Shown: piece after piece, positions 1 through 36,172 of the stretch
How the letters are laid out: the number at the start of each line of letters is the position of its first letter
How positions within the stretch are numbered: position 1 is the stretch's first letter
DNA from: a virus
Strand: one strand, 5' to 3'
DNA length: 36,172 bases
IMG/VR virus record: IMGVR_UViG_3300032820_000044
Location: 1 to 36,172 of that record
Notes under the pieces: model-generated
Told to the model about the DNA's origin: nothing
Databases searched by the model: none
The model's input: the letters and a program-made list of their open reading frames with translations, nothing else
Translations under genes and position numbers: made by a program

Positions 1-145
1 TTTTGGAGAAAATCCAGACCTCACGCAAGAGGAGAAACTTTCCGCCTACCGTAGCGATTTAGCTTACGCGAGAGAGCGAGGTTACAAACCCGCATGGGCT
101 GGAGTCAGGTTCAAACGTTTGTGGAATTGCTGGCCGTCATGCTAG
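1..145 (+). CDS. 3' fragment of SF2 helicase (duplicate of the end of 34701-36107)
   Basis: The frame ending with TAG at 143-145 encodes the last 48 or so residues of the helicase that is complete at 34701-36107. It is partial only because the window begins inside the gene. The C-terminus differs from the complete copy: this copy ends N-C-W-P-S-C, while the right-hand copy ends N-H-W-P-A-C. This comes from the three substitutions in the terminal redundancy. Treat it as the same gene, not a second locus. Confidence 0.9.
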   Translation, partial: FGENPDLTQEEKLSAYRSDLAYARERGYKPAWAGVRFKRLWNCWPSC

Positions 146-210
146 CGTGGAAAGCTCATGTCCGACGCCCGAGCACACCGCAACCTCAAGAACGAAGTCC
201 GGTTAGCCCT
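1..210. repeat. Terminal redundancy, left copy (pairs with 35963-36172)
   Basis: These bases match 35963-36172 one for one without indels. I see three mismatches: 128 (T versus C at 36090), 129 (G versus A at 36091) and 137 (T versus G at 36099). The block covers the 3' end of the helicase gene and the 5' end of the VRR-NUC gene, so it cuts through coding sequence. This is what a circular or circularly permuted genome gives when an assembler runs past its own start. The clustered mismatches suggest a strain mixture or an assembly or consensus error. A physical short terminal repeat is possible but less likely. Confidence 0.93.
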
Positions 211-508
211 GGGCCGACGCGAGGATGTGGTGATGTGGAACAACGAGAGTGGCGTTGCGCGGTACGGAACGTCGGTGGTGCGCTACGGCGTCGGCAAAGG
301 CGGGAGCGACCTCATAGGCATCATCAAAGGGTCGGGCAGATTCCTCGCAATTGAGATCAAAACAGGGAACGCCCGACTAACCAAAGAGCAGAAGCTTTTC
401 CAGCAGCTCGTGAGAGCTTTCGGGGGAGTGGCAGAAACCGTAAGGACAGTCGATGACGCAACCGGACTTATCGATAATATTAAAAGACAGGAAGCTAAAC
501 TTCACTGA
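158..508 (+). CDS. VRR-NUC domain nuclease
   Basis: This 116-residue protein has the PD-(D/E)XK core of the VRR-NUC family: an early Glu (E13) in the first helix, GGSD with D51, and the E66-I-K68 pair in EIKTG. VRR-NUC proteins are small structure-specific DNA nucleases, common in phages beside SF2 helicases and primases. The single-domain length fits the phage forms. It starts 12 bases after the helicase stop, behind a GGAAAG ribosome-binding site, and its 3' end overlaps the PrimPol gene by 56 bases. I infer a role in resolving replication or recombination intermediates. A truncated second copy of its start lies at 36120-36172. Confidence 0.88.
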   Translation: MSDARAHRNLKNEVRLALGRREDVVMWNNESGVARYGTSVVRYGVGKGGSDLIGIIKGSGRFLAIEIKTGNARLTKEQKLFQQLVRAFGGVAETVRTVDDATGLIDNIKRQEAKLH

Positions 509-2495
509 GCCTACGGGCGAGCAACAGTTCGACGTGCTGCTCTATGCTCAGGCATTCGTGCGGAGCGGCTTCCATGTGCTCCCGCTCCACTGCATGGTCG
601 ACGACATATGCTCGTGCGGCGACGCGGATTGCAGCAGCCCCGGCAAACATCCACGCACGTTAAACGGCGTCAAGGGGGCGACCGACGATGGCCAGATTGT
701 AGAGAAGTGGTTCGCGCAACGGGCAAACCTCGGAGTAGCCACGGGCAACGGTGTCTTTGTCGTGGACGTGGACATGCCAGACGGCAACGAGACCCTGTTC
801 GCACTAGAGCAGAAGCATGGGGCGCTACCCACCACGTTCACCACCACCACCGGGCGGGGCGGCACCCACTATTGGTTTACCTGCGACAAGGAGATCAAAA
901 ACTCCACCGGCAAACTCGGACCCTGTCTGGATATAAGGGCGGCTGGAGGATATGTCGTGGCTCCTCCGAGCGTTACCGAGCAGGCTTACGCCATCGACCC
1001 TGGTCAGGGCTCGACCGTGGCTGCTGCACCCGACTGGCTCGTCAGGCTCGTGCGCAAGAAAGCAAACAAACGCAACGCTGACTCGCCCGAGGTCGCCGAC
1101 GCGGTCATAGAGGGCGGGCGCAACGGGCACCTCATCAGCCAAGGCGGCGCGATGCGCAGGAGAGGCTTCAGCTATGAGTCGATCCTCGCGGCCCTCATGG
1201 GCGAGAATGAAGCCAAGTGCTCGCCTCCACTCAGCGAGGCTGAAGTAATAACGATTGCAAAGTCGGCGGCGAAATACGAGCCCGAAGAACGCAAGGGGTG
1301 GGAGCGACTCATTAAGCGCGACGGCAAGGGACACATGGCCAACACCGCTGGCAACCTGGCGCTCTGCCTGATGAACATGAGCGAATGGAAGGAGACCCTG
1401 ACTTACGACGAATTCCGCGACCGTATCTTTTTCAGGTGTGACGCGCCGTCAGAACTCGGCGACCTCATCGAAGGGCGAGAAGTGGACGAGCGCGCCATGA
1501 CTTGCATCCAACATTGGATGAGCTTGCATGTCGGACCCACCTTCAATCACACCGCAGTCGCGCAGGCTGTGGCTGTGGCTGCCGCGCGCCATACGACCAA
1601 CGAGCTGCGAGATTGGGCTCTGGGGTTGGAGTGGGACCGAGAACCACGCATTGACACTTGGCTTTCACGCTACCTGGGCGCCACCGAAATGGACATTCAC
1701 GCCCTCATGGGTCGGTGGTGGATGATCTCAGTTATCGCCAGAGCCCTCAAACCAGGAGCCCAGGTAGATCATATGCTGATCCTAGAGGGACGTCAGGGGG
1801 TTGGCAAAAGCTCAGTATGCCGAATCCTGGGAGGAGACTTCTTCATGGGTCAGCTGCCAAACCTAATGGGCGACCGACCTAGCCAGCACATCCAGGGCGC
1901 TAGCGTCGTCGAGGTCGGAGAGCTTGAGAGCTTCAGAGGAGCGGCGGCCACCCGCGTTAAGGACTTTCTCACACAGACGGTCGACACCTACCGCAAGCCC
2001 TACTCCCGCGACTACGTTCACCGGCCGAGGACATGCGTCTTCGTAGGCACGACCAACTCTACAGAGTACCTCGACGATGCCTCGGGCGGCCGACGCTTCT
2101 GGCCCGTCAGCGTGACCAAGGTCGATATACCCGCGCTCAAACGAGACCGGGAGCAGCTGTTCGCTGAAGCCAAGTACATGTACGACCAGGGCGAGCTATG
2201 GCATCCGCGACCCGAGGACGAGGACGCCCTTGCCGAGGCGCAGGAGCAACGTCGAGTGCAGGATATTTGGCACGACGGCATCCGCGAGTATTGTCAGGCC
2301 CGGAGCTTTATCACCGTCAAAGACATACTCATCAACATCGGCTTCGATCCAAAAGATGTGGAGCGCCGTCACCAAATTCGCTGCGGCAGGGTACTGCACT
2401 CGCTTGGCTACCGACCAGTGCGGATTCGCGACCTGGACGGAAAAAGAATACGCGGATACAAAAAACTGGTTGAAGCTAACGCCAAAGATGGCTAG
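453..2495 (+). CDS. Bifunctional primase-polymerase with VirE/VapE-type SF3-like helicase domain
   Basis: This 680-residue protein is predicted to make primers and unwind DNA at the fork. Residues about 30-200 form a Prim-Pol (AEP) domain. It has a Cys-rich loop (C53, C55, C60 and GKHP), the catalytic pair D105/D107, a G-T-H motif with H139 and a third acidic residue, D160. Residues about 218-277 resemble a primase C-terminal helical domain. Residues about 390-560 match the VirE/VapE ATPase: Walker A GRQGVGKSS at 446-454, hydrophobic strand plus acidic residues at 485-491, sensor VGTTN at 531-535 and an Arg finger in GGRRFW. The ATG at 453 follows AAGGA by about 8 bases and overlaps the VRR-NUC gene. 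No separate DNA polymerase gene was found in the window. Confidence 0.9.
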   Translation: MTQPDLSIILKDRKLNFTEPTGEQQFDVLLYAQAFVRSGFHVLPLHCMVDDICSCGDADCSSPGKHPRTLNGVKGATDDGQIVEKWFAQRANLGVATGNGVFVVDVDMPDGNETLFALEQKHGALPTTFTTTTGRGGTHYWFTCDKEIKNSTGKLGPCLDIRAAGGYVVAPPSVTEQAYAIDPGQGSTVAAAPDWLVRLVRKKANKRNADSPEVADAVIEGGRNGHLISQGGAMRRRGFSYESILAALMGENEAKCSPPLSEAEVITIAKSAAKYEPEERKGWERLIKRDGKGHMANTAGNLALCLMNMSEWKETLTYDEFRDRIFFRCDAPSELGDLIEGREVDERAMTCIQHWMSLHVGPTFNHTAVAQAVAVAAARHTTNELRDWALGLEWDREPRIDTWLSRYLGATEMDIHALMGRWWMISVIARALKPGAQVDHMLILEGRQGVGKSSVCRILGGDFFMGQLPNLMGDRPSQHIQGASVVEVGELESFRGAAATRVKDFLTQTVDTYRKPYSRDYVHRPRTCVFVGTTNSTEYLDDASGGRRFWPVSVTKVDIPALKRDREQLFAEAKYMYDQGELWHPRPEDEDALAEAQEQRRVQDIWHDGIREYCQARSFITVKDILINIGFDPKDVERRHQIRCGRVLHSLGYRPVRIRDLDGKRIRGYKKLVEANAKDG

Positions 2496-2538
2496 GTTGT
2501 TTGTACAGGTAAAGTTTACATAGCCCAGGAGGGCCACA

Positions 2539-3483
2539 ATGACAGACGCAACAGGAAAGCGTTTGGCCATGGTTACCAATTCGGAAGCGAATTGCCACCA
2601 GGAATGCCAGCGCAAAAGACAATTTAGGTACGTGGAGCTTCGCAGACCGTTGGTCGATGCTAAGGCGTTGACGCTAGGCACGGTGTTTCATGCGGGGATG
2701 GAGGCAGACGCCACGGGTGTAGACCGCTGGCTGGCGGCCGACGACCCTCACGAGCAGGCGATGCTAGACGCCATGCTCATCATGCATAAGGAGCGGTACG
2801 ACAAGCTGGAGTATTTGCACGTCGAGCACGAGATGCAGGGTGCGCTCACCAACCCGGAGACGGGGGCGGCGAGCCGCACCTATCGCTACGGGGGAAAGGT
2901 CGACGGTATCGTGAAGCTAATGCAGGAGAAGTGGGTCATCGACCACAAGACGACCAGCTTCGACGTGAGCCCTGGGAGTGACCACCTAGAGCAAGCCCGC
3001 ATGGCCCCACAGGGCTACCGGTACGTGGCCCTCGCGCGAGCGAACGGCATCGACGTAGCGGGCTTCATCATGAACCTGGTACGTAAACCGACCATCAAGC
3101 CCTTGAAGGCCACGCCGCTAGAAAAGCGGAGAGTCAACAAGGACGGAAGCTTCCACGCCAAAACGCGGTTCGAGGACGAAACTCCCCGGGCGTACATGAA
3201 GCGCTGCGTGGAGAAGATGTCGATGGACCCCGACTCATATCTCGCACGAGTCACAGTGAGAGTGACCGACGAGGACGTGCGCGAGGCGCAGGCTGACCTT
3301 TGGCAAATCGTAAAGTCGATGATGGACAGCGACCGGCTGGGCATCTACCCGCGAAACTCGCTGTCGTGTTTCAAGTGGGGGCGACCGTGCGAGTACTGGC
3401 CGGTATGCACCGGGCAGGCTGGACTCGATGACCCCATGCTTTATCGCACTGCAACCAAAAGCCACGAGGAGTTAGCATCATGA
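2539..3483 (+). CDS. Cas4/RecB-like PD-(D/E)XK exonuclease with probable Fe-S cluster
   Basis: This 314-residue protein has the RecB-type nuclease motifs in order: GTVFH with H51, D122 in GKVDG, D135-H-K137 in VIDHK, and a Q158-x3-Y162 motif. One or two N-terminal cysteines (C19, C23) and a C-terminal trio (C277, C284, C290) match the split 4Fe-4S arrangement of Cas4 and AddB nucleases. It probably resects DNA ends to give single-stranded DNA for recombination. The start is supported by AGGAGG ending about 6 bases before the ATG. Its stop overlaps the next gene's start (ATGA), and the neighbouring Sak4-like ATPase is a natural partner. No CRISPR locus is present, so a defence role is not indicated. 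Confidence 0.88.
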   Translation: MTDATGKRLAMVTNSEANCHQECQRKRQFRYVELRRPLVDAKALTLGTVFHAGMEADATGVDRWLAADDPHEQAMLDAMLIMHKERYDKLEYLHVEHEMQGALTNPETGAASRTYRYGGKVDGIVKLMQEKWVIDHKTTSFDVSPGSDHLEQARMAPQGYRYVALARANGIDVAGFIMNLVRKPTIKPLKATPLEKRRVNKDGSFHAKTRFEDETPRAYMKRCVEKMSMDPDSYLARVTVRVTDEDVREAQADLWQIVKSMMDSDRLGIYPRNSLSCFKWGRPCEYWPVCTGQAGLDDPMLYRTATKSHEELAS

Positions 3484-4403
3484 GTTTTTTAGCATCAGTT
3501 AAGGTTGGGCATGTGGATTCAAACAGAAAGCTATTGATAGCTGGAGAGTCTGGCGTGGGTAAGAGCACGGCGGCTTGCAGTGGCGAGGGGGTGGTGGCTA
3601 TCGATCCATGCGGAGGGACAGACCGTATCGACGTGGCTAGGCTCTCGTCCCCGAATGGAGCGTGGACCTGGCCCATGCTCATCGAAGCAGTCAACGAGCT
3701 TTGCGAGCAGGACCACGACTACTCGCGTCTCGTCATCGACGAGCTTGGTCACTGGGAAAACCTGTCTTGGCGATACCTGTGTCAGCAGCACGGCAAGGAA
3801 AATATTGAAAGCTGGGGGTACGGCCAGGGGTATAAGCTCGCTCTTGACGAGTGGGGGCGACTGCTCGCCAAGCTGGAACGCCTGCGGGAGAAGATGGAGA
3901 TTGTCTTGGTGGTTCACTCACACGCAAAGCCTTATAGGAATCCCGAAGGACCTGATTATGACCGCATGGTTCCAAACCTCAACACGGCGCTGAGCGCGAA
4001 GCTGCGAGGCTGGTGTGACACCGTGCTGTTTGCTCGCTTTCTCGACACGACTGCCAAGAAAGACACTGGCCGGAGCATTGGTATCACCGGAGCCAGAGTT
4101 TTTGAGACCACGCACTCGGCGACCTGGGACGCGAAGAACCGTGACGGGCTCCCTGCGCGGTTGCCGCTCGACTGGGACACCTACCAGGAAGCGGTGGACC
4201 GGGGCTCTCCTGGTACGCCAGAGGAGCTTGCAGCGGACATCGAGGCGCTTCTGGGCAAGCTGGACAAAGCCAAGGAACGGTACGTCAAGGCGAAGATGAA
4301 GCAGGCCGGAGAGGACTGCACGAAACTAAAGATGGTACTCAATTATGCGCAGACGCATGCGTCAACAGAAACAGAAGGAGAGTCAAATGATCACAGCAGG
4401 TAA
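3480..4403 (+). CDS. Sak4-like / AAA_24 family RecA-fold ATPase
   Basis: This 307-residue protein has a RecA-like nucleotide-binding core: Walker A at residues 22-30 (GESGVGKST) and Walker B LVIDE at 84-88. A strand reading EIVLVVHSHAK follows at about residues 140-150. This layout matches the phage AAA_24/Sak4 group of single-strand annealing or strand-exchange proteins. It lies between a Cas4-like nuclease and an SSB-like gene, the usual setting for a phage recombinase. It starts in an ATGA overlap with the nuclease gene and ends inside the first codons of the SSB-like gene. Residues 245-300 are charged and probably helical. Recombinase function is inferred from family and context. Confidence 0.8.
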   Translation: MSFLASVKVGHVDSNRKLLIAGESGVGKSTAACSGEGVVAIDPCGGTDRIDVARLSSPNGAWTWPMLIEAVNELCEQDHDYSRLVIDELGHWENLSWRYLCQQHGKENIESWGYGQGYKLALDEWGRLLAKLERLREKMEIVLVVHSHAKPYRNPEGPDYDRMVPNLNTALSAKLRGWCDTVLFARFLDTTAKKDTGRSIGITGARVFETTHSATWDAKNRDGLPARLPLDWDTYQEAVDRGSPGTPEELAADIEALLGKLDKAKERYVKAKMKQAGEDCTKLKMVLNYAQTHASTETEGESNDHSR

Positions 4404-4797
4404 ACATAGAGCCCGTGCAATCACCGCCGATTTAGGTGAAACGTCCACAGGCAAAGAGCAGGTTTGGATCGAGTTTCAATTAGGGTCGGATGGCGGAACA
4501 ATCAGGTGGTACGGATATTTCACCGACAAAGCCATCGGCATCACCACCAAAGCGCTCCGCGCGTGCGGATGGAAGGGTGATGACGTGACCAAGCTGGACG
4601 GCATCTCGGACAACGAGGTCGAGCTGGTAGTAATAAACGACGGCGACTGGGGGCCGAAGGTCAATTGGATCAACGAGCTAGGCCCAGGCAGGTCGGCAGC
4701 CATGGGGGACGTGGCCAAGAAATCTCTCAGAGAGCGCGTGGCGGCTCGCATGAAGTCGGCGGGCTTGGTGGAGGACGGCGATGCCATCCCGTTTTAA
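4387..4797 (+). CDS. Single-stranded DNA-binding-like protein with SSB-type C-terminal tip
   Basis: I place the start at the ATG at 4387, behind AGAAGGAGAG, giving 136 residues. The open frame extends upstream to 4345, but that stretch overlaps the ATPase gene without a ribosome-binding site. The sequence is a mixed beta protein (residues about 8-95) followed by a charged linker. It ends in D-G-D-A-I-P-F, very close to the acidic D-D-I-P-F tip that bacterial SSBs use to recruit partner proteins. It resembles the small phage proteins grouped as DUF669 and probable SSBs. The fold assignment is an inference; the tip is seen directly. It overlaps both neighbours by 17 bases. Confidence 0.72.
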   Translation: MITAGKHRARAITADLGETSTGKEQVWIEFQLGSDGGTIRWYGYFTDKAIGITTKALRACGWKGDDVTKLDGISDNEVELVVINDGDWGPKVNWINELGPGRSAAMGDVAKKSLRERVAARMKSAGLVEDGDAIPF

Positions 4798-4996
4798 GAG
4801 CAAGGAAGAGCCGGGTACTCTGGCAGCGGTGTTCGAGGAGGGCCCGGAAGAGGTGACGATTGGCCAGCTGGAGAAGTGGCTCGGTGTGCGCAAGCTACGG
4901 CTGCGGATCACCTTCGAGCCCGGCAAGTCTGGATTGCCGCTGGCTCGCCAGATCAAAAAGAAGATGGCCGACTTCGACTTAGCGCGAGGACACTAA
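4781..4996 (+). CDS. Small hypothetical protein, last gene of the replication operon
   Basis: This 71-residue protein begins within the end of the SSB-like gene, overlapping it by 17 bases, with GGAGG about 7 bases before the ATG. It is basic and probably alpha/beta. The middle reads VTIGQLEKWLGVRKL, which could be a short helical or HTH-like segment, and the tail is Lys-rich. No known family is recognised. The overlap and strong ribosome-binding site make it a credible gene translated together with the SSB-like protein. It ends just before the convergent terminator. Confidence 0.68.
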   Translation: MPSRFKSKEEPGTLAAVFEEGPEEVTIGQLEKWLGVRKLRLRITFEPGKSGLPLARQIKKKMADFDLARGH

Positions 4997-5032
4997 AAAA
5001 AAACTCCCCAATGCCTCGCAGCGTTGGGGAGT
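4995..5032 (-). terminator. Rho-independent terminator of the minus-strand late operon
   Basis: A perfect 9-bp stem (ACTCCCCAA at 5003-5011 with TTGGGGAGT at 5024-5032) closes a 12-base loop. On the plus strand it is preceded by nine A residues at 4995-5003, which read as a U-tract after the stem on the minus strand. It therefore fits termination of the leftward late transcript about 50 bases past the endolysin stop. The plus-strand operon ends at 4996 and meets the same hairpin, but without a U-tract downstream. Confidence 0.88.
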
Positions 5033-5081
5033 CCACAACAGGAAGCGGAGACAAAACCGCTCACTGATTAGGATGATGCCA

Positions 5082-6596
5082 TCATTTAATCCCCTTGGCC
5101 ACCTCGAAATGCATACCGTCTGGGCGCGTGGAGTAGTGACCACCCCAGTAAAAGCCATGTTTGTTGGCCAAGGGCACCAGCCTGAAAACACTCCCCTTCT
5201 CCCCGTCCGGCTTAGGGGCAGACCCTAAGGGGTTCCAGGTCGCGTTCATATCCACGGCGCTGGCGTAGGCGTGGTTGCTCAACGTGCGCCGGCTACCTCG
5301 GATAAACCTGGGTGCCCAGCTCCCGGCCCAGCTCAGAACGTACTTCATGAGGTCCGCGTCTTCCCAAGCCTGGAAGAGAGCCTTGAGCTGGTCTGCATAC
5401 TTCTTGTGAAACGCCACCCTGCCGTTCTTCGGCGCACCAGGAATGCCAACCAGCTGGGGGATGTCGACGAAGGCTATGTACTTCTCGTCCCAATGATTCG
5501 TTATGCGTATCGCCTCGGGATTCCCCGGCACCGGAACCGACACGTACTCCAGTTTGCCAAAGCGGCGATTACGGTCGGCGGGCCGAATGGGCGCGAAATC
5601 GGGGTGCTTGGGGAAATCCACTGGCGCGAAGATGCGGGCCCGTACCGTGCTGTGCGCCTCGCGTTCCTCGTTGGCCGCTTGCCAGGTGCGCGGCCCCACG
5701 ATGCCGTCTGCCCGCAAGCCCTCTTCTCTCTGCCATGACTTGGTGCATCCCTCGGTCAGCTTACCGAAGTCCCCATCTGCGCCGTAAGGCTCCAGGGTGA
5801 GCCCGTCAGTGATGAGGATGTGCTGCCATGTGGCTACCCACGTCCCGCTATCGCCCAGCCGGATGGTCGGCGGCTGGGAGTGCGGGTCGATGATGCTGGG
5901 AGGCTCATCAACAACGCCTTCCTCTGGCACCCCTGGCTGCCTGGACCACTGTAGTGGTCGACCATCGTGACAAAGAAGAGCGCATAAGTCTGGATGCTGC
6001 ATGACCTCGCCCACGTCCATGAGCTTGCCGTTCACGTAACACTCACCATGCACCAACACCAGAGTCATAGAATAGTCACGATGCCGTAGATTATGAACAT
6101 TGGACTCTGGTTGGATGACTCGCAGGTTTGGATCGCTGGCAGACGGGTGGAGTTTGATGCCCTTCCACTCGGTTCCCTCGGTGGCCGGCAGATGCCAGCC
6201 GTAGAGCACCGCACGCTCCTCGTGAGCCCGGTTGCTGAGCACCCAGTGCTTTCCCACGTTGGAGACGATACCGGCTTTAGGCGTCCCCACAGCGGCACTA
6301 ACACGCTCGTCGTGCTCGATGGCAGCCATGTGGCTGTCCATGCCTTCTCCACCCGGGTAGCCTTTGGGCTGCGGGGGTATCTGCGTCTTGGCTGCCGCGT
6401 ACCTGGCATCGAGCAGCTTGGGTGTGGGCAGGTATGCGTCTAGCTCATCAGCGGCCAGTTGTGCGTCATACGCCGTCGTCGTCATACGGATCGGATTCTT
6501 CGCTGCGTCCCGAAACACTCGGAACGTCCCGTCTAGATCCGCTGTTGTTATTTTCAGGTCTTCCCAGCACCACTCTGTCTTTTCTAAAATACTCAT
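5082..6596 (-). CDS. Endolysin-like protein: peptidoglycan-binding domain plus M15 (VanY-like) peptidase
   Basis: This 504-residue protein probably cuts peptide cross-links of the host wall. Residues about 250-320 form a PG_binding_1-type repeat domain (IRLGDSG, DGDFG, DGIVGPRTW). The C-terminal 65 residues hold the zinc site of M15 D-Ala-D-Ala or L-Ala-D-Glu peptidases: H442-x6-D449 in SNHAYASAVDMN, and H496 in GMHFE. The first 230 residues form a separate domain I do not recognise, unusually large for a simple endolysin. There is no signal peptide, so export would depend on the holin-like protein upstream. It is the last gene of the late operon, before the terminator. Confidence 0.87.
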   Translation of the reverse strand: MSILEKTEWCWEDLKITTADLDGTFRVFRDAAKNPIRMTTTAYDAQLAADELDAYLPTPKLLDARYAAAKTQIPPQPKGYPGGEGMDSHMAAIEHDERVSAAVGTPKAGIVSNVGKHWVLSNRAHEERAVLYGWHLPATEGTEWKGIKLHPSASDPNLRVIQPESNVHNLRHRDYSMTLVLVHGECYVNGKLMDVGEVMQHPDLCALLCHDGRPLQWSRQPGVPEEGVVDEPPSIIDPHSQPPTIRLGDSGTWVATWQHILITDGLTLEPYGADGDFGKLTEGCTKSWQREEGLRADGIVGPRTWQAANEEREAHSTVRARIFAPVDFPKHPDFAPIRPADRNRRFGKLEYVSVPVPGNPEAIRITNHWDEKYIAFVDIPQLVGIPGAPKNGRVAFHKKYADQLKALFQAWEDADLMKYVLSWAGSWAPRFIRGSRRTLSNHAYASAVDMNATWNPLGSAPKPDGEKGSVFRLVPLANKHGFYWGGHYSTRPDGMHFEVAKGIK

Positions 6597-6699
6597 CCTC
6601 GATCTCTTTCTGTCGGTCTTTACGCGGACCCCTGGCAGCGGGGGGCGTGCGCGACACCAGACTATACAAGCGGCCGAGAGCTTTAAGAAGCCATTCCAT
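6466..6699 (-). CDS. Possible small protein overlapping the endolysin start
   Basis: A 77-residue frame begins with an ATG that shares one base with the lipoprotein stop (TGATG), typical of coupled translation. It runs 131 bases into the endolysin gene in another frame. An open reading extending upstream to 6714 is less likely as a start. The N-terminal 20 residues (MEWLLKALGRLYSLV) look amphipathic or weakly hydrophobic. The rest is charged and low in structure. It fills the 102-base gap between lipoprotein and endolysin, which supports a real gene, but the long overlap leaves doubt. It could be a spanin or lysis accessory; no family is recognised. Confidence 0.42.
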   Translation of the reverse strand: MEWLLKALGRLYSLVSRTPPAARGPRKDRQKEIEDEYFRKDRVVLGRPENNNSGSRRDVPSVSGRSEESDPYDDDGV

Positions 6700-7109
6700 C
6701 AGTTCACCATGCACAATAGGGGCGGCGCACGCTCACCATTCTCGAAAGCGACGAACACCACGTACGCATCGCATGCTGCTTTAAGGGCTTTTACCGCAGC
6801 TTCAATCTCACTGCCGGCATTGGCTCCCGCGTTGTCGAGGCTAGACGCGAAAGCCAGAGCCTCGCGCGCAGCTTGCCAGCTCGCTCGAAAGCCACGGTAG
6901 GCCTCGAATATCGGGTCGTACTTCCTCTTCACCGCTGCTGGGTTGTCCGAAGCCTGAAGCTCTTGGGCGTACTGGTCCTCCACCAGCGTGAGCACCGCCT
7001 CGGCCTTCGGGGTGAGCAGGTCTAGCTGCGTCACCACTTGCCTCAAAGGCGAGCAGCCAGCCAGCAGAGTCAGCGCACCGAGCAGCAGAATGAAGAGGCT
7101 ACTCTTCAT
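6699..7109 (-). CDS. Lipoprotein in the lysis cassette
   Basis: This 136-residue protein has a clear bacterial lipoprotein signal: MKSS, a hydrophobic run, then the lipobox LLAGC with Cys19 as the expected lipidated residue. The mature part is helical, with many Ala, Glu and Lys residues, and no enzyme motif. It overlaps the holin-like gene by 11 bases and precedes the endolysin. An outer-membrane lipoprotein here is a candidate spanin subunit or lysis accessory. It is larger than a typical Rz1, so that assignment is an inference. The lipobox supports a Gram-negative-type envelope. Confidence 0.75.
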   Translation of the reverse strand: MKSSLFILLLGALTLLAGCSPLRQVVTQLDLLTPKAEAVLTLVEDQYAQELQASDNPAAVKRKYDPIFEAYRGFRASWQAAREALAFASSLDNAGANAGSEIEAAVKALKAACDAYVVFVAFENGERAPPLLCMVN

Positions 7110-7311
7110 CGTCCTCTTCGTAGTCCGGTGCCTCTAGCGCAGCCTTGGCCTTGCCATGGTCTTCCATCGCAAAGCCACCAATTAGTACCGACCCTACGGT
7201 GGTGACTAGTGTGGCAAGCTGACCGTCCTTGTAGATGTAGGCGACTACCGTAGCCACGGCGGTCACGACTGCGGTCCACCACTTGCGGCTTTTATAAAAT
7301 GGCTTCATCAA
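7099..7311 (-). CDS. Holin-like small membrane protein
   Basis: This 70-residue protein has two hydrophobic segments, about residues 11-27 and 32-49, a basic N-terminus (MMKPFYKSRKWW) and a strongly acidic tail ending EEDDEE. Size, topology and position beside the endolysin fit a two-transmembrane holin that forms the inner-membrane hole. Its start overlaps the stop of the upstream 98-residue membrane gene by four bases. Small holins lack a conserved sequence signature, so this rests on topology and context. Confidence 0.68.
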   Translation of the reverse strand: MMKPFYKSRKWWTAVVTAVATVVAYIYKDGQLATLVTTVGSVLIGGFAMEDHGKAKAALEAPDYEEDDEE

Positions 7312-7604
7312 CTTCTCCTTACGATTTCCAGGATTGCGTCTAGTTTGCCGCTCTGATGGCTGACTACACTTCTTGTCTCTGCTTGCTCTCTGCTAAGGCA
7401 ATCAAGCTGTACACCTTGGGATTCGATCTTGGTGTCTAGTTTTTCCAGCTTTTTGTCGGTACGTGTTTCTAGATCGGTAACGCGGCGCGTGCCGTTGGAG
7501 TTGGCTGTGTCGGGACGCCCTTTGCGTATCTCACGCAAGAGCAGGATTACAGCGGCGATGACGCCGCCAGCAACCCCTAGTTGCCCCAGTAGCTCCGCCT
7601 CCAT
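7308..7604 (-). CDS. Membrane-anchored coiled-coil protein (holin partner or i-spanin-like)
   Basis: This 98-residue protein has one N-terminal hydrophobic helix (about residues 9-23), then a basic hinge. A heptad-like coiled coil follows at about residues 45-95 (LETRTDKKLEKLDTKIES). That architecture matches XhlA-like hemolysin/holin-associated proteins and inner-membrane spanins. It overlaps the holin-like gene by four bases and lies a few bases after the small virion-like paralogue. Which lysis role it has cannot be decided from sequence alone. Confidence 0.62.
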   Translation of the reverse strand: MEAELLGQLGVAGGVIAAVILLLREIRKGRPDTANSNGTRRVTDLETRTDKKLEKLDTKIESQGVQLDCLSREQAETRSVVSHQSGKLDAILEIVRRS

Positions 7605-7608
7605 ATCC

Positions 7609-7926
7609 TCACCAGAGTACCAGTACGTCCACGTTGGTGGCGAGACCGAGTTGGGCAGGCTGGACGCTCAAGGAGAACGGAACCCATGTCGGGTTTATGG
7701 GAATGCTCTCGCTGTTACCGTTGTTATCTATGATTTCTAGACGCGGAAGAGCCAGAGACGCATCGGTCACGATGACTTGGCGCGGGAGCTTCTTGGTCGT
7801 CTGGAAAGCGGCTGGATCGTAACCGGGCCTCAGCGTCACCAGGTCGTGGGGGCCAGGGGGCATCGCCGGAATGAGGAGAGACTCTGTTGCCGGGTGCGTG
7901 CCTGCGTTTGCGGATACTTTATTCAT
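7609..7926 (-). CDS. Small late protein, paralogue 2 of a tandem pair
   Basis: This 105-residue protein closely resembles the 98-residue product of the next gene upstream (7936-8232). Shared blocks in order are MNKV, THPATE, DLVT-RP-YDPA-F, LPRQ, NGNS, PF-LSVQP and the exact C-terminus VLVLW. It looks like a compact beta-rich protein with no signal peptide. Position between the giant virion proteins and lysis genes suggests a virion component, perhaps a tail appendage or decoration. No known family is recognised. The pair clearly arose by tandem duplication. Confidence 0.78.
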   Translation of the reverse strand: MNKVSANAGTHPATESLLIPAMPPGPHDLVTLRPGYDPAAFQTTKKLPRQVIVTDASLALPRLEIIDNNGNSESIPINPTWVPFSLSVQPAQLGLATNVDVLVLW

Positions 7927-7935
7927 TCTTTCCTC

Positions 7936-8232
7936 CTACCAGAGAACCAGTACTTGCGCGGTGGTGCCGCCCAAAAGAGCGGACGGCTGAACACTTAAAT
8001 AAAAGGGAAGCATGGCGGGCGACACCGCTATCACGCCAGAGGAGTTGCCGTTCACGTCGGCGTACTCCAGGTCTCCACCCCTCACCACGACGAGCTGGCG
8101 AGGAAGCCTCACCTCGGTGTGGAAGTTTGCCGGGTCGTAGCTGGGCCTGGTTGTCACCAAGTCCTGTGCGCCGGTAAGCGTGTCCCATTCGGTCGCCGGA
8201 TGCGTCGCGCCACTCGGGTATACTTTGTTCAT
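7936..8232 (-). CDS. Small late protein, paralogue 1 of a tandem pair
   Basis: This 98-residue protein is the partner of 7609-7926 and shares its N-terminus, central DLVT-RP-YDPA segment and VLVLW end, with divergent stretches between. The start codon overlaps the stop of the 989-residue virion protein in an ATGA junction, so the two are likely translationally coupled. Predicted to be a single beta domain. Function unknown; a structural role is inferred from the late-operon position. Confidence 0.78.
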   Translation of the reverse strand: MNKVYPSGATHPATEWDTLTGAQDLVTTRPSYDPANFHTEVRLPRQLVVVRGGDLEYADVNGNSSGVIAVSPAMLPFYLSVQPSALLGGTTAQVLVLW

Positions 8233-11198
8233 CTCGCGCCTACTCCTTCTTCAGTCTTTTGACTTTCTGACTCGTACGATTCTGCCAGTCGAGACTTCTT
8301 CTGGCTCTGCGGTGGTGGCTTGGGCTGCTTCTTTCTATCCTTGGCGTATTCCATCGTCATATACCTGATAAACGCGGTGTCGGTCAGTGGGTCAGTGGGG
8401 ATGCCAAGGTAGCGCCATAGGCCAAGTCGCTTGGCGAAGGGGAGTGTCTCACCCTTCTCGGCCAGCTCCATCATCGCGCCCATGGCATCGAGCTGCATTT
8501 CCTTGTACCACTCGGGGTAGATGGTCTTGACGGCTCTCACCTCGTCCATGGTCAGCCGGTTGTCTGCCATGCGCTTGACCATCTTGTCGGGATTCTCAAG
8601 GATGTCCTTCACTCTGTTGAAGGTCTCAGACTCCATGCGTGACACGGGGCGCCTACGCCCGAGGATGAACGTATTCATCGACTCTGTCGGCGCGATGCTG
8701 AGAAGGTATTCTCTGATCTGTTTTGCCTTGGAAACCGCGCTTATTCTGAAGTCGCTGCCAGAGTCACCGAGACCCTCTAGAGATTCTAGTATCTCGTCTT
8801 CCGCCTTTTTCGGGTCGGCATTCTTTGCCTGAAGCCTGTCTAGGGTCTTCTCGTAGTCCACCTGTTGGTTGGTGAGGAGCGCGCGGCTGTAGACGAAAGA
8901 CTTGCTGACTCTTCCGCGCGCCCTGGGGGCCACGCCGGGGGCCCTCTTCGCCCCCGAGAAGAATTTGCCCATGCCCCGGTCTACGACGGAACGCGCAGCC
9001 TGCGATGCATTGTAGATGTCGCCGGCAGCCATCATGACGGCTACCGGTCTCGACTCTAGTCCGCTGGCAGCCATCCCGGCCTCGCGGAATGCGCTCCCCA
9101 CTCCACCGGGCAACCCCTTGGCGAAACCCAGTGCTCCTCGCGCGCCAGCTCCCACCGGTATGCCGAGAATGCTGCCCGACAGAAGCGGAGCACGGTCCTG
9201 AGCTTTGAGAATGCCGACGACGTTGGCGGCCTCTATCTGCGGGTACAGCGCGCCGACCCTCTCTACGTCCAGGGATGCCAATACCTTGTCGGCGGCATCG
9301 CGGACTTTGCGAGCGTTCCCGACGATGGTGCTCCACTTCACCTCGCCAGTGTCGGGCACCATCTTGGTGCTCGCCGCGTCTAGATCTAAAATGGCCTGGG
9401 CACGCTGCCGCTGGGACTGAAGGCCCCCGCGCAGCTCCTTCTGAAAAATGCGGCCTCCCCTCTCAGTTCCTATGGCCGCTATCGCCGTCTCTATCTTATC
9501 TCTAACCGGAACGTTGTGGTGGGCCCAAGGCTGGTCGTGGGTGCGGTCGCCCAGCTTGGCCATGTTCTTTACGGTCTCCTTCCAACTGCTCCCCCGGTTA
9601 AGAACTTTCCAGGAGCCTTCGTTAAATGCCGTCTGGAAATTGGCGAACGCCTTACCGACGTTGGCCTGATTCTCAAGCGCTGCCTTCGCGGGGGTATAGC
9701 CCGCCGTGTCCAGAGCTTTGGCCACCGTTGTAAGGGTGCCAAAGTTGTGCCTCTTCTGAATCCAATCTCCGGGTAGCGACCGCTTAAACTCGTCGAGTTT
9801 AGTCACGATCCCCGCGCTGCCCTTGTACTTCTTTATTGAGCGCCGCATGCTCTTATGGCTAAGTTTTTCCAGGGCAGCCTCGATGTGCACCCAGTTGGGG
9901 CCCCCGGTTAATCCTGTGACTCCTTCCTTGGGAATGAAACTGAAGTCGTACTTAACAACGGGCTTGGTGTGTAGCTCAAAGCCCTGTGGGGTCGTGCCTT
10001 TGCCGCGAGTGTAGCGGGTGGTGTCGATCATTCCGGTCGTCACTTTGTCGGCTTTCGACCACGATACCGTCACAGCGGGACGAAGCTCCGCACTAAGCGA
10101 TGCCCTGATGCCCTGCACTTCAGCCATGAGGGCATCGAACTGCTTGGATCCAACCGGGTGGTTCGTTGCGTAAGCTGAGACCAGCCCAGGCTTTGAATGG
10201 GCGCTGGCAGCGTAGTCAACGTCACGCACTGCGGTGAGAATGGTGCCTACTTCTTTGTCCAACTCGTCAAGCAGGGCTGCCTTTTCCCTGATGGCTTTAG
10301 TTTGGTGAAGCTCGACAGCAGCCTGCTTGCCGTATTTTCCCGCATGAGCTTTTGTGTAGTCCCATGGTCCCCGCAACCCCTCTTTGCCGGGCTGCGCAAA
10401 CACACGCTCCTCGGCGGTGCGAAGCAGGTTGCTCGATGTGGCCTCGGCGGTCCCCTTCGGTACGCCGCGAAGCTCTAAGCCACCAGTAAGGGCTTTCTTA
10501 GTCGTCGAAATGCCGGCGCCCAGGGCGCCAAACCCTGCGCCTAGTAGCGCTCCGGTTGCAGCGTGCTTGCCCACCGTCATCGCCATGGCACGGTCCCAGT
10601 CCGCTCCCTCGATGGCGGACTGCTTGAAGCCTTGCTGTGTTCCGAGGAGGGTTCCCAGGGCCATCTCGTTGGCTACGGACCTACCAAGGAACGCAAGCGT
10701 CTGGCTGGCGCCACGGCTGGCGAGTTCGCTCTCTAGTGCAACGCCAGCTCGAAGCGCTGCGGTGGTGGGTGTGCCAGCTGCGGTTGCTCGTACCGCTGCG
10801 CCAGCCCGGCCCAGTGCCGAGGCTGCGCCTCCTCTTGCTGCCGTAGCGCCACCTCCAGTGAGAAGAGAAGCGGCCAACATGGGCACAAATTCCCCGATAC
10901 CTCTGGCCAAACTTTGGTGATCTTCAATCTCTTTGAGGTATCCCGGAGCATTCCTCTCTATGGATAGGTCGCTTTGGCCCAACGTTGCCATGCTGAGGGC
11001 ACCCACTCCCATGGCTTGCAGGGATTCCCCTACACCAGACATGCGGACGGATGTCTCCCTGGCTATCTCGTCTTCCAGGGTGGCAAGCGTAAGACCTTCT
11101 TGCTCAATGGCCTTACGAGCATCCTCCTTGGTAGGGACAGTATAGATTCGACCGTGCTGACCTTTCAGTCGAATGGGTTCTTGCGCCTCGTCTGCCAT
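8229..11198 (-). CDS. Giant internal virion / ejection protein candidate (989 aa)
   Basis: The N-terminal 50 residues are hydrophilic. Residues about 95-235 are a Gly/Ala-rich, largely apolar stretch with membrane-like segments (VPMLAASLLTGGG, GALLGAGFGALGAGI). The remainder is helical and charged, ending in a basic Pro/Gln/Lys-rich tail. Such a mix is usual for podoviral internal core or ejection proteins that insert in the host envelope during DNA delivery. It is third of three giant genes placed after the nozzle gene, as the internal protein genes are in T7-like phages. I see no muralytic motif. The ejection role is inferred from composition and order. Confidence 0.66.
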   Translation of the reverse strand: MADEAQEPIRLKGQHGRIYTVPTKEDARKAIEQEGLTLATLEDEIARETSVRMSGVGESLQAMGVGALSMATLGQSDLSIERNAPGYLKEIEDHQSLARGIGEFVPMLAASLLTGGGATAARGGAASALGRAGAAVRATAAGTPTTAALRAGVALESELASRGASQTLAFLGRSVANEMALGTLLGTQQGFKQSAIEGADWDRAMAMTVGKHAATGALLGAGFGALGAGISTTKKALTGGLELRGVPKGTAEATSSNLLRTAEERVFAQPGKEGLRGPWDYTKAHAGKYGKQAAVELHQTKAIREKAALLDELDKEVGTILTAVRDVDYAASAHSKPGLVSAYATNHPVGSKQFDALMAEVQGIRASLSAELRPAVTVSWSKADKVTTGMIDTTRYTRGKGTTPQGFELHTKPVVKYDFSFIPKEGVTGLTGGPNWVHIEAALEKLSHKSMRRSIKKYKGSAGIVTKLDEFKRSLPGDWIQKRHNFGTLTTVAKALDTAGYTPAKAALENQANVGKAFANFQTAFNEGSWKVLNRGSSWKETVKNMAKLGDRTHDQPWAHHNVPVRDKIETAIAAIGTERGGRIFQKELRGGLQSQRQRAQAILDLDAASTKMVPDTGEVKWSTIVGNARKVRDAADKVLASLDVERVGALYPQIEAANVVGILKAQDRAPLLSGSILGIPVGAGARGALGFAKGLPGGVGSAFREAGMAASGLESRPVAVMMAAGDIYNASQAARSVVDRGMGKFFSGAKRAPGVAPRARGRVSKSFVYSRALLTNQQVDYEKTLDRLQAKNADPKKAEDEILESLEGLGDSGSDFRISAVSKAKQIREYLLSIAPTESMNTFILGRRRPVSRMESETFNRVKDILENPDKMVKRMADNRLTMDEVRAVKTIYPEWYKEMQLDAMGAMMELAEKGETLPFAKRLGLWRYLGIPTDPLTDTAFIRYMTMEYAKDRKKQPKPPPQSQKKSRLAESYESESQKTEEGVGAR

Positions 11199-11201
11199 CT
11201 G

Positions 11202-13343
11202 TCACCGTTCAGGATACAACTTCTTGTACCAGTCGTGCGCGTCGCTCATCTGGGCGGCACCGGGCACGACTGGCATGAAGGGTTTCACATAGTCCGCAAC
11301 GGCACTCCCGACCGCCAATACACGGTCCATCCCGGATGCTGGGGGGGCCGACCCTCCCCTTAGATCCTTATGGGCCACGGGGGTCATGTTGGTTGGCGCC
11401 CACCTATATCCCAACTCCTGGCCACCGGGGGTGAACCCGCGCGTGACTTCATACCCGTCCTTGGTGAGTACGCGGCGAGCGCCACTGCTTCCCGGTTGGA
11501 ACCGGACGAAGTTCCACTTGGCATTGTGAAGCATGATACCCTCCTCGACAATGTTGTCAAAAGGCTGGAACAGCTCTCCTGGCTTCCCGCCACGCTTCTG
11601 GCGACCCTCGATGAATTGCCTGAACACTTCCTTAGTTCTTCCGCCAATGCCCTTCTCGAAGCGGTCGAGCCCGTAACCCTCTTTGATGAGGGTCATCTCG
11701 TCCTGAGTGAACTGCGCACCGGAGCCCGAAAGCATACGCCCAGCATTCACCAGATTCTTGGAGTACTGGTGCATAAGGGCAGCGTCCTGTGAATTCATAA
11801 GGAGTTCAGCGAACTTCCCCTTGTACCTGGACCGTATCTCGTCGATTCCACGACGCGCCATCACTAGCTGAGCAAGTGCCTTTTCTTCGTTGCGAAGCTT
11901 TAGCCCCTGCTCCCCCCTCAGGCCCAACAGCTTTCCCTGTTTGCCACCCTGGGAATGGTCCATGGCAGTCTGGTAAGCCTTACCGGCTTTCATGGGCATA
12001 CCCATCGTGGCCAACCGGCGCCTATGCGCTGCGGCTGCCCGGGCCCGCTGTGCAGCTCTGGCTGCCGCCAGCTTGGCTGCCTCGTTGGTAAGCTCTCCCC
12101 TCAGAATGTCTCTATCCTTCTTCTGAAGGTCGGTAATCAGCTTGAAGTTTCGCTGTTGAACGTCACTCCGCAGGTTAGACGCAAGCGATTGCGTCTTGGC
12201 CATGACACCATCTAGCATCATAAGACGCGCCACCTTCACCGATTGTCCAATGTTATTGAATCTCTGGTTGAGTTGACTAACGAGGGTGGCCCGCGCCTTC
12301 ACCGCTCCGGTCTGGTGCCGCAACGTATAAACCTGAGAACGAATGTCTGCGTCGATCTGAGATTTAATCAGGCCGTATGCCCAGTTTGGGCTTTTCGACA
12401 GACTCGCCCCCAGATTTCCAAGCGCCAGGGACAGGACCGCCAGTACCTTGCCGCCCGTGTCTTTGGAGTTGTACCAACGGTTAGGGTCGACCTCCCTCTT
12501 GGAAAGTTCGTCGATGGCGGCATTCTGCTTTTCAAGCTGGCGCGACACGTCTTCTTGGTAGCGCTCCTTGAAATCCTCAAACTCTGCCCGCTCTTCCTCC
12601 ACCTGAGCAAGATGTTCGTCGTGTATGGCCGCTTGCTTGGCCGCCGCCTCGGACTTGTACAACTCCTGCTCGCCCTGCGCATCCTGAGCAATCCACTTCT
12701 GCTCTCGCCTCATGCGGTGAAGGTTAGCCTGTGCGCCCCACGCACTGTTTTCCCACTTGTGGTAGCTGCGCACCGCAGCTCTGCCCTGGGCCTCAGTAAT
12801 CGTTCCCTCGGCTTCGGCCTTTGCTATCTCGTCAACGTAGTTTCCAGAAGGGAACATCAGAAGGCCGCCGGCCAAAACCCGTGCGCGCAGATGCTCAGGG
12901 TAAGCTGCCCATGCCGCGCCAGCAACGGCAGCGGCTCTTCGGCCCGGCTGAGGGACGCCCGCCCTATCGGCCCGTGCCTGCGCCTCTTCTGGCGACTCAA
13001 CAGCATCAGGCTCATTGAGGGCGTCATCAGGCTCATTGAGAGCGTTGATGTCTGCATTCAACTCTTCCTGCGTCAACGGCGCGTCCCACTCGCTCCTACC
13101 CGGGTCGTCTATAAAGGGAACATGGACCGGGTGGCCAGATGAGGCCTCACGACGGCCTCTCGTTAAAAATCGGTGCGCCTCCTGGTTCACCTCCGATAAA
13201 CTAGGCTCAGGCTCAGGCTCAGGCTCAGGCACAAATTCCGTCTCGGCACCCATCCCCTGCTCTCTGAAAGCATCTTCGTCGAAAGGCTTATTTTCGTCGT
13301 TAGGACTTCTCGGCTGTACAGCGTCACGACTTGTTCCAGCCAT
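11202..13343 (-). CDS. Large virion protein, internal/ejection candidate (713 aa)
   Basis: The first 140 residues are acidic and low complexity. They include a run of Pro-Glu dipeptides at about residues 38-47 and a seven-residue tandem repeat ALNEPD(D/A). Residues about 215-270 form a strong charged coiled coil rich in Glu, Lys and Gln. A patch at about 280-330 is moderately hydrophobic (VLAVLSLALGNLGASL). Basic Ala/Arg helices follow at about 400-430. No enzymatic motif is seen. It sits two to three bases from each neighbour. Length and place suggest an internal core protein; the acidic N-terminus may be a disordered assembly region. Confidence 0.62.
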   Translation of the reverse strand: MAGTSRDAVQPRSPNDENKPFDEDAFREQGMGAETEFVPEPEPEPEPSLSEVNQEAHRFLTRGRREASSGHPVHVPFIDDPGRSEWDAPLTQEELNADINALNEPDDALNEPDAVESPEEAQARADRAGVPQPGRRAAAVAGAAWAAYPEHLRARVLAGGLLMFPSGNYVDEIAKAEAEGTITEAQGRAAVRSYHKWENSAWGAQANLHRMRREQKWIAQDAQGEQELYKSEAAAKQAAIHDEHLAQVEEERAEFEDFKERYQEDVSRQLEKQNAAIDELSKREVDPNRWYNSKDTGGKVLAVLSLALGNLGASLSKSPNWAYGLIKSQIDADIRSQVYTLRHQTGAVKARATLVSQLNQRFNNIGQSVKVARLMMLDGVMAKTQSLASNLRSDVQQRNFKLITDLQKKDRDILRGELTNEAAKLAAARAAQRARAAAAHRRRLATMGMPMKAGKAYQTAMDHSQGGKQGKLLGLRGEQGLKLRNEEKALAQLVMARRGIDEIRSRYKGKFAELLMNSQDAALMHQYSKNLVNAGRMLSGSGAQFTQDEMTLIKEGYGLDRFEKGIGGRTKEVFRQFIEGRQKRGGKPGELFQPFDNIVEEGIMLHNAKWNFVRFQPGSSGARRVLTKDGYEVTRGFTPGGQELGYRWAPTNMTPVAHKDLRGGSAPPASGMDRVLAVGSAVADYVKPFMPVVPGAAQMSDAHDWYKKLYPER
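13004..13045. repeat. 21-bp tandem duplication inside the 713-aa virion protein gene
   Basis: Two adjacent 21-base units, 13004-13024 and 13025-13045, differ at one base (G versus A near the end of each unit). They encode the repeated heptapeptide ALNEPD(D/A) on the minus strand. The in-frame unit length means gain or loss of a copy keeps the protein open. Confidence 0.85.
13203..13230. repeat. Hexanucleotide microsatellite encoding Pro-Glu repeats
   Basis: Four full AGGCTC units and a partial fifth lie in tandem. On the minus strand they read as Pro-Glu dipeptides near the N-terminus of the 713-residue virion protein. The repeat is in frame, so slipped-strand changes would lengthen or shorten the acidic linker by two residues. 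Confidence 0.88.
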
Positions 13344-13345
13344 GA

Positions 13346-16216
13346 TTATTTCCTCCCGTGGCGATCTTCACGTTCTCGCTGCGTCCCGTGGGAGAAGGAA
13401 AACCCTCGTGGATTTCCGGGGTGTCTCGACGTAGGAACGGTGCTGCTCAGGTGATCGTAAAAGTTTCGGTAACGGTCCACGGCGGCTCGGGTATTCTCGT
13501 CCAGGGGCTCGCCTAGATCTTCATTTGGGTCCTGGTAAGACGGAAGAGGAGGAGTCTCCTCCACAACGTCCATGTGCTGTCTCACGTCGTCAAACGTCGG
13601 GCCGTCTTCGTAGCGACGCTCAGGCGGCCACCTCCATGCCCCGCCTGGCGTATAAAGATTAGGATCGGGAGCCGCGCGGCGAGGCTTCGGCTCTGGGACA
13701 CCCTTAACCGTAGTGGTGGTGGGCCAGTTCCCGGCGCGAGCCCGGTCGTTGTCCTCCTCCACCGCCGCAAAATGTTTCTGAATCCTCGCCTCCATGCTTG
13801 GGCTGTATGAATAGGTGGCACGGTAGCGCCCACCCTCGGTACGGTGGGGACCAGGCATGTTGGACTCCCACATGCGCTCAGCCTTATTTAGACCCCGCAA
13901 GCGGCCGTCGTCTTTATAGCCCCCATACCTCCAATTCTCTGGCCTCTGTTTGTGAGCAAATCCTCGTTCGTTGACGTATGTCTTTCGGCCACGCTTTTTC
14001 TTTCCGCCAGCCATTCGGCGCTCAGTCTCCGCGCCCAGGCGATCTAACTGGGCCGACAAAGCGTCCACCTTGCTCCGCGTCTCCTTCTCTCGCTCGTGGA
14101 CTTCCTTCAAGCCAGGTGTAACCACGCCATAGAGATAATTGTCATGATGGATTTTCTCGCCAGTTGGCGTATCGATGACAGCTTCTTTGCCCAGCGGAGT
14201 CTCCCCCAGTTCTTCAGCCATTGGCCCACGGCGGGGGCCCTGGTCCAAATCTAAACCGCGCCCTTCCTTGGGCCGGTCCTCTGGCTTCTTGTAGGTGTAA
14301 GGATAAGTCTGAAGACCATCGAGCGTTTCGTTCACGTCCCCGCTATCGGTACGCTCGAATCCGCGCTCTCTCTCCGGCGCTGTTTGCATACGCTCACGCA
14401 CGCGCCGCCCGACATGCATCGCCATCTCGTCGTCTGCTCGTCGAGCGTTGGTGCCCTCCTCGTCGAGCCTATTCATGAAGTCGGCAAGCTTGGAGCGCTT
14501 CTCTTGCTCCAGAGACCGGTTCACCCGAGAACCGTCTTCCCGGGTCTCCACCACATCGTTGGTGCCATAACGCGGGTTGCGCTCGCTGGAGGTGACGCTG
14601 CTGAGATGATCACCCGGCTGCTCACCAGGATACATAGGCTTCCACCCAGCCAAGTAGTTGGGCGGCAGCGGCTCCTTGCCGCGCATTTCGCTGTCCCCAC
14701 TACCGGCAGCCTGTAGCACTCCCTTCAAGCCGCCTTCCTTGGCCGCACCTCGGAGGGCACCCTCGGGTCCACTCTTCGGCATCCTGCCCATGGTGGCCAC
14801 CTTGTGCTTGGCCACATCCTTACGGGCTTCTCCCCACTGGGGAGTCTTCTCTCGGAGCTTGCTCTTGTAGTCTCGCTCGTCTCGCGCATCTTTGTACTTC
14901 TGAAACCCGCGCTCTATCTTGCCGCCCAAGTCGTCAGAGTATTTCCGCGTGCCCTTGTCCTTTTTCTTTCGCGCGTACCGGGACTCGCCTGCACGCTTTT
15001 TCCAATCTTGGGCCGCTTTGCTCTTTTTGTCATCAGCGAGCCCCTTGCGATAATCAGCGAATCCCTCCTTGTATGCCTTCTCGCCCATGGTCTCGGCTAA
15101 GGATTTCGATTGGCGATTTTCCACGCGGCCAGGCATATACCCTGCGTCGCGTACCTGGCCCCCCGTGGCGCCGGCTCGGTCCTCCAGGCCCCTGCTAGCA
15201 TTTCCTCGGTAGACCAGCTGGTCAGAGGTGCCTTGTGTATTGGCATACTCGCGTTGAGAATCTATATCGAGCGCCACTCTGTCGAGGCCGCCGGGCAACA
15301 CGGACTCTCGCCGGTACTCTGGAAATAGAGGAACATCTTCGCGAGCAACGCCAGGGGTAGCCGCGCCGCTGGGGGACAGGCTCGCCGCTCGGTTGGGAGG
15401 CGACAGCTGTGGATTTTCAAAGGGTTCATTGAACCCCTCTCGAATAACGCCGGACCTGCCACCCAGCACCTGCCGGTCCACGTCGCGCCCCTCGGGGCTA
15501 AACGAGCCTCTTTCGCCTGACAGTCTAGAGGATAGATCTCCCTCGGCACCTTCAGGTCCCGGCGCCCTAGTGGAGGTCGGAAATTTCCCCTCGTAGGTTT
15601 TAAGGGGATCCTTGTATGTGTTACCGGGGCTCGTCATCAGCGAAGACCGCTCACCCGTCGAGCGGCTGTCTTTAATGTCGATGGATGAGCCACCGCCGCC
15701 CGCAGCCAACGCGGCGCCGCCGCTTACTGCGCCTACCAATGCGCCGGCTATCTCCATACCGAATGCGCGATCGGCTTCTTCCTGCGCACGGTTCTCAGCC
15801 ATGATGGCAGCATGATGTTCCGCCTGAGCTTGCGAGGCTTGCATTTGTTGCCCAGCATGCGTGGCTTTTCCGGCTGCTAGGTTTGTCATCGCGCCCATGG
15901 TCTGCTGTCGCGCGCCAGACTCTTCCTGGGCACGCAGCGCCGCTGACTGCCCGACACCTTGACTCGCCTGCTGGGCTCCGGCCAACATGCCGGCTCGCGC
16001 GGATAGTCCGCCGCCTGCCCCCATGGCTGCCTGCTGCTGGGCGGCAGATGACAGGCCTTGGCGCAATTGCTGCTGAGCGAGAGATAGACCGCCAGAGGCC
16101 ATCTTCTTCTCGTACTCGCGGGCCTCATTGGTAGCTTCGCCTAGCGTGTGTACGCCAGAGGCCGCTGCCGTAGGAGAGTAGATTTCGTTTTCGTTGTCTT
16201 CTCGTGCGTTTGCCAC
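13346..16216 (-). CDS. Giant virion protein, internal/ejection candidate (956 aa)
   Basis: Residues about 35-180 are rich in Ala, Gln and Gly (QQLRQGLSSAAQQQ and similar). They end in a hydrophobic Gly/Ala segment (EIAGALVGAVSGGAALAAGG) that could span a membrane. The rest is very hydrophilic, full of Arg, Glu, Asp, Gly and Pro, and probably extended or disordered. A Gln-rich N-terminus followed by one hydrophobic patch is typical of podoviral ejection proteins. A stretch near residues 740-765 (LDRLGAETERR then KKKRGRK) is closely matched in the small protein at 21495-21959. No enzymatic motif is visible. It is separated from both neighbours by two bases. Confidence 0.62.
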   Translation of the reverse strand: MANAREDNENEIYSPTAAASGVHTLGEATNEAREYEKKMASGGLSLAQQQLRQGLSSAAQQQAAMGAGGGLSARAGMLAGAQQASQGVGQSAALRAQEESGARQQTMGAMTNLAAGKATHAGQQMQASQAQAEHHAAIMAENRAQEEADRAFGMEIAGALVGAVSGGAALAAGGGGSSIDIKDSRSTGERSSLMTSPGNTYKDPLKTYEGKFPTSTRAPGPEGAEGDLSSRLSGERGSFSPEGRDVDRQVLGGRSGVIREGFNEPFENPQLSPPNRAASLSPSGAATPGVAREDVPLFPEYRRESVLPGGLDRVALDIDSQREYANTQGTSDQLVYRGNASRGLEDRAGATGGQVRDAGYMPGRVENRQSKSLAETMGEKAYKEGFADYRKGLADDKKSKAAQDWKKRAGESRYARKKKDKGTRKYSDDLGGKIERGFQKYKDARDERDYKSKLREKTPQWGEARKDVAKHKVATMGRMPKSGPEGALRGAAKEGGLKGVLQAAGSGDSEMRGKEPLPPNYLAGWKPMYPGEQPGDHLSSVTSSERNPRYGTNDVVETREDGSRVNRSLEQEKRSKLADFMNRLDEEGTNARRADDEMAMHVGRRVRERMQTAPERERGFERTDSGDVNETLDGLQTYPYTYKKPEDRPKEGRGLDLDQGPRRGPMAEELGETPLGKEAVIDTPTGEKIHHDNYLYGVVTPGLKEVHEREKETRSKVDALSAQLDRLGAETERRMAGGKKKRGRKTYVNERGFAHKQRPENWRYGGYKDDGRLRGLNKAERMWESNMPGPHRTEGGRYRATYSYSPSMEARIQKHFAAVEEDNDRARAGNWPTTTTVKGVPEPKPRRAAPDPNLYTPGGAWRWPPERRYEDGPTFDDVRQHMDVVEETPPLPSYQDPNEDLGEPLDENTRAAVDRYRNFYDHLSSTVPTSRHPGNPRGFSFSHGTQREREDRHGRK

Positions 16217-16218
16217 GT

Positions 16219-19200
16219 CTAGCTCCTCTGGGCTTTTGCAACCTTAACCATACCACGCTTAAGACCTACCTCTAACGTGAAGCCCGCGATGGTAAACCCT
16301 TGGCCTGCGCTTACGAGCCCAGACGGATCGGGTATATCCTCGATGGTGATGCGTACTGCTTGGCATTTCTGCCGGCGTACATGAATCATAGGCTGCATGA
16401 CTGGCGTGTTGGGGAATGAAGACAGGTCTGGGTCGCTCCAAGTCACGACTTGTGGATCGTTTTGGAGAAAGTCGTTCTCCACTGTCATGGTCAGACCCAT
16501 CACGCCAACCTTCTCACATAGCGCCGTAGCTCGATAAATGCGCTGCCAACCAGACTGCTGCGCCGCTTGCAGCCAAGCGGTCGTAACCTTCATCGAGTAG
16601 TAGCGGAGACTATCGTCGAGCCAAACAGTCTCGTCCTGCTTCCAGACTTGCCCATGGGCATCCATGGCGTAGTACACATCGTTGTGCAGGCACGCAGAGC
16701 CAAAGCCGACTGGCTCCAGGGCGCCGTCGTTGACGTCCCAGTTCATCCACTGGTTTACCCGGTAGTCGTAAACCAAGATAGTTCCGGGTGTGCGCGAAAA
16801 TGCCGTAGCGCCCTCGGGGATAAGTGTAAAGCGGACCTGCGTCTTCTTCGGCACGAGAACAGCTGATGTGACTTGGCCAAACTCGTTGGTGATGTCACGC
16901 GCCGGCTCTCCAATGAACTGCACCCCGAGACCTCGGGTGAGGAGATGAATGCCACTCTTCCCCATGAACATGACGCCATTGGGCGTAAGCACAGTGGAGC
17001 GCCCGTCGATGCACCCGGTGTCGGACGACACGATAGTCAGCGGCGAGAAATTGTTAGCGGCACCCTGCGAGTTGGGGCCGGTGCCCGCCACCACATAAAC
17101 CGAGTCTTCGGTAAAGACGACGACCTTGTCGTCCATCTCCTCGACAGCGGTAAAGGTGAGGTCTCCCGGCGAGGCTACGCTAAAGCCTTCGTTAAACTCC
17201 GGCGCTATCTTCGGGTCCGCTGTTGTGGGAGGCGTGATACTTTTACTGAACTGCAAGCGCTCTTCACCAGCGAAGCCTCCAAGCCATAACCGGTCGTTGA
17301 TGAGCCGGCAGTAACGAGCACCTTCGGGAATGACATTCTCGATAACGCCGCCCGTTGTGTAGAGCAGCTTACCGCCTGGATTTTCACATTTCCTGAGCCA
17401 GCCGTCTGTGTCCCAGCTTGGTTCATCGCCGCCCACGCCACCAGTGACCTCGACGTTTACCGCTGTGGTGAGGTCTCTTCCGCTGTCTACCATATAGGTG
17501 AAGGGGGGAGCCTTGCGCGGGTCTACGTTGCTGAGGGGGTTCACTGTCGATACGTTGACCTCGGTAAAAAGCGCGTTGCCTCGGTAGTCGCGGTAAAACC
17601 TAGCGCTGACCTCACGCCGCCAGCGGTTGGTGGCCCCGTTCGTCTTGACGACAAGAAGGTGACAATCTACGCCGTGGTTTTCTATGGTCGGCCCGAAAAA
17701 CCAAGGGGTGATCGCCCCAACAGGGGACCCTTGGGGCCAGCCGGTGCCGGTGGTTACCCCCGAGGTGGCGCCCGTGTAGGTGTTGCTGGCACCGGGCCTC
17801 AGCTCGACGGCTTCGAGAAAGGGAACGAAGCTAGAGCGGTGAGTGTAGCCCTTCTCGTCTATGCACTCCCAGATGCAGGTATACTTAAATTTAAACGTGG
17901 CCGGCGAGTCGTTGATGGTGTCGGATGGGGGATTGTCTTGGGGGAAAACGGGGGTCCAGCCCACCCCGCCAGTATTAAGCATAAAATGTGATTGGTCGTG
18001 GGTTATCCACCTACCGCGATCTAGAGGCCACGGCGTGTCAAGGTCAGGCACGCCTGTGTGTTTTAAGTTGTAGGCCCACAAGGGAACAGAGAAGAAGTGG
18101 TCGAACGCGGGAAGCTCCACATACCCAAGCTCTTCGGTAAAGGCCCCCGCGTACCAAGTGAAGTTGCCGCCGCTGATAACAGACACCCCATCTTCCACGT
18201 TCGCCGCCGTAATGGGTTGGTTGAAGGTGGTTGTGGCCATCCGCACGGAACACCCCGGAAAGCCGTCCTCGGTCCAGTTGGGCGGGTCGGTTACGAGCGC
18301 CCCCACCCCCGAGTCACCAATCGCTTCGCCGTGCTTGTAGGTGGGCTGTCGCTCTACGCGAGGATATGAAAACAGGAAAGCGGGAGGAGTGTTGATCGCC
18401 CCCCCGTCAATTGCCGGCACGTTTTGGCCGCTCCAATAGTCATAAGTGTCCGCCATGAGCGTGCTGACAGAGCTACCTACGTCCATCACGGCAGCGAGGT
18501 GAGGCGGCTGGAGAAACTCATGTTCGGGCTCCACCACAGGGGGCCCAATCTCATAGGATGACGTTCCGTCCATCGCAAAGAGGTCCAACAAATACATCGA
18601 CTCGTAGGCGTTGGCGACGTTCATGTTGGTAGAGCACCACGCATACGTGCGACCGGTGTCCCTGTTATAGAAGGGCTTGCTCACCAAGACGTTGTTCGAG
18701 GTGCGCACCAGAATAACCAGGTCTGCGCCGGCCGGATCTGGAGGAAACTCGAAAGCTGCCCCTGTTGCGCCATCCAGGGGGAAAACGGTGAGCTGACTGT
18801 ACCCTTGGTCAATCTTGTTCTTCGATGGCGCCTGGCCGGTTCCGAAACAGCCAGGACCATACTTAGCGTAACCGAGATGCTGCCACGCTGTGCTCGCTTC
18901 TGGGTCAGAAAGAAACCCGTCCGTGCTAGAGGGGGTTAATAGGCTTGAGTCGAAGATGTTTTCACCAATCGGCCCCACGGCGGCGGTGCCGCCCGCAATC
19001 CACATGCCCGCCTTGGAACGGTCAAACGTAACCACGACCCCTTCGCCGCCGTCATCCTTGCGACATCGTGCGACGCCCATCGTGCGTGGGAACACGCCGT
19101 TGGTTCCGATGGATAGGTCATAACCCTCTCGTTGATTGCCGGCGTTGGCGGCTGGAGCCGCGTTCGTAGGGAAGCCCACGTCAGGGGTTTGCACAAGATT

Positions 19201-20397
19201 CGCGTAAGAATTGGAAAACGGGTCAAAGGCGCTCAGGTGGATCCAGTCGGGGATGCCAGTAGTGTGATCTATTCGACCGACGTCGATGCCCCGGATTGGC
19301 CCCCCTAAAGAGTCGTACCAAGCCACAGCAAACAGGGTTTTATTGTTGTCCGGGTCGTCTGTTATTGTGCCCTTGTAATAAGAGTGCTCTTCGGACTGCA
19401 CGAGCGTGTAAGAGCTAACCAGGTTAAACGCGCCATCGTACCGGGCGATGACATAGTCACCCACGCCCGGGATAATCGTGTCGTTCGTCATGAAGGCGAC
19501 GGAAAAGGTTCCCGTAGCTGTTAGCCCGTCATGGCCCACACCGTCGATACGCTGGCCGTAGAGGCTAGTCGTACCCGCCGCAACGATATCGAGGAATGCC
19601 CCCGGCTCCTTGGTCCATCCGGTCTCTGGCGCCCCGGCATCCCACCAAACCACATCCCAGTTCTTCCCAGCTCCGTTGGGCTGGTCGCTCTGATGCAAGC
19701 AAATCAGCTTAGGCGGAACGGGGCCAGCGCCGCGCACATGACAGCATCGGATGTACGCGCCCTTAAATACGTCCGACTGAGGAATGGGTCCGGTTCCGGT
19801 CTGGCCTGTCACGTACGTGCCGGTGTCGGTGACCGAGTAAAGATTTGTCACCGCAACCTGCTGCTCTTCCAGGTTTTGGATCACAAAACGAATGGCCGAC
19901 GATTGATCGCCCTCGGGCGAAGCCATGTCGCCAGCGCTGCTCTCGTTGGTAAGCGTCTGCTGGCCCGTAGACCTAACGACACTAAATGCAGTCAACGCAT
20001 AAGGAGAGGAAAACGCCGTATCGAATCGGCCCAGTCTAGTTTGCCCGTAGGACTCGTCTACCGGTTCGGTGTTAACCTCCACGGGCGAGATGGTGCCCTT
20101 ATCTAGCCAGCTTGTTCCTGTCTGGTCATCGAGCGCATAAAGGCGCCAGTCGCTAGCTAAGCAAAGCTCTTCACCCGAGGAGAACAGAAGTCTGCCGTGA
20201 CGAATGTCGTAGCCCTGGGGCGTGCTCACCGTCATGTCTAGCTTGGTGAAGCCTTCGCGTTTTACTAGCGCGCTGCGCTTGTCGACGTAGCAGTTCTTAG
20301 CTTCGAGCAGCGCGCCGGGCGGCACGATGCGCTCGTCGATGTCACCTTGCAGCGCCGTGCGAAGCGGCAACTGGACCTTGGCTTTATCCAAGGGCAT
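16219..20397 (-). CDS. Tail nozzle-like protein (T7 gp12 / tail tubular protein B-like), 1392 aa
   Basis: The N-terminal 60 residues (ERIVPPGALLEAKNCYV, then ALVKREGF) match the usual opening of podoviral tail-nozzle or stabilisation proteins, where a conserved Asn and Arg-rich turn start the platform domain. The body is beta-rich, with Trp/Gly/Pro-dense strands consistent with propeller-like modules. A late segment (TVLTPNGVMFMGKSGI) is also common in this group. At 1392 residues it is much longer than the roughly 800 of T7 gp12, so extra domains, perhaps receptor-contacting, are likely. The start overlaps the stop of the 128-residue gene by one base (TAATG). The neck adaptor lies two genes upstream. 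Confidence 0.7.
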   Translation of the reverse strand: MPLDKAKVQLPLRTALQGDIDERIVPPGALLEAKNCYVDKRSALVKREGFTKLDMTVSTPQGYDIRHGRLLFSSGEELCLASDWRLYALDDQTGTSWLDKGTISPVEVNTEPVDESYGQTRLGRFDTAFSSPYALTAFSVVRSTGQQTLTNESSAGDMASPEGDQSSAIRFVIQNLEEQQVAVTNLYSVTDTGTYVTGQTGTGPIPQSDVFKGAYIRCCHVRGAGPVPPKLICLHQSDQPNGAGKNWDVVWWDAGAPETGWTKEPGAFLDIVAAGTTSLYGQRIDGVGHDGLTATGTFSVAFMTNDTIIPGVGDYVIARYDGAFNLVSSYTLVQSEEHSYYKGTITDDPDNNKTLFAVAWYDSLGGPIRGIDVGRIDHTTGIPDWIHLSAFDPFSNSYANLVQTPDVGFPTNAAPAANAGNQREGYDLSIGTNGVFPRTMGVARCRKDDGGEGVVVTFDRSKAGMWIAGGTAAVGPIGENIFDSSLLTPSSTDGFLSDPEASTAWQHLGYAKYGPGCFGTGQAPSKNKIDQGYSQLTVFPLDGATGAAFEFPPDPAGADLVILVRTSNNVLVSKPFYNRDTGRTYAWCSTNMNVANAYESMYLLDLFAMDGTSSYEIGPPVVEPEHEFLQPPHLAAVMDVGSSVSTLMADTYDYWSGQNVPAIDGGAINTPPAFLFSYPRVERQPTYKHGEAIGDSGVGALVTDPPNWTEDGFPGCSVRMATTTFNQPITAANVEDGVSVISGGNFTWYAGAFTEELGYVELPAFDHFFSVPLWAYNLKHTGVPDLDTPWPLDRGRWITHDQSHFMLNTGGVGWTPVFPQDNPPSDTINDSPATFKFKYTCIWECIDEKGYTHRSSFVPFLEAVELRPGASNTYTGATSGVTTGTGWPQGSPVGAITPWFFGPTIENHGVDCHLLVVKTNGATNRWRREVSARFYRDYRGNALFTEVNVSTVNPLSNVDPRKAPPFTYMVDSGRDLTTAVNVEVTGGVGGDEPSWDTDGWLRKCENPGGKLLYTTGGVIENVIPEGARYCRLINDRLWLGGFAGEERLQFSKSITPPTTADPKIAPEFNEGFSVASPGDLTFTAVEEMDDKVVVFTEDSVYVVAGTGPNSQGAANNFSPLTIVSSDTGCIDGRSTVLTPNGVMFMGKSGIHLLTRGLGVQFIGEPARDITNEFGQVTSAVLVPKKTQVRFTLIPEGATAFSRTPGTILVYDYRVNQWMNWDVNDGALEPVGFGSACLHNDVYYAMDAHGQVWKQDETVWLDDSLRYYSMKVTTAWLQAAQQSGWQRIYRATALCEKVGVMGLTMTVENDFLQNDPQVVTWSDPDLSSFPNTPVMQPMIHVRRQKCQAVRITIEDIPDPSGLVSAGQGFTIAGFTLEVGLKRGMVKVAKAQRS

Positions 20398-20783
20398 TAG
20401 AAGAATCTCACCTTGAGCTTCGCGCCGGTCGCTAGGCCCATCGAGGCCTCAAGCGCGATCATGTTCTTCTCTTTGCCTTCGTCAGCTCCGGTGAGCGGAA
20501 CCTTGCGCGTCATGACGAACTGGTCGGACTTGATGACGCTCCACCCAATGGGCTCATGGTCCAGGTTATGGCGCACCACTCTCTTGGCGATTCCGTTCAC
20601 ATCTGGATCGGAAAAGTCGATATCAACATCCTTCGGGTCTTGCGACTGGGATTGGCGCATCGCACTGTTAGATGCGTCGGCGATACTTTGAACCTTGCGC
20701 CCATCCTGATGGGGTAAGATCGCCGCTTTTAGTCGGGCGCCAAGAAAGCTACTCGCGCCAGCCTGCTTTAAGTCCTCTGCCAT
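20397..20783 (-). CDS. Hypothetical protein between neck adaptor and nozzle
   Basis: This 128-residue soluble protein has no signal peptide or membrane segment. The N-terminal half is polar with Ser/Gln/Asp stretches. The C-terminal half looks beta-rich and ends in KLKVRFF. Placed between the neck adaptor and nozzle genes, it may be a tail accessory or head-tail completion factor. No family is recognised. It lies three bases after the adaptor gene and shares one base with the nozzle start. Confidence 0.72.
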   Translation of the reverse strand: MAEDLKQAGASSFLGARLKAAILPHQDGRKVQSIADASNSAMRQSQSQDPKDVDIDFSDPDVNGIAKRVVRHNLDHEPIGWSVIKSDQFVMTRKVPLTGADEGKEKNMIALEASMGLATGAKLKVRFF

Positions 20784-20786
20784 GTC

Positions 20787-21491
20787 TCACGCATTCCACT
20801 GGTAGAGTCTCCAGTTGTAGTTGTACCAATCTCCTCGTACATCAACAATGCGTGAAGCCCGACCTGCGTCCCGGTTGCCAGCCAGCTTGTCGATACGCAT
20901 GTCGATCATACTTCGCTCTGCCATCAGAGCCGAAGGGTCCGACTCTTCCTTGGCCAGCATCCCAATGGCAGCAGTGAGGCATGCCCACTCTTCCCAGCCG
21001 TTGACGCCATTGAAGGTGTCTGCCGGCAAAACCAAGTCGGCCATGATGGGCACGTACATCAAGTCGATGCGAAACGCGCCCTGCGGTATGGGCAGGATGA
21101 CCATGTTGTCGCCCTGATAGCGGTAGCGCAGCGCATAGATGGGCGAGCCGGTGTTCACTGACACCGACTGCATGACGGCCCACTCTTGGGCCTCCCAGGT
21201 AAACATCTGGTTGTACCAGCCACCATGCGTGGCCGTAACACTCAGTCCCTCGTAGAAGTCAGCCGGCAGGGGGTAGTCCGACTGTCCGGGGACAGTGTTG
21301 AAGTTCGTCATCGAGGCGTAGTATTCCTGGCCTCTCGCGACGATGAGCTTATCGTAAAGCTGCTTGAGTGCGGCGTTCAGCCTGCGCCGAAGCTCATCAT
21401 CGCTGATGAAATCCGACGCAAACTGAACTTCCATATTGGCAAGCTCGCGCGTCCGCGTTTGCATATCGCTTAACGCTACGGGAGCTGCCAT
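20787..21491 (-). CDS. Neck adaptor protein (gp11 / tail tubular protein A-like)
   Basis: This 234-residue protein has the layout of podoviral adaptor proteins that join the portal to the nozzle. Helices at the N-terminus (about residues 8-50, with DDELRRRLNAALKQLYD) are followed by a beta-strand set with YPLPADFYE. A second helical part at about 165-215 contains GWEEWACLTAAIGMLAKEE and a helix of alternating charged residues. Length is close to T7 gp11 (about 196 residues) and other members. The position before the nozzle gene supports it. The assignment rests on pattern and gene order. Confidence 0.75.
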   Translation of the reverse strand: MAAPVALSDMQTRTRELANMEVQFASDFISDDELRRRLNAALKQLYDKLIVARGQEYYASMTNFNTVPGQSDYPLPADFYEGLSVTATHGGWYNQMFTWEAQEWAVMQSVSVNTGSPIYALRYRYQGDNMVILPIPQGAFRIDLMYVPIMADLVLPADTFNGVNGWEEWACLTAAIGMLAKEESDPSALMAERSMIDMRIDKLAGNRDAGRASRIVDVRGDWYNYNWRLYQWNA

Positions 21492-21494
21492 TTT

Positions 21495-21959
21495 CTATAT
21501 CCCTTCGTTCTCGGTACGCAAGAACTTCCCCCTGGATTCGGTGAAGTTGGTTCCGCTACGGACGCCGTCTCGACCCCTGCTCCTCTTCTTCTTTCGGTCC
21601 AGTTTGCGGTCGGTCTCAGATCCAAGCCGGTCTAGTTCGGAACCGTAGCGCCTCGCCTTCCGGTTGGCGTCCGACTTACGTGACTTCTTCATTCGGCTAT
21701 CCGAAGTCATTGTGCGCTTGGGCGACATAGCGAGGAGGACACCACCAGCTTCTTCGTCGTCATCGACGATGTCCTCTTCATCTTCGTCATCCATCGCCAT
21801 TTGATGCTCGTAGACTGCGTGTTCAAACGCATCACGAGCACCGTCCCGGTCGCCGTCTTTGAGTGCGTCATATAGACGGTCAAACGCACTCTCCTCCGAC
21901 ATGTCCGCGTCGCCCTTTGCGCCGCCGAGTTTCTCCTTAAGTAGTGAGCCCAAATCCAT
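21495..21959 (-). CDS. Hypothetical protein with acidic centre and basic tail
   Basis: This 154-residue protein is highly charged throughout. Residues about 55-72 are a run of Asp and Glu. Residues about 85-150 are very basic (SRMKKSRKSDANRKARR) and include LDRLGSETDRK followed by KKKRSRGR. That part closely resembles a segment of the 956-residue virion protein at 13346-16216. No catalytic or membrane feature is seen. It follows the decoration candidate and precedes the neck adaptor, suggesting a minor head or core component. It may bind DNA or the acidic virion proteins; function is not known. Confidence 0.7.
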   Translation of the reverse strand: MDLGSLLKEKLGGAKGDADMSEESAFDRLYDALKDGDRDGARDAFEHAVYEHQMAMDDEDEEDIVDDDEEAGGVLLAMSPKRTMTSDSRMKKSRKSDANRKARRYGSELDRLGSETDRKLDRKKKRSRGRDGVRSGTNFTESRGKFLRTENEGI

Positions 21960-21962
21960 GGT

Positions 21963-22352
21963 TTAGGCTCCTAAGAAGAACATGATGGTGACAAGTGAGT
22001 TGGTCACCGTTCCGGCCACCGCCGTGTCGCAATCAGCATCCAGCACATTCACACGCACACCGCTAGGCAACGCTACCGAGTGAACATGTGCCGTCCAACC
22101 CGGTGGCACCGCAGCTGCATCTGCCGCAGATGCAAAGTTGGCAACCCCCACGATGGACTTCCAAGTGTCCTTCATGAGAATTGTCATGGCACCGCTGCCA
22201 TCGCCGCCAAGGGTCTCGATCAGCTGGGATGGATCGTCAATGACAGCCGTTGGGTTAGCCGCGCCAGATCCATCATCTGGGCTGATTGTGACCCAGGTCA
22301 CAAGCGCATTTCTAATATCACACCCTACTGGGTAGATTCCATATCTGGACAT
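21963..22352 (-). CDS. Capsid decoration-like protein candidate
   Basis: This 129-residue protein is small, neutral and beta-rich, with many Thr, Val, Ala and Gly residues and no signal peptide. It ends in TIMFFLGA. It directly follows the major capsid gene (9 bases apart), the usual place for a head decoration or stabilisation protein. No family is recognised from sequence. The decoration role is an inference from size and position only. Confidence 0.65.
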   Translation of the reverse strand: MSRYGIYPVGCDIRNALVTWVTISPDDGSGAANPTAVIDDPSQLIETLGGDGSGAMTILMKDTWKSIVGVANFASAADAAAVPPGWTAHVHSVALPSGVRVNVLDADCDTAVAGTVTNSLVTIMFFLGA

Positions 22353-22361
22353 TTCTACCTC

Positions 22362-23579
22362 CTACCAGGTGATAACTGCGTTCATACCAGGCTTGTCACA
22401 CTCGACGTTCCAGAAGCCACGAATACGGAACTCGATGGCATCTGCATTGGCGAGGCGGCGATACTTGAGGCCGTCGTCCGTCGCAAAGTGCGGGAACTCG
22501 CCCAAGCTGTGAAGCTTCCAACTGTCGCGCTGAAGCAAGTAACCTTCCTCAGTGGGACAGTTGGGGTCACTGATGACCGCAATTTCACCGTAGTCAGTCG
22601 GGAACTGAAGGGCCTTGTAGCCAATGCCGGGGATGTCGGTGTTAACCGTGACCCAAGTTTTGGAGTACATGCTCTTTTGCAGTTCGGCAAACCGGCGGCT
22701 GTTGATGAACAGCGTATCGGGTTGCGCACCGTTGATGTGAGCCTCGGCCACGGCATCGAATACCGTTTCCTCCATCACGCCACCGCCGCCCGCGATACGG
22801 ACGCCAGCTAGGCGAAGTGGATCGACGCTGCGGTTGAGGCCGAAGAGGTTGACCGGAACGCCACCGACACCCGGGTCGTTGGTGGGAACCCAACCGTTCA
22901 GGCCCGTAGCGCAGTTGCCGCCGTCGCCTGATCGGAAGACTCCCCACGTATCGGCGAAGCCGATGATGACCGTCTCGATACCGGCCGCCGCGTCGGTCGT
23001 GATGAGGCCAGTGCGGCGATTGATGGCTGTGATCCGAACAAAAGGATCGGTTGGGGCCGGAACCGTCACACCTACTGATGCCTGCAAGTCCATGCCGACC
23101 TCAAACCGCACCACGTCTTCGACATTGGCGAGGGTGAAGAAGTCCTGACCTGCCACAAAGCCAGAAACACGTCCCCGCCGGCCCGTGCCATCGGAGTAGA
23201 TCTGGAAAGCCGCAGACCGACCAAACTCGTAGAGCGCACCTTTGATTTGGGTGTCGAGTGCCTTGGCAATCGCTCCCTTGTCATTGGCTGATGCCATCAA
23301 GGCTTCTGCCTCGATGCTGGCAGGGGCGTAGTCCTTCACGCGCGTTACCAAGAAGCGCGATAAAGACACGACACCTTGATCGTTAATGGCATTGGTGAAG
23401 GTCGTCGACCCTCGGGTGCCACCGTACATCGGCGTGATGACTGCCGCTTCACCGTAGAAATCGGTGGACTTGGGCATCCAACCCATCAGCGGGCATTTGG
23501 GATAGAGAATTTCAGCAAGCCCCTTTGGGTAGAGAAGCTTTAATGCTGGTAGAAAACTAGTAACGTCTAGCTGTGCCAT
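22362..23579 (-). CDS. Major capsid protein, HK97-fold
   Basis: This 405-residue protein follows the scaffold-like gene and has the features of podoviral HK97-fold coats. An N-terminal arm comes first, then a central helix-rich segment with the E-loop (residues about 40-75). Next is a long spine-helix-like stretch (SIEAEALMASANDKGAIAKALDTQIKGAL at about 88-116). The A-domain region contains DTLFINSRRFAEL and ends in FWNVECDKPGMNAVITW. Order portal, scaffold, capsid is standard. It should be the most abundant late product. The start follows a GAGG ribosome-binding site about a dozen bases upstream. Confidence 0.85.
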   Translation of the reverse strand: MAQLDVTSFLPALKLLYPKGLAEILYPKCPLMGWMPKSTDFYGEAAVITPMYGGTRGSTTFTNAINDQGVVSLSRFLVTRVKDYAPASIEAEALMASANDKGAIAKALDTQIKGALYEFGRSAAFQIYSDGTGRRGRVSGFVAGQDFFTLANVEDVVRFEVGMDLQASVGVTVPAPTDPFVRITAINRRTGLITTDAAAGIETVIIGFADTWGVFRSGDGGNCATGLNGWVPTNDPGVGGVPVNLFGLNRSVDPLRLAGVRIAGGGGVMEETVFDAVAEAHINGAQPDTLFINSRRFAELQKSMYSKTWVTVNTDIPGIGYKALQFPTDYGEIAVISDPNCPTEEGYLLQRDSWKLHSLGEFPHFATDDGLKYRRLANADAIEFRIRGFWNVECDKPGMNAVITW

Positions 23580-23604
23580 GATCTATTTAACCTCGTCGTA
23601 AAAC

Positions 23605-24633
23605 CTAATTTTTCATTAACGCTACCAAATCGGGGAGCGCGGATGCGGCAGCCTTAACGCGGTCTGACTGAGACATTTCTCTCAAATGCCGGCTGGTGAC
23701 TGCTGCGTCTGAATTCGTTAATGTCAGTGACTTAGGTTTCGACTGGACAGGTTTTCCTAGACCCTCGGGCTTTACTTCTGCGGAGGGGTTTCCCGAACCC
23801 CGATTCATTCTATCTAATGTATAACTATATTCTTCGCCGACGATACCGTCAAGCGCGTCAACAACCTCGGGGAGCGTGGACTTAGGCGAATTCTCTATCG
23901 CCCAGGCCACCGCATAGCGCGCACGCGACTCCAGAATATCTGGACGCATGACTGCCAAATGGGGCCACCTCTCCGATAACTGGTCGTTTCCAGGTATCGC
24001 CGCCACCTCGCGCACATACCCCTCGACCGTCCGTTGGTACTCCTGCTGGTGCCGCTCCTGCTGGTACTCTTCCCGCCGAATACCCTCAGCCTCGCGCTCC
24101 TCTTTCAGCTCCGCGCGCAGACGCTTGACTTCCCGCATGGCCGGCGACTCCTCGGGAGCCTCGCCGCCATTCAGCCTCTGGGTGGTCAGCTGCTCGTAAA
24201 AGTCGTCGGCGTCCGTCCCCGCCAACTCGGCGAATTTCCCGAAGGCCATCTCCGGGTTCTCCTGCATGAGCCGCACAAGCTCTAGGCCCTTTTCGAGCTG
24301 CTCCTGCTGCGACTCAAACTGGTCCATCTTCTGCGTGAACTCCTGCTCACGCTTTTCGATCTGACGCTTGCGCTTGCGTAGCGCGCGATATTCCTTGCCT
24401 ACGTTCTCTCGCGGTGCCGGCTCGTCGTCGCCGCCTTCGTCGCCCTCCATCTCTGCGGCCACGTACTCTTCGAGCTTCTCCTGCACCGCGTCCAATGGAT
24501 CGGCTTCATCCCCCACCTCGGCATCACCCTCGGTGGCGACTACCTCCAAAACCTCAGCCGCTTGCTCAACGCGGGTAGGCTCTGCGGTTTCTACGGCTTC
24601 TACGACTTCTGCTACTTCTGCGGCGGCTTCCAT
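23605..24633 (-). CDS. Scaffolding-like protein
   Basis: This 342-residue protein is very acidic at the N-terminus, rich in Glu, Ala and Val. A long coiled-coil helix spans about residues 85-210, with many Glu, Gln, Arg and Lys residues. The C-terminus is basic (DRVKAAASALPDLVALMKN). This composition and the place between portal and capsid genes match capsid scaffolds, which use a basic C-terminal helix to bind the coat. No protease domain is visible. The assignment is from composition and order. Confidence 0.78.
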   Translation of the reverse strand: MEAAAEVAEVVEAVETAEPTRVEQAAEVLEVVATEGDAEVGDEADPLDAVQEKLEEYVAAEMEGDEGGDDEPAPRENVGKEYRALRKRKRQIEKREQEFTQKMDQFESQQEQLEKGLELVRLMQENPEMAFGKFAELAGTDADDFYEQLTTQRLNGGEAPEESPAMREVKRLRAELKEEREAEGIRREEYQQERHQQEYQRTVEGYVREVAAIPGNDQLSERWPHLAVMRPDILESRARYAVAWAIENSPKSTLPEVVDALDGIVGEEYSYTLDRMNRGSGNPSAEVKPEGLGKPVQSKPKSLTLTNSDAAVTSRHLREMSQSDRVKAAASALPDLVALMKN

Positions 24634-24652
24634 TTGTGACTCCCAGTCTTAA

Positions 24653-26575
24653 TTATTGAACCATGGTTGCGACACCCATGGCGGGGTCAGTCCCAGCCAT
24701 GGGCTCTTCCGAGCCAGGTAACGTAGCGGCAGCGTCCTCACCAGGTGCCGGCATGACGCCCGGAGGCGGCTCGGGGTCTTGGCCCTCACGCACCTCGGCT
24801 GCCAATTGATACTTCATACGCATGCGCTCCTGCGCACCCTGGTTCTTAACCTCGTCCAGCATCGACTTGGCGTCGCCAAGCCATTGACGAAGAAGCTCAA
24901 GCCGGTCTTCAGGCGCACCCTTAACCTCGGCCTTCTGGATGTAAAGAGAACACATCTTCAGGCCGCGAGTCAGATCCATGTACGGCTCCGGCATCGTGTA
25001 CTCGCCAGTCTCCAGCATCTCGTCAAAACGCTTTTCGAGAAGCTCCTGCGGCGCGACCACCGTGTCACGCACGGCGTCCAAGTCAGGAACATCAGCCATG
25101 CGTAGGAAGGTCTCGTTGTCGATCATACCGCTGGTGACCATCTCCTCCAATGCCTGCAACTTCGCCGCAGGTGTCGTCGGTAGCGCGGAGGTGGGGAATA
25201 TCCGAACCAACATCACAGAGCTGCTCAAGTCTATCTTGGTAAAAGGAATTACTTCCTTGATGCCGCGAGACTCGTAAACAACCTCGTGCTCCGGGTTCTC
25301 CTCAGAAATCTGCCGCTCAAGCTCCACCATCTGCTGCGCCAAGGTGCAGTGCATCTTCTCGTAGCTGCGCTCCAGATTGATGAAACGCCTAGATTGCGTG
25401 TCGTTGTAGACACGCAGCGCGCGACCCGAGTTCAGACCCGCAGGCTTCATCGAAGAAGCCGAGAGCTGGCTGATGCCCATCTCTTTGTATATCCAATTCT
25501 CCAGCCGGTCGATGTGCGCGTATACGTCCGCACTCATACTGTTAGGCGTCATGAACAAAGGAGGCGCACCGTCGTACTCGATCAAAATCCCCAAGTCATT
25601 GGTGAAGTGAGGCTTAACTATGCCAGACCCGCGATTGACAAACACGCGCGGAACCGCATGCAAATGCATACTTTCCTGAACGCGACGAAGTAGTTTGTTT
25701 AACTCAAACTGCGCGGTGGCAGCGCGACGCACGATGCTCTCGCCCCAGAAGCCACGCATGGGAGAGACAGCGCGACAAAACGCCAGAGGAAAGTCCTCCA
25801 TGTCGTAGTCTTCGCGGTGAAGCACGGTCGTGGAAATGCAGATGACGTGCCGTCCGTCCGTCGCATCCGGACCAGAACGCAAGTGCCAGCCTTCGAGCAC
25901 CTCTACCAAATCTTCGCGTCCCGTGTAGAGCATCCCGTAACGCTCGTCAGGACGACGCGCGTTTTGAATCTCGTCTGCCTTGTCAGGGTAAAGACCTTCT
26001 AGGTAGCTTCGGTCTATAGCTCTACGAATAAAGCAACTGCGAGGATGCACATCAACAGCACCGCGATCATCAATAAGAAAACTGCCCGGCCATATACGCT
26101 CACACTTCACCTCGTCGTGCTTACTGCCAGGCCTCACCCGGTAGGGGCGAATGATGCCGAGACCGCACACGATGCTGTCGCGTACCGCTTGCCGGCCAAT
26201 GTCGTATACGTTGAGCTGGTCGAACTTCGCGTCCCAGTAATTTGTCAGCTTCCGCGCCCTGACATGAGCGGTGAAGTCTCCACCCACCGTAACAGCCATA
26301 GGCCGAGGTCGCGTCTGGGTGACTTCGGCAACAAGTGCGTCCGTAGCTGTAGCGATGACGTTGTGGCTAATACGCCTAGACATAGGCAATACGCGGTCGA
26401 CCCCCGAGAGCCCCGGCCACGCGGCCATGTCTCCGTACATGGCAGAGCTTTCGAGCATCTGCTGCTGACGGTCCAGCGTGTCATTGTTGATGCGGTCGGC
26501 CTCGGTGAAGCAACTGTTCGCTAAGTCTTGGTCGCTCTCTTCGAGCCACCACCAACTGTCCTGGAGAACGTCCAT
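24653..26575 (-). CDS. Portal protein
   Basis: This 640-residue protein forms the DNA-entry ring of the head. Characteristic features are an N-terminal helical region, a wing with RPRPMAVTVGG, and a core with a conserved helix after FWGESIVRRAATAQFELNKLL. A clip/stem-like zone follows (YKEMGISQLSAS, LNSGRALRVYNDTQS). The last 60 residues are Pro/Ala/Gly/Glu-rich and likely disordered. Length fits podoviral portals. It is flanked by a small unknown gene one base upstream and the scaffold-like gene downstream. Confidence 0.86.
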   Translation of the reverse strand: MDVLQDSWWWLEESDQDLANSCFTEADRINNDTLDRQQQMLESSAMYGDMAAWPGLSGVDRVLPMSRRISHNVIATATDALVAEVTQTRPRPMAVTVGGDFTAHVRARKLTNYWDAKFDQLNVYDIGRQAVRDSIVCGLGIIRPYRVRPGSKHDEVKCERIWPGSFLIDDRGAVDVHPRSCFIRRAIDRSYLEGLYPDKADEIQNARRPDERYGMLYTGREDLVEVLEGWHLRSGPDATDGRHVICISTTVLHREDYDMEDFPLAFCRAVSPMRGFWGESIVRRAATAQFELNKLLRRVQESMHLHAVPRVFVNRGSGIVKPHFTNDLGILIEYDGAPPLFMTPNSMSADVYAHIDRLENWIYKEMGISQLSASSMKPAGLNSGRALRVYNDTQSRRFINLERSYEKMHCTLAQQMVELERQISEENPEHEVVYESRGIKEVIPFTKIDLSSSVMLVRIFPTSALPTTPAAKLQALEEMVTSGMIDNETFLRMADVPDLDAVRDTVVAPQELLEKRFDEMLETGEYTMPEPYMDLTRGLKMCSLYIQKAEVKGAPEDRLELLRQWLGDAKSMLDEVKNQGAQERMRMKYQLAAEVREGQDPEPPPGVMPAPGEDAAATLPGSEEPMAGTDPAMGVATMVQ

Positions 26576-26815
26576 TTATTTTCGCCTTGTGGATTTGCTC
26601 GACTTCTTGACGACCGGCTCCGGGTCAACCACCAAACGCGCAATACCCGCTTCCGGGTAGACAGCTGAACCTTCATTCGATTCCACATGGAGGATGCCCT
26701 CCTTGAGAACCATCGAAGTGGTATTGGCAGTCGTGAGTTCACGGACATTCTTGATCTCTTTCCCCGGGGCTGGAACAAATCGGTGAAAAACACAATTGAT
26801 GACGCGCATACTCAT
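26576..26815 (-). CDS. Hypothetical protein between terminase and portal (79 aa)
   Basis: This small protein is mixed alpha/beta with a Lys/Ser/Arg tail (KKSSKSTRRK). Its first codons overlap the stop of the upstream gene by four bases and it ends one base before the portal start. No family is recognised. The tight packing makes it a credible gene. It might be a head-assembly accessory. Confidence 0.72.
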   Translation of the reverse strand: MSMRVINCVFHRFVPAPGKEIKNVRELTTANTTSMVLKEGILHVESNEGSAVYPEAGIARLVVDPEPVVKKSSKSTRRK

Positions 26816-27048
26816 TTGACCATCTCCCGCAAATTAATCGGCACCAGCCCCGTCGCGGCATATTGAATGTCTTCGTCCGAAGGCTCGTAAGAGGGAGTCC
26901 CCAGCGCATTCGCCACCGGAGGCAAACCGAGTTGTAGTTCCAGCTCACCGGTCCCGGCAAACCCAGAAACCCTGACCTGCTTCACGCCTTTAGCGGAGAG
27001 CATGTCTATCAGTTCAGCAATTTGTCCGATTTGTCCTCGGTTATCCAT
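26812..27048 (-). CDS. Hypothetical protein overlapping the large terminase 3' end (78 aa)
   Basis: This 78-residue protein starts 40 bases inside the large terminase gene and ends in an ATGA overlap with the next small gene. The N-terminus is a probable helix (GQIGQIAELIDMLSAKG), then a beta stretch (VKQVRVSGFAGTGELEL). No known motif. Its place in the packed head operon supports expression; function is unknown. Confidence 0.7.
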   Translation of the reverse strand: MDNRGQIGQIAELIDMLSAKGVKQVRVSGFAGTGELELQLGLPPVANALGTPSYEPSDEDIQYAATGLVPINLREMVK

Positions 27049-28526
27049 TGTGTCTCCGTAAATTCAACCAGGCGGCGCCCCTGTAACTCTCGCTCAAAGT
27101 CGCCAACCTCGTCAAGTTCTTCCAGCGTCCAACCCTTTTGGCCAGCCCGCGCATGCGGCACGATATGACCGCCCTTCTGCCACAACGCCAGAACCAATGC
27201 GGAAACAGCGTCCGCATGGCCCCCGCCCTGCCGGCGAGGGAGTACGATCCGAAGACCACCATTAGGCGTAGGCCTATGCTGGATTTCTGTCAAATCTCTC
27301 CGCATTTGCTCATCGTCAGGAATACGCACCCGACCCTGATGAAACAAGCTCCGCGCGTTGACGTACACCTTGGTATTACCAATCGCGCCAGCGGGACTGT
27401 CCACTAGCCCCATGTTCGCGTCGGCGAGATGCTCACAGATAGCTTCACGATAATGCCCGTCTGCCATGACAGCTTTCAAGTCGTGGCGCCTCAGAATGGT
27501 AGAGAATGCGTTGACCGTTTCACTCGGCTTGAGCGGTACGCCCTTACCGGGACGAAGCTCTAACATATCGCCCACTCTATAGATACTCCCGTCACTACTA
27601 CGGTGACAAACGACGATGGCAGAACTATCCCGCCTAAACCCAAAGTCGGCCCCCGCCATCACGTACTCACCTTCCAGCGCGCCGCGCGGCAGCTTCATAT
27701 TCGGATCGATGGCATCCTCTATAGACTGCGGATCGAAAAACGCGGTAAGCCCCGCCTTCATGGGAATAGCCCCATACTCCCTGTCTCTTACCGATTCGTC
27801 AGGCTCCAAATCACAGCACCTATCGTAGCTAATAGAAGGATTAGCCGTCCAAGTAGGCGCGTGAAAAACCAACTGGTCTTTGGTATTACCCATCTCAAAA
27901 GCGTCATGATGTGCATCTAAAGTACTCCAAGGACTAGAGGATAAAAATTCGTGAGCACCCGACATCGTAGCCATACTAGGACGCACCGAGGCCAAGACCT
28001 CACGAGCCGGGTTTGCCCCGGTCTCCTCATCGCGCCAGCGACTGACCTCGTCGCAGATAATCCCGCAACAAGTCATACCGACAGCAGTACGGAAAGATGC
28101 GGAGTAAACCCTGAAACAGATCGGCATGCCCTCGATGCTGATTTCATCCCCACGGCGCACGAATGGCACGTCTAGCGCCACCAAGATATGACAAATAGTA
28201 CTTAGCCTCTCGCGAGCTTCCGCCTTCTTCACACTGATAAAAGCAAAAACTGCCACGTCCCCCGCCGGCACCATATGCTCGCCAGCCATAACCTCAGCCA
28301 CCGCGACCCGACATAGCGTACTGGATTTCCCCCCACGCCTGCCCACCCGCAGAACCAGGCGACTAGCCTTCTCCTTAGCGTAAAAAGACTTGAGACTTCG
28401 CTTCCACCAAGGACTCATCTTGTGAAAGCCCTTGCGCGAGAGAACCTCCTCGTTCGCTATCAGCTGCTCAAACACCGAAAGCTTACGCCGCTGATAGCGC
28501 TGAGCGTAGCGAAGTGCCTCGCTCAC
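27009..28526 (-). CDS. terL: Terminase large subunit
   Basis: This 505-residue motor packages DNA. The N-terminal ATPase has Walker A at residues 62-69 (GRRGGKSS) and Walker B GIICDE at 155-160. The C-terminal RNase H-like nuclease supplies three acidic residues: D294 in AGADFG, D356 in MADG and D439 in GHADA. Length is normal. The start codon is GTG at 28526-28524, sharing bases with the stop of the 49-residue gene (GTGA), so translation is likely coupled. The last 40 bases overlap the next gene. Confidence 0.93.
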   Translation of the reverse strand: MSEALRYAQRYQRRKLSVFEQLIANEEVLSRKGFHKMSPWWKRSLKSFYAKEKASRLVLRVGRRGGKSSTLCRVAVAEVMAGEHMVPAGDVAVFAFISVKKAEARERLSTICHILVALDVPFVRRGDEISIEGMPICFRVYSASFRTAVGMTCCGIICDEVSRWRDEETGANPAREVLASVRPSMATMSGAHEFLSSSPWSTLDAHHDAFEMGNTKDQLVFHAPTWTANPSISYDRCCDLEPDESVRDREYGAIPMKAGLTAFFDPQSIEDAIDPNMKLPRGALEGEYVMAGADFGFRRDSSAIVVCHRSSDGSIYRVGDMLELRPGKGVPLKPSETVNAFSTILRRHDLKAVMADGHYREAICEHLADANMGLVDSPAGAIGNTKVYVNARSLFHQGRVRIPDDEQMRRDLTEIQHRPTPNGGLRIVLPRRQGGGHADAVSALVLALWQKGGHIVPHARAGQKGWTLEELDEVGDFERELQGRRLVEFTETQWITEDKSDKLLN

Positions 28527-28672
28527 TTCTTCTTCGTCTTCTTCTTTTTCTTACCACGACCAGCTTTGTCGTAAGCAATAGCCGCAGCCTGCGATGGAGG
28601 CTTGCCCTCAAGAATCAACATCTTAATGTTGTCATGAATAACTTGCTTCGAACTCCCAGGCTTCAGCGGCAT
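28523..28672 (-). CDS. Tiny lysine-tailed phage protein (49 aa)
   Basis: This 49-residue frame runs from an ATG at 28672 to a TGA at 28523-28525. The body (LKPGSSKQVI, then NIKMLILEGKPPSQAAAIAY) matches a widespread type of small phage protein with a KPGSS/KGSS opening and a P-x-x-QA-AIA helix, function unknown. It ends in K5-T-K3. Its ATG shares one base with the stop of the upstream gene (TAATG), and its stop overlaps the terminase GTG start. These two junctions strongly support it as real. Confidence 0.8.
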   Translation of the reverse strand: MPLKPGSSKQVIHDNIKMLILEGKPPSQAAAIAYDKAGRGKKKKKTKKK

Positions 28673-28866
28673 TACTTCTTCTTTTTCTTCTTACGCATTT
28701 TACGCAAAGTAAGTGCCAGCCGCGCACGCTCGCCCAGCTTACCGCCCTTCTTCGCAGCCTTCTGCAAAGTCTTCAGCGGGATGTCTTTACCCGGCTTAGT
28801 GCCCAGCTGTTTGCGCAAAGCACCAGGCTTCTTAATCGCACCCTGAATCCAGTTATCATCACTCAT
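28672..28866 (-). CDS. Small basic phage protein with polylysine tail (64 aa)
   Basis: This protein begins with an NWIQGAIKKPGAL motif, which I have seen as the opening of many small uncharacterised phage proteins. A basic Gly/Lys helix pair follows (KAAKKGGKLGERARLAL). It ends in K6 after a Met-Arg. It lies three bases after the small-terminase candidate and overlaps the 49-residue gene by one base. Highly basic and probably nucleic-acid or capsid associated; no function is established. Confidence 0.8.
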   Translation of the reverse strand: MSDDNWIQGAIKKPGALRKQLGTKPGKDIPLKTLQKAAKKGGKLGERARLALTLRKMRKKKKKK

Positions 28867-28868
28867 GG

Positions 28869-29153
28869 CTACGAAATCATACCTCGCTCCCTGGCCTCAT
28901 CCAACTCTTCCTTCGATAAGGCTTCCCGCAATACCTCAATCCTCTCGGCGCGGGGCATCTTATCCAAACCGCCAGCCTTCTCCGCCTTGTCAAGCGCAGC
29001 AGGATACGCACGATGCAAAATAGCCTCCGAAGCCTTTAACGCCGTCGTATCACTACTGCTCATCCGCATCAGCTCTACCAACCGAAGCAAAGCCTCCGGC
29101 CCGTATGTCTGAGCTTCGGCTCGAAGCTGGTCACTCTTCATGCCCCACATCAT
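28869..29153 (-). CDS. Putative terminase small subunit
   Basis: A 94-residue all-helical protein is first in the late operon, three small-gene steps before the large terminase. Helices at about residues 10-50 and 65-90 (ALLRLVELMRM, ALKASEAILHRAY, RIEVLREALSKEEL) resemble the size and helix pattern of small terminase or head-DNA binding proteins. No clear HTH is seen. The start is uncertain: ATG at 29153, or the ATG at 29141 that gives MKSDQL. A TATGAT hexamer at 29154-29149 overlaps the first ATG, favouring 29141. Assignment is mainly by position. Confidence 0.55.
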   Translation of the reverse strand: MMWGMKSDQLRAEAQTYGPEALLRLVELMRMSSSDTTALKASEAILHRAYPAALDKAEKAGGLDKMPRAERIEVLREALSKEELDEARERGMIS

Positions 29154-29177
29154 ACCAAGTTAAAGCTCTCTTACAAA
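29149..29177 (-). promoter_or_regulatory. Candidate promoter of the late operon
   Basis: On the minus strand, TATGAT at 29154-29149 is a near-consensus -10. A weak -35, TTGTAA, lies 16 bases upstream. The predicted start falls about 7 bases later, at or beside the ATG at 29141, which would make the first transcript almost leaderless. The -35 is poor, so an activator or a host-specific sigma may be needed. Pattern match only. Confidence 0.4.
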
Positions 29178-29223
29178 TGTTCAAATTCTTCAATGCCACT
29201 CTCGGCGGAATTTCTAACTCTAA

Positions 29224-29240
29224 ATTAGAATCATTCTAAT
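29224..29240. promoter_or_regulatory. Operator-like palindrome ATTAGAAT-C-ATTCTAAT
   Basis: Two perfect 8-bp arms flank a single C. A further TTCTAA half-site lies at 29212-29217, so three half-sites alternate in 28 bases. It sits about 70 bases upstream of the candidate late promoter. This is the form of a dimeric repressor or activator site; the binding protein is unknown. Confidence 0.55.
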
Positions 29241-29251
29241 CTAGACCCCCT

Positions 29252-29526
29252 GGCCAATAGTTCTGGCCAATAGCCAAATCCTATTGTCCCGCCCATAACC
29301 AATGGTTATCTGGGTAGTTTTTTATATGGTCATTTTGCCGGTCCACGTAATTCTCCCAAACTCTATATCTATATATATAATTTTCTATGAGAGGGTATAG
29401 AGAGTAGGGTTTCCTATTGGCCCGGGCCAGGATTTTTGAGGCGAAAATTCTGAGTGGCCAAAAATTTCTGTAGGAGTTATGCATAGTTGGCGAGGAGCTT
29501 GGGAAATTTCCAGGCCGGGCCAATAG
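29252..29526. repeat. Dispersed GGCCAATAG motif, four exact copies
   Basis: GGCCAATAG occurs at 29252-29260, 29265-29273 and 29518-29526 on the plus strand and, as CTATTGGCC, at 29414-29422. The 29412-29425 and 29515-29528 copies extend to an exact 14-bp inverted repeat. The first two are only 13 bases apart, like iterons. They may be initiator or regulator binding sites. Confidence 0.6.
29295..29309. promoter_or_regulatory. Palindrome ATAACCA-A-TGGTTAT
   Basis: Perfect 7-bp arms flank a single A. It lies between the direct GGCCAATAG pair and the AT-rich tract. It is a candidate protein-binding site with no known ligand. Confidence 0.45.
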
Positions 29527-29674
29527 GATTTCACCTACATGTAGGCGTGGTGGTCCAGATGCTGTATCACTGGTGCCCCAGTGCGTACCTGTTCAGTGTC
29601 GAAAACGTACATAGCGTGTGTGTTTGGGGATATTTGGGGTTCTCAGAGCCTGGTGGAATTTCTTTTGTGGATAA

Positions 29675-29743
29675 GGGGGTAGGGGGCGGCGCCGGGCGCG
29701 CGGGTGGGGGGCTGCCCTGGGCACAGGCGGGCCCAATGGGCCC
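29675..29743 (+). other. G-quadruplex-prone run with flanking hairpins
   Basis: At 29675-29711 five G-runs of three to six bases are separated by loops of 2, 7, 5 and 1 bases on the plus strand, meeting the usual G4 pattern. Directly after come the perfect palindrome TGCCC-T-GGGCA (29713-29723) and the repeat GGGCCCAATGGGCCC (29729-29743). Such a block could stall polymerases or act as a regulatory structure. Folding is predicted only. Confidence 0.5.
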
Positions 29744-29921
29744 CGGGGGACCTCCTCAGCCCTCCCCTCCGGCCTCGGTGGGCCGAAACGACCACAGAGT
29801 GGTTTCCTTTCCCCAACCCACCCCACAGTGTCAGCCGCTCGGCCGACAACCAATCACCGATCACGCCCCGAGACGTCAACCCACCACCGACAACTCATTT
29901 CACAATTCGTCAATAGATGCA

Positions 29922-29949
29922 TTGACAATGAAAGCCGAATGACTAAACT
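29922..29949 (+). promoter_or_regulatory. Sigma70-like promoter of the accessory operon
   Basis: TTGACA (29922-29927) is a consensus -35. A 16-base spacer leads to TAAACT (29944-29949), matching four of six -10 positions. The predicted start near 29956 gives a short leader that holds the repeated AAGGAG ribosome-binding cassette before the ATG at 29982. Confidence 0.6.
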
Positions 29950-29981
29950 ACCAATAGACCAAGCAACAAGGAGTACAGACA

Positions 29982-30488
29982 ATGGGACTAAGTTACGACG
30001 AAGCCATGGTCGGCGTGAAAGGGGTTGACCCAAAAACCACGCTAGCCCGGCAAATCCGCACCGCCACCGCGATGAACCTAAAGCTCTCGGACGTGCGTAA
30101 GCTTGCTCTCAAATACCCCGAACGATACGGGGCGCTACTCGCCCATTACCAATCGCAACAAGGAGTACAGACCATGAACAACACAACATCAGCGCCCGGC
30201 CTTTACAGCAACACTCAGCCGGGGGGCAACTTCGACGTCAACACATCGATCGTCCGCGCACTACAAGCGCTCCGATTGACAGATGGCCTATTCTCGTATC
30301 GCCTCCGGGGGGACGTGTCCAGATTCGAGGGGCGCCACGACCTCAGCCCGGACCAGCTCGCGCAAGCCGAAAAGGCGTGGGAGCAGCTAAGGACCATTCG
30401 GGCTGCTATCGAGGGGGCGCTTGGCACACTGGACGCCTACAACGCGCAGGAAAAGACCGTGGACGGCTTCATGGGCTACAACTCATGA
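29982..30488 (+). CDS. Composite protein with an internal ribosome-binding leader (168 aa)
   Basis: A 168-residue open frame begins at 29982 behind the AAGGAG-N3-AGAC leader. At 30147-30173 the same leader occurs again and is translated in phase as Y-Q-S-Q-Q-G-V-Q-T, followed by a second ATG at 30174. Two readings are possible: a long and a short protein from one frame, or two former genes joined by loss of the first stop codon. The first 65 residues are a basic helical unit (TLARQIRTATAMNLKLSDVRKLALKYPERY). The part from 30174 is a 104-residue helical protein (DLSPDQLAQAEKAWEQL). Neither part matches a family I know. The stop overlaps the next ATG. Confidence 0.75.
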   Translation: MGLSYDEAMVGVKGVDPKTTLARQIRTATAMNLKLSDVRKLALKYPERYGALLAHYQSQQGVQTMNNTTSAPGLYSNTQPGGNFDVNTSIVRALQALRLTDGLFSYRLRGDVSRFEGRHDLSPDQLAQAEKAWEQLRTIRAAIEGALGTLDAYNAQEKTVDGFMGYNS

Positions 30489-30724
30489 AAAACACGATGA
30501 CCAAGCTGCCACGCGAGCTTTCCAGGGGTGACAGCATACTGGTAGGGGGCATACCATCCGTCGTCATTCGCGTGGGTAAGCCGCAACGAGGGCACCGGGC
30601 AGCGCGACGGACCGAGCTTGTATGGCTCGTGGGTGTGCTCGTGGCCAACCCCATTGATGGGGTTACTGAAACCACCTTCAGGTCCACGGACAACGTGCAA
30701 CTTCTAGCCGAAAGGACAACATGA
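30485..30724 (+). CDS. Small hypothetical protein (79 aa)
   Basis: The start at 30485 is in an ATGA overlap with the upstream gene, so the open extension back to 30377 is not used. The sequence is beta-rich (RGDSILVGGIPSVVIRVG, ELVWLVGVLV), possibly a small barrel-like fold. No signal peptide. Its stop overlaps the next start, so three genes are coupled in series. Function unknown. Confidence 0.7.
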   Translation: MKNTMTKLPRELSRGDSILVGGIPSVVIRVGKPQRGHRAARRTELVWLVGVLVANPIDGVTETTFRSTDNVQLLAERTT

Positions 30725-30933
30725 CCGCCGAAAGATTCTACCTCATAGCGGGCATATATGCCTATTGCGTGCTTAACCAGGGCGGCCAGTGGTCGCGGCT
30801 TTACCGCACCTTGTCACTAATCGAACGCACATGCACGCCGCGCAACATTCCGGTGGAGCTTATAGCAGGCGGTGACGATGAATGGTTTGAGGCGCATGAA
30901 GCCTATGCGCGCATGGAAACGTCAGGATACTAA
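30721..30933 (+). CDS. Small hypothetical protein (70 aa)
   Basis: Coupled to the previous gene by an ATGA overlap. A helical protein with several aromatic residues (FYLIAGIYAYCV, LYRTLSLIERTC) and an acidic end. No motif is recognised. The serial overlaps are the main evidence that it is translated. Confidence 0.68.
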   Translation: MTAERFYLIAGIYAYCVLNQGGQWSRLYRTLSLIERTCTPRNIPVELIAGGDDEWFEAHEAYARMETSGY

Positions 30934-30966
30934 TCCAACAACAACACAACAAGGAAAAGAGACAAC

Positions 30967-31032
30967 ATGAAAACCAATTACACGTTCATTCCCGTAGCCT
31001 CGCTGGTTTATCTCAAGCTTAGCGTGGGATAG
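30967..31032 (+). CDS. Possible 21-residue ORF behind a conserved leader
   Basis: A leader copy (AACAAGGAAAAGAGACAAC) precedes an ATG at 30967 that opens a 21-codon frame ending with TAG at 31030-31032. The peptide has a hydrophobic core (VASLVYLKL). It is followed within about 10 bases by a stable stem-loop, a layout like leader peptides or attenuators. It may also be a decayed gene. Below usual detection length. Confidence 0.4.
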   Translation: MKTNYTFIPVASLVYLKLSVG

Positions 31033-31042
31033 CCCTTAAACC

Positions 31043-31067
31043 CTGCTGAGCTTCCAAGGCTCAGCAG
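31043..31067 (+). other. Stem-loop between the 21-residue ORF and the Cys-rich protein gene
   Basis: CTGCTGAGC (31043-31051) pairs fully with GCTCAGCAG (31059-31067) around a 7-base loop. Outer CTTAA/TTAAG arms add pairing. No run of T follows, so it is not a classical rho-independent terminator. It may be an RNA-processing, stabilising or attenuating element before the next gene, whose leader follows 10 bases later. Confidence 0.55.
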
Positions 31068-31105
31068 TCTTAAGCGCTACCAATCACAACAAGGAGCAAA
31101 GACAA

Positions 31106-31870
31106 ATGCAGCTAGCAACACTCGGACTACCACGCAAGCCCAACACGAAGCGCAAGCTCGGCATGGTCAACCAAACCAGCATGAAAGTTTGGCAAGGCCC
31201 AAGCGCTTACGATGGCCGGCCAATCTACTTGGCCATCACCAATCTAGTGCGCGATAGCGTAAACCGCAAAACTGGCCCTACTGCAAATGCTTGGATAATG
31301 TCGGCCGAAGCCGAGCCTCATACGGCGGCGAAAGCTGGCGATGACCGTTCGTGCTGCGGCGATTGCGTTAGGCGGCCGGCAAACGGCGAGTACCTCAAGG
31401 CCAATGGGATGAAAGCTTGTTATGTCGTTAAGCATGAAGCGCCCTTAAGCATTCATCGAAGCCTAAAAGACGCGACTCCGGTTGGACTTGAGCGTGCAAA
31501 GCGAGCGCTTGAGCATTCGGGCAAAATACTGCGATGGGGCGCTTATGGTGATCCCGCCATGTTGCCTATCGAACTCGGGCGAGAGCTTTCATCTGCCGCC
31601 CAAGATCATGTTGGCTATTCGAACCAATGGCACCTTGCATTTGCGCAACCATGGCAATCGTTACTAATGGCTAGCGTGTCGTCTTTTGAGGCGATGCTAC
31701 AAGCTCAAGCCATGGGTTGGCATACGTTTAGGGCTGATAAACTCGGCTCGGCGATTGCCAATCATGAGACCATTTGCCCAGCTTACGACACTAAGAACGC
31801 CGTTCAATGCGTATCCTGCAAGCTATGCAACCCCAAACGGGGTCGCGACGTCGTAATTGTTGAACACTGA
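31106..31870 (+). CDS. Cys-rich phage protein, DUF7227-like, function unknown
   Basis: This 254-residue protein has two cysteine clusters: C83, C84 and C87 with C105 in the first half, and C224 with C235-x2-C238-x2-C241 near the end. They suggest a zinc or iron-sulphur site. Other marked parts are the G-P-S-A-Y-D-G-R-P-I-Y-L start segment, RWGAYGDPAMLP at about 143-154 and the final ETICPA. Similar uncharacterised phage proteins share the GDPA and terminal Cys motifs, but I cannot name a reaction. It follows the stem-loop and has the conserved leader. Its codon choice looks less GC-biased than the late operon by eye. Confidence 0.72.
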   Translation: MQLATLGLPRKPNTKRKLGMVNQTSMKVWQGPSAYDGRPIYLAITNLVRDSVNRKTGPTANAWIMSAEAEPHTAAKAGDDRSCCGDCVRRPANGEYLKANGMKACYVVKHEAPLSIHRSLKDATPVGLERAKRALEHSGKILRWGAYGDPAMLPIELGRELSSAAQDHVGYSNQWHLAFAQPWQSLLMASVSSFEAMLQAQAMGWHTFRADKLGSAIANHETICPAYDTKNAVQCVSCKLCNPKRGRDVVIVEH

Positions 31871-31890
31871 TAAACAATAGGAGAAAGACA

Positions 31891-32133
31891 ATGTCATTTG
31901 AAGCAAGGAAAAATAGCGAGTGTCCAGACTGTAATGCCCCGATTGTGCGGGGGCAATTAATTGAGGGCACGCGCAAGCGTGGAGTGTATCGCCACGTTAT
32001 ATGCGAGCCTATCCCATGCGCGGAATATCAAGCGGGGCAGGCGGACTATAACCAGTACAAGACTGATTTGCTGTTTGGGGAAGAGTATGCCGGCGCGCAA
32101 GAATATGCGCGCTATTTGAAATTCGGCGAGTAG
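31891..32133 (+). CDS. Small zinc-ribbon-like protein (80 aa)
   Basis: An N-terminal C-P-D-C at residues 11-14 and a later H-x2-C at about 35-38 could bind one zinc ion. The rest is acidic and Tyr-rich. It has its own leader copy (TAGGAGAAAGACA) before the ATG. Function is unknown. The motif suggests nucleic-acid or protein binding. Confidence 0.65.
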   Translation: MSFEARKNSECPDCNAPIVRGQLIEGTRKRGVYRHVICEPIPCAEYQAGQADYNQYKTDLLFGEEYAGAQEYARYLKFGE

Positions 32134-32161
32134 TAACCAATCACAAAAGGAGTAGAGACAA

Positions 32162-32317
32162 ATGTATAAAGTAGAAGTAATCGCAGACAGTTCGGGCAAT
32201 TGGTGCGGCAACGGCCTAACCTTTGACACGGAATCGGATGCCGAGGCATACGCACGTGATTTGGCGTATCGCTGGACACTTGTGGAAGAGTGGCGAGTGG
32301 TCAAGGTGGCTTCATGA
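32162..32317 (+). CDS. Small hypothetical protein (51 aa)
   Basis: A 51-residue frame starts at an ATG immediately after the full conserved leader and ends in an ATGA overlap with the next gene. The peptide (MYKVEVIADSSGNWC, then ESDAEAYARDLAYRW) has a beta-alpha pattern and looks like a small folded domain. It is too short for usual length cut-offs. Leader and overlap make it credible. Confidence 0.75.
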   Translation: MYKVEVIADSSGNWCGNGLTFDTESDAEAYARDLAYRWTLVEEWRVVKVAS

Positions 32318-32523
32318 TTGCGCCGCTCACAAGCTACGGCGCATTTCTGCCCGTGTACCTTGAGAGTCTACGTGCACTGCTTTCGGTGCCTATTCTCGGC
32401 GTATCGAGCGCGATGGCCGTCGTCTATGCCAAGCGCTTGGGCCTCCTTGCGGATAGATATCCGCAGTGGACAGAACGCGCGGACCAAGAAATTGAATTAA
32501 AAATGCACGACAAGGAGAAATAG
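32314..32523 (+). CDS. Small membrane-type protein (69 aa)
   Basis: The start at 32314 is chosen because it overlaps the previous stop (ATGA). An open extension to 32290 exists but lies inside the upstream gene. Residues about 8-35 are hydrophobic (GAFLPVYLESLRALLSVPILGV), consistent with one or two short membrane segments. The tail is charged. A second holin or membrane effector is possible but not supported by specific motifs. Confidence 0.66.
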   Translation: MIAPLTSYGAFLPVYLESLRALLSVPILGVSSAMAVVYAKRLGLLADRYPQWTERADQEIELKMHDKEK

Positions 32524-32525
32524 AC

Positions 32526-32765
32526 ATGAGTCAACTAAGTGATATCGCCGCAAGCGACGAATACCGGGCCTTTATACGTGGATTTCGCGCCGGCCATCTT
32601 ATGGCCTTCCAGTACAAGGAAATCCCGAGCACCGTCTGTGCCGATTATAATGCCGGGTACGAGCAAGGGCATGCAGCTGGCGCCAAAATACGCCAGCAGA
32701 CTATCGAAGTAGCCTCTAAAGCCGGTATTCGCCATGTGACCAAAGCTGTTAAGGTGGAGACATGA
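32526..32765 (+). CDS. Small hypothetical protein (79 aa)
   Basis: It begins after AAGGAGAAATAGAC. The N-terminal half contains DEYRAFIRGFRAGHL and a Y-N-A-G-Y-E-Q-G-H-A-A-G motif, a helical pattern seen in several small phage proteins of unknown role. No cofactor site is seen. The stop overlaps the lectin-fold gene start by four bases. Confidence 0.68.
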   Translation: MSQLSDIAASDEYRAFIRGFRAGHLMAFQYKEIPSTVCADYNAGYEQGHAAGAKIRQQTIEVASKAGIRHVTKAVKVET

Positions 32766-33706
32766 GTGAGCAATTCTATAAGATACAGGGATTTTCGGGC
32801 AGCACGCCAGCTGGGGGCCCTGGCGTGCCGTTTAGCGGCATGACTCCGGGCTTGCCCTTTGCTGCCAAGGCAGCGGATGCGAAACTCATAAGCGTGGGCG
32901 GGATTGCGGCCTTTGATAGCTTTGTGGCTACGCACTATCCGGCTTCTGTGGCGCCCTACTATGCCGCCATCCCCCCCACGAGCTTCCACATAGAGCAGTG
33001 GAGCCCACTTGACATCTCGCTGCCGCTGCGTATTTGGCTCGACTCTACCGCTATTCCGCTGGCGGGCGGCGCACAGGTGCAGACCTGGGACGACCTGAGC
33101 GGGAACGGCTACCAACTTACGCAGGACAGCTTGATTAATTCGCCGATCTATGACGACGTGCAGTTCAACGGGTGCTGCCACTATGCCACCAGCGGCAATA
33201 TCGATCCTAACTCACGCTGGCTATCAGATACTAGCTTCGCAGCAGCGAATATTATGACGATGTTTGTGGTGTTGCGTTTCGACGGGACGATGGGCGGGGC
33301 TTTCTTAACCGCCTCGGATTTCCTTTCGGACACTTCCCCGCCGACCCCCAGACTTCGCTTGGGCCCGGACGGCGCCACTTACAACTTCCAGGTAGCCACG
33401 GGGCCCCCGCCGCTCAGCGGCTCTGTATGGGACAACTTCACCCATGTCATTAGCTGCGACTATTCACCAGCTGTGGTGAATTTGTACCGCGACGGGGTCC
33501 TAGACGCCAGCGCGGTGATGTTCACGATCGGTATGGGCGGTATTGCCGTGGGTACTGACCCCTCGTTATTAGGTAACTACAGCTGGGATGGCCTCATTGG
33601 CTCCATAATTATCGTCGCGGGAGTTTGCTCTACCGAGGAGAGGACGCTGGTACAGACGTATTTAGCCCAGTTGCACTCGACCCCGGCGGCCCCGATCGTG
33701 CTCTGA
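32762..33706 (+). CDS. LamG/concanavalin-like lectin-fold protein
   Basis: This 314-residue protein starts with about 80 polar residues rich in Gly and Pro, then a jelly-roll domain at about residues 88-310. Marks of the LamG-like group are LRIWLDSTAI, VQTWDDLSGNGYQLTQD, a FVVLRF strand, VVNLYRDGVL and WDGLIGSIIIV near the end, followed by a STEER helix. Such domains bind glycans and often sit on phage fibres or heads. It is unusual that this structural-type gene is on the opposite strand to the virion genes. Its 3' end overlaps the convergent muralytic gene by 77 bases. Confidence 0.76.
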   Translation: MSEQFYKIQGFSGSTPAGGPGVPFSGMTPGLPFAAKAADAKLISVGGIAAFDSFVATHYPASVAPYYAAIPPTSFHIEQWSPLDISLPLRIWLDSTAIPLAGGAQVQTWDDLSGNGYQLTQDSLINSPIYDDVQFNGCCHYATSGNIDPNSRWLSDTSFAAANIMTMFVVLRFDGTMGGAFLTASDFLSDTSPPTPRLRLGPDGATYNFQVATGPPPLSGSVWDNFTHVISCDYSPAVVNLYRDGVLDASAVMFTIGMGGIAVGTDPSLLGNYSWDGLIGSIIIVAGVCSTEERTLVQTYLAQLHSTPAAPIVL

Positions 33707-34352
33707 GTTTCCCTAGCGTCCGCACCCGAGCCCAAATGCGCTTATCTGTGGTCGGGTCGCGTACCCCACCATAGAGCCCGAACCAACACATCGAGCCCGT
33801 GGCCGAGGTAGGGGCCCATTTGCGACCACAGGTCGTCTGAGCGCTTACCAAGTACCGGCCCATGGTTTCCACGCATCGTCGCGTTGAGGCCTCATCGAGC
33901 CCCACAAGCTGCTCATGCGTATATCCCGTAAAATGCGATTTTCCAGTACCCACCAGAATTTGACCCAAGCAGCTGGACCTGCACCGCTCCCCTCGGCCGT
34001 TGCAGTCTCCCCTTCGCACCCCAGCGTGCGAGTCTCGCCCAAAGCCGCTCTCGTGGTAGGCGATCGTCACCAAATGCTGAGCGAGGCTCTGGGAGCCGCC
34101 GCCCCAGTGTTCTGTGGTCCGAGATACGTCCGCAATAGCGCGAGCTATCACCATCCAGCGCTTTTTAGCGTCCTCTTTGGTCTCCGGCAGCACCCAGTCT
34201 CGCCAGCGCTTCGAATATTTCGGCCGCTGGCACAGCAGAGAGAATTTGTTGTCGCACTGCGGAGGCGTGTCCCGAGGGACCACCACCGTGCTGTGCATGG
34301 TTTTGCCAGGCCCGGTGAGGGAGAGCATCATCATCAAAATCCAAGTTTCCAT
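33630..34352 (-). CDS. Lytic transglycosylase-like (lysozyme-fold) protein
   Basis: This 240-residue protein has the SLT/goose-lysozyme-type pattern. A likely catalytic E101 follows TIAYH and precedes SGFGRDSHAG, and a later S-S-C-L-G-Q-I-L matches the G-x-x-Q-I part of the fold. Several cysteines (C117, C124, C128) may form disulphides. A weakly hydrophobic N-terminus could be an export signal. No ribosome-binding site is seen before the ATG. It is a second wall-cutting enzyme, distinct from the M15 endolysin, and lies alone, divergent from the regulator. It could aid entry or lysis. The C-terminal 40 residues are Ser/Gly/Arg-rich and overlap the lectin gene. Confidence 0.68.
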   Translation of the reverse strand: METWILMMMLSLTGPGKTMHSTVVVPRDTPPQCDNKFSLLCQRPKYSKRWRDWVLPETKEDAKKRWMVIARAIADVSRTTEHWGGGSQSLAQHLVTIAYHESGFGRDSHAGVRRGDCNGRGERCRSSCLGQILVGTGKSHFTGYTHEQLVGLDEASTRRCVETMGRYLVSAQTTCGRKWAPTSATGSMCWFGLYGGVRDPTTDKRIWARVRTLGKLRARSGPPGSSATGLNTSVPASSPR

Positions 34353-34373
34353 GCCGGCTGCATATCACACGCC

Positions 34374-34408
34374 TTGACGATCACCAAGTCAGTCACTACA
34401 TTACTGAC
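34374..34408 (+). promoter_or_regulatory. Sigma70-like promoter and operator for a leaderless regulator mRNA
   Basis: TTGACG (34374-34379), a 17-base spacer and TACATT (34397-34402) form a strong match. A start six bases beyond the -10 is the A of the ATG at 34409, and no Shine-Dalgarno sequence lies upstream. GTCAGT (34388-34393) and ACTGAC (34403-34408) form an inverted repeat with a 9-base spacer that straddles the -10, a good autorepression site. Confidence 0.62.
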
Positions 34409-34768
34409 ATGAGCATTTCACAACAGGAAGGAAAATATTCGAGCCTAGGCTCTGCGCTCCTAGCAGACTGGTGTGCTGACCACGGGGTCAAACAAAGCCA
34501 AATAGCCCGACTACTGCAAACCAGTCGGCAGACTGTCCACAACTGGAAGAGGGGCTTAGGCAGGCCCTGCTTCTGGCGGCGAGCGGTCATCCAGGCGCTC
34601 TGTGATATCCCCACCTATGAGTGGATGAATGAAACAGAGCAGTCTCAGCTAGCAGTCGCGGCTCACGCCGCAACCCACCTGGCTCTCGAATATCTAGAAG
34701 ATGACGAAAACGACACACGCAAACTGGCGCGCAGGAGAACGGCGCGCATATCAAGACGATGCCGCTGA
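34409..34768 (+). CDS. Helix-turn-helix transcriptional regulator (Cro/CI or YdaS-like)
   Basis: This 119-residue DNA-binding protein has an HTH at about residues 22-50: a helix with QSQIARLL, a turn, then the recognition helix TSRQTVHNWKRG. The fold type is that of Cro/YdaS regulators. After the HTH are a short helix with ALCDIP and an acidic-then-basic tail. It has no cleavage domain of the LexA or CI type. It is first in the replication operon, probably controlling its own promoter, and its 3' end overlaps the helicase gene by 68 bases. With no integrase present, it more likely times lytic genes than maintains lysogeny. Confidence 0.76.
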   Translation: MSISQQEGKYSSLGSALLADWCADHGVKQSQIARLLQTSRQTVHNWKRGLGRPCFWRRAVIQALCDIPTYEWMNETEQSQLAVAAHAATHLALEYLEDDENDTRKLARRRTARISRRCR

Positions 34769-36107
34769 GCGATTTATCAGTAGCAACCACCGACGCATCA
34801 TCATCACCGGGCCTACGGGCTGCGGGAAGACGACCATCCTGCGCCTGATAGCCAACCGCTATCCGACCGTGCTCGTGGTCTGCCATCGCCGAGAGCTTGT
34901 GGAGCAGCTGCTCACCTACTTTCCAGACGCTGGGGTCATCTGCCAGGGGTACGATCCAGACCCCGAGCAGCCGGTGCAGATAGCCACTGTACAATCTATA
35001 TTGTCACGAGAAAATTGGCCCAAAGCTGACCTTCTCGTGTTCGACGAGTGTCACCATTTCGCCGCAGATTCCTGGCGAATGGTGTCAGCACACTACCCCC
35101 GAGCCCGGATCCTAGGCCTCACGGCGACGCCTGTCAGGTCGGACAACAAACCCCTGGGAAATGCTTTCGACCACCTTATGGTGGCCGCCACCCCGGGTGA
35201 GCTGGTGAAGAGCGGCCACCTGGTTAAGTGTAAAATTCTGCGGCCCACTGAATACGTCGGAGACTTGGCCCAGTGCCCCGTCAAGGCGTACAAAGAGAAC
35301 GCCGAGGAAAAGCAGGCCATCGTCTATGTGCATGGTGTGAAGCGGGCGCGTGAGCTGGCGCTACAATTCGAGGAGGAGGGCATCAGTGCCAGAGCCGTGC
35401 TCGGTGAGACTGACACCGACGAACGCGCCGCCACGATGGCCGCCTTCAGGGCTGGAAAAATCCGAGTCATCACCAATTGTCAGGTGCTTACGGAAGGCCT
35501 GGATTTTCCGTCACTCGCCGTAATAATTCTGGCCAAGAATATCGGTTCCGTCGCGGGTTACCTGCAAATAACGGGGCGAGCACTGCGGCCTTCGCCGGGC
35601 AAGACTCACGCGCTGCTCATCGACCTTCCGGGCGTGAGCCATATCTACGGCAGCCCGCTGAAGAAGCGCTTGTTTACGCTGGAGCAGGGCATTGTGGACC
35701 CGGACAAGGTGATCCGCGTCAAGGACTGCCCTCAATGTGGCAACGCGATGCACCCAGTCATCAAGACCTGCGAGCGTTGTGACTACGTCTTTCCGATCCA
35801 GGCCATGAAGGTGCCTAAGATTTTCAGCATGACATTAGAGGCCCATTGGGCCGGGAGCGATACGCCAGACGAGCACAAGCTCACCGAGCTTGAGCGACTT
35901 AAAGCCGTAGCCAGGCGCAGAGGGTACTCCATGGGGTTTGTCATAAAGGAGTACCGTACTCTTTTTGGAGAAAATCCAGACCTCACGCAAGAGGAGAAAC
36001 TTTCCGCCTACCGTAGCGATTTAGCTTACGCGAGAGAGCGAGGTTACAAACCCGCATGGGCTGGAGTCAGGTTCAAACGTTTGTGGAATCACTGGCCGGC
36101 ATGCTAG
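34701..36107 (+). CDS. SF2 DNA helicase with C-terminal zinc ribbon
   Basis: This 468-residue helicase has motif I GPTGCGKTT at residues 37-45, motif II DECH at 115-118, motif III TATP at 141-144, TEGLDFP at 264-270 and motif VI with Q289 and TGRALR at 291-296. Four cysteines (C343, C346, C357, C360) form a zinc ribbon after the helicase core. It is similar in layout to the phage SF2 helicases commonly found beside VRR-NUC genes. It starts inside the regulator gene, and the VRR-NUC start follows 12 bases after its stop. It probably unwinds DNA for replication or repair. Confidence 0.9.
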   Translation: MTKTTHANWRAGERRAYQDDAAERFISSNHRRIIITGPTGCGKTTILRLIANRYPTVLVVCHRRELVEQLLTYFPDAGVICQGYDPDPEQPVQIATVQSILSRENWPKADLLVFDECHHFAADSWRMVSAHYPRARILGLTATPVRSDNKPLGNAFDHLMVAATPGELVKSGHLVKCKILRPTEYVGDLAQCPVKAYKENAEEKQAIVYVHGVKRARELALQFEEEGISARAVLGETDTDERAATMAAFRAGKIRVITNCQVLTEGLDFPSLAVIILAKNIGSVAGYLQITGRALRPSPGKTHALLIDLPGVSHIYGSPLKKRLFTLEQGIVDPDKVIRVKDCPQCGNAMHPVIKTCERCDYVFPIQAMKVPKIFSMTLEAHWAGSDTPDEHKLTELERLKAVARRRGYSMGFVIKEYRTLFGENPDLTQEEKLSAYRSDLAYARERGYKPAWAGVRFKRLWNHWPAC

Positions 36108-36172
36108 CGTGGAAAGCTCATGTCCGACGCCCGAGCACACCGCAACCTCAAGAACGAAGTCCGGTTAGCCCT
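35963..36172. repeat. Terminal redundancy, right copy (pairs with 1-210)
   Basis: This copy matches the window start with the three substitutions described there. The copy includes the real helicase stop at 36105-36107. It makes the genome unit about 35,962 bases. Confidence 0.93.
36120..36172 (+). CDS. 5' fragment of VRR-NUC nuclease (duplicate of 158-508)
   Basis: The ATG at 36120 and the following 17 codons are identical to the start of the VRR-NUC gene at 158. It is cut off by the window end and is complete only in the left-hand copy. Same gene, not a paralogue. Confidence 0.9.
   Translation, partial: MSDARAHRNLKNEVRLA

Follow-up and report, generated by a model that had tools for sequence, protein, structure and literature searches.

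An in-phase copy of a repeated start leader and probable nested products in a small early gene of an IMG/VR virus record

In the virus record IMGVR_UViG_3300032820_000044, analysed here as a single window of 36,172 bases, an open frame of 168 codons without a stop (29982–30488, + strand) contains, in phase, a second copy of the leader that precedes its own start codon. On sequence evidence, this one frame probably carries two ribosome entry sites and gives a long and a short product, an arrangement that would have originated by fusion of two units. Ribosome entry at 29982 would yield a 168-residue protein, and entry at 30174 would yield the 104-residue C-terminal part of that protein (30174–30488, + strand), which starts at the internal ATG and ends at the common TGA stop at 30486–30488. 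Each entry site would be a copy of the start leader that serves the independently translated small early genes of this phage, and the nesting would stem from two adjacent leader-gene units merged into one frame after loss of the upstream stop, whether by substitution, by a small indel or by recombination between leaders.

PHROGs and Pfam searches indicate that the window codes for a P22-like portal, a primase with Prim-Pol and VapE-like domains, and a ResIII-type helicase. The genes at about 5.1–29.2 kb, including structural genes, are mainly leftward, and a gap at approximately 29.2–29.95 kb divides them from a rightward small-gene block starting at 29982. No coding signal is detected in 29700–29950, the sampled part of this gap, by a codon model for which 15 large genes of the window served as the training set. 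Near its end, a promoter-like site at 29922–29949 (+ strand; TTGACA-16-TAAACT, 10/12 consensus match) is a candidate for the promoter of this rightward operon of small genes, and it is only the position of this site, just 5' of the first leader, that backs it, since four such sites were found against 3.2 expected in shuffles, with no excess over chance.

The leader preceding the ATG at 29982 (29955–29981; AAGGAG-TAC-AGAC) includes the sequence CAACAAGGAGTACAGAC at 29964–29980, which is repeated with 17/17 identical positions at 30156–30172. The upstream extension of the internal copy, TACCAATCGCAA, is closer to that of the copy at 31078 (TACCAATCACAA) than the 29955 copy is. A leader matrix of 26 positions was derived from six leaders (those of starts 29982, 30967, 31106, 31891, 32162, and 32526), omitting the internal copy, and the internal copy held out in this manner scored 29.2 bits, the third best site on both strands of the window. 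The best score of the same matrix over 200 simulated windows was 20.0, and its best site outside the small-gene block reached 16.8 bits. A pattern count independent of the matrix agrees with this picture, with five occurrences of CAANAAGGAGNANAGAC at up to two mismatches vs. 0.16 expected. An earlier note on this DNA had described the leader as recurring in phase at 30147–30173 (+ strand), where it is read in the long product as Y-Q-S-Q-Q-G-V-Q-T ahead of the ATG at 30174, and the sequence, its translation and the held-out matrix all confirm that description.

The window has seven leader copies, all on the + strand, at starts between 29982 and 32526. The first of them, itself included in the matrix, scores 27.6. 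The leader at 31078–31105 (score 31.8) precedes the gene at 31106–31870, a relative of PHROG 2554 (match 3.4e-45), a diverged leader at 31866–31890 (20.6) precedes the gene at 31891–32133, and the leader at 32135–32161 (28.6) precedes the gene at 32162–32317. The earlier note placed the leader between genes elsewhere in this region, which is nearly right: the leader of gene 32526–32765 (32505–32525; score 25.2) overlaps the 3' end of the ORF at 32314–32523 and carries its TAG stop, and the full leader at 30942–30966 (30.5) precedes just a 21-codon ORF (30967–31032, + strand; MKTNYTFIPVASLVYLKLSVG) with no longer gene behind it. This ORF is followed by a strong hairpin at 31027–31081 (-27.8 kcal/mol, z -3.4), located just before the leader at 31078. 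The leader and 21-codon ORF of this segment (30942–31081) may be what remains of a gene, or may form a small ORF with a regulatory role.

Several features of the internal site match those of the other leader starts. At both 29982 and 30174, AAGGAG lies eight bases 5' of the ATG. Among the 279 internal in-phase ATGs of the window genes, three have a 6-base Shine-Dalgarno sequence at 4–10 bases, and 30174 is the only one that has the full leader. Another of these three falls in the ORF at 4345–4797, where a far better start is available at 4387 (AAGGAG, 6-base spacing); because of it, the 4345 start is probably mis-called and the first 14 codons of that ORF are probably untranslated. The predicted fold energy of the segment from -35 to +35 around 30174 is -2.1 kcal/mol, vs. 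a regional mean of -17.0, which places it among the 1% of the region with the least structure; the other leader starts range from -0.1 to -7.6 kcal/mol, and the coupled starts of the operon from -9.1 to -22.2 kcal/mol. The distribution of the leader across operon junctions follows a simple rule. A full leader is present at all five uncoupled junctions (30967, 31106, 31891, 32162, and 32526, with gaps of 33, 73, 20, 28, and 2 bases, respectively) and at none of the four ATGA-coupled starts, which overlap the preceding gene by four bases (30485, 30721, 32314, and 32762). The full leader therefore predicts an independent start within this operon, and 30174 looks like one.

This rule also bears on the possibility that the locus comprises two separate genes, the first of which ends just before or at 30174, and that the joined frame reflects a contig error or a rare variant. 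The record is an IMG/VR virus contig, no stop interrupts frame +1 between 30082 and a TGA at 30175–30177, and a stop at this TGA, inside an ATGA, would resemble the four other operon junctions at which ATGA overlaps make such endings common. The codon score is 12.6 bits in the given frame and 16.6 bits with a switch to frame +1 at 30120, but this 4-bit gain, selected from 22 candidate switch points, lacks significance. Furthermore, such a junction would break the pattern of this operon, in which full leaders are confined to uncoupled starts and absent from all ATGA-coupled ones. We do not favour a shift of frame that would end at the ATGA, and regard the two-gene arrangement as unlikely.

The codon model indicates that the frame is coding on either side of the internal leader. 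The N-terminal part, specific to the long product (29982–30146, + strand; 55 codons before the internal leader), scores 13.0 bits, and the predicted short product scores 21.6 bits, with all five other frames negative for 29982–30146 and for 30174–30485. Relative to simulated sequence of the same composition, these two pieces deviate by z = 3.1 (p ~ 0.002) and z = 4.4, respectively. Both halves are hence probably translated, in one common frame. The internal leader, unlike both flanks, has no coding signal of its own (-0.5 bits), and looks more like a start signal than like selected coding sequence. An AlphaFold model of the 168-residue frame, computed from the single sequence, has low confidence (mean pLDDT 45.6); it is too poor for a fold search and does not resolve whether the N- and C-terminal parts are separate domains.

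The coding signal of the first 55 codons is pertinent to a different interpretation, according to which the short protein alone matters and 29982–30173 acts as a leader ORF that regulates, or couples, translation from 30174. The ORF at 29982 is the first behind the candidate promoter, and the 21-codon ORF at 30967 offers another case of a leader followed by a very short frame. The first 55 codons, however, have a normal coding signal (z ~ 3), and the frame has no stop before 30174, so that the product of such a leader ORF would be the full fusion. We accordingly give this interpretation little probability. Nested translation of a long and a short product, in which both starts would be used and both proteins would be stable, has in its favour the codon signal in the same frame on both sides of the internal leader.

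Searches for relatives were conducted with the whole frame and with each half separately, as the earlier note had proposed. No relatives, separate or joined, were found in viral contigs, genome contigs or a phage collection, in contig scans that first require an exact 8-residue match and could miss distant relatives, and these searches leave the fusion unproven. The sole notable phage match, of 25 residues to a Klebsiella phage Erf-like/recombination protein (E ~0.8), was taken as chance, and the frame had no significant match in PHROGs, Pfam, PADLOC, PDB sequences or Rfam. For other genes of the window, terminase and helicase searches returned no close relatives and a capsid search in genomes returned none, and a portal search returned two relatives. 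A related contig of 32,019 bases (L098 and L099) is syntenic with the window, has a portal that is 70% identical, and carries structural genes, a primase, a helicase and a possible relative of gene 34409 (E 3e-5). In its sequenced part, there is no leader and no better-than-chance match to any gene of 29982–33706. The latter region might thus be a variable block, although its absence from this contig is only suggestive because the contig may be incomplete.

The leader does not follow a gene family. An association with the family of gene 31106 was rejected, given that relatives of this gene in other viruses lack the leader, and the leader is hence a feature of the block of this phage. A scan of viral contigs for ACAACAAGGAGNANAGAC produced matches that are mostly coding and attributable to chance. 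On the complement strand of contig L011, at approximately 12300–14620, very similar leaders (ACAACAAGGAGCAGAGAC-ATG) precede several small genes; the protein similarity of this contig to the window is weak. In contig L029, four tandem leader-like units (ATTTAACTACAACAAGGAGTAGAGACAAGG) occur at 5958–6138 on the complement strand, spaced 40–53 bases, with no obvious gene between them.

Geneless repeats such as those of this tandem array are compatible with a third alternative, namely that 29982–30488 is a single long gene, with 30174 unused as a start and the internal leader either a relic or a copy that recombination inserted into the gene. The 3' end of the ORF at 32314–32523 also illustrates that a leader can be read through. 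The internal site nonetheless has all the features of the other leader starts (Shine-Dalgarno sequence, spacing, low structure, and ATG), and we consider a single product very unlikely.

The earlier note offered two explanations for the internal leader: fusion of two genes by loss of a stop codon, or a long and a short product from two starts. These are compatible and not mutually exclusive. Two starts are well supported by the sequence, through the leaders, their spacing, the low structure and the coding signal, and fusion, while unproven, is plausible from the anatomy of the locus. The locus would most likely have arisen by fusion of two leader-gene units, given that an entire leader of the intergenic type is present internally and that the stretch it occupies is devoid of the coding signal of its flanks. 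Counting against the overall reading of two starts and a fusion, an open phase alone is unremarkable, since in this phase the leader is free of stop codons, and a third of neighbours will share its phase. A broader conjecture, which we hold to be doubtful, is that the leader constitutes a mobile or recombining start module and that the leader-gene units of the early block are shuffled as cassettes. A unit landing in phase behind a gene without a stop would then generate a fusion protein together with its C-terminal part, and two outcomes of such shuffling would be the fused frame at 29982 and, at 30967, the orphan leader with its 21-codon ORF.

Repeated start leaders have been described in phages as Start-Associated Sequences (SAS) in Cluster K mycobacteriophages (PMC3203893), with a similar motif in Cluster EF Microbacterium phages (PMC7302621). 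SAS are reported 5' of gene starts, with one noted exception, Anaya site 7, and mostly of genes whose intergenic space exceeds 50 bases, and about half of the Cluster K SAS sites have upstream ESAS, which are 17-bp inverted repeats (PMC3203893). Like SAS, the leader studied here is conserved, repeated and more extensive than a Shine-Dalgarno sequence, and it occupies the position of a ribosome-binding site at many small non-structural genes, always in the same orientation and within one part of the genome. In contrast, the SAS consensus GGGATAGGAGCCC has no matches with up to two mismatches in the window, the gaps here span 2–73 bases, and one copy is embedded in phase within an open frame. 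The leader is hence akin to SAS in position and behaviour, yet its different sequence and shorter gaps preclude its classification as SAS. As regards ESAS, the repeat search in the window covered direct repeats, and the hairpin at 31027–31081 is a single case.

In-frame nesting also has precedents. T7 gene 4A/4B and lambda C/Nu3 are classic in-frame nested phage proteins made from two starts, and correspond to known replication and head-assembly proteins. They share in-frame nesting with the frame described here, which differs from them in its leader repeat; to our knowledge, no repeated leader element is involved in either. The closest parallel in arrangement is Ms6 lysA241, which shares the reading frame of lysA, follows a consensus ribosome-binding site, and belongs to a pair of which both products were tested (PMC3111421). 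In both cases a gene is wholly contained within a longer phage gene, in the same frame, with its own consensus ribosome-binding site and a shared stop, and 30174 fits this description as a same-frame second start with AAGGAG at 8-base spacing and the full leader. The products here, however, are hypothetical and unrelated in sequence, and the internal ribosome-binding site belongs to a leader that recurs along the operon. In the CTP1L endolysin, an internal translation start likewise yields an N-terminally truncated, C-terminal part, and the short form complexes with and regulates the long form (PMC4777826); complexing and regulation were shown in that system, whereas the products here are predicted only.

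Repeated leaders and nested frames each have counterparts in other phages, and their combination here adds another example to a known type. Should 29982 and 30174 both serve as starts, a single small phage gene would encode two proteins where gene callers report one. If the proposed origin is correct, the locus would provide a concrete case in which common start leaders turn neighbouring small phage genes into fused and nested ones. The gain is mainly one more example and a caution for the annotation of small phage genes.
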